Of a stretch of 64,000 nucleotides of DNA, positions 1 to 64,000 are shown piece after piece. Below the pieces are notes generated by a model. It was given only the letters and a program-made list of their open reading frames with translations, did not search any database and had not been told where the DNA came from. The first letter of the stretch is position 1; every line of letters begins with the position of its first letter. This DNA comes from Pseudogemmobacter humi. Its GTDB lineage: Bacteria > Pseudomonadota > Alphaproteobacteria > Rhodobacterales > Rhodobacteraceae. The position numbers and the translations under genes were made by a program. The DNA is taken from assembly GCF_900609055.1 (NCBI RefSeq), contig NZ_UXAW01000088.1, positions 1 to 64,000 of the forward strand, read 5' to 3'.

Positions 1-38
1 CCCTTGCGCAGCGCCCCGCGCCCCCCAATATCCGGGCT

Positions 39-821
39 ATGGATGACATGCGCTCTGACGACCCGCCCCCGCCGCTTCCCGTGCCGCCCGAGGCGCGAAT
101 CGCCATCGCCGCGCTGGCTTTGCGCTGGAAGAAGGCGAACGGGCCGGTGATGGGGCTGCTCATCCGCTTCGGCGGCAGGCTGGAAAATCAGCTATCCGCC
201 CTGCCCGCAGGCTTTCGCAACAGCATCGAACAGGTGACGGCGCGGGCGCTGGAAACCTCTTACGGCATCGCGCGTCACGGCGGGCGGCTGCCCGGCAGCG
301 GCGAGCGCGGCACCATGGCGGCGGCGATGACCGCGGGCCTTGCGGGCGGCGCCGCGGGCCTGCCCGGCTCCATCGCGGAACTGCCGTTCACCATCACCGT
401 GCTCTTGCACGCGATCCGGCGCGAGGCGACGAAAGCCGGGTTCGATCCCGACGATCCCTGGATCATGGCCGAGGCTTTGCGCACGCTCAGTTCCGGCAGC
501 CCCATCGCCGCCGACGACGGGATCGACACCACCTTCCTCTCGGCCCGGATCGCGCTGACCGGCCCGGCGCTGCAACGGCTGATCGCCACGGTGGCGCCGA
601 AACTCGCCGCGGCGCTTGGCCAGAAGCTCGCAGCCCAGGCGGTGCCGGTGCTCGGCGCGGTTTCGGGCGCGGCGCTGAACGCGGCCTTCCTGCGCTACTA
701 CCGCGAGATGGCGGCGATCCGCTTCGGCCTATTGCGGCTCGCGGAGACCCACGGCGCCGCCGCGGTGCTGGAGAATTTCGCCGAGGCCACGCGCCAGCCC
801 CGCATCACCCGCGCCGGCTGA
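39..821 (+). CDS. EcsC family protein
   Basis: A 260-residue protein whose layout (Pro-rich N-terminus, central Gly/Ala-rich AMTAGLAGGAAGLPGSIAELP segment that could lie along a membrane, helical C-terminus) resembles the EcsC family. The family was named after a Bacillus gene next to an ABC transporter and has no established reaction. No signal peptide is seen. The first ATG at 39 is used; a second in-frame ATG lies at 48. It converges with the lytic transglycosylase gene, 6 bp away, with no clear terminator between them. Family assignment is moderately confident; the function is unknown. Confidence 0.7.
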   Translation: MDDMRSDDPPPPLPVPPEARIAIAALALRWKKANGPVMGLLIRFGGRLENQLSALPAGFRNSIEQVTARALETSYGIARHGGRLPGSGERGTMAAAMTAGLAGGAAGLPGSIAELPFTITVLLHAIRREATKAGFDPDDPWIMAEALRTLSSGSPIAADDGIDTTFLSARIALTGPALQRLIATVAPKLAAALGQKLAAQAVPVLGAVSGAALNAAFLRYYREMAAIRFGLLRLAETHGAAAVLENFAEATRQPRITRAG

Positions 822-827
822 GCGGGA

Positions 828-2075
828 TCAGCGCAGAGCCGCCAGCAGCGCGGGCGACGGCTCGCCGGTCGCCGCCATGCCGCGGCTGCGCTGGAACGCC
901 GTAATCGCCTCGCGCGATTTCGGACCGATCACCCCGTCGGTGCCGCCGGTGTCAAATCCCGCTGCCGTCAGCCGGCGCTGCAATTCCTGACGGTCGGCTT
1001 TGGTCAGCCCCGTCGCATCGGGGCCGAAGGCCGCGCGCACCGGCCCGCCGCCGAGGATCCGGTCCGACAGATGCCCGACGCCGATCGCGTAATTCTCGGC
1101 ATTATTGTAGCGCAGGATGACGTTGAAATTCTGCGTCAGCAGGAAGGCGGGCGTGCCCACGCCGCCCGGCGCGATGATCGAGCCACCCACGGCCAAAGCG
1201 CCGCCCCCGGCCCGCGTGACGCCAAGCGCATTCCACTCCGCCGCCGATTTCCCCTTGCCGCGACCCAAAAGGCCCGGGTTGAAGCCCCCCGGCAGGCTGA
1301 CCTCCATCCCCCAGGGCAGGCCCTTCTGCCAGCCCGAACGCCGCACGTAATTCGCGGTCGAGGCCAAAGCGTCGGTGGGATCGTCCGACCAGATGTCGCG
1401 CCGCCCGTCGCCGGTGAAATCCACCGCATATTCCAGGTAGGATGTCGGGATGAACTGGGTATGCCCCATCGCGCCCGCCCAGCTTCCGACCATCCGCGCG
1501 GGCGGGATGTCGCCGGCCTGAAGGATGCGCAGGGCGCCGTCGAGCTGGCTCTCGAAGAAAGCGCCGCGGCGGCCATCATAGGCCAGCGTCGACAGCGCCG
1601 AGATCACCGGCACATTGCCCCGCCTCGTGCCGAAGAAGCTCTCCAGCCCCCAGAAGGCGGCGACGACATGGCCCTCCACCCCGTAGCGGGCCTCGATGGC
1701 GGCAAGCGTGGCGCCATGGCGCGCATACATCTGACGGCCGAGCGAGACCCTCTCGTCCGAGGCCGCGATGGAAAGGTAATCCTCCAGCGAGCGTTTGAAC
1801 TCGGTCTGGTTGCGGTCCTTCTCGATCACATCGGGCAGGAATCCCGCGCCCTGGAAGGCGGCATTCAGCGTCGGGGCAGAGATCCCGCGGGCAGAGGCGC
1901 GGCTGCGGTAGCCCTCGACCCAGGCGTCCCAGCCCGGATTGGCGACCGGGCGCGGCGGCGGGGTCTCGCGGCTGCCGCTGCCTGCCACCGGCGCGCTGCC
2001 GCCGACGCAGCCCGAAAGCCATGCCGCGCCCGCAGCGAGAGGGGCGGTCAGAGTGAAAAATCTGCGGGAAATCAT
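828..2075 (-). CDS. Lytic murein transglycosylase, MltB type, lipoprotein
   Basis: Cleaves the MurNAc-GlcNAc bond of peptidoglycan to give 1,6-anhydro ends. The 415-residue protein starts with a lipoprotein signal (residues 1-23, lipobox LSGC), so it should be membrane anchored. The SLT_2/MltB catalytic domain follows at about 50-330, with the catalytic Glu in FWGLESFFGT and the typical MGHTQFIPTSY motif. The C-terminal 60 residues form a PG_binding_1 repeat (LQRRLTAAGFDTGGTDGVIG...AITAFQ). It is apparently a single gene, followed by the converging EcsC-like gene. Its anhydro-muropeptide product links functionally to anmK at 13.7-14.9 kb. Confident family call; the exact paralogue is not assignable. 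Confidence 0.9.
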   Translation of the reverse strand: MISRRFFTLTAPLAAGAAWLSGCVGGSAPVAGSGSRETPPPRPVANPGWDAWVEGYRSRASARGISAPTLNAAFQGAGFLPDVIEKDRNQTEFKRSLEDYLSIAASDERVSLGRQMYARHGATLAAIEARYGVEGHVVAAFWGLESFFGTRRGNVPVISALSTLAYDGRRGAFFESQLDGALRILQAGDIPPARMVGSWAGAMGHTQFIPTSYLEYAVDFTGDGRRDIWSDDPTDALASTANYVRRSGWQKGLPWGMEVSLPGGFNPGLLGRGKGKSAAEWNALGVTRAGGGALAVGGSIIAPGGVGTPAFLLTQNFNVILRYNNAENYAIGVGHLSDRILGGGPVRAAFGPDATGLTKADRQELQRRLTAAGFDTGGTDGVIGPKSREAITAFQRSRGMAATGEPSPALLAALR

Positions 2076-2173
2076 GCGCCTGCCTGCCGTTGTTTTCGAT
2101 TTGGCAACAGATTAGCCCATCCCGACCGCGCCGCAAAGAGCATGAGCCCCGGACGGGCGGCCCGCCGCCCGCC

Positions 2174-2929
2174 TTATTCCTCGCCGGTTCTCTTCAGCTT
2201 CCAGGCGATCTGGCGCAGCATCCCGTGCAGGGTCTGCACCTCGGCCCGGGTCAGCCCCAGCCGGCCCCACATATTGCGCAGGTTCAGCTTCATCCCCCCG
2301 GCCTTGCTCTCGGGGAAGAAGAACCCGGCCGCCTCCAGCCGCTCCTCATAGTGATCGCCAAGCCGCCCGACCTCTTCGCGGCTGGCGAATTCGGTGCGCG
2401 CCAGCCCCATGACCGAGGGCGCCACATCCGCCCCCTGGCGGCCCCATTCATAGGCCAGGAGAAGCACCGCCTGCCCCATGTTGAGCGAGAAGAACTCCGG
2501 GTTCACCGGCACCGTCACGATGGCATTGGCGTGAACCAGATCGGCATTCTCCAGCCCGGCCCGCTCCGGCCCGAACAATATGCCGACACGCTTGCCTTCC
2601 GCCGACAGCGCGCGCGCCAGCGCCATCGCCGCCTCCGGCGTGAAGACCTCCTTCACCAGCTCTCGCGGCCGCGCCGTGGTGGCGAAGACGAAATCGCAAT
2701 CCGCCACCGCCGCCCCCAGATCGGGGAAGATCCCGGCCCGCTCCAGCACCCGCCCGGCCCCGCTCGCCATGGCATTGGCCTTCGGATTGGGCCAGCCGTC
2801 GCGCGGATCGACGATCCGCATCCGGTCCAGCGCGAAATTCAGCATCGCCCGCGCCGCCGCCCCGATGTTCTCGCCCATCTGCGGCCGCACCAGCACGACG
2901 ACCGGCGCGACCGGATCCGATTGCGACAT
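2174..2929 (-). CDS. trmJ: tRNA/rRNA methyltransferase, TrmJ-like (SPOUT)
   Basis: A SAM-dependent SPOUT-fold RNA 2'-O-methyltransferase; TrmJ modifies position 32 in the tRNA anticodon loop. The 251 residues include the typical N-terminus VVVLVRPQMGENIGAAARAM, then FVFATTARPREL, and the SAM-knot motifs ILFGPERAGLENADL and PVNPEFFSLNMGQAV. The start is placed at ATG 2929 (MSQSDPV) because homology begins there; an upstream in-frame extension to 2989 has no family signature. The C-terminal 80 residues are helical, as in TrmJ. The gene stands alone between the transglycosylase and a dispersed repeat. TrmJ rather than another TrmH-family member is inferred from length and motifs. Confidence 0.85.
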   Translation of the reverse strand: MSQSDPVAPVVVLVRPQMGENIGAAARAMLNFALDRMRIVDPRDGWPNPKANAMASGAGRVLERAGIFPDLGAAVADCDFVFATTARPRELVKEVFTPEAAMALARALSAEGKRVGILFGPERAGLENADLVHANAIVTVPVNPEFFSLNMGQAVLLLAYEWGRQGADVAPSVMGLARTEFASREEVGRLGDHYEERLEAAGFFFPESKAGGMKLNLRNMWGRLGLTRAEVQTLHGMLRQIAWKLKRTGEE

Positions 2930-2990
2930 AAGCGCCCCCTCGTGTTCAACGCCCGGCAGATAGCCCGCCCGGCGCCCCCGCACAAGCAAG

Positions 2991-3061
2991 CCTCATTTTC
3001 TGTCTGAAAATATCCCGGGGGGAGTCTGCGCAGCAGACGGGGGGCTGGCCCCCCGCGCCGG
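2991..3061 (+). repeat. Dispersed intergenic repeat, copy A1
   Basis: Contains the core CATTTTCTGTCTGAAAATAT followed by CCCGGGGGGA, then two hairpins (GTCTGCGCAGCAGAC and GGGGGGCTGGCCCCCC). The same core occurs at 8.82, 25.47, 45.5, 46.89 and 49.3 kb. It fills the gap upstream of trmJ and ahead of the ThiE-like gene. No coding potential is apparent. Confidence 0.8.
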
Positions 3062-3116
3062 TAGCCAAAGCCGCCAAAGCCTGCTAATTCCCCGCCAAAC
3101 CCTGCCGGAGCCCAAA

Positions 3117-3737
3117 ATGGCCAGTGACGACCGCCCGCAGATCACCCTGATCACCCCGCCCTCGTTCCAGACGGATATCTTCGCCGACCAACTGGCGCGG
3201 GTGCTCGACGCGGTGGACATCGCCTGCCTCAGGATCTCGCTCGCCACCAAAGACACCGACAACCTCGGCCACGCCGCCGATCTGTGCCGCGAGATCGCCC
3301 ATGCCCGCGACGTGGCGGTGGTGATCGACACCCATCTGCTGCTGGCCGAACGTCACGGGCTCGACGGCGTGCATCTGACCGACGGCGCGCGTTCGGTCAG
3401 GAAGGCGCGCAAGGATCTCGGCCCCGATGCCATCGTGGGCGCCTGGTGCGGCGCCAGCCGGCATGAGGGGCTGAACGCGGGCGAGGCGGGCGCGGATTAC
3501 GTGGCTTTCGGCCCGGTAGGCGACACGGGTCTGGGCGACGGCAGCCGCGCCGGGCACGACCTCTTTGCCTGGTGGTCCGAGATGATCGAAGTGCCGGTGA
3601 TCGCCGAGGGCGGGCTGAGCCTGGACCTGATCGAACGCTTCGCCCCGGTCAGCGATTTCTTCGCCATCGGCGAGGAGATCTGGCGCGCGGAAGACCCGCT
3701 CGCGGCGCTGAAGGCGCTGATCGCGCCGCTCGGCTGA
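3117..3737 (+). CDS. Thiamine-phosphate synthase family protein (ThiE/TenI-like)
   Basis: A 206-residue TIM-barrel protein of the TMP-TENI family, which couples hydroxymethylpyrimidine diphosphate and thiazole phosphate to make thiamine phosphate. Visible family motifs are LARVLDAVDIACLRIS, VAVVIDTHLLLAERHGLDGVH, IVGAWCGASRHEG, AGADYVAFGPVGDT and PVIAEGGLS. The N-terminal QITLITPP is also typical. No other thiamine gene is nearby, so it may be the main enzyme or a TenI-like paralogue; the replacement of the usual GxSxH loop by GAWCGASRH leaves this open. It converges with murI, with a short GGGAGGG/CCCTCCC hairpin between them. Confidence 0.75.
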   Translation: MASDDRPQITLITPPSFQTDIFADQLARVLDAVDIACLRISLATKDTDNLGHAADLCREIAHARDVAVVIDTHLLLAERHGLDGVHLTDGARSVRKARKDLGPDAIVGAWCGASRHEGLNAGEAGADYVAFGPVGDTGLGDGSRAGHDLFAWWSEMIEVPVIAEGGLSLDLIERFAPVSDFFAIGEEIWRAEDPLAALKALIAPLG

Positions 3738-3756
3738 GCCGCTTCAGGCCCGCGAA

Positions 3757-3775
3757 GGGAGGGCTCGCCCCTCCC
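3757..3775. terminator. Short GC hairpin between convergent genes
   Basis: GGGAGGG-CTCG-CCCCTCCC lies between the stop codons of the ThiE-like gene and murI. There is no strong T-run on either side, so it is a hairpin rather than a proven terminator. Confidence 0.35.
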
Positions 3776-3778
3776 CCC

Positions 3779-4591
3779 TCAGACCTTCCTGAACTGAATG
3801 TGGCGCTTCAGAAACCGCGTCGCATGGGCGCCGACCATCTCCGGCTCGCCGGTGGTGAGGAATTTCGACTCCGTCCCCGGGCCGAGGAATTCCGGCCTAC
3901 GCGCAAGGTAATCGGCGAGGCTTTCCGCCACCAGCTTCGCCTGGGAATAGACCCGCACCTGCGGCCCGAGCGCCTGCTGGAACACCTGCTCCATCAGCGG
4001 ATAATGGGTGCAGCCGAGGATCGCGGCCTCCGGATTGGGCATCCGCCGCTTCAGGGCCTCGACATGGCTTTTCACCAAAGCCTCGGCCAGGATCTCGTCG
4101 CCCTGTTCGATCGCATCGACCACGCCGCCGCAGGGCTGCGCCTCGACATCGACACCGATCGCGCGGAAGGCCAGCTCGCGCTGGAAGGCGCGGCTGGAAA
4201 CCGTCGCCGGCGTCGCGAACAGGGCCACATGTTTCACCGCCACCTCGCGCGGGGGCGAGTTGTCGCCCCATTGCCGCTCGGTCAGCGCCTCGATCAGCGG
4301 CACGAACACGCCAAGAACGCGCTTGTCCTTCGGCAGCCAGCTCTCCTGCATCCGCCGCAGCGCCGCGGCCGAGGCGGTGTTGCAGGCCAGAATCACCAGA
4401 TCGCAGCCCTCGGCCCACAGCCGTTCCACGGCGGCGCAGGTCAGATTGAAGATGTCCTCGGCATCGCGCACCCCGTAAGGCGCATGGGCATTGTCGCCGA
4501 AATAGACGAAGGGCACCTCGGGCAGCCGCCGCGCGACCGCATCCAGCACCGTCAGCCCGCCAAGGCCCGAATCAAAAACGCCGACCGCCAT
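3779..4591 (-). CDS. murI: Glutamate racemase
   Basis: Interconverts L- and D-glutamate to supply D-Glu for peptidoglycan stem peptides; cytoplasmic and cofactor independent. The 270-residue protein carries [14 protein letters not shown] at the N-terminus, the first catalytic Cys in ACNTAS (Cys70) and the second in GCTHYP (Cys194), with [11 protein letters not shown] between. Start ATG 4591 (MAVGVFDS) is chosen because the family begins exactly here; the frame stays open far upstream but is antisense to the LysR gene. It is divergent from that LysR gene, with 201 bp between them. Confidence 0.95.
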
Positions 4592-4792
4592 CTGCCTGCC
4601 TCTCTCTTGCCGGCGGCTTTCCCCGCCTTTTGCCGCGATCATAGGCGCAAGACGCAACCGGAGAAAGTCTTTGCTGCCCGAAGCAGCCGCAAAACCGCCA
4701 AAACGCCGCAGCCACAGCAAAATCGCGTGATCCGGTTTTCCTCTGGCGCATGGCTTGTGATAGGGTCCGCCGCGTATTGGAAAGGCGTAACG

Positions 4793-5686
4793 ATGGACTG
4801 GGACAAGCTGAGGATCTTTCACGCGGTTGCCGACAAGGGCAGCCTGACGCATGCGGGAGATGTGCTGCATCTGTCGCAATCGGCGGTCAGCCGGCAGATC
4901 CGCGCGCTTGAGGAAAGCCTCGACGTGACCCTGTTCCACCGCCATGCCCGCGGCCTGATCCTGACCGAACAGGGCGAACTGCTGTTCGAGGCCACCCAGG
5001 CCATGGCCAAGCGGCTCGACGCCGCCGCCGCGCGCATCCGCGACAGCGAGGATGAGGTGTTCGGCGAACTCCGCGTCACCACCACCATGGGGTTCGGCAC
5101 GCTCTGGCTGGCGCCGCGGCTGGCGCGGCTTTACGAGAAATTTCCCGCGCTCAAGATCGATCTGATGCTGGAGGAGCGCGTGCTCGACCTGCCGATGCGC
5201 GAGGCCGATGTCGCGATCCGCATGAAGGAACCGAGCCAGGCCGATCTGATCCGGCGCCGGCTGATGAACATCCGTATGCGGCTCTTCGCCTCGCCGGAAT
5301 ATATCCAGCGTCACGGCGCGCCGCAGAGCATGGCCGAGATGAGCCGGCACCGGCTGATCTGCCAGCATCCGGGCACCCCGCAGGTGGCCGCCGGCGCGCG
5401 GCTGGTGCAGGAGATCATGGCGCATGAGATCCCCTCGACCCTGCACGTCAACAATTACTTCGGCGTGCTCCAGGGGGTGATCAACCATCTCGGGGTCGGC
5501 GTGCTGCCCGATTACATCACCGAGGACAGCCCCAGCCTCGTGCGGGTTCTGGAGGATGTGGAATCGGGCGAGGTGCCGGTCTTCCTCGCCTATCCCGAGG
5601 AATTGCGCCATTCCAAGCGCGTGGCCGCGTTCCGCGATTTCGTGTCCGACGAGATCCAGAACTTCCGCCGCAGCCATCAGAGCTGA
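4793..5686 (+). CDS. LysR-type transcriptional regulator, VtlR/LsrB-like
   Basis: A 297-residue LTTR. The winged HTH occupies residues 1-60 ([20 protein letters not shown]... [15 protein letters not shown]) and the co-inducer domain about 90-295. The N-terminus resembles VtlR/LsrB of rhizobia and Brucella, where the regulator directly activates the adjacent AbcR-type sRNA gene. The same arrangement appears here: a T-N11-A dyad and an sRNA-like unit lie 130-300 bp downstream of the stop codon. ATG 4793 is chosen for its match to the family start; the longer open frame upstream is not coding. The subfamily call is inference from N-terminal similarity and context; the LTTR call itself is certain. 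Confidence 0.9.
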
Positions 5687-5705
5687 GGCGGCGCTCCGGG
5701 CGGCC

Positions 5706-5748
5706 AAAAATCTTCCAGGATTTTTGCAAATTCCTTTGAAGGAATTTG
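5706..5748. repeat. Tandem palindromes, copy P1
   Basis: Two adjacent inverted repeats: AAAAATC...GATTTTT (5706-5725) and a 22-bp palindrome CAAATTCCTT-TG-AAGGAATTTG (5727-5748), followed by TCTGCCT. The same layout with different arm sequences is found after the Hint gene (55378-55421). It sits 20 bp after the LysR stop and may act as a 3'-end hairpin or terminator. Confidence 0.75.
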
Positions 5749-5822
5749 TCTGCCTCCTTTGACGCCGCGCCGCGGCGAAAGGCTGAATTCCGCGGCGATT
5801 TCAAAAGCGAAGGTGACAGCCA

Positions 5823-5835
5823 TGCGTATCGCGCA
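5823..5835. promoter_or_regulatory. Candidate LysR box (T-N11-A dyad)
   Basis: TGCG-TATCG-CGCA forms a dyad (flanked by CA/TG to give CATGCG...CGCATG) with the T-N11-A spacing of LysR recognition sites. Its centre is about 75 bp before the predicted sRNA start, the usual position for an LTTR activation site. Binding by the upstream LysR protein is inferred. Confidence 0.5.
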
Positions 5836-5869
5836 TGGCGGACATGCTGCACCTGCGACATCCCTGCTC

Positions 5870-5898
5870 TTGAACCCTTTGCAAACTGCCCATAAATA
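5870..5898 (+). promoter_or_regulatory. Predicted promoter of the sRNA
   Basis: A -35 TTGAAC (5870-5875) and a -10-like TAAATA (5893-5898) are separated by 17 bp, giving a start near 5904. The -10 matches consensus poorly, which fits an activator-dependent promoter. Confidence 0.45.
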
Positions 5899-5903
5899 GT
5901 GCT

Positions 5904-5982
5904 GCGAGGCGCTGATCAGGGCAACCTGATCGCCCTCACCTCCCTGTTGGACTTAGGCCGAGCTTTGCTCGGCCTTTTTTTT
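5904..5982 (+). ncRNA. Putative AbcR/alpha-r15-like trans-acting sRNA
   Basis: A compact unit of about 79 nt with no open frame. Hairpin 1 is GGCG(CT)GATCAGG-GCAA-CCTGATCGCC (5908-5934). A single-stranded stretch CACCTCCCTGTTGG (5937-5950) is complementary to Shine-Dalgarno sequences. Hairpin 2 is a textbook Rho-independent terminator, GGCCGAGC-TTT-GCTCGGCC followed by eight T (5956-5982). AbcR-family sRNAs of Rhizobiales repress ABC-transporter mRNAs through exposed CUCCC-type motifs and lie next to vtlR/lsrB. The structure is seen directly; family membership and targets are inference. Confidence 0.6.
5956..5982 (+). terminator. Rho-independent terminator of the sRNA
   Basis: Perfect 8-bp stem GGCCGAGC/GCTCGGCC with a TTT loop and a run of eight T. 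It is the strongest intrinsic terminator in the window. Confidence 0.9.
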
Positions 5983-6142
5983 GCGCCTGCCCGTTAGCGC
6001 AACCGCCGCTCTGCGGCGTCAGGGGTGCAGCGCTTTCGCGCCAGATTCGCCGCCCCGCCCCGTCCCGGCCCCTTCCCCAATCGCGCCGCATGTCCTAAGA
6101 GGCGGGCCAGATTTCCCGTCTGACGCGCCCGGAGGCAGATCC

Positions 6143-8323
6143 ATGACCAAGAGCGAAGCCGCACAAGAGCCCGCGATCACCCCGGAACTGGTGGCCTCGC
6201 ACGGGATCAAACCCGACGAATACCAGCGCCTGCTGGAAATCCTCGGCCGCGAACCCTCGTTCACCGAACTGGGGATCTTCTCGGCGATGTGGAACGAGCA
6301 TTGCTCGTATAAGTCGTCGAAGAAATGGCTGCGCACCCTGCCGACCACCGGCCCGCAGGTGATCTGCGGCCCGGGTGAGAACGCGGGCGTGGTCGATATC
6401 GGCGACGGCCAGGCGGTGATCTTCAAGATGGAGAGCCACAACCATCCGTCCTATATCGAGCCGCATCAGGGCGCGGCGACCGGCGTGGGCGGCATCCTGC
6501 GCGATGTATTCACCATGGGCGCGCGGCCCGTTGCGGCGATGAACTCGCTTTCCTTCGGCCTGCCCTCGCATCCCAAGACCGCGCATCTGGTGAAGGGCGT
6601 GGTCGAGGGCGTCGGCTCTTACGGCAACGCCTTCGGCGTGCCGACGGTCGGCGGCGAGGTGCGTTTTCACCGCAGCTATAACGGCAACTGCCTCGTGAAC
6701 GCTTTTGCGGCGGGGCTGGCCGATACCGACAAGATCTTCTACTCGGCCGCCTCCGGTGTGGGGATGCCGGTGGTCTATCTCGGCGCCAAGACCGGCCGCG
6801 ACGGCGTGGGCGGGGCGACCATGGCCTCGGCGGAATTCGACGACACGATCGAGGAAAAGCGCCCCACCGTCCAGGTCGGCGACCCCTTCACCGAAAAGCG
6901 CCTGCTGGAGGCCTGTCTGGAACTGATGCAGACCGGCGCGGTGATCTCGATCCAGGACATGGGCGCGGCTGGCCTGACCTGTTCGGCAGTCGAGATGGGC
7001 GACAAGGGCGGCCTTGGGATCAGGCTGCAACTGAACGACGTGCCGCAGCGCGAGACCGGCATGACGGCCTATGAGATGATGCTCTCGGAAAGCCAGGAGC
7101 GGATGCTCATGGTGCTGAACCCCGAGATGGAAGACGTGGCCCGCGCGATCTTCGTCAAATGGGATCTCGATTTCGCCATCGTCGGCGAAACCATCCCCGA
7201 GGACCGCTTCCTGATCCTGCACGGCAATGAGATCAAGGCTGATATCCAGCTTTCCAAACTGTCGTCCTCGGCGCCGGAATACGACCGGCCCTGGGTGGAA
7301 ACGCCCGCGCCCGCGGCCCTCGCGGAAGTGCCGCAGATCGGCGCCATCGACGGGCTGCGCGCGCTGATCGGCTCGCCGTCCTACGCCCACAAAGGCTGGG
7401 TTTTCGAGCAATACGACAGCCAGGTCGGCGCCGATACCGTTGTGACGCCGGGCCTGCCGGCGGGGGTGGTGCGGGTGCATGGCACGCAAAAGGCCCTCGC
7501 CTTCACCTCGGACGTGACCCCGCGCTACGTCAAGGCCAACCCGTATCAGGGCGGCAAGCAGGCGGTAGCCGAGGCGTACCGCAACCTCACAGCCATCGGC
7601 GCGCTGCCTTTGGCCACCACCGACAACATGAACTTCGGCAACCCGGAAAAGCCCGAGATCATGGGCCAGTTCGTCGGCGCCATCAAAGGCATCGGTGCGG
7701 CGGTCGAGGCTTTGGACATGCCGATCGTGTCGGGCAATGTCTCGCTCTACAACGAGACCGACGGCCAGCCGATCCTGCCCACGCCGACCATCGGCGCGGT
7801 GGGGATCCTCGCCTCGCTCGACGATCTGATCGCCGGGAAACCGGCCGAAGGCGACGTGGCGCTGCTGATCGGCGAGAGCTTCGGCCATCTCGGCCAGTCG
7901 GCGCTGCTGGCGGAAGCCTTCGGGATCGAGGCGGGCGATGCGCCGCCGGTCGATCTGGCGGCCGAGAAGCTGAACGGTGATTTCCTGCGCAGCCAGCGCC
8001 GCAACATCGTGGCGGCGACCGATCTGGGCGACGGCGGCCTTGCGCTGGCGGCTTTTGAGTTGGCCGAGGGCGCCGGGATCGGCGTCACGCTGACCGTCCA
8101 GGACACCGCGGCGCTGTTCGGCGAGGACCAGGCCCGCTATCTGGTCGCGGCCCGCGAAAGCGGCGCGGCGGAGATCGAGGCCGCGGCGCTGGCCGCTGGT
8201 GTCCCGGTCACGCGGGTGGGCAGGTTCGGGGGCTCCACGGTCGTCTTCGGGGCGGAAAGCGCGCCGCTCGCGGAGCTTTCCGCGCTCTACCGCAGCGCCT
8301 TCGCCTGCGCCATCGGCGGATGA
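6143..8323 (+). CDS. purL: Phosphoribosylformylglycinamidine synthase II (PurL)
   Basis: ATP-dependent amidation of FGAR to FGAM in de novo purine synthesis; as the small-type PurL it needs PurQ and PurS, which are not in this window. The 726-residue protein shows the family landmarks [52 protein letters not shown] and [13 protein letters not shown]. Start ATG 6143 has a good SD (GGAGG) 8 bp upstream, and the protein aligns to the family from there. The GNAT gene overlaps its stop by 4 bp, suggesting cotranscription. No purine riboswitch is visible upstream; the sRNA terminator insulates it from the LysR gene. Confidence 0.97.
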
Positions 8324-8802
8324 TCCGCCGGGCCGGGCCCGAAGATCTGGCGCGGGTGGACCTTGAGACGAAGGCCCGCCCGCGGGAACTGCTGGATCTG
8401 GGCCTTCCCTGGCTGGAAACCCTGCATGCCGACGAGACCGGCCGCATCCTGATCCTCGACGAGGAGGGTTTCGCCGGTTTCGCGGTGGTGGAGCAGCTTT
8501 ATCCGGAAGTGTATTTCCTGGTGAACCTCGCCGTGACCCGCCCCGGGCGTGGCGATGGCCGCAGGCTGATCCGCGCCACGCTGGAGGCGGTTTTCGGCGA
8601 GTTGGGCGCGCACCGGCTGTTTTGCGACGTGGCCTTCGACAACGAGGCCGGGCTGAAAGCCTTCGCTCGCGCCGGATTCGTGCAGGAAGGCACGATGCGG
8701 CAATGCTGGAAGCGCGGCGGCGAATGGGTGGATTGCCACGCCTTTTCGATGCTGGCGGATGAGTGGCGGGCGGCGCAAGGGGGGCCTTCTGCCCCCCTCT
8801 GA
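8320..8802 (+). CDS. GNAT family N-acetyltransferase
   Basis: 160 residues with the GNAT fold: [23 protein letters not shown] gives the acetyl-CoA-binding R/Q-x-x-G-x-A-like loop (here RPGRGDGRR), followed by [27 protein letters not shown], the typical 'N..a...y...GF' motif. The substrate is unknown. The start overlaps the purL stop (ATGA), so it is translationally coupled to purL. The last eight codons or so lie in a GC hairpin of the adjoining dispersed repeat (8778-8852), so the natural C-terminus may have been altered by it. Confidence 0.85.
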
Positions 8803-8852
8803 GCCTGCGGCTCATTCACCCCCCGAGGATATTTTCAGACAGAAAATGAGGC
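8778..8852 (-). repeat. Dispersed intergenic repeat, copy A2
   Basis: Holds hairpin AGGGGGGC-CTTCT-GCCCCCCT (8778-8798), GAGCCTGCGGCTC, then CCCGAGGATATTTTCAGACA and GAAAATGAGG, the reverse complement of the A-type core. It overlaps the 3' end of the GNAT gene and separates it from bolA. Confidence 0.8.
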
Positions 8853-8929
8853 CTGCCCCGCGCGTTGCAGCGCCTTGCGGCGCGTGGGCCCGCGGCCTAG
8901 ATTGAACGGGAAGAACAGGAGGCCATCAC

Positions 8930-9172
8930 ATGCCGATGGAAGGCAAGGATATCGAAGCCCTCATCCGGGAAGCCTTTCCCGATGCGAAGATCACCATCAC
9001 CGATCTGGCGGGCGACGGGAATCACTGGGCCGCCGAGGTGATCGACGAGAGCTTCCGCGGCATGAACCGGGTTCAGCAGCAGCGCGCGGTCTATGCCAGC
9101 CTGAAAGGCCGGATGGACGGCTCGAACGGCGAATTGCACGCGCTGGCGCTGACCACCAAGGCGCCGGAATGA
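8930..9172 (+). CDS. BolA family protein
   Basis: An 80-residue BolA-fold protein with the motifs LIREAFPDAKITITDLAGDGNHW, VIDESFRGMNRVQQQRAVYA and ELHALALTTKAPE, including the conserved His of the FRG...RHR/HALAL signature. BolA proteins bind Fe-S clusters together with monothiol glutaredoxins, and here the Grx4 gene follows 87 bp downstream in the same direction. Start ATG 8930 is preceded by AGGAGG. It probably takes part in Fe-S cluster trafficking or iron sensing. Confidence 0.92.
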   Translation: MPMEGKDIEALIREAFPDAKITITDLAGDGNHWAAEVIDESFRGMNRVQQQRAVYASLKGRMDGSNGELHALALTTKAPE

Positions 9173-9259
9173 ACTGCCCCGCAACGGGGCTTTGTGAAAT
9201 AGGGCAGATGCGGGCTCCGACGGCCCGGCTGCGTCCTGGAACCGGAAGGAAGACATGAG

Positions 9260-9619
9260 ATGAGCGCGCAGGACCAGATCCGCGAAAAGGTCGAAACCAA
9301 CGACGTGGTGCTGTTCATGAAGGGCAGCAAGGCCATGCCGCAATGCGGCTTTTCCAGCCGGGTGGCGGGGGTGCTGAACTATATGGGCGTCGATTATCTC
9401 GACGTGGACGTGCTGGCCGATGCCGAAATCCGCCAGGGGATCAAGGATTTCTCGGACTGGCCGACCATTCCGCAGCTTTACGTCAAGGGCGAGTTCGTCG
9501 GCGGCTGCGATATCGTGACCGAGATGACGCTGTCGGGCGAGCTGGACACGCTTTTCGAACAGAAGGGCGTCGGTTTCAACAAAGAGGCCGCAGACAAGAT
9601 CCGCGAGGCGAATGCCTGA
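9260..9619 (+). CDS. grxD: Monothiol glutaredoxin, Grx4 family
   Basis: A 119-residue class II glutaredoxin with the CGFS active site (Cys29 in MPQCGFSSR), the TIPQLYVKG-type motif (PTIPQLYVKGEFVGGCDI) and a GG-C-D glutathione-binding end. Such proteins form [2Fe-2S]-bridged dimers or BolA heterodimers and carry clusters rather than reduce disulfides. ATG 9260 has an SD-like GGAAGGAAG upstream. It is the second gene of a bolA-grx pair. Three consecutive long palindromes follow its stop codon. Confidence 0.95.
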   Translation: MSAQDQIREKVETNDVVLFMKGSKAMPQCGFSSRVAGVLNYMGVDYLDVDVLADAEIRQGIKDFSDWPTIPQLYVKGEFVGGCDIVTEMTLSGELDTLFEQKGVGFNKEAADKIREANA

Positions 9620-9625
9620 TCCCCT

Positions 9626-9697
9626 GGCCCGGTTCCTTTAAAGGAACCGGGCCGGTTTCTTCAAAGAAACCGGTGCGAAATCTTTGAAGATTTCGCA
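9626..9697. repeat. Triple tandem palindromes, copy P2
   Basis: Three consecutive palindromes fill the gap between convergent grxD and the MliC-like gene. The first is 28 bp (9626-9653; half-site GGCCCGGTTCCTTT). The second is CCGGTTTCTT-CA-AAGAAACCGG (9652-9673). The third is TGCGAAATCTT-TG-AAGATTTCGCA in arms (9674-9697). They are probably bidirectional 3'-end structures. There is no T-run. Confidence 0.8.
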
Positions 9698-9708
9698 TCC
9701 TCTCCTGC

Positions 9709-10041
9709 TCACTCCTGTGCCTTGCAGGACAGAAGCTGCGTCTCCTCGCCGCGCTCGGCCCAGTAGAGCGTGGCCTCATCACCTTTCGTCCACCAGACGT
9801 AATGCGCCCCGTCCGAGGGCCAGCCGTAGCGGGCGCCCGAAGCCGAGGGTTCGTTCACCAGAGTGTTCTGCGCGCCCTCGACATGGATCACCGCGAGCGA
9901 CAGATCGTCGGCGTTCACATAGGTCGCCGGCACCTCCACCCCACGGTCGCACAGATAGCGCGTGGTGGCGAAATCCGTCTGCCCGGCCGCCGCCGGCAGA
10001 GCCCCGAGCGCCACCAGCGCCGCCGCATAAATCCGCATCAT
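9709..10041 (-). CDS. MliC family lysozyme inhibitor-like protein
   Basis: 110 residues with a Sec signal peptide (cleavage after AAAGQ-like region, residues 1-20) and the MliC/C-lysozyme inhibitor pattern: RYLCDRGVEVPATYVN, ASGARYGWPSDGAHYVWWTKGDEATLYW and a C-terminal LLSCKAQE, with two Cys able to form the family's disulfide. MliC proteins protect the cell wall from lysozyme in the periplasm. The start (ATG 10041 or the next ATG, 10038) overlaps the zapA stop by 4 bp, making it the last gene of the zauP-like/zapA/mliC operon. Confidence 0.8.
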   Translation of the reverse strand: MMRIYAAALVALGALPAAAGQTDFATTRYLCDRGVEVPATYVNADDLSLAVIHVEGAQNTLVNEPSASGARYGWPSDGAHYVWWTKGDEATLYWAERGEETQLLSCKAQE

Positions 10042-10421
10042 ACCACCTCCGATTGCAGTTTCTCTTCCAGCCGTTCGGCCAAAGCCTCGACCCGCGCGGC
10101 GATCTCGGCGAAGGTCTCCGGCACCTGCGGCGGGATCACCGGCACCTCGACCTTCTGCGCCTCGGGCGCCGGACGGCCCTCCAGCTCCGCCACCCGCTCG
10201 CGCAGCTGGCGCATCTCATCCTCTTGCGCGGCGGTCTTGTCGGCGAGCATCAGCCCCGCCATCAGAAGCATCTTCGCCTCGGGGAGCCGCCCCATCGAGG
10301 CGATCAGCGGCTGCGCCTCGTTGTCGAGATGCTGCGCCGCCGAGCGCAGGAAATGTTCCTCGCCGGGCTGGCAGGAGACGAGGAAACTGCGCCCGCCAAT
10401 CAGGACTTCGATGTCAGGCAT
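10038..10421 (-). CDS. zapA: Cell division protein ZapA
   Basis: A 127-residue coiled-coil protein with the ZapA N-terminal globular domain (DIEVLIGGRSFLVSCQPGEE then HFLRSAAQHLDNE) and a long helix rich in Glu/Ala/Leu. ZapA binds and bundles FtsZ at midcell. Start ATG 10421 (MPDIEVL) is chosen because the family begins here. It overlaps the upstream coiled-coil gene by 8 bp and the downstream MliC-like gene by 4 bp, so the three are translationally coupled. Confidence 0.9.
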   Translation of the reverse strand: MPDIEVLIGGRSFLVSCQPGEEHFLRSAAQHLDNEAQPLIASMGRLPEAKMLLMAGLMLADKTAAQEDEMRQLRERVAELEGRPAPEAQKVEVPVIPPQVPETFAEIAARVEALAERLEEKLQSEVV

Positions 10422-10953
10422 GTGCGGCCTCCTCCAGATGCGCCTCAAGCGCCGCGGAAATCTCGTCGAGTTCGGCCATCTCGCTCAGCCGCCCGGCGCG
10501 CAGGGCGTCAAGCTCGGCCAGCATGGCCCGGTTGATCAGCGCCGGATCCACCGCCCCGCCGGCGGCCGCCTCGTGCAGCCGGCGCAATTCCTCGCGCAGG
10601 GTGTCAGCGGTGCGGCGCAGACGCATCAGCTCCAGCCCCTGGGCGTCGATCTGGCCGGTCAGCGCCGCGATCCGGTCCTCATATCCGGCGCGCAGGGCCG
10701 CCTCGCGCTCGCGCGCTTCGGCGAGGCGTTCGCGCATCCTGACGAGCGTCGGCTCATCAGCCGGGGTTTCCGGCGGAGCCGCAGCCTCGGGTGCAACAGC
10801 CTCGGGGGCCGCAGCCACAGGGGCCTCTGGCGCCGCAGGGGCCAGCGCATCCGTCCGCGCCTGTTCCAGCGCGCCCGCCAGCGCATCTACGCCCGCGTCG
10901 ATCCGCACCAGCGCGGCGGCGATGCGGCGTTCGAACTCCACGATTTCCTGCAT
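10414..10953 (-). CDS. Coiled-coil protein upstream of zapA (ZauP-like)
   Basis: 179 residues, almost wholly helical: an N-terminal helix (MQEIVEFERRIAAALVRID), an Ala/Pro/Glu linker at about 50-75, and a long coiled coil at about 80-175. Caulobacter encodes a coiled-coil partner of ZapA, ZauP, in an operon with zapA, and the two together condense the Z-ring. Position, size and the strongly alpha-helical character fit that role, but sequence homology was not tested. ATG 10953 is preferred over an upstream in-frame start because the family-like MQEIVEFERRI begins there. Confidence 0.65.
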   Translation of the reverse strand: MQEIVEFERRIAAALVRIDAGVDALAGALEQARTDALAPAAPEAPVAAAPEAVAPEAAAPPETPADEPTLVRMRERLAEAREREAALRAGYEDRIAALTGQIDAQGLELMRLRRTADTLREELRRLHEAAAGGAVDPALINRAMLAELDALRAGRLSEMAELDEISAALEAHLEEAAHA

Positions 10954-11273
10954 TCCTGCCCTCGCTATTCTTCCTGCCCTGCCCGGCTGTGCCATCACGC
11001 CGCTTTCTGCCTTGCGCCTTCCCGGCCCCGCCTGCGGCGGCCGGTTCCTGTCCCCGCGCCCGAGGATAACCCGCGCGAATCGTGGAAGAAACCCCCTCGC
11101 CCGAGTTTAGCGCGATTTGCGCGCCCCCCTGCCAGGCTTTCTTCCGCCTCCGGATTTATTTCCGGCTTTCTTTCCCGGGGCTTGCCGGACAGCCGCGCGG
11201 CCCGGCTTGATCATGGCCCGGGGCGGGGGTATGGGCACTGATGTTTCCGCTATCAGAGCAGAGGATCTGTCCC
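10954..11273. other. Divergent intergenic region, zauP-like / tkt
   Basis: 320 bp between divergent genes. It holds the predicted tkt promoter (11207-11235). The remainder is GC-rich with short T-rich patches (TTTATTTCCGGCTTTCTTTC near 11155) and no reading frame that looks coding. 6S RNA genes often lie near zapA in proteobacteria, but the characteristic long rod with a central bubble could not be drawn here. Confidence 0.5.
11207..11235 (+). promoter_or_regulatory. Predicted tkt promoter
   Basis: TTGATC (11207-11212), 17-bp spacer, TATGGG (11230-11235), giving a start near 11242. This would exclude the ATG at 11241 and supports the GTG start at 11274. Confidence 0.4.
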
Positions 11274-13289
11274 GTGGATATTGCGACCCTTCGCGCCCGT
11301 CACCCCGATCACTGGATGCGCGCAGCCGCCATCCGCACCCTGACGCTCGATGCGGTCGCCGCCGCCAATTCGGGCCATTCCGGCATGCCGATGGGCATGG
11401 CAGATGTCGCCACGGTGCTGTTCTCGAAACATCTGAAATTCGACCCCTCGGCGCCGCGCTGGCCCGACCGCGACCGTTTCATCCTCTCGGCGGGCCATGG
11501 CTCGATGCTGATCTATTCGCTCTTGTATCTGACCGGATACGCCGATGTGACGCTGGAGCAGATCAAAAACTTCCGCCAGTGGGGCGCGATCACCGCGGGC
11601 CACCCGGAATACGGCCATGTCTCGGGGGTGGAGACGACGACCGGCCCGCTCGGCCAGGGCATCGCCAATTCGGTCGGCTTCGCCATGGCCGAGGAAAACC
11701 TGCGCGCGCGCTACGGGGCGAAGATCCAGGATCACTATACTTACGTGATCGCGGGCGACGGCTGCCTGATGGAGGGCGTCAGCCAGGAAGCGATCGGCAT
11801 CGCCGGGCGGCAGAAACTGTCGCGGCTGATCGTGTTGTGGGACAACAACGACATCACCATCGACGGCAAGGTCTCGCTTTCCGACGTGACCGACCAGAAG
11901 GCGCGGTTCGCGGCCAGCGGGTGGGACATATTTGAATGCGACGGCCATGACCCCGAGGACATCGACCGCGCGATCACCGCGGCGAAGAAATCGCCCCGCC
12001 CGGCACTGATCGACTGCAAGACCCATATCGCGCTTGGCCATGCCGCGCAGGACACGTCGAAAGGCCATGGCGCGCTGACCGACAAGGCGCAGCTTGAGGC
12101 CGCGAAAGAGGGCTACGGCTGGAAGCACGGGCCTTTCGAGGTGCCTGCCGAGGTCAAATCCTGGTGGGAATCGCTCGGGAGCCGCGGCGCCGCCGCCCGC
12201 GCCGAATGGGAAACCCGTCTCGCCGCCCTGCCCCAGGGCAAACGCGCCGAGTTCGAGCGCACCTTCGCGCTTGAGGTGCCGGGCAAGCTCGCCTCGGCGA
12301 TCCGCGCGCTGAAGAAGCAGGCGGCGGCGGATCAGCCGAAGCTGGCCACCCGCTCGGCCTCGGAAAAGGTGCTCAACGTCATCAACCCGATCCTGTCCGA
12401 GACCTTCGGCGGCTCGGCCGACCTCACCGGCTCGAACAACACCAAGACCGCCGATCTGGGCGTGTTCGACGTGGAAAGCCGTAAGGGCCGCTACATGTAC
12501 TGGGGCATCCGCGAGCACGGCATGTCCTCGGCGATGAACGGCATGGCTTTGCATGGCGGCATCCGGCCCTATTCCGGCACCTTCATGGCCTTCACCGATT
12601 ACGCCCGGCCCGCGATGCGGCTTTCGGCGCTGATGGGCCTGCCGGTGGTCTATGTGATGACCCATGATTCCATCGGTCTGGGCGAGGACGGCCCGACCCA
12701 CCAGCCGGTCGAGCATCTGGCGATCAGCCGCGCGACGCCGAACACGCTCGTGTTCCGCCCGGCGGACCTGACCGAAGTGGCCGAGGCCTGGGAGATCGCG
12801 TTCAGCCAGAAGACCACGCCTTCGGTGATGGCGCTGTCGCGGCAGAACCTGATCGCTGTCAGGAAGACCCACACCAACCAGAACCTGACCGCGAAAGGCG
12901 CCTATGTGCTGGCCGAGGCCGAAGGCAGTCGCCAGGCGATCCTGATCGCCACCGGCTCCGAGGTCGAGATCGCGCTGAAGGCACGCGATCTCTTGCAGGC
13001 CGAAGGGATCGGCACCCGCGTGGTCTCGATGCCGTCGATGGAGCTGTTCGCGGCCCAGGACGAGGCCTGGCGCAAGAAAGTGCTGCCCGCCGGGCCGGTG
13101 CGCGTCGCCATCGAGGCGGGCGTGCGCCAGGGCTGGGACCGCTGGCTTCTGGGCGAGCGTGGACGCGAGGCGAAGGCCGGTTTCGTCGGCATGTCGTCCT
13201 TCGGCGCCTCGGCGCCCTACGACCGGCTGTATAAAGAGTTCGGCATCACCGCCGAAGCTGCGGCGGAAAAGGTCAAAGCGCTGCTCTGA
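11274..13289 (+). CDS. tkt: Transketolase
   Basis: A thiamine-diphosphate enzyme moving two-carbon units between ketoses and aldoses in the pentose phosphate and Calvin cycles. 671 residues with [21 protein letters not shown] (ThDP site His), the [13 protein letters not shown]...DNNDITIDG cofactor motif, and the C-terminal RFSGHDxxGYxxTS-equivalent region [23 protein letters not shown] start at 11274 is preferred, with GAGGA 8 bp upstream; an ATG 33 bp earlier lacks an SD. It is followed by an intrinsic terminator. No other Calvin or pentose phosphate gene is adjacent. Confidence 0.95.
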
Positions 13290-13314
13290 GCCGCAGCTCC
13301 GCGAGAACAGGAAG

Positions 13315-13339
13315 GGCGGCCCCCGGGGTCGCCTTTTTT
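13315..13339 (+). terminator. Terminator after tkt
   Basis: 8-bp stem GGCGGCCC/GGGTCGCC (one G-T pair) with a 3-nt loop, then six T. Confidence 0.8.
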
Positions 13340-13390
13340 CTTTGCCCGGGGGTGCACGATGGTGCAGGCTATGGGGGCGGAGGACATGCC

Positions 13391-13756
13391 ATGCCCCTCT
13401 CCCCTGCCCGGCTGCGGCTGAAACGCGCCTACGACCCGCCCGACGCGGCGGATGGCACCAGGGTGCTGGTCGACCGGATCTGGCCGCGCGGGGTGACGAA
13501 ACAGGCGCTGGCCGCCGATCTCTGGCTGAAAGAGCTGGCGCCCTCGACCGGGCTGCGGCGCTGGTTCGGCCATGACCCGGCGAAATGGGATGAGTTTTGC
13601 CGCCGCTATCAGGCCGAAATAGCGGGGCGCGAGGAGTTGGACCAGCTCCGCGCCCTCGCCCGCAAGGGCCCGGTCACGCTGGTCTATGCCGCGCGCGATC
13701 AGGACCACAACAATGCCGTGGCCTTGCGCGAGATGCTGCTCTCAGACCAGGGCTGA
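13391..13756 (+). CDS. DUF488 family protein
   Basis: 121 residues with the DUF488 hallmark LKRAYDPP...[39 protein letters not shown] and the C-terminal [15 protein letters not shown]. The biochemical function of the family is unknown. ATG 13391 is chosen since GGAGGA lies just upstream and homology starts there; an ATG at 13352 is also in frame. The 3' end overlaps the convergent anmK gene by 15 bp, so transcripts of the two must run into each other. Confidence 0.88.
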
Positions 13757-14857
13757 GGGCCGGCTGATCTGCCCGCCGCCGACATTCGCCGCAACGCCGG
13801 TCGTGGTGCGGCACGAGGTCGGCAGACCCTTCGCCACCCGCACGGCGAGGAAGGCGAAGGCCTGGGCCTCCAGCATGTCGCCGTTCAGACCCACGGCCTC
13901 GACCGGCTCCACCGGGCAGGAAAGACGCCGCGCCAGCCCCTTCATCATCACCGGATTGTGCCGCCCGCCCCCCGTCACCAGCAGCCGCGAGACCGGACGC
14001 GGGAAGTGCTCTGCCCCCTTCACCACCGCGCTGACCGCAGCCGCCGTCAGCGTCGCCGCGGCGGAAGCGGTGTCGAGCTTCTTCGCAGCCTGCACCAGTT
14101 CCGCGAAAGCGTCGCGGTCGAGCGATTTCGGCGGGATCTTCAGGAAATACGGATGCGACAGGAACCGATCCAGCAGCGGTTTCTTCACCCGGCCTTTCGC
14201 CGCAACCTCGCCGCCCTCGTCACAGTCGCGGCCCGTCCGCGCCCGGATCAGATCGTTCAGCGGCGCATTGGCGGGGCCGGTATCAAACGCCAGCAGCGCG
14301 CCTTCCGCCTCGGGGCCGGGCTGGGTCGGGTCGATCCAGGTCAGGTTCCCCACACCGCCGAGGTTCAGGAACGCCAGGGGCCGGGTCGCGCCGATCTTCT
14401 TCGCCAGCGCGAAATGATAAAACGGCGCGAGCGGCGCCCCCTGGCCGCCCAAAGTCACATCCGCGGTGCGAAAATCCCAGACCACCGGCAGGCCCAGCAC
14501 ATCCGCGAGAAGCCCGCCGTTCCCCGCCTGATGGGTGCCGCGCCCGCCGGGCTCATGCGCCAAAGTCTGGCCGTGGAAGCCGACGATCTGCGCGCCCTCG
14601 AACCGCGCCAGCAATTCGGCATGGGCGGTCTCGACCACCTCGGCAGCCGCCTCGACGCCCTCGCCCGGCCAGCGGCCAAGCGCCGCGCGCAGGACAGCCT
14701 GCTCGGCGGGGGAATAGGGGCGGTAGGCATGCGGGCCGAACTCCAGCACCTGATGCCCGTCGGTCAGCACCATGGCCGCGTCCACCCCGTCGAGCGAGGT
14801 CCCCGACATCGCGCCAAGCGCCCAGACCGGGCCGTTCATCCACGGATCGCCGCGCAT
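13742..14857 (-). CDS. anmK: Anhydro-N-acetylmuramic acid kinase
   Basis: Phosphorylates 1,6-anhydro-MurNAc recovered from cell-wall turnover to MurNAc-6-P. 371 residues with ASKHA ATPase motifs: [16 protein letters not shown] (phosphate 1), VGFHGQT and [11 protein letters not shown] (catalytic Asp), [13 protein letters not shown], and [14 protein letters not shown] (adenosine). The start is ATG 14857 (MRGDP) or ATG 14839 (MNGPVW). It is divergent from tyrS with a 65-bp gap, a frequent neighbour pair in Rhodobacterales. It is the partner pathway step to lytic transglycosylases such as the MltB-type gene near 1-2 kb. Confidence 0.95.
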
Positions 14858-14922
14858 CTTTCCCTTTTACCCCTGCCCCGCTATACCGCTGCAATTCATT
14901 GCACGACAGCGCGGAGCGCACC

Positions 14923-16173
14923 ATGGCCTACCATCCGAAATCAGAATTCCTGCGCGTGATGTTCGAGCGCGGCTTCGTCGCCGATTGCACGGATTACCAG
15001 GCGCTGGACGAGGCTTTGATCAAAGGGGTGGTGCCCGCCTATATCGGCTACGACGCAACGGCGGCCAGCCTTCATGTCGGCCATCTGATGAACATCATGG
15101 TGCTGCGCTGGCTGCAAAAGACCGGCCACAAGCCGATCACCCTGATGGGCGGCGGCACCACCAAGGTGGGCGATCCCTCGTTCCGGGCCGACGAGCGCCC
15201 GCTGCTGACGCCGGAAAAAATCGACGCGAACATCGCCGGGATGGGCCGCGTCTTCGCAAAATACCTCGCTTACGGCGACGGGCCGACCGATGCGATCATG
15301 CTCAACAATGCCGAATGGCTGGATCAGCTGAACTATCTCGATTTCCTGCGCGACATCGGGCGGCATTTCTCGGTCAACCGGATGCTGTCGTTCGAGAGCG
15401 TGAAATCCCGGCTCGACCGCGAACAGTCGCTGTCCTTCCTGGAATTCAACTACATGATCCTCCAGGCCTATGACTTCCTGGAGCTGAACCGCCGCTACGG
15501 CTGTCTGCTCCAGATGGGCGGCTCGGATCAGTGGGGCAATATCGTCAACGGGATCGACCTGACCCGCCGCGTGATCGACAAGGAAATCTACGGGCTGACG
15601 ACGCCGCTCCTGACCACCTCGGACGGGCGCAAGATGGGCAAGTCCGCGAATGGCGCAGTCTGGCTAAACGAGCAGATGCTCAGCCCCTGGGAGTTCTGGC
15701 AGTTCTGGCGCAACACGACCGATGCCGATGTGGGCCGGTTCCTGAAGATCTTCACCGAACTGCCGGTCGGGGAATGCGACCGGCTGGGCGCGTTGCAGGG
15801 CTCCGAGATCAACGAAGCAAAGATCATCCTCGCCAATCTGGCGACCGCGCTTTTGCATGGCGAAGAGGCGGCAAAGGCCGCCGAGGCCACCGCGCGCGAG
15901 GTCTTTGAGAAGGGCGGGATCGGCGAGGATCTGCCCACCGTGAAGATCGCCCCCGCCGAAGTGGCGGACGGGCTGGGCATCGTGCAGCTTCTGGTGCGCG
16001 CGGGTCTGGCGGGCTCGGGCAAGGACGCGAAGCGCCTGATCGCCGAGGGCGGCGCGAAGCTGAACGACGAGGTAATCTTTGACGCCGGGCTGCGGATCGG
16101 TGCGGGCGAACTGGCCGAGCCGGTCAAGCTGACCGCCGGCAAGAAGCGCCACGCCCTGGTGGTGCTGGAGTGA
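14923..16173 (+). CDS. tyrS: Tyrosyl-tRNA synthetase
   Basis: Charges tRNA-Tyr. The 416-residue class I synthetase has the HIGH-type motif HVGHLMN ([10 protein letters not shown]), the Tyr-binding YMILQAYDF and GGSDQWGNI, the KMSKS-type KMGKS ([11 protein letters not shown]) and a C-terminal S4 RNA-binding domain ([27 protein letters not shown]). ATG 14923 (MAYHPKS) is chosen over an in-frame ATG at 14899 by SD position (GCGGAG) and family start. The following secreted-protein gene overlaps its stop codon (TGATG). Confidence 0.97.
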
Positions 16174-16673
16174 TGCGGCGCCTTGCCTGCCTTGCCGCGC
16201 TGATCGCTGCCCCCGCGGCGGCTGAGGTGGCCTGCCCGATGGAACACGCGGTCTACAGCGACGCGGCGACCGGCTTTCACCTGCGCTTCCGCCCGACCGA
16301 GCCATGGGAGAGCGTGGGGATGGTCATGGCGGTGTTCGACGCGGATCTTGCGGACGGCCGCCGCCTCTGGGGCGATGTCGCCAGCAACATGGGCACCAGC
16401 CGCGACATCGGCAGGCTCTATGACGGCTGCCCGCGCCCCGGCCAGGACGACGCCACCGACGACGAGGTGCTGGAGGGCTGCCGGGTCTGGGAGGGCGTGG
16501 TCTACGGGCTGGATTCGGGCCTGCTCATGGAAGGCCTGCCGGGGCCGGACCAGCCCGCGCCGCAAAGCCTGATCCTCGCGGACCTCGGGCGCCAGCTGCG
16601 CTATGCGGTGTTCTCCTCGCCGGGCGAGGAACCCTGGGATCAGCTGTTCCTGACCGGCTGCGGCGCCGAATGA
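16173..16673 (+). CDS. Secreted protein of unknown function
   Basis: 166 residues with a clear Sec signal peptide ([19 protein letters not shown], cleavage near AAA-EV). The mature part is acidic, with four or more Cys (VACPME, YDGCPRP, EGCRVW, LTGCGAE) suggestive of disulfides in the periplasm. No family was recognised. The ATG at 16173 overlaps the tyrS stop by one base (TGATG), so translation is probably coupled. A bidirectional terminator follows. Confidence 0.75.
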   Translation: MRRLACLAALIAAPAAAEVACPMEHAVYSDAATGFHLRFRPTEPWESVGMVMAVFDADLADGRRLWGDVASNMGTSRDIGRLYDGCPRPGQDDATDDEVLEGCRVWEGVVYGLDSGLLMEGLPGPDQPAPQSLILADLGRQLRYAVFSSPGEEPWDQLFLTGCGAE

Positions 16674-16687
16674 CGCGGCGGAAATGC

Positions 16688-16713
16688 AAAGGGGCCCGAC
16701 AGGGCCCCTTTTT
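16688..16713. terminator. Bidirectional terminator
   Basis: AAA-GGGGCCC-GACA-GGGCCCC-TTTTT serves the secreted-protein gene on plus and, less strongly, the cyclophilin operon on minus. Confidence 0.85.
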
Positions 16714-16734
16714 CGTCTTATCCTGCCGGGCGGA

Positions 16735-17520
16735 TCACTCCGCCGGGGCGGCTTCCCCGGCCGGTGCTTCCTCAGCGGGTGCTTCCTCAGCGGGCGCTTC
16801 CTCAGCAGCAGGGGCGTCCGCAGCCGGAGCCTCGGCGGCAGGGGCTGCCGTTTCGGCCTCTTCCGCCTCACCCTCGACGGTGACTTTCGCCATCACATCG
16901 GGGGCGCCCTCGACCGCGCCGTTGCGCGCAGAATCGCCGCGCTTGATCTGATCGACCACATCCATGCCTTCGATCACCCGGCCCACGACGGTATATTGCC
17001 CGTCGAGGAAATCGCCCGGGGCGAACATGATGAAGAACTGGCTGTTGGCGGAATTCGGATCCTCGGAGCGCGCCATGCCGACGATGCCGCGCTGGAACGA
17101 GATGTCCGAGAACTCGGCCGCGATGTCGGGCAGTTCAGAGCCGCCCATGCCCGGACCGATGTATTCCACCGGGATTTCCATCCCCTGTACCTGCACGGTG
17201 CCCTCGGCCGCGCCTTTGGGCAGCGCCGCGATGGTGGCTTCCAGCTTCCCGGGATTGCCGAACTGAACGTCGCCGGTCTGGGCCATGAAGCCCTCCATCA
17301 CGCGATGGAAGACCACGCCGTCATAGGCGCCGGATTTCGCCAGCGCGACGATCTGTTCGACGTGCTTCGGCGCCTTGTCCGAAAGCAGGTCGATCACCAC
17401 GCGGCCATTCGCCTCGCCGGTGATCTCGATCACCAGATTCGGGCCGGGCAGATCGGGCACACCTTCGGCAAGCGCGGGCGCGGCGGCGAAGACGGAGAGC
17501 AGCGCGAGCTTACGCAACAT
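16735..17520 (-). CDS. Periplasmic cyclophilin-type peptidyl-prolyl isomerase with acidic tail
   Basis: 261 residues: signal peptide (1-18, ALA-EG), cyclophilin domain about 25-205 with VFHRVMEGFMAQTGD, FQRGIVGMARSEDPNSANSQFFIM and QYTVVGRVIEGMDVVD, then a 55-residue Ala/Pro/Glu tail built from repeats of APAEE. The Arg of FHRV and the NSQFFI motif of active cyclophilins are kept. It catalyses X-Pro cis-trans isomerisation, likely outside the inner membrane. The start overlaps the upstream cytoplasmic cyclophilin gene by 11 bp, forming a two-gene operon. The repeat tail is encoded by near-identical 15-bp units, so its length may vary between strains. Confidence 0.92.
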   Translation of the reverse strand: MLRKLALLSVFAAAPALAEGVPDLPGPNLVIEITGEANGRVVIDLLSDKAPKHVEQIVALAKSGAYDGVVFHRVMEGFMAQTGDVQFGNPGKLEATIAALPKGAAEGTVQVQGMEIPVEYIGPGMGGSELPDIAAEFSDISFQRGIVGMARSEDPNSANSQFFIMFAPGDFLDGQYTVVGRVIEGMDVVDQIKRGDSARNGAVEGAPDVMAKVTVEGEAEEAETAAPAAEAPAADAPAAEEAPAEEAPAEEAPAGEAAPAE

Positions 17521-18019
17521 CGGCGGCCACCCGGACGGTGATCATGCGGTCGGGCGTCACCGGCGGCTCGCCGCGGGTGATCTTGTCGACATGTTCCATC
17601 CCCGAGATCACCCGGCCGTAAACGGTATACTGGCCGTTCAGGAAATGGTTGTCCTTGAAATTGATGAAGAACTGGCTGTTCGCCGAGTCCGGGTTGGCCG
17701 AACGCGCCGCGCCGATCGTGCCGCGGTCATGCGGCAGTTTCGAGAATTCCGCCGGCAGGTCGTCATATTGCGACCCACCCGTGCCCGAGCGGCGCGGATT
17801 GTAGTCTTTTTCCATATTGGCATGTTCGACATCGCCGGTCTGGGCCATGAAACCCTCGATCACGCGGTGGAACGCCACATTGTCATAGGCCTTGTCGCGG
17901 GCAAGCTGCTTCATACGCCCGACATGCTTCGGTGCGACATCCGGGAGAAGCTCGATCACCACTTCGCCGTCCTTCAGCGTCAGGATGATGGTGTTCTCGG
18001 GGTCTTTGATCTCGGCCAT
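17510..18019 (-). CDS. Cytoplasmic cyclophilin-type peptidyl-prolyl isomerase
   Basis: 169 residues without a signal peptide: EVVIELLPDVAPKHVGRMKQL, NVAFHRVIEGFMAQTGDVEH, DRGTIGAARSANPDSANSQF and QYTVYGRVISGMEHVDKI. All active-site positions of the cyclophilin fold appear conserved. ATG 18019 (MAEIKDPEN) is chosen because the family begins here and an SD (AAGGGA) precedes it. It is the first gene of the two-cyclophilin operon and diverges from pgk. Confidence 0.94.
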   Translation of the reverse strand: MAEIKDPENTIILTLKDGEVVIELLPDVAPKHVGRMKQLARDKAYDNVAFHRVIEGFMAQTGDVEHANMEKDYNPRRSGTGGSQYDDLPAEFSKLPHDRGTIGAARSANPDSANSQFFINFKDNHFLNGQYTVYGRVISGMEHVDKITRGEPPVTPDRMITVRVAADVA

Positions 18020-18188
18020 TGTGCTTCCCTTGCAGGCTTTCGGTCGGGCGCGAGGGTAGCTGCGGGGCAAGGAAAGGGAAAGGGCAAACCGGCCTGATCG
18101 GTTGACGGCGGGTCATTTGTCGCCGAAAGAATTGCGCATAATCAGCGGGGCGCGCACCCTTCGCGCGCGCCACAGGAGGAGACCGGGA

Positions 18189-19379
18189 ATGGGCTGGAAA
18201 ACGCTGGACGACATCGCTTTGGCCGGAAAGGTCGTGCTGACCCGCGTGGACATCAACGTGCCGATGGAAGACGGCCGCGTCACCGACACCACCCGGATCG
18301 ACAAGATCGCCCCCACGGTCGAGGACATCATCGCCCGCGGCGGCAAGGTGGTGCTTCTGGCCCATTTCGACCGCCCGAAGGGCAAGGTGGTGCCGGAGAT
18401 GAGCCTCGGCCGCATCGCCCCCGCGCTGGAAGCCAGCCTCGGGCGCAAGGTGGTGTTCTCGCCCGAGAGCACCGGCGCGGCGGCGAAGGCGGCCATCGCC
18501 GAAGCCGGGCCGCATGATGTGGTGTTGCTTGAGAACAGCCGTTTCCACCCCGGTGAAGAGAAGAACGACCCCGATCTCGCCGCCGCCTTCGCCGCGCTCG
18601 GCGACATCTATGTGAACGACGCCTTCTCGGCCGCGCATCGGGCGCATGCCTCGACCGAAGGCGTGGCGCGGCTTCTGCCCCATGCGGCGGGGCGGCTGAT
18701 GGAGGCGGAGCTGAAGGCGCTGGACGCCGCGCTCGGGAAGCCCGCGCGCCCGGTGATGGCGGTTGTGGGCGGCGCCAAGGTCTCGACCAAGCTGGATCTG
18801 CTGGGCAATCTGGTCGCGAAGGTCGATCACCTGGCGATCGGCGGCGGCATGGCGAACACCTTTCTGGTGGCGCAAGGCGTGAACGTGGGCAAATCGCTGG
18901 CCGAGCGCGACATGGCCGAGACCGCCCGCGAGATCCTGAAAAAGGCCGAGGCCGCGGGCTGCCGGATCCATCTGCCGGTCGATGTGGTGGTGGCGCAGGA
19001 GTTCAGGGCCGGCGCCGCCAGCCGGATCGTGCCGGTCTCGGCCTGCCCTGACGATGCGATGATCCTCGACGCCGGGCCCGAGACGGTCGCGGGCCTCAGG
19101 GCGGTGATGGGCCAATGCGCCACGCTGATCTGGAACGGCCCGCTCGGCGCCTTCGAGATCGCGCCCTTCGACGCGGCGACCGTGGCCGCCGCGCGCGAGG
19201 CCGCGCGGCTGACCCAGGCCGGGCAGCTGATCTCGGTCGCGGGCGGCGGCGATACGGTGGCGGCGCTGAACCAGGCCGGGGCGGCGCAGGATTTCACCTT
19301 CATCTCGACCGCGGGCGGCGCCTTCCTCGAATGGATGGAAGGCAAGGAACTGCCGGGCGTCGCCGCGCTGCTGGCATAA
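18189..19379 (+). CDS. pgk: Phosphoglycerate kinase
   Basis: Glycolytic and Calvin-cycle enzyme transferring phosphate between 1,3-bisphosphoglycerate and ADP. 396 residues with [65 protein letters not shown] and the C-terminal [13 protein letters not shown]. The usual SHLGRPKG motif reads AHFDRPKG, as in other alphaproteobacterial PGKs. ATG 18189 follows GGAGGAGACCGGGA. The class I aldolase gene follows 91 bp downstream on the same strand. Confidence 0.96.
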
Positions 19380-19470
19380 GCGCGCGCGCTTACGCTAACA
19401 GCATTGCAGCGGGGGCGGGTCTGGCGCTAAGGCGCACCGCAACAGAGTCTGATCCGGGAAGGGTATCGCG

Positions 19471-20364
19471 ATGAGCAAGGCAGAAATGACGGCGCAGATC
19501 GGCAAGGGCAACGGCTTCATCGCCGCGCTGGACCAGTCGGGGGGCTCGACCCCCAAGGCGCTGAAGCAATACGGGATCGAATCCGACGCCTGGACCGATG
19601 AGACCGGCATGTTCGATCTGGTCCATGCCATGCGCGCGCGGATCATCAAAAGCCCGGCCTTCTCGGGCGACAAGGTGATCGGCGCGATCCTGTTCGAGCA
19701 GACCATGGACCGCGAGATCGACGGCATCCCGACCGCGACCTATCTCTGGGACAAGCGCCGGGTGGTGCCGTTCCTCAAGATCGACAAGGGCCTTGCCGAC
19801 GAGGCGCAGGGGTGCCAGCTGATGAAGCCGATGCCGGAGCTGGACGCGCTGCTTTCGCGCGCGGTCAAGGCCGGGATCTTCGGCACCAAGGAACGCTCGG
19901 TGATTTCGGCGGCGGATGAGGCCGGGATCAAAGCGGTGGTCGAACAGCAGTTCGCGGTCGGCAAACAGGTGCTGTCGCATGGTCTGATGCCGATCATCGA
20001 GCCCGAGGTCACGATCACCATCGCCGACAAGGCCGAGGCCGAGGCGATCCTGCGCCGCGAGATCCTCGCACAGCTCGACGCGCTGCCCGAGGGCGTTCAG
20101 GTCATGCTCAAGCTGACCCTGCCCTCCGAGGCGAATTTCTACGCCCCGCTCGTCGATCATCCGAAAGTGCTGAAAGTGGTGGCGCTGTCGGGCGGCTATT
20201 CGCGCGACGAGGCCAACCGGATGCTGGCGCAAAACCGCGGCGTGATCGCGTCGTTCTCGCGCGCTTTGTCCGAGGGGCTGAAGGCGCAGCAGAGCGAGGG
20301 CGAATTCGACGCCACGCTGAAAGCGGCGGTGGATTCGATCCACGCGGCCTCGGTCGCGGGCTGA
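19471..20364 (+). CDS. fda: Fructose-bisphosphate aldolase, class I
   Basis: Cleaves fructose-1,6-bisphosphate by a Schiff-base mechanism. 297 residues of the bacterial class I type: GFIAALDQSGGSTPKALKQYG, VIGAILFEQTMDR, VPFLKIDKGL, LMPIIEPEVTI, and VMLKLTLPSE with the Schiff-base Lys, then LSGGYSRDEANRML. The ATG at 19471 is preceded by GGGAAGGGTATCGCG. It forms a glycolytic pair with pgk. A long inverted repeat follows the stop codon. Confidence 0.93.
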   Translation: MSKAEMTAQIGKGNGFIAALDQSGGSTPKALKQYGIESDAWTDETGMFDLVHAMRARIIKSPAFSGDKVIGAILFEQTMDREIDGIPTATYLWDKRRVVPFLKIDKGLADEAQGCQLMKPMPELDALLSRAVKAGIFGTKERSVISAADEAGIKAVVEQQFAVGKQVLSHGLMPIIEPEVTITIADKAEAEAILRREILAQLDALPEGVQVMLKLTLPSEANFYAPLVDHPKVLKVVALSGGYSRDEANRMLAQNRGVIASFSRALSEGLKAQQSEGEFDATLKAAVDSIHAASVAG

Positions 20365-20372
20365 AGGCACGA

Positions 20373-20415
20373 AATCGTAAGGGAACCCCGCGAGACAAGG
20401 GATTCCCTTACGATT
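20373..20415. terminator. Long hairpin after the aldolase gene
   Basis: AATCGTAAGGGAACCC / GGG-A-TTCCCTTACGATT: a 16-bp stem with one bulge and a 10-nt loop, eight bases after the stop codon. No T-run follows, so it may act as an RNA-stabilising 3' structure or a factor-assisted terminator. Confidence 0.55.
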
Positions 20416-20476
20416 CGTTTCATGCGATGATTCGCCCGACGCCCCCATGCAAGAGGGGCAGCAGAGGCATCGGCAT

Positions 20477-20779
20477 ATGACACGGGTTCAGGCGCGGCGC
20501 AGCATCGGCGGGCTGATCTATTTCGCCGTCGCGATCACGCTCGGCATTTATTTCACCTTCGCCGCGGTGCAGGGCGATTACGGCGTGTTCCGCCGGGTCG
20601 AGATCAATGCCGAAGCCGCGGTGCTGCGCGGCGAGCGCGACCGGCTGGCGCTGGACCTGGCGGATATGCGCAATCTGACGCATCGCCTGTCGGACAATTA
20701 CCTCGACACCGACCTTCTGGACGAGCGCGCCCGCGAAGTGCTGGGCTATATGCGCGCGGATGAGATCGTCATTCGCTGA
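20477..20779 (+). CDS. ftsB: Septum formation initiator, FtsB/DivIC family
   Basis: 100 residues: short cytoplasmic N-terminus, one transmembrane helix (GLIYFAVAITLGIYFTFAAV), then a periplasmic coiled coil with LRGERDRLALDLADMRNLTHRLS and the family-like DTDLLDERAREVLGYMRADEIVI. FtsB bridges FtsL and FtsQ in the divisome. ATG 20477 is chosen so that the TM helix lies near the N-terminus; an ATG at 20447 is in frame. It lies upstream of the pdh operon, a common alphaproteobacterial arrangement, but small genes intervene on the other strand here. Confidence 0.85.
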   Translation: MTRVQARRSIGGLIYFAVAITLGIYFTFAAVQGDYGVFRRVEINAEAAVLRGERDRLALDLADMRNLTHRLSDNYLDTDLLDERAREVLGYMRADEIVIR

Positions 20780-20867
20780 AAGGCCCTGACCGGCGCGCGG
20801 GTTGGGCCCCGGGGTCGGCAAGACATCAGAGCATGGCCCGCGCGGCAGGCCATGCCCCGGGATGCGC

Positions 20868-21035
20868 TCAGGACTTCCGGCGCAGCGCCTCTCTCTCGCG
20901 CGCGGCTTCCAGCCCCTCCATGAATTCCTTGTGCTTCTTGCGGCCGGCGGCAGCGCGCTGGATCTCTGCCGGGGTTGCGGGCCGGCTCAGATATTCTGCG
21001 AGATTAAAGGGCGCCTTTTGCGAAAAATTCGTCAT
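20868..21035 (-). CDS. Small basic protein of unknown function
   Basis: 55 residues, MTNFSQKAPFNL... with a Lys/Arg/Glu-rich helical C-terminal half ending in RRKS. The start at 21035 is fixed by GGAGG five bases upstream; an in-frame start 30 bp earlier has no SD. No family was recognised. The charged helix would suit nucleic acid or protein binding, but this is speculation. It lies alone between ftsB and a VOC-family gene. Confidence 0.6.
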   Translation of the reverse strand: MTNFSQKAPFNLAEYLSRPATPAEIQRAAAGRKKHKEFMEGLEAAREREALRRKS

Positions 21036-21136
21036 GTCAGCCTCCGTGCGGCGAGGTGCCGTCACTCCCCTTTAGCAGACCCGTCACCGAAAGGCCCGCG
21101 CTTGTTCGGGGCGGATGAACTCCGCTTTTGCGGGGT

Positions 21137-21511
21137 TCAGGTGTCGCTCACCTGCCGCGAGACAAACCACTGCGTCCCGTCGGGCGAGCGGAAGCCCCCG
21201 CGCCGGTCGCCGTCGCCCTTCTCGGTCATCGCCTGTATCAGTTCGGCCCCCGCCGCGAGGGCGTGCGCCAGGGCGGCATCGGGATCCTCCAGATAGAGAT
21301 GCAGCATGGCCTGAGGCCCTTTTGCCTCGCCCATCATCAGAACGCTGTCGCCGATCCGGCATTCGGCATGCATGATGCCACCCCCCTCCCTCGGGATGAC
21401 CCTGAGGCGGGTGGCCGCAAACACGGTTTCGCAGAAGGCCAGAACCGCCCCGGCGTCCTCGACCAGCAGATAGGGGGCAAGATCGGTATAGCTCTCGGGT
21501 TTGTAAGCCAT
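21137..21511 (-). CDS. VOC family protein (glyoxalase/PhnB-like)
   Basis: 124 residues with the vicinal-oxygen-chelate fold of PhnB-like proteins: TDLAPYLLVEDAGAVLAFCE, IMHAECRIGDSVLMMGEA, LHLYLEDPDAALAHALAAGA and GGFRSPDGTQWFVSRQ. The reaction and metal are unknown. ATG 21511 (MAYKPESYT) is chosen where homology starts. It diverges from pdhA, and its 5' region abuts the pdh promoter (178 bp between starts). Confidence 0.82.
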   Translation of the reverse strand: MAYKPESYTDLAPYLLVEDAGAVLAFCETVFAATRLRVIPREGGGIMHAECRIGDSVLMMGEAKGPQAMLHLYLEDPDAALAHALAAGAELIQAMTEKGDGDRRGGFRSPDGTQWFVSRQVSDT

Positions 21512-21623
21512 CCGGGGATGATTTCGGAGGACCCCGCCCCTGTCAAGGCCGGGTGCCGTAAGCGGTATGGCCCTGAGCGGCAGAGCGGCGCTGGCCGGAA
21601 AGCGCGACCGGCGCATTTTCGCT

Positions 21624-21653
21624 TTGACCCAGCAAACTCCGATACACTATAAA
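21624..21653 (+). promoter_or_regulatory. Predicted pdhA promoter
   Basis: TTGACC (21624-21629), 18-bp spacer, TATAAA (21648-21653); start near 21660. A 22-bp inverted repeat overlaps the -10 and the start. Confidence 0.6.
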
Positions 21654-21673
21654 TGGTTTAACGCTAAACCATT
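21652..21673. promoter_or_regulatory. Candidate operator at the pdhA promoter
   Basis: Perfect inverted repeat AATGGTTTA-ACGC-TAAACCATT, 9-bp arms, overlapping the end of the -10 box and the predicted start. The TGGT...ACCA ends resemble operators of GntR-family regulators such as PdhR/LldR/FadR, but the spacing differs. The position suggests repression by a dimeric factor; the identity is unknown. Confidence 0.5.
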
Positions 21674-21689
21674 CTCCGGGGAGGAGCGC

Positions 21690-22676
21690 ATGGCACGAAA
21701 GCCCGAGCCGAGGCCCAATGTCTCGAAAGACGAGCTGCTGAAATACTACCGCGAGATGCTTCTGATCCGGCGGTTCGAGGAAAAGGCGGGCCAGCTTTAC
21801 GGCATGGGGCTGATCGGCGGCTTCTGCCACCTCTATATCGGCCAGGAGGCGGTTGTGGTCGGCCTGGAGGCCGCCGCGAAAGAGGGCGACAAGCGCATCA
21901 CCAGCTACCGCGACCACGGCCATATGCTGGCCTGCGGGATGGAGCCGAAGGGCGTGATGGCGGAACTGACCGGGCGCATCGGCGGCTACTCGAAGGGCAA
22001 AGGCGGCTCGATGCATATGTTCAGCCGCGAGAAGCATTTCTACGGCGGCCATGGCATCGTCGGCGCCCAGGTGCCGCTCGGGGCCGGGCTGGCCTTCGCC
22101 GACCGCTATCTCGGCAATGACAACGTGACCTTCACCTATTTCGGCGACGGCGCGGCCAACCAGGGCCAGGTCTATGAAACCTACAACATGGCCGAACTCT
22201 GGAGCCTGCCGGTGGTTTTCGTGATCGAGAACAACCAGTATGCCATGGGCACCAGCGTGAAACGCTCGACCAAATCCACCACGCTTTACGAGCGCGGCGT
22301 GGCCTACGGCATTCCGGGCGAGCAGGTCGACGGCATGGATGTGCTGGCGGTCAAGGCCGCGGGCGAGAAGGCGGTGGCGCATTGCCGCGCCGGCAAGGGG
22401 CCCTACATCCTGGAAATGATGACCTACCGCTACCGCGGCCATTCGATGTCGGATCCGGCGAAATACCGCACCCGCGAAGAGGTCGAGAAGATCCGCACCG
22501 AGAAGGACTGCATCGAGCATGTCCGCGATCTGCTGACCCAGGGCGGGCTGGCCTCGGACGAGGATCTGAAAGCCATCGACAAAGAGATCAAGGCGCTGGT
22601 GAACGAGGCGGCCGAATTCTCGAAGGAAAGCCCGGAGCCGCCGGTGGCGGAACTCTGGACCGATATCACCGTCTGA
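21690..22676 (+). CDS. pdhA: Pyruvate dehydrogenase E1 component, alpha subunit
   Basis: The ThDP-dependent E1 decarboxylates pyruvate and acetylates the lipoyl domains of E2. 328 residues with YREMLLIRRFEEKAGQLYGM, GGFCHLYIGQEAVVVG, the ThDP motif GDGAANQGQVYETYNMAELW...ENNQYAMGT, and the phosphorylation-loop-like YRGHSMSDPAKYRTREE. ATG 21690 follows GGGGAGGAGCGC. It is the first gene of pdhA-pdhB-pdhC, 15 bp before pdhB. No lpd (E3) gene follows in the window. Confidence 0.97.
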   Translation: MARKPEPRPNVSKDELLKYYREMLLIRRFEEKAGQLYGMGLIGGFCHLYIGQEAVVVGLEAAAKEGDKRITSYRDHGHMLACGMEPKGVMAELTGRIGGYSKGKGGSMHMFSREKHFYGGHGIVGAQVPLGAGLAFADRYLGNDNVTFTYFGDGAANQGQVYETYNMAELWSLPVVFVIENNQYAMGTSVKRSTKSTTLYERGVAYGIPGEQVDGMDVLAVKAAGEKAVAHCRAGKGPYILEMMTYRYRGHSMSDPAKYRTREEVEKIRTEKDCIEHVRDLLTQGGLASDEDLKAIDKEIKALVNEAAEFSKESPEPPVAELWTDITV

Positions 22677-22691
22677 GGGAGGAGAGACGAT

Positions 22692-24080
22692 ATGGCAACG
22701 CAGGTTCTGATGCCGGCGCTTTCTCCGACCATGGAGGAAGGCACCCTCGCCAGATGGCTGGTGAAAGAGGGCGATACGGTGAAATCCGGCCAGGTCATCG
22801 CCGAGATCGAGACCGACAAGGCGACGATGGAGTTCGAGGCGGTCGATGAAGGGATCATCGGCAGGCTGCTGGTCGCCGAAGGGGCGGCCGGGGTGAAGGT
22901 GAATACCCCGATCGCCGTCCTGATCGAAGAGGGCGAGGACGCCTCTTCCGTCGCTGACGCTCCCTCATCGGCCCCGGCCACAGCGAAGAGCGAAAGCGAT
23001 GAGCGGCCCGCGGCAGCAGTCGCGGCGGTCCCGGCCGCCCCTGCCCCGGTGCAGCCTGCGAAGGGCTGGCCGCATGCCGACCTGCCCGAAGGCGCACAGA
23101 CCAAGACCATGACCGTGCGCGAGGCCCTGCGCGAGGCCATGGCCGAAGAGATGCGCGCCGCACCCAACGTCTTTCTGATGGGCGAAGAGGTCGGCGAATA
23201 TCAGGGCGCCTACAAGATCAGCCAGGGGCTGCTCGACGAATTCGGCTCGAAACGGGTGGTCGATACCCCGATCACCGAACACGGTTTCGCCGGGATCGCG
23301 GTCGGCGCCTCCTGGGGGGGGCTGCGGCCCATCGTCGAATTCATGACCTTCAACTTCGCGATGCAGGCCATCGACCATCTGATCAATTCGGCGGCCAAGA
23401 CGCTTTACATGTCCGGGGGCCAGATGGGCTCGCCCATCGTGTTCCGCGGCCCGAACGGCGCGGCGGCGCGGGTGGGCGCGCAGCACAGCCAGGATTACGC
23501 CGCCTGGTATGCGGCAATTCCGGGGCTGAAAGTGGCGATGCCCTGGTCGGCGGCCGATGCCAAAGGCCTGCTGAAAACCGCGATCCGCGACAACAATCCG
23601 GTGATCTTCCTCGAAAACGAGATCATGTATGGCCGCAGCTTCGAGGTGCCGGTGGGCGACGATTTCACCATCCCCTTCGGCAAGGCCTCGATCGTGCGGG
23701 AGGGCCGCGACGTGACCCTGGTCTCCTTCGGGATCGGCGTGAGCCATGCGCTGGCGGCCGCGGAAGAACTGGCGAAAGAGGGGATTGAGGCCGAGGTGAT
23801 CAACCTGCGCACGCTCCGCCCCATCGACTACGACACGGTGCTGGCGAGCGTGCAGAAGACCAACCGCTGCGTGACCGTCGAGGAAGGCTTCCCGGTCGGG
23901 TCCATCGGCGATCATCTCGCCTCCACCATCATGCAGCGCGCCTTCGACTGGCTGGACGCGCCGGTGGTGACCTGCACCGGCAAGGACGTGCCGATGCCCT
24001 ATGCGGCCAATCTGGAAAAGCTCGCGCTCATCACCCCGGCCGAAGTGGTCGCGGCGGTGAAGTCGGTCTGCTACCGCTGA
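22692..24080 (+). CDS. pdhB: Pyruvate dehydrogenase E1 beta subunit with N-terminal lipoyl domain
   Basis: 462 residues: a lipoyl domain at 1-78 (lipoyl Lys43 in [10 protein letters not shown]), an Ala/Pro linker at 80-130, then the transketolase-like E1-beta domain ([69 protein letters not shown]). A lipoyl-bearing E1-beta is characteristic of alphaproteobacterial PDH. The lipoyl-coding DNA is a near copy of that in pdhC exactly 1400 bp downstream. It is translated from an SD (GGGAGGAGAGACG) right after pdhA. Confidence 0.97.
22788..22963 (+). repeat. Lipoyl-domain direct repeat, copy in pdhB
   Basis: Within the lipoyl coding region, blocks 22788-22831 (44 bp) and 22932-22963 (32 bp) are identical to 24188-24231 and 24332-24363 in pdhC, both at an offset of exactly 1400 bp. 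The linker block uses codons (TCT, GCT, TCA) unlike the rest of the genes. Confidence 0.85.
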
Positions 24081-24091
24081 GGGAGGGGAAA

Positions 24092-25390
24092 ATGGCTGTG
24101 CAAATCCTGATGCCCGCGCTGTCTCCGACCATGGAGGAAGGCACGCTGGCGAAATGGCTGGTGAAAGAAGGCGACGAGGTCCGCTCGGGCCAGGTCATCG
24201 CCGAGATCGAGACCGACAAGGCGACGATGGAATTCGAGGCGGTGGACGAAGGCGTGGTCGGCAAACTGCTGATCGCCGAGGGCACCGGCGGCGTGAAGGT
24301 CAACACGCCGATCGCGGTTTTGATCGAGGAAGGCGAGGACGCCTCTTCCGTCGCTGACGCTCCGTCATCGGCCCCGGCAGCGAAGAGCGAGGCGAAGCCA
24401 GGCGATGAGCGGCCCGTAGCCCCCGCCCCCGCCCCCGCGGCAGCAGCCGCGGCACCGGCGGGCGCCCGGGTCTTCGCCTCGCCGCTCGCCCGGCGGATCG
24501 CGAAGGAAAAGGGGATCGACCTTGTCGCGGTGAGGGGCTCCGGCCCGCATGGCCGGATCGTGCGCGCCGATGTGGAACAGGCGAAGCCCGGCGCCGCGCC
24601 GGCTGCCGCCCCCGCGGTGGCGCCAGCGGTGCCAGCGGCGAAACCCGCCGCACCGGCGGGGGCACCGGCAGAGGCCGTGATGAAGATCTATGCCGACCGC
24701 GCTTTCGAGGAAATCGCGCTCGACGGGATGCGCCGCACCATCGCTGCGCGGCTCTCCGAAGCGAAACAGACCATCCCGCATTTCTATCTGCGCCGCGAAG
24801 TGCGGCTGGATGCGCTGATGGCCCTGCGCGCGCAACTGAACAAGGGGCTGGAATCGCGCGGCGTGAAGCTCTCGGTCAACGATTTCATCATCAAGGCCTG
24901 CGCGCTGGCCTTGCAGGCGGTGCCCGATGCCAATGCGGTCTGGGCGGGCGACCGGATCCTGAAGCTGAAACCCTCGGATGTCGCGGTGGCGGTCGCGGTC
25001 GAGGGCGGGCTGTTCACCCCCGTCCTGCGCGATGCCGAGACGAAGACGCTCTCGGTGCTGTCGGCCGAGATGAAGGATCTCGCGGGCCGGGCAAAATTGA
25101 AGAAACTGGCGCCGCACGAATACCAGGGCGGCAGTTTCGCGATCTCGAATCTCGGCATGTTCGGGGTCGAGAATTTCGACGCTGTGATCAATCCGCCGCA
25201 TGGGGCGATCCTCGCGGTCGGCGCCGGGGTGAAGAAGCCGGTGGTGCTGGAGGACGGCTCGGTCGGCGTGGCGACGGTGATGTCGATGACGCTCTCGGTC
25301 GATCACCGGGTGATCGACGGCGCGCTCGGGGCGGAGTTCCTGAAGATCGTGGTCGAGGCGCTGGAAAACCCGATCTCGATACTGGCTTGA
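24092..25390 (+). CDS. pdhC: Dihydrolipoamide acetyltransferase (PDH E2)
   Basis: 432 residues: one lipoyl domain (1-78, Lys43), Ala/Pro linker, peripheral-subunit binding domain at about 125-160 ([16 protein letters not shown]...[14 protein letters not shown]), second linker, and the catalytic acetyltransferase domain at about 205-432 with the active-site [14 protein letters not shown]. It forms the core of the PDH complex. ATG 24092 follows GGGAGGGGAAA, 11 bp after the pdhB stop. The operon ends in a hairpin pair (25398-25459). Confidence 0.97.
24188..24363 (+). repeat. Lipoyl-domain direct repeat, copy in pdhC
   Basis: Partner of 22788-22963. The two identical blocks (44 and 32 bp) suggest recent duplication or gene conversion between the lipoyl domains of E1-beta and E2. 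Confidence 0.85.
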
Positions 25391-25397
25391 GACAGGA

Positions 25398-25459
25398 GCG
25401 GGGGTTTCACACCCCCGCCAGCCTGTTGGTTTCCCGAACCAATGGCGAAACCAACAGGC
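25398..25459. repeat. Tandem hairpins after pdhC, copy P3
   Basis: Hairpin GCGGGGGT-TTCAC-ACCCCCGC (25398-25418), then GCCTGTTGGTTTC / GAAACCAACAGGC with perfect 13-bp arms (25421-25459). It sits between the convergent pdhC and CDP-alcohol phosphotransferase genes. Probably 3'-end structures for one or both transcripts. Confidence 0.75.
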
Positions 25460-25466
25460 GACCCGT

Positions 25467-25495
25467 GGGATGTTTTCAGACAGAAAATGCTCAGC
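25467..25495 (-). repeat. Dispersed intergenic repeat, copy A3 (short)
   Basis: GGGATGTTTTCAGACAGAAA followed by ATGCTCAGC: a shortened A-type core in reverse orientation. It overlaps the stop codon of the CDP-alcohol phosphotransferase gene. Confidence 0.65.
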
Positions 25496-26144
25496 CGCGC
25501 GCGTCGAGTTGTTCGAGCAGGCGAAGCGCGCGGCGGGCGATGGTGGCGAGGATGCCGCCGGCGATCAGCCAGAGCGCGGTCTGCATGATCACGGCGCCGG
25601 TGTAGCCGATGGGCAGCAGCGCGGCCATGAGGCAGGCCAGCGTCAGCGCGGCCATCCGGTGCGGTTTCGCCATCGGGCCGCGGAAATCGGGGGTAAAACC
25701 CTCGGCCCGGCCGAATTCGCGCAGGTAGGCGGTGAGGACCGCCAGCGCGCCGCAGCCCAGACCGAGCGCGGGCGATCCGGCGAACAGCCCCGCCCCCCAG
25801 AAGAACAGCAGATCCGCCGCGCGGTCCGGCGCCTCGTTCCAGAACGCGCCGCGGGCCGAGGACTTGCCGCCTTCGACCGCCACCATCCCGTCGATCAGGT
25901 TGCACAGGAGTCGCAACTGGACCGTGAGCGCGGCGAGGATCAGCAGCAGGCTCTGCCCGATCAGGCCGGAAACGGCTGCCGCCCAGAGGAACAGGAGCCC
26001 GAGCCCCGCGAAGCCGACCGAGGCGAGGGAGATCTGGTCGGGGGTGATATCGCTCGCGGCGAGGCGGCTCGCGAGTTTCCCGATCAGCGGGTTGGAGCGC
26101 GCGCGGATCGGGCGGCGGTTGGGGCTGTCGGGGGTCTCGCTCAT
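25491..26144 (-). CDS. CDP-alcohol phosphatidyltransferase family protein (YnbA-like)
   Basis: 217 residues, about six transmembrane helices. The CDP-alcohol signature is present in variant form: NLIDGMVAVEGGKSSARGA followed by FWNEAPDRAAD, where the canonical D-x2-D-G-x2-A-R spacing is changed by an insertion and the first Asp reads Asn. This variant resembles YnbA-type proteins, encoded with a CdsA-like YnbB. It would join a CDP-linked lipid to an alcohol; the product is unknown. Start ATG 26144 (MSETPDSP). The CdsA-like gene ends 4 bp upstream, so the two are one operon. Confidence 0.8.
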   Translation of the reverse strand: MSETPDSPNRRPIRARSNPLIGKLASRLAASDITPDQISLASVGFAGLGLLFLWAAAVSGLIGQSLLLILAALTVQLRLLCNLIDGMVAVEGGKSSARGAFWNEAPDRAADLLFFWGAGLFAGSPALGLGCGALAVLTAYLREFGRAEGFTPDFRGPMAKPHRMAALTLACLMAALLPIGYTGAVIMQTALWLIAGGILATIARRALRLLEQLDARG

Positions 26145-26148
26145 GCTC

Positions 26149-27090
26149 TCAGGTCCAGAACCAGCGGGTGAGATGGAAGAAGATCGGCGCGGCGAAGACC
26201 ACGCTGTCGAGCCGGTCGAGGAAGCCGCCATGACCCGCGATCAGATGGCCCCAGTCCTTGACGCCCTTATCGCGCTTGATCGCCGACATCACCAGCCCGC
26301 CGAAGAAGCCCATCAGCGTTACCGCCAGCGCCATACCCGCGGCCTGCATCAGCGAGAACGGTGTCATCCACCAGAGCGCGGCACCCGCGGCGCTGGCGGT
26401 CAGAGTGCCGCCGATCAGCCCCTCCCAAGTCTTCGAGGGCGAGAGCTGCGGCGCGACCTTGCGCCGCCCGATCAGCTTGCCCCAGACATATTGCATCACG
26501 TCCGACAACTGGACGGTGAAGATCAGCCAGGCGATCAGGATGACGCCGCGCCCCTCGTAGCCGGGGATGTTGAGGCTCAGGAGCGCCGGGACATGGCTCA
26601 CGCAATAGACGCAGATCATCAGCGCCCATTGGGTCTCGGCCACCCGGGTCAGATAGCCCTTCGTCTCGCCGCGCAAAGCCGAGACGACCGGCATCAGGAG
26701 GAAAGCGTAGACCGGGATGAAGATCGAATAGAGCCCATACCAGTCGGTCCCGATCAGCCAGTATTGCACCGGCAGGACGACGAAGAAGGCCCCGGCCAGC
26801 GCCCAGTGATCGGCGCGCGCCTTGGCGGTCAGCGTAAGGAATTCGCGCAAAGCCGAGAAGGAGAGGATCGCGAACAGGATCACCACCCCCGGCCGTCCCG
26901 CGATGAAGGCAAGCGACAGCAGGACCACCATCCCCCACCAGGCGGCGATCCTCGCATTAAGGTTCTCGATCACCGGGTTCGAGCCGTCCGGCGCGACTTT
27001 CGCCCGCAGAAGCTCGCCGATCACGGTGGCAAGGATCAGGATCAGCGCAACGCCGAGCAGAAGCCAGATCAGATGCGGGGTGGTGGTCAT
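26149..27090 (-). CDS. Phosphatidate cytidylyltransferase-like protein (CdsA/YnbB-like)
   Basis: 313 residues with about eight transmembrane helices and the C-terminal CTP-transferase signature: LSPSKTWEGLIGGTLTA and SAIKRDKGVKDWGHLI followed by AGHGGFLDRLDS. It makes CDP-diacylglycerol from phosphatidate and CTP at the inner membrane. With PlsC-like and CDP-alcohol transferase genes on both sides, it would supply the intermediate for a dedicated lipid. Start and upstream stop overlap by 4 bp (ATGA). Probably a second, pathway-specific CdsA rather than the housekeeping one, which normally lies with uppS/dxr. Confidence 0.85.
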   Translation of the reverse strand: MTTTPHLIWLLLGVALILILATVIGELLRAKVAPDGSNPVIENLNARIAAWWGMVVLLSLAFIAGRPGVVILFAILSFSALREFLTLTAKARADHWALAGAFFVVLPVQYWLIGTDWYGLYSIFIPVYAFLLMPVVSALRGETKGYLTRVAETQWALMICVYCVSHVPALLSLNIPGYEGRGVILIAWLIFTVQLSDVMQYVWGKLIGRRKVAPQLSPSKTWEGLIGGTLTASAAGAALWWMTPFSLMQAAGMALAVTLMGFFGGLVMSAIKRDKGVKDWGHLIAGHGGFLDRLDSVVFAAPIFFHLTRWFWT

Positions 27091-27758
27091 GAGGGCGCGC
27101 CCTCCCGCTGCGCCAGAAGCACCGCCCGGGCGCGGGCAAGGAAGGTGTCCTTCTCCTCGTCCGGCGCCAGATGCAGCGCCGGGCCGAAGGTCAGCGTGCA
27201 GATCAGCGGCAGCGGCACGATCTCGCCCTTGGGCATCACCCGGTTCAGGTTCGAGATCCAGACCGGCACCAGATCGACCCCGGGGTTCTGCCGCGCGAGA
27301 TGGTAAAGACCCGAGCGGAACGGCAACAGTTCCTCCTCGGAAGTGTTGCGCAGCCCTTCGGGGAAGATGATCAGCGAGGATCCTTCGGCCAGCGCAGCCG
27401 TCATCAGCGCAACCGGATCCTGCTCGCGCTCTTCGGGGCGGCGGTCGATCAGCACTGCATTGAACACGTCACGACCGATGAAGGCGCGCAGAGGCGTTTT
27501 CAGCCAGTAATCCAGCGCCGCCACCGGCCGGGTGCGCTGGCGCAGCATGACCGGCAGAACGGTCCACAAGAGCACGAAATCCGCATTCGAGGTGTGATTG
27601 GCGAAATAGACGCGCTGGCGCGGCACCGGTTCGATTCCCGCCCAGATCGCGCGGGGCGAGGTGACGATCCGGGCGAACAGGGTGATCGCACGGCCCATGA
27701 CCACCGCAGCCGCCGCGCGGATCGCCCCCTTCAGCCGTGAACCGGACACAACGGACAA
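27087..27758 (-). CDS. 1-acyl-glycerol-3-phosphate acyltransferase family (PlsC-like)
   Basis: About 223 residues with acyltransferase motifs: NHTSNAD (HX4D), FIGRDVFNAVLIDRR, and FPEGLRN for substrate binding. Would acylate lysophosphatidate to phosphatidate, feeding the CdsA-like enzyme next in the operon. No ATG is available: TTG 27758 or GTG 27749 are the likely starts, with GGAG further upstream overlapping the end of cysE. It begins 10 bp after cysE, so it is probably transcribed with it. Confidence 0.8.
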   Translation of the reverse strand: MSVVSGSRLKGAIRAAAAVVMGRAITLFARIVTSPRAIWAGIEPVPRQRVYFANHTSNADFVLLWTVLPVMLRQRTRPVAALDYWLKTPLRAFIGRDVFNAVLIDRRPEEREQDPVALMTAALAEGSSLIIFPEGLRNTSEEELLPFRSGLYHLARQNPGVDLVPVWISNLNRVMPKGEIVPLPLICTLTFGPALHLAPDEEKDTFLARARAVLLAQREGAPS

Positions 27759-27768
27759 AACCGGCCTG

Positions 27769-28575
27769 TCACTCCGTCCTGATATGCTGATCCATGGTCA
27801 GCGCGGGCTGGGCGCAGCCGGCCTTGCCGACGACACGCGCGGGCACCCCGGCGACCGTGGTCTCGGGCGGAACCTCTTCGATCACCACCGATCCGGCAGC
27901 GATGCGCGAGCAGTTGCCGACCCGGATATTCCCCAGAACCTTGGCCCCTGCCCCGATCAGAACGCCGTTGCCGATCTTGGGATGGCGGTCGCCGTCCTCT
28001 TTGCCGGTGCCGCCCAGCGTCACCGAATGCAGCATGGAAACATTGTCGCCCACCACCGCGGTCTCGCCGATCACGATGGAATGTGCGTGGTCGATCATGA
28101 TGCCCTTGCCGATCACCGCCGCCGGATGGATGTCGACCCCAAAGACCTCGGACACCCGCATCTGCACGAAATAGGCCATATCCGTGCGGCCCTTTTGCCA
28201 GAGCCAGTGGCCGATACGATAGGCCTGAACCGCCTGATAGCCTTTGAAGAACAGAACCGGCTGGAGATAGCGGTGGCAGGCGGGGTCACGCTCGTAGACC
28301 GCCATCAGATCCGCCCGCGCCGCCGCGCCGATCTCGGGCGCCTGGCCATAAGCCTCGTCGGCGAGTTCGCGCAGGATCTGCTCGCTCATCTCGCCCGAGG
28401 CGAGTTTCAGCGAGAAGCGGTAGGCCAGCGCGCGCTCGAAACTGGCATGGTGCAAAAGGCCGGAATGGATCAGCGAGCCGAGCAGCGGCTCGGCCCGGAC
28501 GGCTTCGACGGCTTCGCTGCAAATCCGGGTCCAGACCGGGTCGAGCGTGGAAACGCGATGTCTGGTTTCGGCCAT
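27769..28575 (-). CDS. cysE: Serine O-acetyltransferase
   Basis: Acetylates L-serine for cysteine synthesis. 268 residues: helical N-terminal SATase domain (PVWTRICSEAVEAVRAEPLL) and a C-terminal left-handed beta helix with hexapeptide repeats (VFGVDIHPAAVIGKGIMIDH, HSVTLGGTGKEDGDRHPKIG). His and Asp of IDHAHS and the GDRHPKIG loop are in place. ATG 28575 has GAGGAG upstream. In Rhodobacter capsulatus the gene directly after the GTA cluster is cysE1, whose loss impairs GTA-mediated gene transfer; the same order occurs here. It has its own predicted promoter between GTA g15 and its start. Confidence 0.95.
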   Translation of the reverse strand: MAETRHRVSTLDPVWTRICSEAVEAVRAEPLLGSLIHSGLLHHASFERALAYRFSLKLASGEMSEQILRELADEAYGQAPEIGAAARADLMAVYERDPACHRYLQPVLFFKGYQAVQAYRIGHWLWQKGRTDMAYFVQMRVSEVFGVDIHPAAVIGKGIMIDHAHSIVIGETAVVGDNVSMLHSVTLGGTGKEDGDRHPKIGNGVLIGAGAKVLGNIRVGNCSRIAAGSVVIEEVPPETTVAGVPARVVGKAGCAQPALTMDQHIRTE

Positions 28576-28596
28576 GGGCAGCTCCTCTTGCGGCAG

Positions 28597-28627
28597 CCGG
28601 AACGGCGGGCGGGGCCGCCCGTTCCGG
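28597..28627 (-). other. Stable hairpin in the cysE leader
   Basis: CCGGAACGG / CCGTTCCGG arms (9 bp) enclosing a GC-rich loop that can pair further. Located in the predicted 5' leader of cysE, 22 bp from the start codon. No T-run follows, so it is not an intrinsic terminator. Confidence 0.55.
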
Positions 28628-28641
28628 CAACGGTCCCCCGG

Positions 28642-28670
28642 ATTATCGCGCAGCCCGGGGGAAACGGCAA
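28642..28670 (-). promoter_or_regulatory. Predicted cysE promoter
   Basis: On the minus strand TTGCCG (28670-28665), 17-bp spacer, GATAAT (28647-28642), start near 28635. It separates expression of cysE and the lipid genes from the tightly regulated GTA operon. Confidence 0.6.
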
Positions 28671-28687
28671 TCTGGAACTGCGCCGCC

Positions 28688-31600
28688 TTACGGACCAACC
28701 GCGATCCGCCGGAACGGCCCGGGTCCGAACCGGGTCGAGACCTGGGCGACCGCGATGGCGAAGGAACTCCCCGCGCCATCCGCCGCCTGCATCGCGGCGC
28801 TGTAGGTCAGCGCGGGCTCGCCGGTCGGGTAGCTGGCCCGCACCGACTCGCCCGACATCACCCGCACCAGATAGCTCTCGCTTTCCTCGCCCAGAGGAAC
28901 CTCGCTCTGCTGCCAGTTGTCGCCGTCGATCCGGGTGCGGCGTATCCAGCTCAGATGCAGATCCTGCCCCGCTCCGCCCGCCGCGCGCAGATGCGCAACC
29001 GGCAGCGGCCGCAGGCCGATCCCGTCGAAGGCGGTGCCGATGGCGACCGCAGCAGGATCGTCATAGCCGCGCCCGAGCACCCCGATCCGATAATCGCGCG
29101 AAAGCCCCCTCGCACTGGCGGCAAGCTCGATCTGCGCGGGGGCGCCGTTCAGCAAAACCACCGTGCTGCCCTCGGGCCAGACCGCCGGCATGATCCCGTC
29201 GGTTCCCGCCTGGCCGCGCAGCCGCAGCGAGACCTCCCAGGTCTGCGGCGCCACCAGCCAGGCATCCGAGAACTGGAACACCTCCCAGTTGCCCGCCGAG
29301 CCGTCGCCGATCGCCATCGCATTCGCGCCATTGAGCACGGCGACCGGCGAGGCCGATTGCAGCGCGCCCGAGGCCAGCCGCAGCCGCAGCGCCGGGCCGC
29401 GATCCCAGACCCCGGGCCGCGCCGCGAACAGCGGACTTTCGGTGATCCCCATGACCGCGGGCTGCGTGACCAGCCGGTTCAGGCCGAAGCCGCCCTCGGG
29501 CGCCGCCGACCAGACCGCGACCGGCCCGGGCCAGGGATTGGCCGCCACCGCGACATGCGGCTGATACGGCACCTCGTTCCCGCTCAGGAGAGGCAGGTCG
29601 AGAAACACCGGCCAGACCGGCACCGGAGAGACGAAGGGCGTCAGCCGCGGCACTTCATCCGTCACATCCGGTGCTTCGTAGACGCCGCCCTCGATCCTTG
29701 TCGCCTCGATCCGGCGCACTCCGGCCTGTTCCACCCTGTCCACCCGCCAGGTGGCGCCGTCGGGCGTGGCGATCCGATGCCCCGCCCCCACGTCCAGTCG
29801 CGAGGGCGGCAGGCTCAGCCGCAACCCGTCGCGGCCGATCCGCGCCTCGGCCAGCCAGCGCAGCACGATGGTCCGCGCCTCGCCCGAGGTCAGGCAAAGC
29901 GCCAGTTCGCTCGCCGCGACCGTGCGCTGGTCCTCGTCGGGCTGACGCGCCTCGCTCATGCGGATCTCGTAATTCCCTTCGGCATCGACATGGCCGAGCC
30001 GGATCGCTGCGCCGGTCTCCGGCTCGGGCGCGCGGGAAATCTCGGCCAGCCCGTCGAGATCGTCGACCGCATAGTCCCCGGCACTCAGCCAATGATCCAC
30101 CCCCGGGCGGCGGCGTGCGAAATGCAGCTTCCCCTCGCGGTCCGAGGCATCCACCCCGAACGCCTGCATCAGGGGCTGGACCGAGGCCCGCCCGCTCTGC
30201 ACCTGATCGACCACATAGCCGCGCACCACGCCCTGCGCCTCCTGGGTATCCAGCGCCTGCACGCCCCCCGCCCCGCAGATCTCGCGCAGAACGGCCGCCA
30301 GCGGCTGGTTCGTCGCCCGCCCGTTCAGCCAGTGGCCGCGCAGGTAATTCGGCGCGTCGCTCCACAGATCGCCGCGCCCCGGGAACTCGGGGAACGGCCG
30401 CGCATCCCAGGCCCAGACATGCGCGCGGCCGAAATCCAGCATCGGCCCGTCATAAAGCGCCGAGACAGGATTGTTCGCAGGTTCCTGCCAGTATTCCGCC
30501 ATCGCGCGCAGATACTGCATCTGAATCAGATCGTCGCGTTGCCCGTTCGAGGCCCGCGGCAAGGCCGATTCCGAGGAATGCAGATCGAGGAAACGATTGG
30601 GCTGGTTCGTTCCCTTGTCGATGGCAGCGCAGCCGTATTCGGTGAAGCGGATCGGCTTCGACCCCGGCACCCAGGGGCTCGGAGCCGCAGCGCGCACCCC
30701 GCCTTGCCGCGGATGGTGCGGATTGTTCCACCAGCCCGCCAGATCCTTGACCCGGAACATCCAGGGTTCGTCCCAGGCCTCATCCGTAATCGGTCGCCGG
30801 ATCTGCGCCGCCTCGCCCTCGGGGCTGTCGTAATACCAGTCGAAATATTCGCCGCCCGCGATATTGGCCTTCAGATAGTCGAGGTTGCCGATACTGCCCC
30901 AGCCAGCATCCGCATGATCCGGCCCGTCGCGCCAGTCAGACAGCGGCATGTAATTGTCGATGCCGACAAAATCCACCGCCGGATCGGCCCAGAGCGGATC
31001 AAGCGGGAAATACACGTTCCCATCCGCCGTACAGGCGCCGTATTCCGTCCAGTCGGCGGCATAGCTGATCTTCGTGTCCGGCCCGAGAATCCCGCGCACC
31101 TCACCCGCCAGACGGATCAGTTCCGCCACCGCCGGAAAGCCGTCCGAGGCATTGCGCAACTGCGTCAGCCCGCGCATTTCCGATCCGATGCAGAACGCCT
31201 CCACCCCGCCCGCCAACCGGCACAGATGCGCATAATGCAGGATGAAGCGGCGGTATTTCCACTCCGCCGGGCCGGAGTAAAGGACGCGGCCGCCGCTCTC
31301 GCTGAAATGGCCGGGCATCGCGCTGCCGAAGAACGCCGCCACCTCGGCATCTGCCAGAGCGGTGCGGTCGCTCGTCCCCTCGCGCCCCGGCGCCACCGAG
31401 CCGGTGATCCGCCCGCGCCAGGGCAGCACCGGCTGATCCGCCGCCCCGCTCCAGGGATCTGGCAGACTGTTGCCGGCAAGCTGCTCCATCAGGATGAACG
31501 GGTAGAACATCACCTCGCGACCCTCGGCGCGGATCGCCCGGATCGCCTCGATCACCGAGCCGTCCGCGGGCGTGCCGCCATAGACCGAAGCGCCGTCAAT

Positions 31601-32581
31601 CCGCGGCACCTCTTCCGCCGCCGCACGCGCAACACCGCCCGCGCGCCAGGCCATGCCCTGGCCGTCGTATTGCTTCTGCTCGACCCTCGGCTTCACCTCG
31701 CAGGTGCCGCAGCGCAGATCGCTGCCGAACCACGACACCACCAGCGAGACCGAGTCGCAGCCCGGCAATTCGCTGGTCAGATGGTCCAGACTGGTGCGGA
31801 AATCGGTGACGCCCGAGGGCGAATTGCTGTTCACCGCGACATTCTGCCCCGGCCCGTAGCTCAGATGCACCGGCGTGGTCGCCAGCGCGTATTCCCCGGT
31901 CCCGGGAATCATCGCCACAGCCTTCACCACCTCTGACAGGCACCGCTCCGGCGCCAGCGCAGGCCCTTGCGCGTTGCGCACCACCTCGAAGCTGAACTGC
32001 GGCACCCGGTTCCCGTAGGCGGTCACGTCGAGATCCTCGATCACCACGTAAGCCAGTCCGCGGAACGCCGGCACCTCGCCCGTCCCCTCGACCGCCTCGA
32101 TCTTCGGATCGGGCAACTGGTCGTCGCTGCCGTGATAGACGCGCAGGTTCAGGCTGCCCGGGGCCACTTCGGTTCCGTCGGCCCAGATCCGCCCCACTTT
32201 CAGGATCTCGCCCTCGCAGAGCCCCACGGCCAGGCTGACGGTATAGCTGTATTCGGTGACCTTCGGCCCGCCGCCCTTGCCGCCGCGGCGACTTTGCGCA
32301 TGTTCCTCGAATTGCGAGGCCCAGATCACATGGCCCGCGATCCGCATCCGGCCCCAGACCCGGGCGATGGCCGCGCCGTCGCCCGCGCCGGCCAGCCGCA
32401 GCCGGTCGATCCGTCCGACCTCGACCGCCTCGGACCCGCCCCCCAGCACCCGCTGGTCGATCGCGCGGCCCAGAGTTGCACCGATCGCGCGGCCGATCAC
32501 CGCGCCCGAAAGCCCCAGCACCGTGCCGCCGAAACCGGCGCCCAATGCGGCCCCGGCCGCGGAAAGGAGAAGAGTCGCCAT
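28688..32581 (-). CDS. GTA g15: phage tail tip / host-specificity protein
   Basis: 1297 residues, the largest GTA protein, close to the roughly 1300 of R. capsulatus g15. Gly/Ala-rich N-terminus (1-45), then VEVGRIDRLRLAGAGDGAAI and WGRMRIAGHVIWASQFEE; the middle carries a glycoside-hydrolase-like TIM barrel (GTA_TIM; YGACTADGNVYFPLDPLWAD, VDFVGIDNYMPLSDWRD, PIRFTEYGCAAIDKGTNQPN) and then a phage tail-3 domain with fibronectin-like segments. In the particle it forms the central baseplate 'megatron', contacting the host surface. Last structural gene, 16 bp after g14. The reading frame is intact. Confidence 0.95.
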   Translation of the reverse strand: MATLLLSAAGAALGAGFGGTVLGLSGAVIGRAIGATLGRAIDQRVLGGGSEAVEVGRIDRLRLAGAGDGAAIARVWGRMRIAGHVIWASQFEEHAQSRRGGKGGGPKVTEYSYTVSLAVGLCEGEILKVGRIWADGTEVAPGSLNLRVYHGSDDQLPDPKIEAVEGTGEVPAFRGLAYVVIEDLDVTAYGNRVPQFSFEVVRNAQGPALAPERCLSEVVKAVAMIPGTGEYALATTPVHLSYGPGQNVAVNSNSPSGVTDFRTSLDHLTSELPGCDSVSLVVSWFGSDLRCGTCEVKPRVEQKQYDGQGMAWRAGGVARAAAEEVPRIDGASVYGGTPADGSVIEAIRAIRAEGREVMFYPFILMEQLAGNSLPDPWSGAADQPVLPWRGRITGSVAPGREGTSDRTALADAEVAAFFGSAMPGHFSESGGRVLYSGPAEWKYRRFILHYAHLCRLAGGVEAFCIGSEMRGLTQLRNASDGFPAVAELIRLAGEVRGILGPDTKISYAADWTEYGACTADGNVYFPLDPLWADPAVDFVGIDNYMPLSDWRDGPDHADAGWGSIGNLDYLKANIAGGEYFDWYYDSPEGEAAQIRRPITDEAWDEPWMFRVKDLAGWWNNPHHPRQGGVRAAAPSPWVPGSKPIRFTEYGCAAIDKGTNQPNRFLDLHSSESALPRASNGQRDDLIQMQYLRAMAEYWQEPANNPVSALYDGPMLDFGRAHVWAWDARPFPEFPGRGDLWSDAPNYLRGHWLNGRATNQPLAAVLREICGAGGVQALDTQEAQGVVRGYVVDQVQSGRASVQPLMQAFGVDASDREGKLHFARRRPGVDHWLSAGDYAVDDLDGLAEISRAPEPETGAAIRLGHVDAEGNYEIRMSEARQPDEDQRTVAASELALCLTSGEARTIVLRWLAEARIGRDGLRLSLPPSRLDVGAGHRIATPDGATWRVDRVEQAGVRRIEATRIEGGVYEAPDVTDEVPRLTPFVSPVPVWPVFLDLPLLSGNEVPYQPHVAVAANPWPGPVAVWSAAPEGGFGLNRLVTQPAVMGITESPLFAARPGVWDRGPALRLRLASGALQSASPVAVLNGANAMAIGDGSAGNWEVFQFSDAWLVAPQTWEVSLRLRGQAGTDGIMPAVWPEGSTVVLLNGAPAQIELAASARGLSRDYRIGVLGRGYDDPAAVAIGTAFDGIGLRPLPVAHLRAAGGAGQDLHLSWIRRTRIDGDNWQQSEVPLGEESESYLVRVMSGESVRASYPTGEPALTYSAAMQAADGAGSSFAIAVAQVSTRFGPGPFRRIAVGP

Positions 32582-32597
32582 GGTCTAATCGCTCCGT

Positions 32598-33041
32598 TCA
32601 GACAGATACCGGCGGAAAGGCGAAGCGCGCGGCGATCCGGCGCTCCCAGGGCAGGGTCAGGGCGCTTTCCGCCACGCAATGACCGGAATAGGCATGGATG
32701 AACCGCGCATGGGGCGCGAGCGCGCTCTGGACGCCCAGATGTTTCGCGATGCCGCCCGCCCGCATCCGAAACAGCAGAACGTCGCCCGGCGCCGCCTCGC
32801 CCACGGGCTTTGCCCGCAGCCACAGGCCCGCGGCGGAAAGCAGGCTTTCCTCGCCGCCCGCCTCGGCCCAGTCGGCGCTGTAGGGGGGAACCGCGCAGGG
32901 CTCCGTCCCGTAAAGCCGGCGCCAGATCCCCCGGATCAGCCCGAGACAGTCGGTGCCTGCGCCGCGGCAACTCGCCTGATGGACGTAAGGGGTGCCGAGC
33001 CAGCGCCGCGCCTCCTCCAGCGCCGCCCCGCCAGGGCTCAT
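32598..33041 (-). CDS. GTA g14: NlpC/P60 cell-wall peptidase
   Basis: 147 residues of the NlpC/P60 family: ARRWLGTPYVHQASCRGAGT then DCLGLIRGIWR (catalytic Cys), GDVLLFRM, and KHLGVQ (catalytic His), then FIHAYSGH. Local digestion of recipient or host peptidoglycan by the tail tip is its likely role. The start at 33041 overlaps the g13 stop (ATGA). A longer upstream frame is a shadow of g13. Confidence 0.93.
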   Translation of the reverse strand: MSPGGAALEEARRWLGTPYVHQASCRGAGTDCLGLIRGIWRRLYGTEPCAVPPYSADWAEAGGEESLLSAAGLWLRAKPVGEAAPGDVLLFRMRAGGIAKHLGVQSALAPHARFIHAYSGHCVAESALTLPWERRIAARFAFPPVSV

Positions 33042-33937
33042 ACGCGCCCCCGGGCCGGCTGCAACAGGCTGCCGCCGGTCGCGGGCCGGTCGGCGCGCGG
33101 ATAGGCCGCCAGCCAGTCCTCGCCCGGCAGGAAGGGAAAGCCGCGGAAGTTCAGAAAATTGGCGAATTTCATCCGGCAGGTCCCGGCGCGCTTGTCGCAA
33201 CCCGCGAAGATGCGCAGCATGTCGCCCGCCGCCACCGGCGCGCGGATCGACTGCCACAATTCGATCCGTCGCCCCATCGCAGTCTGCCGGTCGGACTTCA
33301 CCATCGCGCTCAACCCCGCCGCTGCGCCGCCTGCGACCTCCAGCCGCCCCAGTTCGAACCAGCGCGGCTCGAACCCCGGCAGCGCGGCAAAGCTGAAGAC
33401 GCGGCCATCCTCGACCGTTTCCGCCGCAACCTCGCAGAGATACCCCGGCGTGGCCTGATCGAAGCCGCAGCGACTGTCGCCCAGCACGGCCGAACAGCCT
33501 TGCGTATAGGCGAAGCCCACCGGCTGGTTCAGCGGCTCGGCAAGGCCGCGCAACTCGCTGCGGAACGCGCCGCCGCGTCGGATGATCTCGCCCAGAGTCC
33601 CGCGAAAGATCTCGCGCCGCTGGCCGGGCGCGCGCCAGTTCGCCAGCCAGATCCGCACCGCGGCGCCGTCATAGCGCCCCGCCGCCAGATCCGCCTCGGT
33701 GATCGCCGCGTCAGAGAGCGCGCCGACCGCCTCGGAATTGTCCACCGACAGCCCCGACGCCTGTTGCAGCGCGCTTGCCGACAGGCCCGAGCCCGCGCGG
33801 TGCAGCACTCCCTCCACCTCCAGATCGCAATCGTGATCGGTGAAGCCCAGCACCAGCCTGTCGCGGCGCTCGACCGTCCACAGCCGGCAGACATTGCTCA
33901 CGCCCGCGGCCAGATGCTCTGTCAACGCATCGCTCAC
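33038..33937 (-). CDS. GTA g13: baseplate hub protein (DUF2163)
   Basis: 299 residues with the DUF2163/phage BR0599 domain. Two Cys pairs (QGCSAVLGDSRCGF, C-x8-C; GCDKRAGTCRMKF, C-x6-C) match the cysteines that hold the Fe-S cluster described in the RcGTA hub structure; that a cluster forms here is inference. A GTG start at 33937 overlaps the g12 stop (GTGA). It sits between the distal tail protein and the peptidase, as in all RcGTA-type clusters. Confidence 0.92.
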   Translation of the reverse strand: MSDALTEHLAAGVSNVCRLWTVERRDRLVLGFTDHDCDLEVEGVLHRAGSGLSASALQQASGLSVDNSEAVGALSDAAITEADLAAGRYDGAAVRIWLANWRAPGQRREIFRGTLGEIIRRGGAFRSELRGLAEPLNQPVGFAYTQGCSAVLGDSRCGFDQATPGYLCEVAAETVEDGRVFSFAALPGFEPRWFELGRLEVAGGAAAGLSAMVKSDRQTAMGRRIELWQSIRAPVAAGDMLRIFAGCDKRAGTCRMKFANFLNFRGFPFLPGEDWLAAYPRADRPATGGSLLQPARGRV

Positions 33938-34563
33938 AGCCTGATCTCCATCACCGGAACGCCGGGCATGTCGCCGGCCTGGAAATTCGCGACCGAGATC
34001 TGGATCCGGTCGGTGTCGAACCGCACCGGCACGTCGAACTCGAACCCCGCGGTGATCCGCGCGCCCATGGGCGGCGGCTCATCAAAGCGCACTTCGCCGG
34101 TTGCCGGATCGACGGTGAACTCCACCCCCTCGACCTTCAGATCCTCGGCCAGCGCGACGCTGACCGTCCCCGCCACCGGCTTCCTGATCGGGCGCGTGTA
34201 GGTCTGATCGCCCGAGCGGTAGGTCTTCACGAGGCCGAACACCTGCATCTCGCCGTCGCCCACGCCGATCAGCTGATCCAGCGGCCCCGGCACGCGCGAG
34301 GGCGGGCAGGACCGGAAATCCGCCCAGTCCTTCCAGCGAAACCCGTGCAACTGCCCGCGCCGCGCCTCGAAAAACGCGATCAGCGCCTCAAGATCGTCAA
34401 GCGACCGCAGCCCCACCCCCGCGTCGTAATGCCTTCGCGAATGCGCCCAGGGGGTGTTGCGCTCCTCGAACCCGTTGGCCAGCGTCACGATCTCGGTGCG
34501 CCGCTCCGGCCCGCCGACCGAGCCGAAGCTCAGGTTCGCGGGAAATCTGACTTCATGGAACAT
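33934..34563 (-). CDS. GTA g12: distal tail protein (DUF2460)
   Basis: 209 residues with the DUF2460 signature: FHEVRFPANLSFGSVGGPER at the start, NTPWAHSRRHYDAGVGLRSL, ALIAFFEARRGQLHGFRWKD and GFEFDVPVRFDTDRI. Forms the ring joining tail tube and baseplate. ATG 34563, 9 bp after g11. Confidence 0.93.
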   Translation of the reverse strand: MFHEVRFPANLSFGSVGGPERRTEIVTLANGFEERNTPWAHSRRHYDAGVGLRSLDDLEALIAFFEARRGQLHGFRWKDWADFRSCPPSRVPGPLDQLIGVGDGEMQVFGLVKTYRSGDQTYTRPIRKPVAGTVSVALAEDLKVEGVEFTVDPATGEVRFDEPPPMGARITAGFEFDVPVRFDTDRIQISVANFQAGDMPGVPVMEIRL

Positions 34564-34572
34564 CGCCCGCCC

Positions 34573-35229
34573 TCACCTGTTTCGCTGGCCGCGCGTCAGC
34601 GCCCGGCCCATCTGCGCCGCGATCTGGCTCTCGCTGCGGCGGAAGCCGGCCACATCCGGCGTGGTGATGTTCATCACCACCGAAACCGCGCGTCCGCCGC
34701 CGCCCGCCGCCTGCACCCCGAGCCGCCCGTCGGCGCCACGGCTCAGCGGCATGATCGCCTCGGGCCCGGCCTCGCCCATCAGCCCGCGTCCGCCCCGCAT
34801 CGGGAAGCTCACCGGCCCCGAGACGATGCCGCCATTCGCAAAGGGCATCACCCTTCCCTGCGCAAAGCCCGCACCTTTGGCGAAAGGCATCAGCCCGCTC
34901 ATCAGCCCGCTGATCCCTTCGGCGATCGCGCCCCCCGCCGCATTGTGGATCGGCCGCATCGCCACGGCGTAAATCGTATCGGCGATGGTCCGCGCCACGC
35001 CCTTCAGCGCCTCCGACAGCTTCATCCCGTCGAACACCAGCCCGTCGAACGAGCGCCTGAGCCCACCCGCGATCCCGTTCGACAAAGTGGAAACCTCGCG
35101 GCTGGTATAGACTGCGGTCTGCCGCAGCCGCGCGAGTTCGCCGTCAAACGCCGCGATCACCGCCACCGAGCCGCCCAGCCGGTCCTCCAGCGCCGCCAGC
35201 TGATCGGTCATCTGTTCCGCTTCCGCCAT
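34573..35229 (-). CDS. GTA g11: tail tape-measure protein
   Basis: 218 residues, unusually short for a tape measure but typical of GTAs, whose tails are about 50 nm. Helical N-terminal half with hydrophobic segments (AAGGAIAEGISGLMSGLMPF), then AKGAGFAQGRVMPFANGGIV and GGRGLMGEAGPEAIMPLSRG, the usual C-terminal tape-measure motif. ATG 35229 lies within the 3' part of g10.1, an 86-bp overlap; ATG 35211 is an alternative. Confidence 0.9.
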   Translation of the reverse strand: MAEAEQMTDQLAALEDRLGGSVAVIAAFDGELARLRQTAVYTSREVSTLSNGIAGGLRRSFDGLVFDGMKLSEALKGVARTIADTIYAVAMRPIHNAAGGAIAEGISGLMSGLMPFAKGAGFAQGRVMPFANGGIVSGPVSFPMRGGRGLMGEAGPEAIMPLSRGADGRLGVQAAGGGGRAVSVVMNITTPDVAGFRRSESQIAAQMGRALTRGQRNR

Positions 35230-35425
35230 GTCCCGTCCCTTTCCCGTCAGGAAATGCCGCGGCCAGTTCCGCCAGCCGCGCCCGCGTCAGGGGCGGAGCC
35301 CCCTGCTCCGCCCCCAGCATGATCCGCAATTCGACCGGCGTGAGCCGCCAGAACGCCCCGGGCTCCAGCCCCAGCCCGTGAAGGCCCGCGCGGATCAGAC
35401 CCGGCCAGTCGAGACGGCGGCTCAT
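35144..35425 (-). CDS. GTA g10.1: tail assembly chaperone-like protein
   Basis: 93 residues. The first 60 match the small phage-tail protein family found here in GTAs (DWPGLIRAGLHGLGLEPGAF, WRLTPVELRIMLGAEQ, PPLTRARLAELAAAFPDG). The last 30 (Gly-rich, no conservation visible) are encoded entirely in the overlap with g11. The start overlaps the g10 stop (ATGA). Probably a chaperone for the tape measure, with the unusual tail a by-product of the overlap. Confidence 0.8.
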   Translation of the reverse strand: MSRRLDWPGLIRAGLHGLGLEPGAFWRLTPVELRIMLGAEQGAPPLTRARLAELAAAFPDGKGTGHGGSGTDDRSAGGAGGPAGRLGGGDRGV

Positions 35426-35742
35426 CCGCCCTCCGGCAGCGCGAAGGCGCGCGCCAGCAGTTCCGCCGCCGCCCGCGCCGCGCCCACCGTGCCCCCGCCG
35501 ATCTCGACCGCGACCAGATCGGCGGCGCAGCCCTTCCAGCCGCCGCCCCGCAGCCCCGCCACGATCAGCGCCAGCACGTCACGGCCCGAGAACCGTCCGG
35601 CCTCGAACCGCTCGACCAGATCCATCAGCGAAGCCTCGCCCAGTTCCGCCTCCAGTTCGGCCAGCGCGCCCAAAGTCAGCTTCGCCACATGCGTCACGCC
35701 ATCCAGCGTGACCCCGACCTCGCCCGCGTAAGGATTGGCCAT
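35422..35742 (-). CDS. GTA g10: tail assembly chaperone (GTA_TAC)
   Basis: 106 residues: PYAGEVGVTLDGVTHVAKLT, LGALAELEAELGEASLMDLV, then a helical, Gly-rich region. The GTA tail assembly chaperone family sits between the major tail protein and the tape measure. The ATG at 35742 overlaps the g9 stop by one base. Confidence 0.9.
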   Translation of the reverse strand: MANPYAGEVGVTLDGVTHVAKLTLGALAELEAELGEASLMDLVERFEAGRFSGRDVLALIVAGLRGGGWKGCAADLVAVEIGGGTVGAARAAAELLARAFALPEGG

Positions 35743-36155
35743 CAGAGCGCCGTGAAGCCGAGCACACCCGCCGAGGCCAAAGTCACCTCATAGGTCGCCT
35801 CGCCGTTGTGGCTGCCCGCATATTCCAGCGCGGTGATCTGGAACGGGCCTTCCACGATGCCGAAATCCGGGATCACCACCTGGAATCCGGGGATCTCGCC
35901 GTCGAAGAAGATCTGCCGCGCGCGCTCATCGGTTTCGGCGTCGCGGAACACGCCCGAGCCCGAGATCGTCGCCGATTTCACCCCGGCGCCCGCCAGCAAC
36001 TCGCGCCAGCCGCCCGAGCTTTCGAGGCTCGTCACCTCGACCGTCTCGGCGTTGAAGCTCGCCCGGGTCGCGCGCAGCCCGGCGATGGTCTCGAACTGGC
36101 CGTCGCCAGTCTGGTCGATCTTGATCAGAAGGTCTTTCCCGGCCTGAACTGCCAT
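35742..36155 (-). CDS. GTA g9: major tail tube protein
   Basis: 137 residues of the phage major tail protein 2 type: AVQAGKDLLIKIDQTGDGQF, ATRASFNAETVEVTSLESSG, WRELLAGAG, DAETDERARQIFFDGEIPGF, QITALEYAGSHNGEATYEVT. Polymerises into the tube. Two ATGs (36161 and 36155) are possible; AAGGAG sits at ideal distance (6 bp) from the second, which is used. 51 bp after g8. Confidence 0.93.
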   Translation of the reverse strand: MAVQAGKDLLIKIDQTGDGQFETIAGLRATRASFNAETVEVTSLESSGGWRELLAGAGVKSATISGSGVFRDAETDERARQIFFDGEIPGFQVVIPDFGIVEGPFQITALEYAGSHNGEATYEVTLASAGVLGFTAL

Positions 36156-36206
36156 GGCCATCTCCTTGAAACATTGCTTCTTTGGTCGCGCGGATCAGTC
36201 CGCAGG

Positions 36207-36602
36207 TCAGTCCTCGGTCCGCGCGCGGAATGTCAGGTCGATCCGGCGCACCGCGCCGGCATCAAGGCGCCGGGCCTCGGCCCGAAGGAACGACAGGCTC
36301 ACCAGCCGCCCGCGCGAAAGCGGCGGCAGCGGCCCGGCCAGCGCATCGCAGACCGCTGCCGCGACGGTCTTGGCGGTAAAAAACCCCGCCGCATCCGAGA
36401 TCACGCTGATCACCAGCCGGTGCTCGGCCCCCGCCGCGCTCTTGTCCGAGGCGTCGCGCACCTCCCCCGGGCCGATCAGCACGAAACTGCCCGAACCTCC
36501 CGGGGGAAGGGCATCGTGGATCCCCACCCCCGCCAGCGCCGGATCCCCCTCCAGCCGCTGCCAGACCGCCGCCTGCAAGGCGGCTGCTGCGCCATAGCTC
36601 AT
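36207..36602 (-). CDS. GTA g8: tail terminator-like protein (DUF3168)
   Basis: 131 residues of DUF3168: YGAAAALQAAVWQRLEGDPA, VGIHDALPPGG, GPGEVRDASDKSAAGAEHRL, then VRRIDLTFRARTED. Caps the tail tube for joining to the head. ATG 36602 (MSYGAAA) overlaps the g7 stop by 4 bp. Confidence 0.9.
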   Translation of the reverse strand: MSYGAAAALQAAVWQRLEGDPALAGVGIHDALPPGGSGSFVLIGPGEVRDASDKSAAGAEHRLVISVISDAAGFFTAKTVAAAVCDALAGPLPPLSRGRLVSLSFLRAEARRLDAGAVRRIDLTFRARTED

Positions 36603-36937
36603 CGCGGAACCTCCTCGCGGCAAAAACAGGTCAGCCAGCGTCCCCCGGCATCACGCTCGGCCACGGCAAGGATCGCGAAGATCCGCTCCCCCTCCCGAAA
36701 ACGCTGCCCGGGGCGTGGGCGCAAAGCCGCTCCCTGCGGCAAGGCGCGCAGGGTGATGCGCCAGGACACCGCGCCGAGGATCACCTCCTCGCCGGCGGTA
36801 TCGCGCCCGGAGCCCGCCGCCACCTCGGCCCAGAGCGTGCCGAGTGGCGCCCAGCTCATCGTGAAGCCGCCCGCGCCGTCGGGCGCGCGCGCGGCATCCT
36901 CCAGCAACAGCGCGCGGCGCAGATGCGGCGCCTTCAT
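36599..36937 (-). CDS. GTA g7: head closure / stopper protein
   Basis: 112 residues of the phage head-tail joining family: RRALLLEDAARAPDGAGGFT, WAPLGTLWAEVAAGSG, then ITLRALPQGAALRPRPGQRF. Seals the portal after packaging. Overlaps g6 and g8 by 4 bp each. Confidence 0.9.
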   Translation of the reverse strand: MKAPHLRRALLLEDAARAPDGAGGFTMSWAPLGTLWAEVAAGSGRDTAGEEVILGAVSWRITLRALPQGAALRPRPGQRFREGERIFAILAVAERDAGGRWLTCFCREEVPR

Positions 36938-37530
36938 CGCCGCCCCCCGCCGAGGATGCGCAACTGCCGCCAGCCCTCGATCAGCGCCTGAACCCGCGCG
37001 GGCAGCCCCCCGCGCTCGCCGCCGTCATGGCGGTATTCGTAGAACTCGGCCGCGAGCAGCAGCACCGCCTGGCGCAGATCGGCCGGCACATCGCCCCAGT
37101 CCGGGCCGAAACCGGCGTCGAACAGGATCTCGATCCGCCCGCCCTGGGGCGGCGCGGGCAGGGACGCCCCGGTCCCCGCCAGCCGCGGCCGGTGGGTGTC
37201 GCCGATCAGCCGGTAACGTCCCGGCGCGACCGGCGAACTCACCCCGGCCGCATCCACCAGCATCACTTCCGCCACCGCCGTCACCGGCGCCAGCGGCAGG
37301 CCCTGCGCATCGGCATCGCGCCAGCCCTCCAGCACCAGGCGGAACCGGCGCGCGATCAGCGCCTTGGCGATCCGCCCCTCGATCGCCCGGATCGCCGCCC
37401 GCAGATGGCTTTCCAGCAGCCCGTCCTGATCGGGCACCAGCGCGAAACCGCTGCCGAGGCGCAGGTGATCCTTCAGCGCGTCCAAGGGCAGCGCCGTCCC
37501 CGGCACCGCGGTTTCTTCGGTCAGTCTCAT
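36934..37530 (-). CDS. GTA g6: head-tail connector (adaptor) protein
   Basis: 198 residues, phage gp6-like/phiE125 gp8 type: PLDALKDHLRLGSGFALVPD, ESHLRAAIRAIEGRIAKALI, then VPADLRQAVLLLAAEFYEYR. Forms the ring below the portal. Separated from g5 by a 141-bp gap with a hairpin. Confidence 0.9.
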   Translation of the reverse strand: MRLTEETAVPGTALPLDALKDHLRLGSGFALVPDQDGLLESHLRAAIRAIEGRIAKALIARRFRLVLEGWRDADAQGLPLAPVTAVAEVMLVDAAGVSSPVAPGRYRLIGDTHRPRLAGTGASLPAPPQGGRIEILFDAGFGPDWGDVPADLRQAVLLLAAEFYEYRHDGGERGGLPARVQALIEGWRQLRILGGGRR

Positions 37531-37629
37531 GTCTTTCCCCTCGGCTGCGAAAACGAAAGATCCGGGCGCGCTGTCTCCTGCACCGCTCGCGCGGAGGGAG
37601 AACGGCCAGACGGCGCGGGGCCGCGCGCG

Positions 37630-37658
37630 CCCGGTCCCGGCCCGCGAAGCGGACCGGG
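37630..37658 (-). other. Hairpin between GTA g5 and g6
   Basis: CCCGGTCC / GGACCGGG, 8-bp stem with 13-nt loop, starting 14 bases after the g5 stop codon on the minus strand. No T-run. It could reduce readthrough or protect the 3' end of capsid mRNA, giving more capsid than connector. Confidence 0.5.
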
Positions 37659-37671
37659 TTGCGTTCCCCGG

Positions 37672-38868
37672 TTACGAGGTGGCGACGCGCAGCAGCTTGA
37701 TCGCGGCGTAATCCGCGATATCGCCTCCGACCCGCTTGGAAGCGTAGAACAGCACATGCGGCTTGGCCGAGAACGGATCGCGCAGGATCCGCAGATCAGG
37801 GCGTTCGGCGATGGTATAGCCCGCGTTGAAATCGCCGAAGGCGACCGGGAAACTGTTCGCGCCCACGTCCGGCATGTCCTCGCAGATCAGCACCGGATAG
37901 CCCATCAGCCGCGCGGGTTCGCCCGCCGCCAGCCCGTCCGACCACAGGAAGCGCCCGTCGGCGTCCTTCATCTTGCGCACCGCGCCCGCGGTCTTGGAAT
38001 TCATCACGAAATTCCCGTTGGCGCGGTAGTCGGCGCCCAGCGCATAGACCAGGTTGATGATGCAGTCGGCCGGATTGGTGGTGGCGAAATCCGCCGCCGC
38101 CCCGGTGGGCACATAGCCGAGGTTGCCCCAGCTCCAGGACGCATTCGCCACCTTCGTGGGCAAGAGGATCCCCTTCGGCTTGTCCACCCCGTCGCCGTTG
38201 ATGAAGGCCGCGGCTTCCGCGCGGATGAAGCGCGTGGCGATCTTGCCGGCCAGCCAGCCCTCCACGTCGAAGGCACTGTCATCGAGCAACCGCTGGCTCG
38301 CCTTCGGCATCGCCGACAGTTCATGCAGCCGGATCGAGATCCGCTCGATGGCGGGCGTCGCGGTCTCGGCGGCGGCGGTCGTCTCGGTCGCCCAGCCCGA
38401 GCCCACCTCGGAGCGGTCGATCAGCACGTCGAAGCTGGTGGCCTCAACCTGAACGACATTGGCCACCGCCCGCAGGCTCGAGGTCGAGACCAGCATCGAG
38501 CGGATCTGATCCGCCGTCTGCGGCGAGACCAGATAACCGCCATCCGCCGCCACCGCGGTGGACATCGCCTTGCCTTCCAGCATCAGCCCGCGGAAGCCCT
38601 CGTCATCGCCCGAGCGCAGATAGGCGTTGAACGCCTTCTGATGCGGCGCGTTCTCCTCCACGGCAGCGGAAAGCGCCGGGCGGCCCCAGGTGGTGGTTTT
38701 CTTCTGCAGCATGGTCAGTCGCTCTTCCTGATGTTGAAGGGATTGCTTCACTTCGGCCTGAAAGGAACTGAATTCCTTCAGGAATCCGGTCATGGCAGTT
38801 TTCACCTGCGCAGCCGGTGTCGGGGCCGGGGACATATCTCCCCCGGCCCGGGCCTCTCTCTCGGTCAT
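37672..38868 (-). CDS. GTA g5: major capsid protein (HK97 fold)
   Basis: 398 residues. The first 95 or so form the scaffold-like coiled-coil delta domain (FLKEFSSFQAEVKQSLQHQE) removed by the g4 protease; the HK97 capsid follows (AFNAYLRSGDDEGFRGLMLE, GGYLVSPQTADQIRSMLVST, RSEVGSGWATET, LMGYPVLICEDMPDVG, SAKPHVLFYASKRVGGDI). Start ATG 38868 (MTERE). The same frame is open upstream through g4 but is a shadow there. 53 bp after g4. Confidence 0.96.
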   Translation of the reverse strand: MTEREARAGGDMSPAPTPAAQVKTAMTGFLKEFSSFQAEVKQSLQHQEERLTMLQKKTTTWGRPALSAAVEENAPHQKAFNAYLRSGDDEGFRGLMLEGKAMSTAVAADGGYLVSPQTADQIRSMLVSTSSLRAVANVVQVEATSFDVLIDRSEVGSGWATETTAAAETATPAIERISIRLHELSAMPKASQRLLDDSAFDVEGWLAGKIATRFIRAEAAAFINGDGVDKPKGILLPTKVANASWSWGNLGYVPTGAAADFATTNPADCIINLVYALGADYRANGNFVMNSKTAGAVRKMKDADGRFLWSDGLAAGEPARLMGYPVLICEDMPDVGANSFPVAFGDFNAGYTIAERPDLRILRDPFSAKPHVLFYASKRVGGDIADYAAIKLLRVATS

Positions 38869-38921
38869 CCTTTTCACCCTCTCAGTGGAAATCCGGGGCC
38901 TCAGCCCCCGGCAAGGCTCTC

Positions 38922-39458
38922 TCAGTTCTGCGCAAGGCTCTGGCGCGCGGCGTCGAACAGCCCCGCCAGATCCTGCAACACATCCGAGAGATCTTCCGAT
39001 TTCTGCGCCACCCGCGCCTCGGACAGCATTGGGAAGGTCACCAGCGAGACCTCCCACAGATCCAGCTCGCGCAAGAGCCGCCGCCCCTTGCCATCGCGTT
39101 CCGCGCGCAACGTGCGGTAGCCGATCGACAGCCCGTCGATGGCGCCCGCTTCCAAAAGCGCCGCCGCCTCGCGCCCCTTCGCGACATCGCTCAGAAGCCG
39201 CCCCTTGACCCAAAGGCCGGTGTCGTCCTCGCGCACCTCGTCCCAGATGCCGATCGGCTGGGTCGGATCGTGCTGCCACAGCATCCGCACCTTCGCCCCC
39301 TTCGCCGCCAGCCGCTTGAGACTGGCCGCATAGGCACCTTTCGCCACCACATCGCCGCCCTGGTCCTTCACCCCGAACAGCGAGGCATAGCCCGCCAGCT
39401 CATGGCCCTCGCGCAAGACCAGCCCGGTTTCGGGCCGGCAGAATTTATGTTCCAGCAT
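38922..39458 (-). CDS. GTA g4: HK97-type prohead protease
   Basis: 178 residues: LVLREGHELAGYASLFGVKD, QGGDVVAKGAYAASLKRL, VRMLWQHDPTQPIGIWDEVR (catalytic His), EAGAIDGLSIGYRTLRAE (catalytic Ser) and DLWEVSLVTFPM. Processes the capsid precursor. ATG 39458, GAGGTGA 7 bp upstream; a GTG directly before it is also in frame. Confidence 0.95.
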   Translation of the reverse strand: MLEHKFCRPETGLVLREGHELAGYASLFGVKDQGGDVVAKGAYAASLKRLAAKGAKVRMLWQHDPTQPIGIWDEVREDDTGLWVKGRLLSDVAKGREAAALLEAGAIDGLSIGYRTLRAERDGKGRRLLRELDLWEVSLVTFPMLSEARVAQKSEDLSDVLQDLAGLFDAARQSLAQN

Positions 39459-39464
39459 CACATC

Positions 39465-39710
39465 TCACCTCATCGCCGCCCGGATCAGCGCCTCGGCCCC
39501 CTGCGTCAGCAGAAAGGCCGCGACCCCGTAAACCCCCAGCCAGATGCGCCGCTCCAGCCGCTCCAGCGCCGCATCTATCTGCGCCAGCCGGAACTCCAGC
39601 CCCGACCAGCGCTCTTCCATCACCCGCTCGTTGGCCTCGATCCGGGCATGCGCCGCATCGAAACTGTCGAACAGGAACCGCGAGCCCGGCCCTTCCTTGC
39701 GCTGGCTCAT
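39465..39710 (-). CDS. GTA g3.5: small membrane-spanning protein
   Basis: 81 residues: a helical, charged N-terminus (DAAHARIEANERVMEERWSG, LAQIDAALERLERRIW) followed by one hydrophobic segment (LGVYGVAAFLLTQGAEALI). This gene occurs between portal and protease in RcGTA-type clusters; no function is established. Overlaps g3 by 4 bp. Confidence 0.85.
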   Translation of the reverse strand: MSQRKEGPGSRFLFDSFDAAHARIEANERVMEERWSGLEFRLAQIDAALERLERRIWLGVYGVAAFLLTQGAEALIRAAMR

Positions 39711-40897
39711 TCCTCCTCGTCTCCGGGCTCCCGCAGCTTCGGCAGCCCCAGAAGCGCGCGCTTCTCGGCATCAGACAGAAACGCGGCCGCACCGACCCGC
39801 GCCCATTGCTGATCGCGCTCGACCGCCAGCGCCGGGATCTGATCCAGATCGGGCCGCAACTCGACGCAATCGCCGCCGAACCCCGCCAGCCAGTGCGACA
39901 AAGCCGCCAGCACCCGGCTTGCGAGCGGCAGCACGGTCAGCCGGTAAAACGCCCGATGCGCCTCCTGGTAATTGGCGTAAGTCGCATCCCCGGGGATCCC
40001 CATCAGCATCGGCGGCACCCCGAAGGCGACCGCGATCTCGCGCGCCGCCGCCAGCTTCGTCTCATGGAACTCCATGTCGGAGGGCGAGAACCCCATCGGC
40101 TTCCAGTCAAGCCCGCCCTCCAGGAGCATCGGCCGCCCGGCGTTGCGCGCGCCCTGGTGATGCGTTTCCATCTCGCTCACCAGCCGGTCATACTGATCCG
40201 GCGTCAGCACCGACTGGCCGTCCGCGCCCTTGTAGACGATGGCGCCCGAGGGCCGCGCCGCATTGTCCAGGAGCGCCTTCGACCAGGCCGAGGCCGCATT
40301 ATGCACATCCACCGCCACCGCCGCCGCCTGCAACGGCGACAGCCCGTAATGATCGTCCTGCGGATGGAAGCTGCGGATATGGCAGACCGGGCTCTGCCCT
40401 TCCGAGACATCGAAGCGATGCACCCGCCCGCTCACCGAATATTCGTAAGCCACCGGCCAGCCATCCGCGCCCGGCACCAGCGACATCCGGTCCGAGCGCA
40501 GCACATGCAGCTCGCCCGGCAGGCCACCCGGCCCCGGCACCGCCTCGACATAAGCATTGCCGCTCAGCAGCAGATGCCCGTAGACCGCCTCCAGCAGTTC
40601 CGCCCGCCCCTGCGCCGCATTGGGCCGCGCCAGCAGCCCCAGCACCGGATGCGCCTCATAGCGGCGCTCGCAGTCCTGGCAGACCACCGGCAGCGCGGCC
40701 GCGGCCTCCGCGATCAGCCGCACCGCACGGAAACCGATCGGATTGCCCTGAAACCCCGCCCGGGTCAGCGAGACCACATCGCGCGCGCTCCAGGCCACCC
40801 GTCCGGCACTTCCCCAGGCGATGACGCGGCCGGTGGCGCTCGCCTTCTTCTCCGCCACCGGCGCCACCTGCGCATTCCGCTTCAGAAAATCGAACAC
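39707..40897 (-). CDS. GTA g3: portal protein
   Basis: 396 residues of the HK97 portal family: WSARDVVSLTRAGFQGNPIG, GHLLLSGNAYVEAVPGPGGL, FHPQDDHYGLSPLQAAAVAV, WSKALLDNAARPSGAIVYKG, AFGVPPMLMGIPGDATYANY. Forms the dodecameric channel for DNA entry. Separated from g2 by 124 bp containing a dispersed repeat. Confidence 0.96.
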   Translation of the reverse strand: MFDFLKRNAQVAPVAEKKASATGRVIAWGSAGRVAWSARDVVSLTRAGFQGNPIGFRAVRLIAEAAAALPVVCQDCERRYEAHPVLGLLARPNAAQGRAELLEAVYGHLLLSGNAYVEAVPGPGGLPGELHVLRSDRMSLVPGADGWPVAYEYSVSGRVHRFDVSEGQSPVCHIRSFHPQDDHYGLSPLQAAAVAVDVHNAASAWSKALLDNAARPSGAIVYKGADGQSVLTPDQYDRLVSEMETHHQGARNAGRPMLLEGGLDWKPMGFSPSDMEFHETKLAAAREIAVAFGVPPMLMGIPGDATYANYQEAHRAFYRLTVLPLASRVLAALSHWLAGFGGDCVELRPDLDQIPALAVERDQQWARVGAAAFLSDAEKRALLGLPKLREPGDEEE

Positions 40898-40948
40898 CCG
40901 CCGCTCCTCTCATAAGCCATGCGACAGCCGCCCCGCAAAAGGCCCGCT

Positions 40949-41020
40949 GTCTTTCATCCTGACCGAAATACCCCGGGGGAGGCGCGGCGAAGCCGCGACG
41001 GGGGCAGCGCCCCCTTCCCC
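40949..41020 (+). repeat. Dispersed repeat, copy B1, inside the GTA operon
   Basis: CTTTCATCCTGACCGAAATA followed by CCCCGGGGGAGG, then two hairpins (GGCGCGGCGAAGCCGCG and GGGGGCAGCGCCCCC). It occupies the g2-g3 gap. It shares its first 20 bases, bar one, with the copy at 56871. Confidence 0.8.
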
Positions 41021-41021
41021 G

Positions 41022-42437
41022 TCAGATCGTCCGTACGCCCGGCCGCCCGATCCGCCCCGAGGGCAGGATCATCAGCTCCGTCAGCGCCCAGACCAAAGCA
41101 TCCAGCCGGTCGGGGCTGCCCTGGCCCTGCCAGCCGGTGCGCGTCATCTGCACCATCTGCGCCTCCAGATCGCCAAGGCCGCGCGTATGCGCCACGCGCC
41201 CCTGTTCATACAAAGCCGCCACCGGCTCGGCCCGCAGCATCTTGCCCTTCGTTGCCCGCACCTCGCGCACCGGCACCAGTGGATCGACCTGACGCACCAC
41301 GCCCGCGACCAGATCGCCGCCCTGGTTCACCTCGACGACCAGCCGCTCGGCCGAGAACTCCTCCATCGCCGCCAGAGCCGCCCGCGCCCAGCCGTCGGGC
41401 GAGGCGCCGCGGACCGAGCGGTCTGCCAGCACCACCGCCTTCCATTCGCCGGGCGGCCCTTCGGTATCGGCGCCCACCACCAGGATGCCGCACTCGTCCG
41501 AGCGTTTGGTCGCCGTCACCGGCGGGTCCACCGCCACCACCACCCGCCCGGGCCGCACCGCCACCGCGCCTTGCGCCGCGCGGATCATCGCGGGCGTCCA
41601 CAGCGCGCCTTCGGCCTCTTCGACCAGCACGCCCTCGATCTCCTGGCGCCCCAGCGCGGTGCCGCCGTAACGCGCCTGTATCTCGGCGAGGAAACTTTCC
41701 GCCAGCCAGGCCCGGTTGGCCTCGGTCGGCGCATGGGTCACCACGGTCGAGGGGTTCTGCAAGATCGCCTTCAGCACCGCCACATTGCGCGGCGTCGTCG
41801 TCACCACCTGCTGCGGATGTTCGCCCAGCCTCAGCCCGAATTGCAGCTGATCCCAGGTCTCCGCCGCCTTCGGCCATTTCGCCAGCTCGTCCGACCAGGC
41901 CGCATCGAACTGCGGGCCCCGCAGCCGCTCGGGATCATGCGCCGAGAACAGCTGCGCCACCGCGCCGTTCTCCCATTCCAGCCGGTTGCGGCTGGCGATC
42001 CATCCGGGGCGCCGGTCCGGGGGCGAGCAGGCGAGGATGCCGCTTTCCCCCAGCACCATCACCTCGCGCGCCTGTTCCAGCGTTTCCGCCACCAGCGCCA
42101 CCCGCCGCGCCCGGCCCGGGGCCGCGGGCGTCGCCCCTTCGACCATGGCGCGCACCCATTCCGCCCCGGCCCGGGTCTTGCCCGCGCCGCGCCCGCCCAT
42201 GATCACCCAGGTCTTCCAGGCCCCTTCCGGCGCCAGCTGATGCGGCAGCGCCCAGAACTCGAACAGCCAGGGCAGCGCCCTGAGCGCATTGTCACCCAAG
42301 GCCCCTAGGAACTCGTCAATCTCCTCTGGCAGCGCGCAGGCAAGCCAGGCGGCGCCCGATCTCATCTCTTGCGGCGCCAAGGTCAAGCTCTCCTCCTCCG
42401 GCCTCCCCGGCAGCCTGCTTGCGGAGTTTCTCGACAT
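41022..42437 (-). CDS. GTA g2: large terminase (TerL)
   Basis: 471 residues: ATPase domain with Walker A GGRGAGKTRAG and Walker B FDAAWSDELAKW, motif III VTTTPRN; nuclease domain with VVVAVDPPVTA, LVVEVNQGGDLV and DRLDALVWALTE. Packages host DNA by headful filling. Start ATG 42437 is preferred because GAGGAG stands 7 bp upstream; this overlaps g1 by 122 bp. ATG 42365 (MRSGAAW) would give a 50-bp overlap and is the alternative. Confidence 0.95.
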   Translation of the reverse strand: MSRNSASRLPGRPEEESLTLAPQEMRSGAAWLACALPEEIDEFLGALGDNALRALPWLFEFWALPHQLAPEGAWKTWVIMGGRGAGKTRAGAEWVRAMVEGATPAAPGRARRVALVAETLEQAREVMVLGESGILACSPPDRRPGWIASRNRLEWENGAVAQLFSAHDPERLRGPQFDAAWSDELAKWPKAAETWDQLQFGLRLGEHPQQVVTTTPRNVAVLKAILQNPSTVVTHAPTEANRAWLAESFLAEIQARYGGTALGRQEIEGVLVEEAEGALWTPAMIRAAQGAVAVRPGRVVVAVDPPVTATKRSDECGILVVGADTEGPPGEWKAVVLADRSVRGASPDGWARAALAAMEEFSAERLVVEVNQGGDLVAGVVRQVDPLVPVREVRATKGKMLRAEPVAALYEQGRVAHTRGLGDLEAQMVQMTRTGWQGQGSPDRLDALVWALTELMILPSGRIGRPGVRTI

Positions 42438-42648
42438 TTCTTCTCTCCTCAAGAAGGGCTTTCGACAGGTCGGCCAGGTCCCTGACCGCCCGCTTGCCGT
42501 CTTTCGCCAGTTCGAACCGCCCCTCGCGGATGCCCGCGAAAGCCTCGTTCAGCTCCTCCACCGCGATGCGGTAAAGCTGCTCTGTCAGATCGAGCGCCCC
42601 CGCCGCTTCCGCCGCGGGATCGTCGCCTTCGGTGAATCTGATGGTCAT
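42316..42648 (-). CDS. GTA g1: small terminase (TerS)
   Basis: 110 residues, dominated by a coiled coil (QLYRIAVEELNEAFAGIREG then KDGKRAVRDLADLSKALLEE), as in the RcGTA small terminase, which lacks a DNA-binding domain, consistent with non-specific packaging. First gene of the cluster, ATG 42648 with GAGGG upstream. Its 3' third is shared with the 5' end of g2 in another frame. Confidence 0.88.
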   Translation of the reverse strand: MTIRFTEGDDPAAEAAGALDLTEQLYRIAVEELNEAFAGIREGRFELAKDGKRAVRDLADLSKALLEERRNVEKLRKQAAGEAGGGELDLGAARDEIGRRLACLRAARGD

Positions 42649-42688
42649 CTGCGCCTGCCCTCATGCATCCCTCCGCACGAGCGAAATG

Positions 42689-42719
42689 AAAAACGGCCCT
42701 GGGGGTCGCCCCCGGGCCG
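42689..42719 (-). terminator. Intrinsic-terminator hairpin in the GTA leader
   Basis: On the minus strand CGGCCC-GGGGG-CGA-CCCCC-A-GGGCCG followed by five T: an 11-bp GC stem with a single bulged A. It lies about 40 bases upstream of g1 and downstream of the predicted GTA promoter, so GTA transcripts must pass it. It could also terminate mltG transcription. Confidence 0.75.
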
Positions 42720-42747
42720 CTTCCACACCTCTTCCAGCATGTCACAG

Positions 42748-42776
42748 GTTCTACATCGGACCGTCCGCAAGGTCAA
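42748..42776 (-). promoter_or_regulatory. Predicted GTA promoter
   Basis: Minus strand TTGACC (42776-42771), 17-bp spacer, TAGAAC (42753-42748); start near 42741. The spacer contains the palindrome CGGACCGTCCG (42757-42767), which could bind a regulator. Confidence 0.55.
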
Positions 42777-42801
42777 GCGAAAAATCCAGTGGTATCAATG
42801 C

Positions 42802-42834
42802 CTTGCGCGAACTTTGCGTTAACTTTCCGTTAAC
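42802..42834 (-). promoter_or_regulatory. Three 11-bp direct repeats upstream of the GTA promoter
   Basis: Minus strand units GTTAACGGAAA, GTTAACGCAAA and GTTCGCGCAAG, head to tail with one helical turn per unit, ending 25 bp before the -35 box. The first unit starts within the mltG stop codon. The layout suggests an activator array; GafA, the known direct GTA activator, is a candidate, but this is inference. Confidence 0.6.
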
Positions 42835-44015
42835 TAGTCCGCCGTCTGCACGCCGCCACCCTCGCCTGCCGCCGCTTCCGCCTCGATCGCCCGCCAGCGC
42901 GCGACATTCGCGTTATGCTCGGCCAGCGTCACCGCGAACGCATGTCCCCCGGTGCCATCCGCCACGAAGAACACGTAATCCGACTCCTGCGGGTTCAGCG
43001 CCGCCCCGATCGAGGCCCGGCCCGGATTGGCGATCGGCGTCGGCGGAAGCCCCGCGATCACATAGGTATTGTAGGGGGTCGCCCGGCGCAGCTCGCTCTG
43101 GCGCAGGCCGCGGCCCAGCACGCCCTCGCCTTTGGTGATACCGTAGATCACCGTCGGGTCGGTTTGCAGCCGCATCCCCTGGCGCAGGCGGTTGACGAAG
43201 ACGCTCGCCACCAGGCCGCGCTCGTCGGGCACCCCGGTCTCCTTCTCGATGATCGAGGCCATGATCATCGCCTCTTCCGGCGTGTCATAGGGCAGATCCG
43301 GCGCGCGTCCGGGCCAGAGCGCCGCCAGGATATCCTCCTGCGCCCGCGTCATCCGCGCGATCAGCGCCGCACGGTCCGAGCCCTTCTCGACATCGTAGCT
43401 CTGCGGCGCCAGCGCGCCCTCGGGCGGCACCGACGCCACCTCGCCGCTCAGGAAATCGGCGCGCTTCAGCGCATCCGCCACCTGCCAGGAGGTCGCGCCC
43501 TCGACCAGCGTCACCGTGAAGCGCATGTCCGGCTTCGCCGCGGCTTCGGTGTATTCCGCCGGCACCTCGACCGTTCCGGGCTCGAATTTCACCACCTCGA
43601 CGAAGCGGTTGGTTGCCGGATCCAGCTCGCGCAGCACCGCATTGGCGCTGGCCACGCCGATCACCAGCTGGATCTCCTGACCGCAGGTCGAGGCCCCGCC
43701 CTGCGTCAGCGCGGTCAGCACATCCTCCATCGAGGCCCCGGGCCGCACCAGGTAAGAGCCGAATTTCAGATCGGCCGAGCGCCCCGAATATTCCGTCCCG
43801 ATGCGGAAGATCCGCGCATCCGTCACCGCGCCGCGCGTCTCCAGATTGCGGCTGACCGCGGCAAGACTGGCGCCGCGCTCGACCTGGACACAGACCGCCT
43901 CGGTCAAAGGCCCCGGCTTGACGAATTCGTTCCGCCCCCAGGCCACGATCGCCGCCGCCGCGATCAGCAGCACGATGAACAGCGTCAGCGCATTCGAGGC
44001 GACCGCTTTCCACAT
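42834..44015 (-). CDS. mltG: Endolytic murein transglycosylase MltG
   Basis: Cleaves nascent glycan strands at the membrane. 393 residues: TM helix at 8-27, LysM-like region, then the YceG domain with IMASIIEKETGVPDERGLVA (catalytic Glu), NRLRQGMRLQTDPTVIYGIT, RRATPYNTYVIAGLPPTPIA and FVADGTGGHAFAVTLAEHN. It lies 3 bp after fabF, so the two form an operon. Its stop overlaps the repeat array ahead of the GTA promoter. Confidence 0.95.
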   Translation of the reverse strand: MWKAVASNALTLFIVLLIAAAAIVAWGRNEFVKPGPLTEAVCVQVERGASLAAVSRNLETRGAVTDARIFRIGTEYSGRSADLKFGSYLVRPGASMEDVLTALTQGGASTCGQEIQLVIGVASANAVLRELDPATNRFVEVVKFEPGTVEVPAEYTEAAAKPDMRFTVTLVEGATSWQVADALKRADFLSGEVASVPPEGALAPQSYDVEKGSDRAALIARMTRAQEDILAALWPGRAPDLPYDTPEEAMIMASIIEKETGVPDERGLVASVFVNRLRQGMRLQTDPTVIYGITKGEGVLGRGLRQSELRRATPYNTYVIAGLPPTPIANPGRASIGAALNPQESDYVFFVADGTGGHAFAVTLAEHNANVARWRAIEAEAAAGEGGGVQTAD

Positions 44016-44018
44016 CGC

Positions 44019-45278
44019 TTACGAGACCTTGCCCAGCACCAGGCTCGCATTGGTGCCGCCGAAGCCGAAGCTGTTCGACAGCGCGACATCGATCCTGCGC
44101 TTCACCGCCTTGTTGGCGGCAAGGTCCAGCGTCGCGCGCACCGCCGGGGTGTCGAGGTTGATCGTCGGCGGCGCCACCTGGTCGCGGATCGCGAGGATGC
44201 AGAAGATCGCCTCCACCGCCCCCGCCGCGCCCAGCAGATGCCCGATGGAGGATTTCGTGGAACTCATCGTGGCCTTCGCCGCCGCATCGCCCATGAGCCG
44301 CTCGACCGCGCCCAGTTCGATCGTATCCGCCATGGTCGAGGTGCCATGCGCGTTGATGTAATCCACCTGCGCGGGCGTGATCCCGGCCCGCTTCAGCGCC
44401 GCAGTCATCGAGCGGAACCCACCATCCCCGTCCTCGCTCGGCGCGGTGATGTGGTAAGCGTCGCCCGAGAGCCCATAGCCCAGCACCTCGGCATAGATCT
44501 TCGCGCCGCGCGCCTTCGCGTGTTCGTATTCCTCCAGCACCACGACGCCCGCGCCCTCGCCCATCACGAAACCGTCGCGGTCGGCGTCATAGGGGCGGCT
44601 CGCCTTCGCCGGATCGTCGGCGCGTTTGGTCGACAGCGCCTTGCAGGCATTGAACCCCGCGATGCCGATCTCGCTGATCGGGCTTTCCGCGCCGCCCGCC
44701 ACCATCACATCGGCATCGCCGATCTGGATCAGCCGCGCCGCATCGCCGATGGCATGAGCCCCGGTCGAGCAGGCGGTCACCACCGCATGGTTCGGCCCTT
44801 TGAAGCCGAACCGGATCGAGACCTGGCCGGAAATCAGATTGATCAGCGCGCCGGGAATGAAGAAGGGCGAAACCCGCTTCGGCCCGCGCTCTTTGATCAG
44901 CACCGCGGTCTCGGCGATCGAGGTCAGCCCGCCGATCCCTGAGCCGATCATCACCCCGGTGCGTTCCTTGTCCTCTTCCGAAGCGGGCACCCAGCCGGAA
45001 TCCTGAACCGCCTGAACCGCTGCCGCCATGCCGTAAAGGATGAAATCGTCGACCTTGCGGCGCTCTTTCGGCTCCATCCAGTCGTCGGGGTTGAAGGTCC
45101 CGTCCGAGCCGTCGCCGAACGGGATCTCGCAGGCATATTGCGTCACCACATTCGCGGCGTCGAAGCGCGTGATCGGCCCCGCGCCGGATTTCCCCTCCAG
45201 AAGGCGGCTCCAGGTCGCTTCCACTCCGCAGGCAAGCGGCGTGACCATTCCCAGACCCGTGACGACGACGCGGCGCAT
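44019..45278 (-). CDS. fabF: 3-oxoacyl-ACP synthase II (FabF)
   Basis: Elongates acyl-ACP with malonyl-ACP. 419 residues, with Cys170 in VVTACSTGAHA, the His in INAHGTST, and SSIGHLLGAAGAVEA, the full Cys-His-His triad. ATG 45278 with GGAGGAG upstream. Cotranscribed with mltG. It is separated from acpP by 399 bp that contain a 161-bp repeat and the acpP terminator. Confidence 0.97.
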   Translation of the reverse strand: MRRVVVTGLGMVTPLACGVEATWSRLLEGKSGAGPITRFDAANVVTQYACEIPFGDGSDGTFNPDDWMEPKERRKVDDFILYGMAAAVQAVQDSGWVPASEEDKERTGVMIGSGIGGLTSIAETAVLIKERGPKRVSPFFIPGALINLISGQVSIRFGFKGPNHAVVTACSTGAHAIGDAARLIQIGDADVMVAGGAESPISEIGIAGFNACKALSTKRADDPAKASRPYDADRDGFVMGEGAGVVVLEEYEHAKARGAKIYAEVLGYGLSGDAYHITAPSEDGDGGFRSMTAALKRAGITPAQVDYINAHGTSTMADTIELGAVERLMGDAAAKATMSSTKSSIGHLLGAAGAVEAIFCILAIRDQVAPPTINLDTPAVRATLDLAANKAVKRRIDVALSNSFGFGGTNASLVLGKVS

Positions 45279-45446
45279 CCCTGCTCCTCCCGAAAAGGCG
45301 AATGTTTTCCTTTCCGCCTGATACACGCCGCGCCGCGCCCCCGCAACGGAAAGGGCATACGGGCGCGACACTCCGCCGGGCCCCGCCCTCTGCGCAGCAT
45401 GCCCCCACTGCTGCGCCCGAAGGCTGCGCACGGGATGAGCCGCAGC

Positions 45447-45607
45447 GCCTTGCGGCAGAGCGCGCAAAGAGGGGGGCCAGCCCCCCGTCCCTTTCAGGGA
45501 CTCCCCCCGGGATATTTTCAGACAGAAAATGAGGCAGGGAGAGACAGGATCATTTTCTGTCCTTAAATATCCCCGCCGGAGGCAGCCGTGCCCCAAGGCA
45601 CGGCCCC
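45447..45607. repeat. 161-bp direct repeat, copy A4
   Basis: Almost identical to 49231-49391 (three mismatches counted by eye), same orientation. It contains hairpin GGGGGGCCAGCCCCCC, two A-type cores facing away from each other (GATATTTTCAGACAGAAAAT and CATTTTCTGTCCTTAAATAT), and CCGTGCCCCAAGGCACGG. It fills most of the fabF-acpP gap; no gene is seen there. Confidence 0.9.
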
Positions 45608-45625
45608 CTGCGCAGAACGCGCAAA

Positions 45626-45652
45626 GAAAAAGGCTCCCCGAAGGGAGCCTTT
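45626..45652 (-). terminator. Terminator of acpP
   Basis: Minus strand GGCTCCC-TTCG-GGGAGCC followed by TTTTTC, 25 bp after the acpP stop codon. Confidence 0.88.
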
Positions 45653-45677
45653 CGTTGTCCCACCGGGACAGAATTCG

Positions 45678-45911
45678 TCAGGCGGCCTTCGAGATGAAGG
45701 AAACCGCGTCGCCGAAGGTCTGGATGGTTTCGGCGGCATCGTCCGGGATCTCGATCCCGAATTCTTCCTCGAAAGCCATGACCAGCTCGACCGTGTCCAG
45801 CGAGTCAGCGCCGAGATCGTCGATGAACGAGGCGGTCTCGGTGACCTTGTCCTCTTCAACGCCCAGATGCTCGACAACGATCTTTTTCACGCGCTCGGCG
45901 ATGTCGCTCAT
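45678..45911 (-). CDS. acpP: Acyl carrier protein
   Basis: 77 residues, acidic. The phosphopantetheine Ser37 is in [13 protein letters not shown]. Carries growing acyl chains for FabD, FabG and FabF encoded around it. ATG 45911. It has its own predicted promoter (46021-46048) with a leader of about 100 nt and a strong terminator. Confidence 0.97.
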
Positions 45912-46020
45912 GTTTCGTCCTCTACTCCGTTCGCGGGGTCATGCCCCCGGCCTGGTTATCCGCCGGGGAACGACTCCCCCCCGGCGGCAGCACCGGGGGC
46001 TTCCCCGGATTCTGGCGCGC

Positions 46021-46048
46021 GCTATAGCACAGCCACGCCCCATGGCAA
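46021..46048 (-). promoter_or_regulatory. Predicted acpP promoter
   Basis: Minus strand TTGCCA (46048-46043), 16-bp spacer, TATAGC (46026-46021); start near 46014. Confidence 0.5.
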
Positions 46049-46138
46049 ATGCTTTCCGCCCCCGGGGTCAAGCCCCGCGCGGCGCCGCGCCGCAGGGAAA
46101 CACGCCTTTTTTCGTGCAGGACGGCGGGCTGCGAAAGC

Positions 46139-46876
46139 TCACAGCATCGCCATGCCGCCGTTGACGTGCAGCGTGGCGCCGGTGACATAGCCCGCTTCCT
46201 GCGACGCAAGATACAGCACCGCCGAGGCGATCTCTTCCGGACGGCCCATCCGGCCCATCGGCACCACGCGCAGGAGCCCCTCCTTCTGCGCGTCATTGAG
46301 CTTGCCGGTCATCGCGGTCTCGATGAAACCGGGCGCCACGCAGTTCACCGTGATGCCGCGGCTCGCCACTTCCGAGGCCAGCGACTTCGACAGCCCCGCC
46401 ATCCCGGCTTTCGAGGCCGAGTAGTTCACCTGGCCCGCATTGCCGGTGGCGCCCACCACCGAGGAGATATTCACGATCCGGCCGTAGCGCGCCTTCATCA
46501 TGCCGCGGATCGCCGCGCGGCACAGCCGGAACACCGCCGTGAGGTTCACGTCGATCACGCTCTGCCAGTCGTCGTCCGACATCCGCATGGCAAGGCCGTC
46601 GCGGGTGATTCCGGCGTTGTTGACGAGGATATCCACCGATCCCATCGCCTCGGCCGCCCGCTTCACCAGCCCCTCGACCTCCTCCGGCACCGAGAGGTTG
46701 CACGGCAGCACATGCGCCCGCGCGCCCAGTTCCGCAGCCAGCGCCTCCAAAGGCTCTGTCCGGGTGCCCGAAAGCCCCACCACCGCCCCCGCGCCATGCA
46801 GCACCCGGGCGATCTCGGCCCCGATTCCGCCCGAAGCGCCGGTCACCAGCGCCGTCTTTCCCGTAAGATCGAACAT
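46139..46876 (-). CDS. fabG: 3-oxoacyl-ACP reductase FabG
   Basis: NADPH-dependent reduction of 3-oxoacyl-ACP. 245-residue short-chain dehydrogenase: TGASGGIGAEIARVLH (nucleotide loop), LVNNAGITRDGLAMRM, NISSVVGATGNAGQVNYSAS with the Ser-Tyr-Lys triad (YSASKAG), and VAPGFIETAMT. Followed by acpP (227-bp gap with promoter); preceded by fabD with a 59-bp gap holding a dispersed repeat. Confidence 0.96.
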   Translation of the reverse strand: MFDLTGKTALVTGASGGIGAEIARVLHGAGAVVGLSGTRTEPLEALAAELGARAHVLPCNLSVPEEVEGLVKRAAEAMGSVDILVNNAGITRDGLAMRMSDDDWQSVIDVNLTAVFRLCRAAIRGMMKARYGRIVNISSVVGATGNAGQVNYSASKAGMAGLSKSLASEVASRGITVNCVAPGFIETAMTGKLNDAQKEGLLRVVPMGRMGRPEEIASAVLYLASQEAGYVTGATLHVNGGMAML

Positions 46877-46883
46877 CCCCCGA

Positions 46884-46935
46884 CCCCTTTATTTTCTGTC
46901 ACTAAATATCCCCGGGGCGTCCCCCGGCGCAAACA
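46884..46935 (+). repeat. Dispersed intergenic repeat, copy A5
   Basis: TTATTTTCTGTCACTAAATA followed by TCCCCGGGGCGTCCCCCGG: an A-type core between fabD and fabG. Confidence 0.75.
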
Positions 46936-47868
46936 TCAGCCTTTCAGCGCCGCCACATCCGCGGGCGTGCCGACAGCCCGCGTCACCGCTTCCTTCTGGA
47001 TGCGTTTGATCATGCCCGAAAGCGCCTTGCCCGCGCCGATTTCCCAGTATTCGCCGACGCCCGCGCGCTCCATCCACAGGACCGACTCGCGCCAGCGGAC
47101 CGAGCCCGTCACCTGCGCGACCAGCAGCCCCGCGATCTTCGCGGCCTCGGTCACCGCCTCGGCGCGCACGTTGACCACCACCGGCACCACGGGATCGGTG
47201 ATCGCCACCGCCGCCAGCGCCTCGGCCATCCGCGCCGCGGCGGGCTGCATCAGCGCGCAATGGAACGGCGCGCTCACCGGCAGCATCAGCGCGCGTTTCG
47301 CGCCCTTCGCCTTCGCGATCTCCACCGCCCGCTCCACCGCGCCCTTGTGGCCAGAGACCACCACCTGCGCCGGATCGTTGTCGTTCGCGGCCTGGCAGAC
47401 TTCTCCTTCGGCCGCTTCCGCCGCCACCGCGCTCGCCGTCTCGAAATCGAGGCCGAGCAGCGCCGCCATCGCGCCCACGCCGACCGGCACCGCCTCCTGC
47501 ATCGCCTGGCCGCGCACCCTGAGCAGCCGCGCCGTATCCGAAAGACCGAGGCTGCCCGCCGCACAAAGCGCCGAATATTCGCCAAGCGAATGGCCCGCCA
47601 CGAAATCCGCGGTGCCTTTCAGCGGGAAACCCTCGGCCTCCAGCACCCGCACCGCCGCGATCGAGGTCGCCATCAGCGCCGGCTGCGCGTTCTGCGTCAG
47701 CGTCAGCTCCGCGATGTCGCCCTCCCATATCAGCTTCGAGAGCTTTTCGCCGAGCGCCTCGTCCACCTCGTCGAACACCGCCTTCGCCACCGGCCAGGCT
47801 TCGGCCAGATCCTTGCCCATCCCGATGGTCTGCGCGCCCTGGCCGGGGAATACGAATGCGCGGCTCAT
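46936..47868 (-). CDS. fabD: Malonyl-CoA:ACP transacylase
   Basis: Loads malonyl on ACP. 310 residues: FVFPGQGAQTIGMGKDLA, active Ser94 in AGHSLGEYSALCAAG, the Arg in RLLRVRGQAMQEA, and APFHCALM with the catalytic His. First gene of fabD-fabG-acpP. Divergent from the b561-YceI gene. Confidence 0.97.
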   Translation of the reverse strand: MSRAFVFPGQGAQTIGMGKDLAEAWPVAKAVFDEVDEALGEKLSKLIWEGDIAELTLTQNAQPALMATSIAAVRVLEAEGFPLKGTADFVAGHSLGEYSALCAAGSLGLSDTARLLRVRGQAMQEAVPVGVGAMAALLGLDFETASAVAAEAAEGEVCQAANDNDPAQVVVSGHKGAVERAVEIAKAKGAKRALMLPVSAPFHCALMQPAAARMAEALAAVAITDPVVPVVVNVRAEAVTEAAKIAGLLVAQVTGSVRWRESVLWMERAGVGEYWEIGAGKALSGMIKRIQKEAVTRAVGTPADVAALKG

Positions 47869-48012
47869 GCCTCATCCTCCATTGCTTTCCCCCGCAATAC
47901 CCGCTGCCGCGGGCTGCCGCAATGCGGCCGCGCACAGAGCCTGTGCCCCCGGCCGGGATTACGCCGGGCGCCCGGCCTGCTAATCTGCGTCCAAACCAGA
48001 CCGGAGTCCCCC

Positions 48013-49209
48013 ATGCCCGCCCGCAACACCGAGGCCAGCTACGGCGCCGTCAGCCGCATGTTCCACTGGCTGACCGCGCTTCTGATCCTGACCGTCTTTC
48101 CGCTCGGCATGTTCGCCGAAAGCCTGCCCTGGGCCACCCCGGAAGAGCTCGCCCGCAAGGCGCAGGCGTTTTCCATCCACAAGACGCTGGGCACGCTGGT
48201 GTTCTTCGTGGCGCTCGCGCGCATCCTCTGGGCGCTGACCGAAACCCGGCCCGCCCCCCTGCATCCCGAGCGGCGGCTGGAGACCTTCGCCGCCGAGGCG
48301 GTGCACTGGGCGCTCTATATATCTCTGGTCGCGGTGCCGCTCTCGGGCTGGATCCATCACGCCGCGGTGGACGGTTTCGCGCCGATCCTCTGGCCCCTGG
48401 GGCAGGGCCTGCCCTTCGTGCCGAAATCCGAAAGCCTCGCGGAAGCCGCCGCCACCGCGCATGGCCTCTTCACCAAACTGCTGCTTGCAAGCCTCGTGCT
48501 GCATGTCGTGGGCGCGCTGAAACACGTCTTCATCGACCGCGACGAGACGCTGGCGCGGATGACCCGCGGCACCCCCTCGCAAGCCGGGGGCCGCCCGCAC
48601 AAAAGTCGCGCGCCGATGCTGGCGGCCGTCGCGGTCTGGGCCCTCGCCGGGCTGGGCGCCTGGGGCATCGCCCGACCCGAAGCGCCCGAGGCCACCAAAA
48701 CCGCCGCCGCCTCTGCCCCCGCCGGCAACTGGCAGGTGGAAGAGGGCAGCCTCAGTTTCACCGTCCGCCAGATGGGCAGCGCGGTCGCGGGCCATTTCCC
48801 CGACTGGAGCGCAGAGATCAGCTTCGACGAGACCCCGGACGCCGATGGCAGCAACGGCTCGGTCAGAGTGACGATCGACACCACCAGCCTCGGCCTCGGC
48901 GCCGTCACCGACCAGGCCAAAGGCGCCGATTTCTTCGATACGACGAACCATCCGATGGCGCTCTTCACCGCCAGGATCCGCCCCGAAGGCGAAGCCTGGG
49001 CCGCCACCGGCACCCTGAGCCTGCGCGGCGCCGAGCGCCCCGTCACCCTGCCCTTCACGCTGGAAATCAGCGGCGACACCGCGATCATGCGCGGCGAGAC
49101 CACGCTCGACCGCCGCGACTTCGGCATCGGCGCGAACTATACTGACGAGTCCCAGGTCGGGTTTTCGGTCGTGGTCACGGCGGAACTGACCGCGCGCCGC
49201 CGGGACTGA
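48013..49209 (+). CDS. Cytochrome b561-YceI fusion protein
   Basis: 398 residues. An N-terminal cytochrome b561 domain with four TM helices and haem-ligand His residues (FHWLTALLILTVFPLGM, IHKTLGTLVFFVAL, VHWALYISLVAVPLSGWIHH, HGLFTKLLLASLVLHVVGAL), a fifth TM (APMLAAVAVWALAGLGAWGI), then a periplasmic YceI lipocalin-like domain at about 215-398 (WQVEEGSLSFTVRQMGSAVA, VTIDTTSLGLG, DFFDTTNHPMALFTA). YceI domains bind isoprenoid quinone-like molecules, suggesting electron exchange with a bound quinone. A separate YceI gene lies convergent downstream. Confidence 0.92.
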   Translation: MPARNTEASYGAVSRMFHWLTALLILTVFPLGMFAESLPWATPEELARKAQAFSIHKTLGTLVFFVALARILWALTETRPAPLHPERRLETFAAEAVHWALYISLVAVPLSGWIHHAAVDGFAPILWPLGQGLPFVPKSESLAEAAATAHGLFTKLLLASLVLHVVGALKHVFIDRDETLARMTRGTPSQAGGRPHKSRAPMLAAVAVWALAGLGAWGIARPEAPEATKTAAASAPAGNWQVEEGSLSFTVRQMGSAVAGHFPDWSAEISFDETPDADGSNGSVRVTIDTTSLGLGAVTDQAKGADFFDTTNHPMALFTARIRPEGEAWAATGTLSLRGAERPVTLPFTLEISGDTAIMRGETTLDRRDFGIGANYTDESQVGFSVVVTAELTARRRD

Positions 49210-49230
49210 GCCTCTCCGGCCGGCGCGCGC

Positions 49231-49391
49231 GCCTTGTGGCAGAGCGCGCAAAGAGGGGGGCCAGCCCCCCGTCCCTTTCAGGGACTCCCCCCGGGATATT
49301 TTCAGACAGAAAATGAGGCAGGCAGGGACAGGATCATTTTCTGTCCTTAAATATCCCCGCCGGAGGCAGCCGTGCCCCAAGGCACGGCCCC
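49231..49391. repeat. 161-bp direct repeat, copy A6
   Basis: Partner of copy A4 (45447-45607), same orientation, 3784 bp away. Together they flank acpP, fabG, fabD and the b561-YceI gene. It accounts for most of the 301-bp gap between the b561-YceI fusion and the second yceI gene. Confidence 0.9.
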
Positions 49392-49457
49392 CCGCCGCAA
49401 ATCGGGGGCGATCACGCCGCAGGAGGGGTCGGCAGATCCGGCCGCATCCGACAAATG

Positions 49458-49485
49458 AAAAGGCCGCCGGATCGCGCCGGCGGCC
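49458..49485 (-). terminator. Terminator of yceI
   Basis: Minus strand GGCCGCCGG-CGCGAT-CCGGCGGCC followed by TTTT. Confidence 0.85.
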
Positions 49486-49510
49486 TTTGGTCAGATGAGC
49501 GGGCGGTGGA

Positions 49511-50089
49511 TCACTCCGCTTTGGCCGCCTCGATATTGATCGTCACCGGCACTTCGTCGCTGATGAAGGGCGCGAAATTGCCGAGGCCGAACTCCGAGCG
49601 CACCAGCGTGGTGGTCGCGGTAAAGCCGAGCCAGGGTTTCTTCTCCATCGGATGCTCGCCCGCCTGGTTCAGCGTGGTGTCCAGCACGACGGGCTTCGTC
49701 ACCCCGTTCAGCGTCAGATCGCCGGTGATCTTCGCGGTGTTCTCGCCGGTCACCTCGATCGCGGTCGAGGTGAAGCTGACGGTCTGATCCTTCGCCGGGT
49801 CGAAGAAATCGGGCGACATGAAATGCTGGAGCCGCGCTTCCCATCCGGTCAGCATCGTATCGGCCGGGAACGAAACCGTGACCGAGGATTCCGCCGGATT
49901 TTCGGCATCGAACTGGATCTCGCCGTTGAAGCCCGAGAACAGGCCCCAGTTGGTGGAATAGCCGAGATGGTTGTAGCTGAACAGAATCTGGCTGTGGCTC
50001 GCGTCCAGCGCGTATTTCTCGGCCTCGGCCATGGCGGGCGCGGCGCCGAGCGCGAAGGCTGCGAAAGCAAGGCAAAGCGGGCGGTTCAT
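49511..50089 (-). CDS. YceI family periplasmic protein
   Basis: 192 residues with a Sec signal (MNRPLCLAFAAFALGAAPAM, cut near AMA-EA) and the YceI fold: YALDASHSQILFSYNHLGYS, FPADTMLTGWEARLQHFMSP, DFFDPAKDQTVSFTST, ITGDLTLNGVTKPVVLD. Binds polyisoprenoid or quinone-like lipids in related proteins. ATG 50089 with AGGAG. Convergent with the b561-YceI fusion, so the two YceI modules may cooperate. Confidence 0.92.
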   Translation of the reverse strand: MNRPLCLAFAAFALGAAPAMAEAEKYALDASHSQILFSYNHLGYSTNWGLFSGFNGEIQFDAENPAESSVTVSFPADTMLTGWEARLQHFMSPDFFDPAKDQTVSFTSTAIEVTGENTAKITGDLTLNGVTKPVVLDTTLNQAGEHPMEKKPWLGFTATTTLVRSEFGLGNFAPFISDEVPVTINIEAAKAE

Positions 50090-50237
50090 ACCTGTCTCCT
50101 GATCGGTAAAAATATGGCGCAAAGACTGCCGGTCATGCTGCATCTGCACAATCCGGCATGATCGAACAGGATCCCTGCGCCTTTGAACAGTCACAACTGC
50201 GCCAGCCGGCGTGATCGCGCCCCCGCCCCCTTCGCGC

Positions 50238-50265
50238 TTGCAACCGGGTCCGCCGCGTGTATAAG
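50238..50265 (+). promoter_or_regulatory. Predicted rpsF operon promoter
   Basis: TTGCAA (50238-50243), 16-bp spacer, TATAAG (50260-50265); leader of about 100 nt before rpsF, where S6:S18 autoregulation acts in other bacteria. Confidence 0.5.
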
Positions 50266-50373
50266 GCCGCATCCTTTCCGATTTACCCATGAACCGGCGA
50301 TGCCTCTCGTGGACGGGCGCGGAAAGGCTCTTGCCCGTTCTTTGAAGCCGCCCCTGAAAAGCAAGGAAGCCTC

Positions 50374-50775
50374 ATGCCGCTTTACGAGCATGTCTTCATC
50401 TCGCGCCAGGATCTTTCCAACGCGCAGGCCGAAGGTCTCATCGAACATTTCTCCACGGTTCTCGCGGACAACGGCGGCAAGGTCGTTGAAAACGAATACT
50501 GGGGCGTCAAGACGATGGCCTACAAGATCAACAAGAACCGCAAGGGCCATTTCGCCCTCCTGAAATCCGACGCCCCGGCGGGTGCCGTGCAGGAGATGGA
50601 ACGCCTGATGCGCCTGCACGACGACGTGATGCGCGTTCTGACCGTCAAGGTCGAGAAGCATGCCGAGGGCCCCTCGGTGCAGATGCAGAAGCGCGACGAG
50701 CGTGAAGGCCGCGGCGAGCGCGGCGACCGCGACCGCGATGGCGACCGTGGCTTCGAACGCCGCGAACGTCGCTGA
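50374..50775 (+). CDS. rpsF: 30S ribosomal protein S6
   Basis: 133 residues: MPLYEHVFISRQDLSNAQAE, ENEYWGVKTMAYKINKNRKG, HFALLKSDAPAGAVQEMERL, plus a C-terminal extension very rich in Arg, Asp, Gly and Glu (residues about 108-133). Binds S18 on the 30S platform. First gene of rpsF-rpsR-rplI. Confidence 0.97.
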   Translation: MPLYEHVFISRQDLSNAQAEGLIEHFSTVLADNGGKVVENEYWGVKTMAYKINKNRKGHFALLKSDAPAGAVQEMERLMRLHDDVMRVLTVKVEKHAEGPSVQMQKRDEREGRGERGDRDRDGDRGFERRERR

Positions 50776-50803
50776 TCACAGGCTGAGGAAAGGTTCATAA
50801 ACC

Positions 50804-51031
50804 ATGGCGAACAAACCGTTTTTCCGCCGCCGCAAGGTTTGCCCCTTCTCGGGCGACAACGCGCCGGCCATCGACTACAAAGACACCCGTCTGCTTCAGC
50901 GCTACATCTCGGAACGCGGCAAGATCGTTCCGTCGCGCATCACCGCCGTCTCGGCGAAGAAGCAGCGTGAACTGGCCCGGGCCATCAAGCGCGCGCGTTT
51001 CCTCGCGCTTTTGCCCTATGCCGTGAAGTGA
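50804..51031 (+). CDS. rpsR: 30S ribosomal protein S18
   Basis: 75 residues, basic: [60 protein letters not shown]. One Cys is kept. 28 bp after rpsF, 13 bp before rplI. Confidence 0.97.
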
Positions 51032-51044
51032 GGGGCCTGAAACA

Positions 51045-51614
51045 ATGCAAGTGATCCTGCTCCAGCGTGTGGCGAAGCTCGGCCAGATGGGCGAAGTCGT
51101 CAACGTCAAGCCGGGCTATGCCCGCAACTTCCTGCTGCCCCAGGGCAAGGCACTGCGCGCCTCGGAAGAAAACATCAAGGGATTCGAGACCCGCAAGGCC
51201 CAGCTTGAGGCCGACAACCTCGAAACCCGGAAAGAGGCCGAAGCCGTCGGCGCCAAACTCGACGGCCAGGTCTTCATCGTGATCCGTTCGGCTTCCGAAT
51301 CGGGCGCGCTCTACGGTTCGGTCACCGGCCGCGACGTCTCCGAGGCGGCGACCGCCGCCGGCTTCACCCTCGGCCGCAACCAGGTCGTGCAGGACAAGCC
51401 GATCAAGGATCTGGGCCTGCACAAGGTGAACGTGGTGCTGCACCCGGAAGTCACGGTCAGCGTCTCGGTCAACGTGGCGCGTTCGGTCGAGGAAGCCGCG
51501 CTTCAGGCCTCGGGCAAGTCGATCCAGGAACTGGCGGCCGAAGCCGAAGCCCAGGCCGAGTTCGAGATCGCGGAACTGTTCGACGAAGTCGGCGCCGCCG
51601 CTTCGGACGAATAA
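51045..51614 (+). CDS. rplI: 50S ribosomal protein L9
   Basis: 189 residues: [40 protein letters not shown], then the long helix and C-terminal domain ([20 protein letters not shown]). The C-terminus has an acidic extension of about 40 residues ([20 protein letters not shown]) common in alphaproteobacteria. Confidence 0.97.
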
Positions 51615-51636
51615 GCCGCCCTTAGCGCAAGATCAG

Positions 51637-51663
51637 GCCGCGCCCAACCGGGCGCGGCTTTTT
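51637..51663 (+). terminator. Terminator of the rpsF-rpsR-rplI operon
   Basis: GCCGCGCCC-AACC-GGGCGCGGC followed by TTTTTC. Confidence 0.9.
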
Positions 51664-52135
51664 CATGCCGTCTGCCCGCGCCCCGGCCATCCGGGGCACG
51701 GATGATCCTCCCGCCCGACCAGGAGCGAGGCCCGGGCCAGGCATTATCCCCCTGCCTCCGGGACCAACGGGCCTGCGCAATCATCGCATCCGGCCGTCCT
51801 CTCCACGGCCCCGAATCGAACCGCCCCCAATCAGAGGCATGCAGCGCTGCCGGGATCGCGGGCCTTCCTCTCCCCCGAGCGGCCACCTTCGATCCGGCCG
51901 CATCCGGCCAGGCCGGAAGCCGCCCCCGCCCGCCTTTGAGGAAAGGCGGCATACCGGGCGAAATCAGCCCGGTTCGCGGCCAAGGCGGGCAGAGATGCCC
52001 GGATCTCTGCCCGCCGTCCAGCCTGGCGGATTTCCGCCGTTCCACCGCTCCGCCATCTGCTGCGCCACCCGGATAGCGACAAATCATGTCGCGGGCAGAT
52101 CAGAACCTGCGCGCGGCTGCGTCAGGATCGGCGCC
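51664..52135. other. 472-bp stretch without a recognisable gene
   Basis: Open frames exist but show no family signal, and their residue makeup (Arg/Pro/Ala-rich) is that of non-coding high-GC DNA. Several perfect inverted repeats are present, for example GGGCAGAGAT / ATCTCTGCCC at 51987-52013. May be a decayed region; no promoter for the downstream transporter stands out. Confidence 0.5.
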
Positions 52136-53104
52136 ATGCGCGCCTCATCCTCTTTCTCCGGCATCCTCTGCCTGCTTGCGGGCCTTGCGATCTTTTCCGT
52201 CCAGGATCTGATCCTGAAGCTGATCTCGGGCGATTACCCGCTGCACCAGGCGATGATGGTGCGCAGCCTTGTCGCGCTGCCGTTCCTGCTGGCGATCGTG
52301 CGGATCTTCGATGGCAGGCTGTCGACCATCACCACCCCGGGCTGGTGGAAGATGACGCTGCGCGGGGTGCTCAACTTCGCGTCCTACACCTTCTATTATC
52401 TGGCGCTGGCCTCGCTGCCGCTGGCCACCACCATCGCGCTGTTCTTCACCGCGCCTTTGTTCATCACCATCGCCTCGGCGGTGCTGCTGCGCGAGCGGAT
52501 CCCGCCGGTCGCGGCGCTGGCGGTGGCCACCGGCTTCGGCGGCGTGCTGATGATCGTGCAGCCCGGCGGCGAGGGCCTCGGCTGGGCCGGCATCCTGCCG
52601 GTGGCGGGCGCGCTGACCTATGCCTTGTCGATGATCGCCGCGCGCCCGCTCGGGCGCACCGAGAGCGCCGCCGCCATGGCGTTCTGGAGCAACATCTGCT
52701 TTCTGGTCTGCGCGCTGGCGCTGGCCTTGTGGTATGGCGACGGCAGCCGCGCGACCGAAGGCGATGCGACGCTTGCCTTCCTGACCCGGGGCTGGGTGAC
52801 GCCGCCCTGGCGCGATCTGGCGCTGATGGCGGCCTGCGGCGTGATCGCCGCGGCGGCGCTGACGCTGCTGACCCAGGCCTACCGCATCGCCCCCTCGTCG
52901 CTGGTGGCGCCTTTCGAATATGCCGCGATCTTCTGGGGGCTCTTGTGGGGGTTCCTGATCTGGCGCGACCTGCCCGATGCCATGGCCTGGGGCGGCATCG
53001 CCGTCATCGTCGCCGCCGGGATGGTGGTGATCCGCCAGGGCACGCGGCCCGCCCCCGCGGCGGTGCCCCGTAACCAGCCGCACCCCTGCCCCGACTGCCC
53101 CTGA
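52136..53104 (+). CDS. DMT superfamily (EamA) transporter
   Basis: 322 residues, ten predicted TM helices in two EamA repeats. Landmarks are SGILCLLAGLAIFSVQDLIL, the RxxxALPFL motif (MVRSLVALPFLLAIV), ALPLATTIALFFTAPLFITI-like region, and PSSLVAPFEYAAIFWGLLWG in the second repeat. Exports metabolites such as amino acids in related proteins; substrate unknown. The start at ATG 52136 lacks a strong SD. The C-terminal tail (NQPHPCPDCP) contains two Cys. Confidence 0.88.
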   Translation: MRASSSFSGILCLLAGLAIFSVQDLILKLISGDYPLHQAMMVRSLVALPFLLAIVRIFDGRLSTITTPGWWKMTLRGVLNFASYTFYYLALASLPLATTIALFFTAPLFITIASAVLLRERIPPVAALAVATGFGGVLMIVQPGGEGLGWAGILPVAGALTYALSMIAARPLGRTESAAAMAFWSNICFLVCALALALWYGDGSRATEGDATLAFLTRGWVTPPWRDLALMAACGVIAAAALTLLTQAYRIAPSSLVAPFEYAAIFWGLLWGFLIWRDLPDAMAWGGIAVIVAAGMVVIRQGTRPAPAAVPRNQPHPCPDCP

Positions 53105-53140
53105 GAGGCCCGGGCCAGAGCCAGGAACAGGGCCGCCGCA

Positions 53141-53172
53141 AAAGCAAAGGGCCGCATCCGAAGATGCGGCCC
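53141..53172 (-). terminator. Terminator of tig
   Basis: Minus strand GGGCCGCATC-TTCG-GATGCGGCCC followed by TTTGCTTT. Confidence 0.85.
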
Positions 53173-53195
53173 CTGCCGGTTCCCTTTGGCGGGGA

Positions 53196-54530
53196 TCAGA
53201 GTTCGTCCAGCGCCTCGACCGCCTTCTGAAGATCGTCCTTCGAGACTTCCTTCTCGGTCACTTCGGCGAGGCCGGTGATGTGATCGACCACCTTGTCCTC
53301 GAAGATCGGCGCGCGCAGCTGCTGCTGGATCTGCGGGTTCTTCTGCACGAATTCGAAATAGGCGCGCTCCTGGCCCGGATACTGGCGGGCGGTCTGGATC
53401 ACGGCCTGGGTCATCTCGGCATCGGTGACGGTGACCTCAGCCTTGCGGCCGACCTCGGCCAGCAACAGACCCAGACGGACCCGGCGCTCGGCCAGTTTCC
53501 TGTGCTCGTCGGTCGCCTCGATCTGGCCGTGGTTGTGGCCATGCTCTTCGGGATGCTCTTCATGCCACAGCTGATGCGCGATCTGGCTGGCCTCGGCCTC
53601 GACCAGTTTCGACGGCAGTTCGAACGAGACCAGGGCATCGAGCTGATCGAGCAGCCCGCGCTTGAGCACCGCCCGCGCGGCACCGCCGAATTCGGCCTCC
53701 AGCCGGCCCGAGATCTGGGTCTTCAGCGCGGCGAGATCCTCGGCGCCGAATTTCTTCGCCAGCTCGTCATCGACCTCGGCGGCCTTCGGCGCCTTGACCG
53801 CATGGACCTTGCATTTGAACACGGCATCCTTGCCCGCCAGATGCGCCGCACCGTAGTTCTCGGGGAAGGCGACCTTCACCTCGATCTCGTCCTCGGCTTT
53901 CGCGCCGACCAGCTGATCCTCGAAACCGGGGATGAAGCTGTTCGAGCCCAGAACCAGCGGATAGCCCTCGCCCTTGCCGCCCTCGAAGGCCTCGCCATCG
54001 ACGAAGCCCTCGAAGTCGATCACGACCTGATCGCCGTCCTTCGCCTTCGAGCCCTTCTTGCGGTCCTCGAAACTCTTCGCGTTCTCGGCGAGGTTCTTCA
54101 GCGCCTCGTCGACATCGGCCTCGGCGGCCTTGACGACCAGCTTTTCGAGTTTGACCTTCGACGCATCCAGTTCCGGGATCTCGGGCAGCGCCTCATAGGA
54201 CATCTCGACCACGACATCCTGGCCTTCCTGCCAGTCCTCGCCGCCGGACATCTTCACTTCGGGCTGAAGCGCCGGACGCTCGCCGGATTTCTCGAAATGG
54301 TCCTTCATGGCGCCGTCGATCGCATCCTGCATCGCATCGCCAAGCAGGCGCTGGCCGAACTGCTTTTTCAGGATCGCCAGCGGCACCTTGCCCTTGCGGA
54401 AGCCCTTGATCTCGACATCGGGCTGCGCCTCGACCAGTTTCTCCTGGACTTTGGCGTCCAGCTCGGCGGCGGTCACCGTGATGGTATAGCCGCGCTTGAG
54501 GCCGTCTTTCAGGGTCTCGGTGACCTGCAT
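53196..54530 (-). CDS. tig: Trigger factor
   Basis: Ribosome-bound chaperone and prolyl isomerase. 444 residues: ribosome-binding domain ([20 protein letters not shown], with the [17 protein letters not shown] signature), an FKBP-like PPIase domain at about 150-240 ([20 protein letters not shown]), and the C-terminal helical cradle. A His-rich patch ([13 protein letters not shown]) in the cradle is unusual and could bind metal. ATG 54530 is chosen as the family start. tRNA-Leu lies 24 bp upstream on the same strand. Confidence 0.96.
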
Positions 54531-54554
54531 CTCTAGTCCTTCCCAATCCTCATA

Positions 54555-54639
54555 TGGTGCGGGTGAAGGGACTTGAACCCCCACGCCGTAAGGCGCCGGA
54601 ACCTAAATCCGGTGCGTCTGCCAATTCCGCCACACCCGC
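54555..54639 (-). tRNA. tRNA-Leu (anticodon UAG)
   Basis: 85 nt including an encoded CCA. Acceptor GCGGGTG / CACCCGC with discriminator A; D-arm with GGCGGAATTGGCAGACGC; anticodon stem CCGGA / TCCGG with loop TTTAGGT (anticodon TAG); long class II variable arm CGCCTTACGGCGT; T-arm with GGTTCAAGTCC. Reads CUN codons. Transcribed toward tig. Confidence 0.95.
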
Positions 54640-54901
54640 ACATTCCCGTTCCACAAGGATGCGAAACGGGGACCAGAGCCCCGATCAGAAGGGCCGGTCC
54701 CCGCAACATCCCCGGAAAATCCGCGTCCTTCTAACAAAGCCACAAGCAGGATGCGAGAGGAAAAACACTGCCGCATTCGCGCCACAAACGGCGAAAGACC
54801 ACGGTGCTCTGCCCGGAAATGAGCGTGCGGCGGGCACAATCCTGCCATAGTCTGCCGCAAAAAGAAAAAGGCAGGACATCACGGGCATGAAGGACAGGGC
54901 A

Positions 54902-55375
54902 ATGACCCCGCAAACCACGACCCAGAGCGATATTCCCGGCGCCCTCCGCCCGGCGGGGATCACCGTGGGCACCCCGGTCCTGACGCTCGACGGAGAACTG
55001 CCGGTGCAGTTCCTCGCCCTCGGCGACCGGGTGATCACAAGGAACGGCGCGCGGGTGCTGAAAGCGATCAGCGTGCAGGTGCTGCGCGACGCCGCGATGA
55101 TCCGGGTCAGCGCCTCGGCTCTGGGCCACGACCGGCCCGAGAGCGATGTCTTTCTCGCGCCCTCGCAGAAGGTGCTGCTGCGCGACTGGCGGGCAAAAGC
55201 GCTCTACGGCAGCGAGACCGCTCTGGTCGAGGCCGCGCGGCTCGCCGACGGCGAATACATCCGCCAGGAGACGGTTGCAGAGTTGCGGCTCTTCACGCTG
55301 CATTTCGGGCGCGACGAGGTGATCTATGCCGGCGGGCTGGAACTGGCCTGCGAAAGCGCGACCGTCCCGGCCTGA
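54902..55375 (+). CDS. Stand-alone Hint-domain protein, catalytic residues replaced
   Basis: 157 residues resembling the Hint_2 (hedgehog/intein) domain common in Rhodobacterales secreted proteins: GITVGTPVLTLDGELPVQFL then ALGDRVITRNG; DVFLAPSQKVLLRDWRAKAL; EYIRQETVAELRLFTLHFGR; DEVIYAGGLE. The Cys that starts an active Hint domain appears as Gly (GITVGT in place of CFxxGT), and the usual P-x-H before VLL is P-S-Q-K, so self-cleavage is unlikely. ATG 54902 has AAGGACAGG upstream; ATG 54887 is also possible. Tandem palindromes follow the stop. Function unknown. Confidence 0.75.
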   Translation: MTPQTTTQSDIPGALRPAGITVGTPVLTLDGELPVQFLALGDRVITRNGARVLKAISVQVLRDAAMIRVSASALGHDRPESDVFLAPSQKVLLRDWRAKALYGSETALVEAARLADGEYIRQETVAELRLFTLHFGRDEVIYAGGLELACESATVPA

Positions 55376-55377
55376 GA

Positions 55378-55421
55378 CAAATTTCTTCGAAGAAATTTGC
55401 AAATTCGTTCGAACGAATTTG
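55378..55421. repeat. Tandem palindromes, copy P4
   Basis: Two adjacent perfect 22-bp palindromes: half-sites CAAATTTCTTC (55378-55399) and CAAATTCGTTC (55400-55421), followed by GCTGCCTG. Same design as copy P1 after the LysR gene but with different centres. Between the convergent Hint and nnrD/E genes. Confidence 0.85.
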
Positions 55422-55441
55422 GCTGCCTGACGGGGCGGCTT

Positions 55442-57088
55442 TCACAGCCCCATGCTGCGAAACACTTTCGGCAATTCCTCTGGCAGATCCTCGGCGATCA
55501 GCCCCGGCCCGAACGACCGCGCGCATTCCACATGCAGCCAGGCCCCGGTGCAGGCGGCATCGAACGCCGAAAACCCTCGCGCCAGCAGCCCCGCGATGAA
55601 CCCCGCCAGCACATCCCCCGCCCCCGCCGTGGCGAGCCAGGGCGCCGCCCGCTCGTAAACCGCGGCATTGACCGCGCAGCGTCCCGAAGGACCGGCGATC
55701 ACCGTATCCGGCCCTTTGAACAGCACCACCGCGCCCGCCCGCGCCGCCGCCTCGCGCGCGGCATCCACTTTGGAGTAAGCCGGGCCTTTGCTGGCAGGCG
55801 CGGCCAGCTTCTCCGCGAGATCGGGAAACAGCCGCGCGAACTCGCCGCCATGGGGTGTCAGGACGCAGCCCTCATGCAGCGCCGCGAACAGCGCGGCATC
55901 GCCCGCGATCAGCGTCAGCGCATCGGCGTCCAGCACGGCGGCCCGGCCGCTCTTCAACCCTTGCGCTGTCAGCGCGCGGGTCTCATCGCTAATCCCCAGC
56001 CCCGGCCCGAGACAAAGCGCATTGATCCGCCTGTCCTCCAGCACCGCGGCCAGCGCCCCGGCATCCGCCACCTCCCGCAGCATCACCGCATCGAGCCGCG
56101 CCGCATTCTCGGCCACAGCCGCCGGCGGGCAGCCCAAAGTCACCAGTCCTGCCCCGATCCTGAGCGCCCCGCGCGCCGACAGCCGCGCCGCGCCGCCGTG
56201 CCCCGGCGGGCCGGAGAGGATCAGGGAATGGCCGTGGGTGTATTTGTGTTGCCACCAGTGTTTTCCGACCGGCCCGCCGGGCACACCGCAGATCCGCACA
56301 AACTCCGGACCCGATGGCTGCGGCAATCCGATATCGACCACCCGCAGCTTGTGACATGCGCCCGCCCCGCCATAAGAGCCGCAGGCCTCATGCATATAGT
56401 GACCGACCCTCGCCCGATGGAACGTCACCGTCAGATGTGCGGGCATCGCCCCCATGTCCTTGCCGCTGTCGCCACACATCCCGCTGGGCACATCGATCGC
56501 CACGAAACGGATCGCACCCGGCGCATGAGCCCAGGTGGAGAGCGGCCCCGGCATCAGCCCCTGCCATGTGAGATCGGTGTCATCTGACATCGGCCGCGAC
56601 AGGCCGGTGCCGAAAAGCGCATCGATGACGAGGTGAAAATCGGGTTCGTCCTCCTCAAACCGCTTTTTCTGACGGGCATCGTCCCAGGCATGGACCTGCC
56701 CCATCCCGCACCACCGCTCGTAATTCACCCGCGCGTCCGACGGCAGCCGCCCGGGATCGCCGTAGAGAAACACCTCCACCTCCCAGCCGTGCTCGCGCAA
56801 CAACCGCGCCACGACAAAGCCGTCGCCGCCGTTGTTCCCCGGCCCGCACAGCACAACCGCCCGCAAAGCCCTTTCATCCTGACCCAAATACCCTGGGGGT
56901 CCGGGGGTGAAACCCCCGGCCTCTTCCTCCCGCGCCAGCTCCGGCCATTCCGCGAAGATCGCCTCCACCACGCCCCGGCCGGCGCGCTCCATCAGCTCAA
57001 GCCCGGTCACCTCGCCGCTGTCGATCGCCGCCTTCTCGATGGCCCGCATCTGCGCCGCGGTCAGAAGTTCCGTCACTTTTCCGCCCAT
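55442..57088 (-). CDS. nnr: Bifunctional NAD(P)H-hydrate epimerase/dehydratase
   Basis: Repairs hydrated NAD(P)H. 548 residues: N-terminal epimerase NnrE (LTAAQMRAIEKAAIDSG, LCGPGNNGGDGFVVARLL, IDALFGTGLSRP) and C-terminal ADP-dependent dehydratase NnrD (GGAARLSARGALRIGAGLVT, LTPHGGEFARLFP, VLFKGPDTVIA, ATAGAGDVLAGFIAGLLARG). Between PELARE and RAVVLCGPG, residues about 55-75 are not expected in the family and are encoded by a dispersed repeat (56871-56930). Divergent from glnB. Confidence 0.95.
   Translation of the reverse strand: MGGKVTELLTAAQMRAIEKAAIDSGEVTGLELMERAGRGVVEAIFAEWPELAREEEAGGFTPGPPGYLGQDERALRAVVLCGPGNNGGDGFVVARLLREHGWEVEVFLYGDPGRLPSDARVNYERWCGMGQVHAWDDARQKKRFEEDEPDFHLVIDALFGTGLSRPMSDDTDLTWQGLMPGPLSTWAHAPGAIRFVAIDVPSGMCGDSGKDMGAMPAHLTVTFHRARVGHYMHEACGSYGGAGACHKLRVVDIGLPQPSGPEFVRICGVPGGPVGKHWWQHKYTHGHSLILSGPPGHGGAARLSARGALRIGAGLVTLGCPPAAVAENAARLDAVMLREVADAGALAAVLEDRRINALCLGPGLGISDETRALTAQGLKSGRAAVLDADALTLIAGDAALFAALHEGCVLTPHGGEFARLFPDLAEKLAAPASKGPAYSKVDAAREAAARAGAVVLFKGPDTVIAGPSGRCAVNAAVYERAAPWLATAGAGDVLAGFIAGLLARGFSAFDAACTGAWLHVECARSFGPGLIAEDLPEELPKVFRSMGL
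56871..56930 (+). repeat. Dispersed repeat, copy B2, within the nnr coding sequence
   Basis: CTTTCATCCTGACCCAAATA followed by CCCTGGGGGT, then the hairpin CCGGGGGTGAAACCCCCGG. Its first 20 bases match copy B1 (40951) bar one. Read on the minus strand it stays open and adds about 20 residues (GGFTPGPPGYLGQDERA). Confidence 0.8.
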
Positions 57089-57223
57089 TCTGTTTGCAAA
57101 CGGCTGAAATACGCGCCTGCTTGCCTAAATTTCAGGCATACCCCGCCAATTTCCGCGACATTTCCGCCCCGCCGCCGCCTCTCGCATTGTCCGTCCCGGG
57201 GGGAAGTGGTCGATGGAGCATGA

Positions 57224-57583
<360 letters not shown>

Positions 57584-57669
57584 CCACCTCTCCCGCATGC
57601 CGGAATTCACCGGGGCCTCCGGGTTCCCGGCCCCTCACGATGTTTAACCCCTGAACGAAAGGCAGTCAG

Positions 57670-59079
57670 ATGAGCGCGGTTGCGAAAGCTCTGAAACTGA
57701 TCAAGGACGAAGAGATCGAATATGTCGATGTCCGGTTCACCGACCCGAAAGGCAAGCTCCAGCATGTGACGCTGGTGGCCGATCTGGTCGACGAGGACTG
57801 GTTCGAGGAAGGCTTCATGTTCGACGGCTCGTCGATCGCCGGCTGGAAGTCGATCGACCAGTCCGACATGAAGCTGGTGGCCGATGCCTCCTCGGCCTAT
57901 ATCGACCCGTTCTATGCGGAAAAGACCCTCTGCCTGCATTGCAACGTGGTCGAGCCCGACACCGGCGAGGCCTATGACCGCTGCCCGCGCCAGACCGCCA
58001 CCAAGGCCGAGGCCTATCTGAAAGCCTCGGGCGTGGGCGACACCGCCTATTTCGGCCCCGAAGCCGAATTCTTCATCTTCGACGACGTGCGCTATTCGGT
58101 CACTCCGGCGAAAGTGGCTTACCAGATCGACGCCGATGCGGCGGCCTGGAACACCGACACCGAATACGAAGGCGGCAACCTCGCCCATCGCGCGGCCCAT
58201 AAGGGCGGCTATTTCCCGGTCAACCCGATCGACGAGGCCCAGGATCTGCGCGGCGAGATGCTCTCCACCATGAAGCGGATGGGGATCAAGGTCGACAAGC
58301 ACCACCACGAAGTCGCGACCTGCCAGCACGAGCTGGGCATGATCTTCGGCGGGCTGGTCGAGCAGGCCGACAATATGCAGAAATACAAGTATGTGATCCA
58401 CAATGTGGCCCATGCTTACGGCAAGACCGTGACCTTCATGCCCAAGCCCATGAAGGGCGACAACGGCTCGGGGATGCACGTCAACATGTCGATCTGGAAG
58501 GGCGGCAAGCCGCTGTTCTCGGGCGACAAATACGCCGACCTCAGCCAGGAAGCCCTGTGGTTCATCGGCGGCATCCTGAAGCATGCCAAGGCGCTGAACG
58601 CGCTGACCAACCCTTCGACCAACAGCTACAAGCGTCTGATCCCCGGGTTCGAGGCTCCGGTTCTGCGGGCTTACTCCGCCCGCAACCGCTCGGGCTGCGT
58701 GCGTATTCCGTGGACCGAATCGCCGAAAGCCAAGCGCGTGGAAGCCCGTTTCCCCGATCCTTCGGCCAACCCCTATCTGTGCTTCGCGGCCCTTCTGATG
58801 GCGGGGATCGACGGCATCCGCAACAAGATCGACCCCGGCCCGGCCTCGGACAAGGATCTCTACGACCTGCCGCCCGAAGAACTGGCACAGATCCCGACCG
58901 TCTGCGGCTCGCTTCGCGAGGCGCTGGAAGAGCTGGAGAAGGACATGGACTTCCTGCTCGCCGGCGACGTGTTCACCCGCGAACAGCTGGAATCCTACAT
59001 CGCGCTGAAATGGGAAGAGGTCTATGCCTACGAGCATACCCCCCATCCGGTGGAATATGCGATGTATTACTCGGTCTGA
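57670..59079 (+). CDS. glnA: Glutamine synthetase, type I
   Basis: Makes glutamine from glutamate and ammonia. 469 residues: [70 protein letters not shown] (ATP loop), [20 protein letters not shown], and LYDLPPE with the adenylylated Tyr near 397. Ends with an intrinsic terminator. Likely nitrogen-regulated with glnB; no NtrC site was identified by eye. Confidence 0.98.
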
Positions 59080-59101
59080 GACCGGGCTGAGCACGACAGA
59101 A

Positions 59102-59125
59102 GGGCGGCCCCGCGGCCGCCCTTTT
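59102..59125 (+). terminator. Terminator of glnBA
   Basis: GGGCGGCC-CCGC-GGCCGCCC followed by TTTTCCTTT. Confidence 0.88.
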
Positions 59126-59856
59126 CCTTTGCCGCGCGCTGGAATGAGGCCGCCCTCCGCTCCGTTAAAAATCGCGGCGGCGGCGGGGATCCGTTTCGCC
59201 GCTGATCACCATGAACCATCCGGAGGCTGGTCAACCCCAGCCCCAGGCGGCGGGCGGATGCCACAAGGATCGGCCCGGCGCATCGGCTCTGCGCCCCCTA
59301 TCCTCAAGGCGCACACAGGATGTGGCACGGGCTGAAATATGCCGGGACACGCCGCACCCCGGTTTCGGCCAGGCCGCGCCCGGTGCATTCGGTGTCATGC
59401 GCCGGGCACCGTTGCGCGCTGAAACTCAGGGCGGTGCCAGAGGTCGCGTCATGCGGATGCGAGGCTGCCCGATCCTGACCGCAGCAGCACCTGCTTCGGC
59501 TCAGGCCGGCGGAGGGTCGCGGCTTCATCCGGTTTCCGCAAGCCGCGGACCACAGGCCTCGGTCCGGGCCTTCTGACACCTGCCGGGTGCCGCAGAACGC
59601 CCGCCCACCGGATGCAGTCGGGCGCCTGCGGATCATATCCGGCCTGGGCGCCGGGCGCGGCGGCGCGATGCCCCCGTGATCGCGCGCGGCAGACAGCCTG
59701 GCCGGCAGATCCACGAAACGCCTGCCCGCCGCCGCGATCTCTGTCCTGTGGCGCCCGCATCGCTGACGACAGGCCGAATCCGGCGGCAGGAAATCCCGTC
59801 TCCGCTTCGCGTCCGGGGCTTTCCGGCCTCATATCCTGCGGCTAAGGTCTGACGCC
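59126..59856. other. 731-bp stretch without a recognisable gene
   Basis: The longest gene-free stretch in the window. Open frames up to about 135 codons exist on both strands but overlap each other and have no recognisable motif. Numerous small inverted repeats are present. It may be the remains of a decayed gene or hold an unrecognised RNA; nothing definite is seen. Confidence 0.5.
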
Positions 59857-60639
59857 ATGACAGCCGAGCCCATCCTGCAATCCCGCCTGCCCTTTCTGCC
59901 CTGGATGGACCCGCGCACCGCGCGGCTGCCGGGAATCCTGCCGCTGACCGATGGCAGCTGGCTCTGCCGCGACGACGCTTTCGCGGGCCAGATGGCGCGG
60001 CGCGATGCGCTTATCCTCGGTGCGCAAGACCGGGTTCACGCCCTTCTGCCCGAAGCGCATGCGACCGCCGCCGAGCTTTACGGCATGGTGCTGGAGCGTC
60101 TGGCGCAGGATCCCGGCTACCGCTTTGCGGATGGCACGGCGATCCGCCCCGATGGCGTCGCGGTTCCCCTCGATCCCGCGCGCCCGCTGATCACCCTGGG
60201 GCGGCTGGTGCAGGAGGACCTCTGCCTGCTGGAGCCGTCGGACCAGGGCCACCGGCTGACCGGCGCGATTCTGTGCTTTCCGGCAAGCTGGACGCTGTCG
60301 CAGAAGATCGGCCGCTCGCTGCTGGCGATTCACGAGCCGGTGCCGCCCTATGACGACAGGCTTGCGCGGGGCGTGCAGCGGCTGTTCGACGCGATCCGCC
60401 CGGAACAGCCGCTGTGGCGGATGAACTGGCTGACCTATGACGATCCCGAACTGCATCAGCCGCGGCTGGAGGGCGAACACCGCCCGCGCCCCGAAGCGCA
60501 TTGCTTCGTGCGCTGCGAGAAGCAGAGCCTGTTGCGCCTGCCCATCAGCCGGGCGGTGGTGTTCTCGATCCACACCTGGCTGGTGCAGCCCGACAGCCTG
60601 AGTGACGAGGAATACGCCGCGCTCCGCGCCGCCGTCTGA
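59857..60639 (+). CDS. Haem-dependent oxidative N-demethylase-like protein (DUF3445)
   Basis: 260 residues of DUF3445: FLPWMDPRTARLPGILPLTD, GRLVQEDLCLLEPSDQGHRL, TGAILCFPASWTLSQKIGRS, LLAIHEPVPPYDDRLARGVQ, LWRMNWLTYDDPELHQP, LRCEKQSLLRLP-like segment (FVRCEKQSLLRLP) and VVFSIHTWLV. Characterised relatives (HODM) oxidatively demethylate dimethylamine with a haem that has a distinctive Cys/His environment. The substrate here is unknown. Stands alone between gene-free stretches. Confidence 0.85.
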   Translation: MTAEPILQSRLPFLPWMDPRTARLPGILPLTDGSWLCRDDAFAGQMARRDALILGAQDRVHALLPEAHATAAELYGMVLERLAQDPGYRFADGTAIRPDGVAVPLDPARPLITLGRLVQEDLCLLEPSDQGHRLTGAILCFPASWTLSQKIGRSLLAIHEPVPPYDDRLARGVQRLFDAIRPEQPLWRMNWLTYDDPELHQPRLEGEHRPRPEAHCFVRCEKQSLLRLPISRAVVFSIHTWLVQPDSLSDEEYAALRAAV

Positions 60640-60902
60640 GCCCCGGCCGCCACCTGCACCGGGCAGGCCCCGGTTGAGCGGCGCAAGCGGGCGATGCACG
60701 GTGTCTCCGGCGATCTGACCACGGAACCCCAGGCGAACAGGGCGCAGCATACCTCAGCCACTCGGCGTCGCCATGCCGCGTGCCACGCGGAGGGTGGGAA
60801 CCGGCGGAAAGCTCGCGTCACGTTCAGCGGTCATGGCTCAGACGTGCGGAGGGAACCGTCGGCCTCTGCCGCGCCCGCCGCCCGGCGGCCTCGCCGCCCG
60901 TT

Positions 60903-61649
60903 TCAGCCCGCCTTGCGCAGACCAAGGACCGCCGCCGCCAGGGCGCGCATCGGCGCGGCGGGGGCAAGGCCGGTGGTTCCGTGCAGATAGTCGAGGCCGA
61001 TCCGCGCGGCGTAGAAAACCTCGGCGCGCTGCCGCGCCTGCGGCTCGGACAGCCCCGCAGCCTGCAACAAGGCCGAAAGGCCGCCAAGGCGGTGACGGTC
61101 CACGCGCTCCACCGCGGCGCGGGCGCGCGGATCGCTTGCCGCCCGCTCGCGCAGGGCGGTCTCGATGGCGGCGGCGGGGGCGCCTTCCCCCTCATCGGCC
61201 AGTTCGGCCAGACGGGCGCGCGCCGCCTCGCGCGTGGCAGAGGAGGAACCGTCCGGCGGGAGAGTGGGCAGTTCGGCCGCCAGGGGGCCGAGCGCCAGCC
61301 GCTCCCACAGATCGAACATGGCCTGAAGAAGCTCGTCCAGATCACTGAAATAAAGGAAGAAACCTGCTTCCGACCCACTAAGGCGCGCCGCGATCCGGGC
61401 GGGGGACAGCGCCGACCAGCCTTCTTCGGCCAGAAGGTCGAACCCCGCGACGATCCAGTCTGCGCGGTCACAGCCAGAGGTTACCGCAGGCGAAAGATCG
61501 GCCCCGCCAGCCGCCATGATCTCAGCCGCAGGCTCGGCCCCCGCTACGCCCGCCGCCTCCGGCACTGCTGCGGCCCCTTGCGCGACCAGCGGTGCAGAGC
61601 AGTCGATCCGGTCCTCGGGCCTGAGCATCAGAATCGTCACGGGCATCAT
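60903..61649 (-). CDS. TetR/AcrR family transcriptional regulator
   Basis: About 248 residues. The N-terminal 60 are Ala/Pro-rich without homology. HTH at about 62-105 (GFDLLAEEGWSALSPARIAA, RLSGSEAGFFLYFSDLDELL) with the TetR recognition-helix pattern, then a helical ligand domain with LGGLSALLQAAGLSEPQARQ. ATGs at 61649, 61646 and 61628 are possible; start uncertain. No operon partner; targets unknown. Confidence 0.8.
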   Translation of the reverse strand: MMPVTILMLRPEDRIDCSAPLVAQGAAAVPEAAGVAGAEPAAEIMAAGGADLSPAVTSGCDRADWIVAGFDLLAEEGWSALSPARIAARLSGSEAGFFLYFSDLDELLQAMFDLWERLALGPLAAELPTLPPDGSSSATREAARARLAELADEGEGAPAAAIETALRERAASDPRARAAVERVDRHRLGGLSALLQAAGLSEPQARQRAEVFYAARIGLDYLHGTTGLAPAAPMRALAAAVLGLRKAG

Positions 61650-61839
61650 CCTTTCGCCATCCGCTTCGGCCAGATTGCCGCCGGATGGTTAAGAAACCCC
61701 TGCCGAAACCCGGCCCGGCCAGCGGTTGCGACGGATTTCCGGCCCGGAGCAGGCCCGCGCCGCCCTCGTTCTTATCTGTCGACGCAACCCTCGTCGCATC
61801 CGCCCGGAAGGCGGCTGCGAGCCCCGGAGGCACGCAGGA

Positions 61840-62169
61840 TCAGAGATCGCTGTAGCGCGCGACCAGCGCCGTGCCGCCCTTCAGCGGCGTGAAGCGCAGG
61901 TCGATGCCGCTGGCCTCCAGCGTGTAGCAGCGCGCCTCGGCGCCGGGCCAGATCAGGCACAAAGTCTCATCGCCGACCTGCCAGCGGCCCCAGACTCCGC
62001 CCTCCAGCACCCGGCCGTCGGCAAAGAAGCCCCAGGTCGTGCCGTCCGGAAAAGCCATGCTGCGCGCCGCCAGCGCGGGGGCGATCGCCTCGTCGGACAG
62101 GCCGTGCCAGGCCTCGCCCGCCAGCGCGGGCAGCGCGAGAACCGCCAGAAGCATCGCCAGTTTCCGCAT
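61840..62169 (-). CDS. Small secreted protein of unknown function
   Basis: 109 residues: signal peptide MRKLAMLLAVLALPALAGEA, then a compact domain with FPDGTTWGFFADGRVLEGGV, WGRWQVGDETLCLIWPGAEA and RCYTLEASGIDLRF. Two Cys could form a disulfide. The W-G-R/W-x-x-x-x-D...C pattern recalls small periplasmic beta-barrel proteins, but no family was identified. ATG 62169 with AAGGAGAG upstream. Divergent from purB. Confidence 0.72.
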   Translation of the reverse strand: MRKLAMLLAVLALPALAGEAWHGLSDEAIAPALAARSMAFPDGTTWGFFADGRVLEGGVWGRWQVGDETLCLIWPGAEARCYTLEASGIDLRFTPLKGGTALVARYSDL

Positions 62170-62253
62170 CGCTCTCTCCTTGCCCGACCGCTTGCACCTT
62201 CGCCGCCCGGTCTTTAAGGGAACCCCATCCCCGCCGCCAGTCAGAGGTCCGTG

Positions 62254-63558
62254 ATGATCCCGCGTTATTCCCGCCCGGAAATGGTTTCGATCTGGTCGCC
62301 CGAGACCCGCTTCCGCATCTGGTATGAGATCGAGGCCCATGCCTGCGACGCCCAGGCCGATCTCGGCGTGATCCCGAAGGAGAACGCGGCCGCCGTCTGG
62401 AAGGCGAAGGACGCGAGCTTCGACGTGGCCCGGATCGACGAGATCGAGGCGGTGACCAAACATGACGTGATCGCCTTCCTCACCCATCTGGCCGAGATCA
62501 TCGGCAATGACGAGGCGCGTTTCGTCCACCAGGGCATGACCTCCTCGGACGTGCTCGACACCACGCTGAACATCCAGCTGGTGCGCGCCTCGGACCTGCT
62601 GCTCGCCGCGATGGACCGGGTGCTGGCCGCCCTGAAGGCCCGCGCGTATGAGCATAAGGATACGGTGCGGATCGGCCGCTCGCACGGTATCCACGCCGAG
62701 CCGACCACCATGGGCCTGACCTTCGCCCGCTTCTACGCCGAGATGGCACGCGGCCGCGCCCGCCTGATCGCCGCGCGCGAGGAAATCCGCACCGGCGCGA
62801 TCTCGGGCGCGGTCGGCACCTTCGCCAATATCGACCCGCGGGTCGAGGAATATGTCTGCGAGAAACTCGGTCTGGTGCCGGAGCCGATCTCGACCCAGGT
62901 GATCCCGCGCGACCGTCACGCGATGTTCTTCGCCACGCTCGGCGTGATCGCCTCCTCGATCGAGAACATCGCCATCGAGATCCGCCACATGCAGCGCACC
63001 GAGGTGCTGGAGGCCGAGGAATATTTCTCGCCCGGCCAGAAGGGCTCGTCGGCGATGCCGCATAAAAGGAACCCGGTGCTGACCGAGAACCTGACCGGCC
63101 TTGCGCGCCTCGTGCGGATGGCGGTGGTGCCGGCGCTGGAAAACGTGGCGCTCTGGCATGAGCGCGACATCTCGCATTCGAGCGTGGAGCGCGCCATCGG
63201 CCCCGATGCCACCGTGACGCTGGATTTCGCGCTGCACCGGCTGGCGAGCGTGGTCGAGAAACTGGTGGTCTACCCCGAGAACATGCTGAAGAACATGAAC
63301 AAGTTCAAAGGCCTGGTGATGAGCCAGCGCGTGCTGCTGGCGCTGACCCAGGCCGGAGTGTCGCGCGAGGATTCCTATCGCCTCGTGCAACGGAACGCGA
63401 TGAAGGTCTGGGAACAGGGCGCGGATTTCAAGACCGAGCTGCTTTCCGACCCCGAGGTGACGAAAGCCCTGTCCCCCGCCGAGATCGAGGAGAAATTCGA
63501 CCTCGGCTACCATACCAAACACGTCGACACGATCTTCGCCCGCGTGTTCGGCGCCTGA
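62254..63558 (+). CDS. purB: Adenylosuccinate lyase
   Basis: Cleaves SAICAR and adenylosuccinate in purine synthesis. 434 residues of the fumarase/aspartase superfamily: IPRYSRPEMVSIWSPETRFR, TKHDVIAFLTHLAEIIGN, MTSSDVLDTTLNIQL, GRSHGIHAEPTTMGLTFA (His), and the signature GSSAMPHKRNPVLTENLTG. ATG 62254 directly follows an in-frame GTG at 62251. Second purine gene in the window; purL is 54 kb away. Confidence 0.97.
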   Translation: MIPRYSRPEMVSIWSPETRFRIWYEIEAHACDAQADLGVIPKENAAAVWKAKDASFDVARIDEIEAVTKHDVIAFLTHLAEIIGNDEARFVHQGMTSSDVLDTTLNIQLVRASDLLLAAMDRVLAALKARAYEHKDTVRIGRSHGIHAEPTTMGLTFARFYAEMARGRARLIAAREEIRTGAISGAVGTFANIDPRVEEYVCEKLGLVPEPISTQVIPRDRHAMFFATLGVIASSIENIAIEIRHMQRTEVLEAEEYFSPGQKGSSAMPHKRNPVLTENLTGLARLVRMAVVPALENVALWHERDISHSSVERAIGPDATVTLDFALHRLASVVEKLVVYPENMLKNMNKFKGLVMSQRVLLALTQAGVSREDSYRLVQRNAMKVWEQGADFKTELLSDPEVTKALSPAEIEEKFDLGYHTKHVDTIFARVFGA

Positions 63559-63656
63559 GCGCGGCATTCTCCGGCCCGGGCAGAAAACCCTGGGCCGCAG
63601 AGGGAAATCATGAGACCCTTGTTTCGGCCGTTCAGGCCGGAACAGGAGGACGAAAG

Positions 63657-63833
63657 ATGACGGATCGTTTGCGCATGGCAACGCTTCTCGCCGTGCTTCC
63701 CCTGATGCTCGGGGCCACCGCCGCCCCGGCCCGCGATTGCCAGTTCGGCAAGGGCACTTCGGCCTCGGCCTGCGCCGAGGGCTCGGTCTGGGATGCAGGC
63801 CAGGGCCGCTGCGTGGCGAAACCGACGAGCTGA
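63657..63833 (+). CDS. Small secreted Cys-containing peptide
   Basis: 58 residues beginning MTDRLRMATLLAVLPLMLGA: a signal peptide with cleavage near APA-RD, leaving about 33 residues with three Cys (RDCQFG, SACAEG, GRCVAK). AGGAGGACGAAAG precedes the ATG. No family recognised; 98 bp downstream of purB and possibly cotranscribed. The spacing C-x13-C-x13-C or so suggests a disulfide plus one free thiol. Confidence 0.6.
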   Translation: MTDRLRMATLLAVLPLMLGATAAPARDCQFGKGTSASACAEGSVWDAGQGRCVAKPTS

Positions 63834-63921
63834 GATTTTTTCGCTTCTGCCCGCGCGCGGAAAGCTCCGGTTAACCCGGATGCGCCCAGACTGGCGCGAG
63901 AGGCAGAAGTCGGAGATTCCC

Positions 63922-64000
63922 ATGGCTCAGAGCTTGCCGCTGGCGCGGATCGCGCCGGCGCAAAGGATGGTTGCCGCCGCGCCCGGCGGTGTGCGCCGGA
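63922..64000 (+). CDS. Start of a gene cut by the window end
   Basis: 26 codons (MAQSLPLARIAPAQRMVAAA) with GGAG about 8 bp upstream of the ATG. Too short to identify. The open frame continues past the end. Confidence 0.4.
   Translation, partial: MAQSLPLARIAPAQRMVAAAPGGVRR

Follow-up and report, generated by a model that had tools for sequence, protein, structure and literature searches.

The locus lies within a 64,000-nt stretch of the Pseudogemmobacter humi genome (the window). It consists of a LysR-type regulator gene, whose product carries the Pfam domains HTH_1 and LysR_substrate, followed by a dyad of the LysR-operator type, a promoter-like site and a predicted small RNA (sRNA) that ends in an intrinsic terminator (Table 1). 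The LysR coding sequence lies within a longer open frame. This is the order of elements given in the preliminary description of this DNA. At the gathering level, the sole Rfam match in the window is a tRNA gene (54558-54639, minus strand). None of the best 25 of 56 NCBIfam families reached its own cut-off.

Table 1. Coordinates of the features at the LysR-sRNA locus
Feature	Position	Strand	Basis
LysR-type regulator (P0001, 297 aa), supported member of the VtlR/LsrB orthologue group	4793-5686	+	ORF, Pfam, 9HH1 match, tree, bit gap to other own LysR proteins
Putative LysR operator ATGC-N7-GCAT (5823-5835 in the preliminary description)	5822-5836		Dyad in 8+8-nt inverted repeat 5819-5839
Second imperfect dyad ATGCTGCA-CC-TGCGACAT between operator and -35	5844-5861		48/80 Rhodobacterales loci, at most 4 mismatches
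RpoHI/RpoHII-like promoter CTTG...TAAAT; predicted +1 G5906	5869-5897	+	Base pattern and features in the accessible text of PMC3441632
Predicted SorY-type sRNA	5906-5982	+	Rfam SorY 54.8 bits, R1 25.2 bits, fold z -6.04
5' hairpin of the sRNA	5906-5937	+	Fold
Conserved core CACCUCCCUGUUGGACUU with anti-Shine-Dalgarno CCUCCCU	5937-5954	+	Conservation and unpaired probability
Intrinsic terminator, stem 5955-5975 and T tail	5955-5982	+	Terminator scan, fold

Conservation was examined in 80 relatives, fetched and ranked by LysR similarity. The sRNA core CTCCCTGTTGGA follows the LysR gene on the same strand, with at most one mismatch, in 79 of them. The single exception (L072) carries a different sequence after LysR (3890-4500) and was dropped; the 79 others and the window make up the 80 Rhodobacterales loci used below. 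In a further sample, drawn from across the family, the LysR was present in 56/61 genomes, and 54 of these 56 loci were fetched, the own genome and G154 being left out as already in the set. The core was found by pattern in 49 of the 54 loci. Among these 49, the dyad is exact in 28 and within one mismatch in 43, the promoter is present in 42, and 36 have both. Other LysR genes of the P. humi genome served as a control (35 matched, 29 loci taken, one of which, L259, gave no alignment), and dyad and core were absent downstream of all 28 that remained.

The structured sRNA with a hairpin and a terminator that had been described earlier was confirmed by folding. The predicted folding energy of segment 5902-5982 is -39.4 kcal/mol (z -6.04), none of 200 shuffled sequences did as well, and the terminator stem is followed by a T run. 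The anti-Shine-Dalgarno stretch, said to be exposed, is indeed mostly unpaired: the mean unpaired probability of CUCCCU is 0.62, and it exceeds 0.5 in 66/80 Rhodobacterales loci. RNAalifold on the 80 SorY sequences recovered the terminator and not the 5' hairpin, the sequence of which varies. In single folds, a hairpin closes before the core in 51 of the 80 sequences.

Family and promoter region of the sRNA

The best Rfam match to the sRNA is SorY (RF02651), with 54.8 bits at 5907-5982 (E 2.3e-10), and the cut-off of 111 bits is not reached. SorX (RF02784) came second with 40.3 bits and a cut-off of 46.6, and mmgR/suhB (RF00519) scored 26.8 bits, under its cut-off of 41. The SorY model exceeds its cut-off, with 111.4 bits, in Luteovulum azotoformans (L033) at 4067-4148, after a LysR gene at 3001-3891, and two more relatives (L003, L016) have a SorX match over cut-off behind their LysR genes; thus, the place downstream of LysR is the SorY place. 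The other 12 of the 15 relatives scanned at the Rfam gathering threshold had no match over cut-off. By these scores, the window sRNA is best described as a diverged SorY-type RNA. According to the accessible text of PMC8307010 and PMC5036791, SorY of R. sphaeroides depends on RpoHI/RpoHII, co-precipitates with Hfq and targets the mRNA of a malate transporter. Elsewhere in the P. humi genome (L308:970-1197, contig C84), the gene of an OmpR-type response regulator is followed by a SorX that scores 70.1 bits and, directly behind that, by a weaker SorX-like copy (24.8 bits), which contains CTCCCTGTTGGACTT and ends in a terminator-like sequence.

Target prediction against ribosome-binding sites, which had been suggested for this sRNA, gave putative candidates. 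A scan of the own genome for CAGGGAGG-N3-9-ATG found 17 sites compared with 1 for the reversed pattern, but any ribosome-binding site is enriched in this way. In L307, L296, L302 and L303, CAGGGAGG, which is complementary to the sRNA core, stands in start regions ahead of ORFs that resemble, by eye, katG, a sugar-binding protein and sox cytochromes; these are putative targets. A pyruvate-kinase-like gene, also named by eye, is among the candidates of the scan.

Upstream of the sRNA, an inverted repeat of 8+8 nt (5819-5826/5832-5839) encloses the ATGC-N7-GCAT dyad. The LysR-type dyad of the preliminary description is real: it is exact in 63/80 Rhodobacterales loci and within one mismatch in 79/80 (all except L070), compared with 0.2% and 5.1%, respectively, in mononucleotide shuffles of these loci. 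The coordinates given in that description are right, and only its distance of about 75 bp from dyad to promoter needs correction: the predicted +1 lies about 77 nt downstream of the dyad centre, and the -35 TTG only about 35 nt downstream. The dyad runs into GCAT-N3-GG-N3-T (5833-5845), which is one mismatch from the VtlR box GCAT-N3-TG-N3-T given in the accessible text of PMC7486931. The strict operator ATGC-N7-GCAT-RNCGG occurs five times in the genome, once at the sRNA promoter, and two of the other four sites resemble coding sequence by eye. Such a count is consistent with a regulator that has few sites, which is what the accessible text of PMC7486931 reports for VtlR of A. tumefaciens. 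The second dyad lies between the operator and the -35 element; 48/80 loci have it with at most four mismatches, compared with 0.85/80 after shuffling. At about -53, it is possibly an activation half-site.

The -35 TTG lies at 5870-5872 and the -10 TAAAT at 5893-5897, and the promoter bases are C-37, T-36 T-35 G-34, T-13, A-12 and T-9. The features named for RpoHI and/or RpoHII promoters in the accessible text of PMC3441632, as distinct from its logos, are TTG, A-12, T-9, C-37, C-14 and T-13. TTG together with T-13, A-12 and T-9 is found in 76/80 Rhodobacterales loci when the spacer is free by up to 2 (shuffles 5.6%), and the spacer length is unchanged in 76/80. A simple scan of 5600-6200 did not find a sigma-70-type promoter (shuffles 0.0). 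From its bases, the sRNA promoter looks to be of the RpoHI/RpoHII type, so that a heat-shock/singlet-oxygen-type promoter and a candidate LysR operator appear to be stacked on one sRNA.

One explanation for this arrangement is that a SorY-type RNA is driven by RpoHI/RpoHII alone. The LysR would then be a conserved neighbour that controls its own gene or others, and the dyad would be no activator site. The reported RpoHI/RpoHII dependence of SorY and the fit of the promoter bases to that type both agree with it, but the position of the dyad does not. The dyad starts 114-123 nt before the sRNA core in 60/79 loci, and it stays beside the sRNA when the core is more than 1 kb past the LysR stop, as in L005 and L050. 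We consider this explanation unlikely.

The regulator and the class-wide sRNA

The regulator had been called VtlR-like, and this is supported. The best solved relative of the window LysR is PDB 9HH1 (250 bits; next structure 109 bits), identified as A. tumefaciens LsrB in the accessible text of PMC11975290, and the window protein is 40% identical to A. tumefaciens LsrB. The next-best LysR of the own genome has 109 bits compared with 651 bits for the window LysR itself. In a tree of 54 rows, in which the outgroup branches are long and the bootstrap is unsettled, LsrB and the class and Rhodobacterales rows split from five own-genome LysR proteins at 95/84, and LsrB falls inside the group of class rows. 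With the window LysR as the query, matches at E<=1e-40 were found in 170/289 genomes of the class, with a single match in 155 (counted by eye). The LsrB query matched 183/385 class genomes at E<=1e-80, and the five genomes of the window's family fall under that threshold. The closest class-sample protein to A. tumefaciens LsrB has 55% identity; since the samples held no close lsrB, the lsrB-abcR adjacency was taken from papers. The comparisons support the window LysR as the Rhodobacterales orthologue of VtlR/LsrB. The spread of LsrB orthologues across the class disagrees with the statement, in the accessible text of PMC11975290, that LsrB is unique to Rhizobiales.

Orthology to LsrB does not extend to its redox switch. 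The cysteines C144 and C273, for which redox data are given in the accessible text of PMC11975290, align with V and A in the window protein, and the LsrB cysteine switch was rejected for it. The C273 column is A in 80/80 Rhodobacterales loci and V in 126/146 other class loci, and the C144 column is C in 11/146 non-Rhodobacterales class loci. The trxB signature CATCDG was not found in the 1500 nt upstream of LysR in the window and three family relatives. It is found upstream of LysR in 115/150 class loci, and for 29 of the 35 loci missing it the available flank was no longer than 800 nt; trxB is upstream of the regulator in A. tumefaciens too (PMC7486931, accessible text). With neither the redox cysteine pair nor a trxB neighbour, the regulator need not respond to the input signal of LsrB.

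From the 170 LysR-bearing class genomes, 150 loci were fetched; the window and three others of these belong to the window's family. In 72/150 loci (68/146 without the window's family), the 450 nt that follow the LysR stop contain the dyad, and the controls per 150 loci gave 1.0 in shuffled sequence, 4 upstream and 5 inside the gene. The dyad with the published VtlR tail is present in 25/150, with 0 in shuffled sequence and 0 in both controls. The exact box GCAT-N3-TG-N3-T follows LysR in 33/150 loci (shuffled 4.1, upstream 8, inside gene 10). The loose half-box GCAT-N3-NG-N3-T, which is the form in the window, occurs in 61/150 downstream, 104/150 upstream and 81/150 inside the gene. Of this loose half-box and the full dyad, only the dyad is specific. 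CTCCCTG with a T run behind it was found in 81/150 loci (77/146 without the window's family), and the core GUGAAGCCUCCCUG, with at most three mismatches and a T run, in 80 of the 146 non-Rhodobacterales loci. An anti-Shine-Dalgarno sRNA with the core GACGUGAAGCCUCCCUGUU often follows the same LysR and dyad throughout the class.

Four loci (L088, L094, L100, L144) have at least two CUCCC-rich, sRNA-like units in tandem after LysR, some with their own dyads. Another four (L171, L190, L198, L227) have a dyad after LysR without the canonical core; C-rich stretches follow, which are possibly further diverged sRNAs.

A model, R1, was built from this class-wide sRNA. Of the 80 motif loci, 24 were left out by hand and 56 were listed, of which 47 were aligned (A1); the rest were left out for odd terminators, for length or to keep the set small. 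R1 was built from these 47 loci and contains no Rhodobacterales sequence. In A1, 78 cells were changed on both sides compared with 21 when shuffled, nearly all in the terminator helix, and the automatic structure of R1 is the terminator only. A hairpin with CUCCCA in its loop, a structure named by the analyst, is nearly invariant in its pairs (helix 1, 1/5 pairs changed on both sides) and is therefore weakly tested by covariation.

R1 matches 134/289 class genomes at E<=1e-4. Placement was counted on 150 listed matches, which represent 121 of the 134 genomes, and 16 genomes without a LysR place (own genome included) were set aside. Among the matches listed, an R1 match lies at most 6.5 kb downstream of LysR on the same strand in 93/105 genomes, at most 600 nt in 83, and elsewhere in 12/105; 47 of the downstream loci trained R1 and match by construction. 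A relaxed Rfam scan of 18 class loci, 12 of them with the core, gave no match at cut-off, the best being SorX with 42.6 of the 46.6 bits needed, and none of 20 further core-bearing loci had a match over cut-off. Another 20 loci were scanned that had been chosen for lacking the core (one had it) and say little on Rfam.

The sRNA of the Rhodobacterales resembles the class-wide sRNA, as R1 recovers the SorY place in 79/80 Rhodobacterales loci and in the window, and matches 51/54 loci of the family sample. Alternatively, SorY and the class-wide sRNA could be unrelated RNAs that arrived independently at an anti-Shine-Dalgarno stretch with a terminator behind it. In line with this, the ribosome-binding site favours CCUCCCU, terminators occur widely, and the R1 match in the window (5939-5980, 25.2 bits) spans only model positions 22-66. 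Convergence does not account well for the likeness in gene order, operator and strand, for the shared CCUCCCUGUU-ACUU or for the recovery of SorY places by R1, and we find it quite unlikely.

Relation to AbcR and SorY

The sRNA had been proposed to be AbcR-like, with a search by the alpha-r15 covariance model as a check. That search went against the proposal: the ar15 model (RF02345) had no match up to E 10 in 5690-6150, and membership of the window sRNA in AbcR/ar15 was rejected. The model was also unmatched in the own genome and was over cut-off in 0/289 class genomes; three class genomes had matches below the cut-off (24.4-28.1 bits), none of them on the LysR contig. As a positive control, ar15 was found on S. 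meliloti pSymA with 94.2 bits, so the ar15 search works. The exact VtlR box GCATAGCTGTATT lies just upstream of this pSymA RNA (L311:1501-1609), and this ar15 copy may also be under LsrB, judging from the box. R1 scores the pSymA RNA at only 3.7 bits. Homology between ar15 and R1 was not detected, and thus the case for common descent with AbcR is one of neighbourhood, box and motif only.

A true Rhodobacterales AbcR under VtlR would be expected to share the kind of regulator, the neighbourhood and the anti-Shine-Dalgarno motif, all of which are alike here, and the M1 motif of AbcR, CUCCCA (PMC5461406, accessible text), is found in 61 of the 80 core-bearing class-wide sRNAs. The window core, however, has CCUCCCUG instead of CUCCCA or GUUCCC, and neither the ar15 search nor the R1 score links the RNAs. 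We regard a true AbcR as highly improbable, and AbcR family membership of the window sRNA as largely refuted. As for the broader idea of a Rhodobacterales version of the VtlR-AbcR module, the orthologous LysR and the conserved dyad stand, but the sRNA is not ar15 and its promoter looks RpoH-type.

We think it probable that the locus is a LysR-sRNA module that shares its descent with those of the rest of the class, in which LysR activates a SorY-type sRNA that represses mRNAs under stress. In this module, LysR would bind the ATGC-N7-GCAT operator at about -77, with the second dyad (about -53) as a possible further site, and bound LysR would raise transcription from the RpoHI/RpoHII-type promoter. 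The SorY-type sRNA, with Hfq, would pair via CCUCCCU with the ribosome-binding sites of selected mRNAs. Its targets are probably transport and metabolic genes, the expression of which would be lowered under oxidative or heat stress. For P. humi, the activation by LysR, the signal sensed and the targets are what we infer. Two inputs would stand before the one window sRNA. SorY is reported to be RpoHI/RpoHII-dependent and the literature seen in this connection names no LysR; therefore, LysR could be minor or could be a repressor.

In Rhizobiales, papers on relatives describe VtlR/LsrB as the activator of AbcR1. The accessible text of PMC8844928 states that LsrB drives AbcR1 and RpoH1 drives AbcR2 in S. 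meliloti, and describes synteny of the AbcR1 region across alphaproteobacteria. PMC7486931, in its accessible text, differs from this and reports no role of LsrB in S. meliloti. A wider reading, about which we are evenly divided, traces SorY, AbcR and the class-wide GACGUGAAGCCUCCCUGUU RNA back to a single ancestral alphaproteobacterial sRNA that arose beside VtlR/LsrB and is switched on by it. The Rhodobacterales would have fused the LysR operator with an RpoH promoter into a single switch with two inputs, and in the Rhizobiales the sRNA would have been duplicated, with AbcR1 answering to LsrB and AbcR2 to RpoH1. Under this reading, the ancestral signal would have been something other than that of LsrB, as most class-sample regulators are without the LsrB cysteine pair; since these redox cysteines are rarely conserved in the class sample, the question of the ancestral signal can be tested.

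These observations join two literatures, that on SorY in photo-oxidative stress of Rhodobacter and that on VtlR/LsrB-AbcR in host interaction of Rhizobiales, and suggest a common origin for two stress-RNA systems that have been studied apart. In the literature searched, no on-topic paper paired SorY or SorX with AbcR or LsrB, and Adnan 2015 (SorY) and Peng 2016 (SorX) may describe the neighbourhood. The core letters, searched as text, were found in three papers, all on human topics as judged by title. SorY itself has already been described in Rhodobacter, and the wider finding is a regulator-sRNA pair distributed across the class. For SorY, the locus provides a candidate transcription factor and operator, and the class-wide results point to a widespread sRNA family that exceeded an Rfam cut-off in none of the scanned loci with the core (0/12 and 0/20).

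Compared with SorY, the window sRNA has an identical ACCUCCCUGUUGGACUU core and the same terminator layout, and its predicted +1 is one base from the first base of the model; the 5' hairpin has diverged, the score is about half of the cut-off, and the literature seen names RpoHI/RpoHII for SorY and no LysR link. With SorX it shares CCUCCCUGUUGGA and the terminator, but SorX proper is a 3'-UTR product (PMC5036791, accessible text), and the P. humi genome has its own SorX after the OmpR-type gene. The motifs CUCCCU and GACUU are common to mmgR/suhB and the window sRNA, with the score under the cut-off. The tandem CUCCC-rich units of L088, L094, L100 and L144 are reminiscent of abcR1-abcR2. The likeness to VtlR/LsrB-AbcR1 lies in the orthologous LysR, the sRNA directly downstream and the similar box, and the anti-Shine-Dalgarno action known of AbcR1 has its counterpart in the anti-Shine-Dalgarno stretch of the window sRNA. 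The differences are that the window sRNA is not ar15 by covariance model and that the redox cysteine pair and the adjoining trxB are absent. Finally, the window has an RpoH-like promoter and a putative operator before one sRNA, whereas in Sinorhizobium the two inputs are split between AbcR2 and AbcR1.
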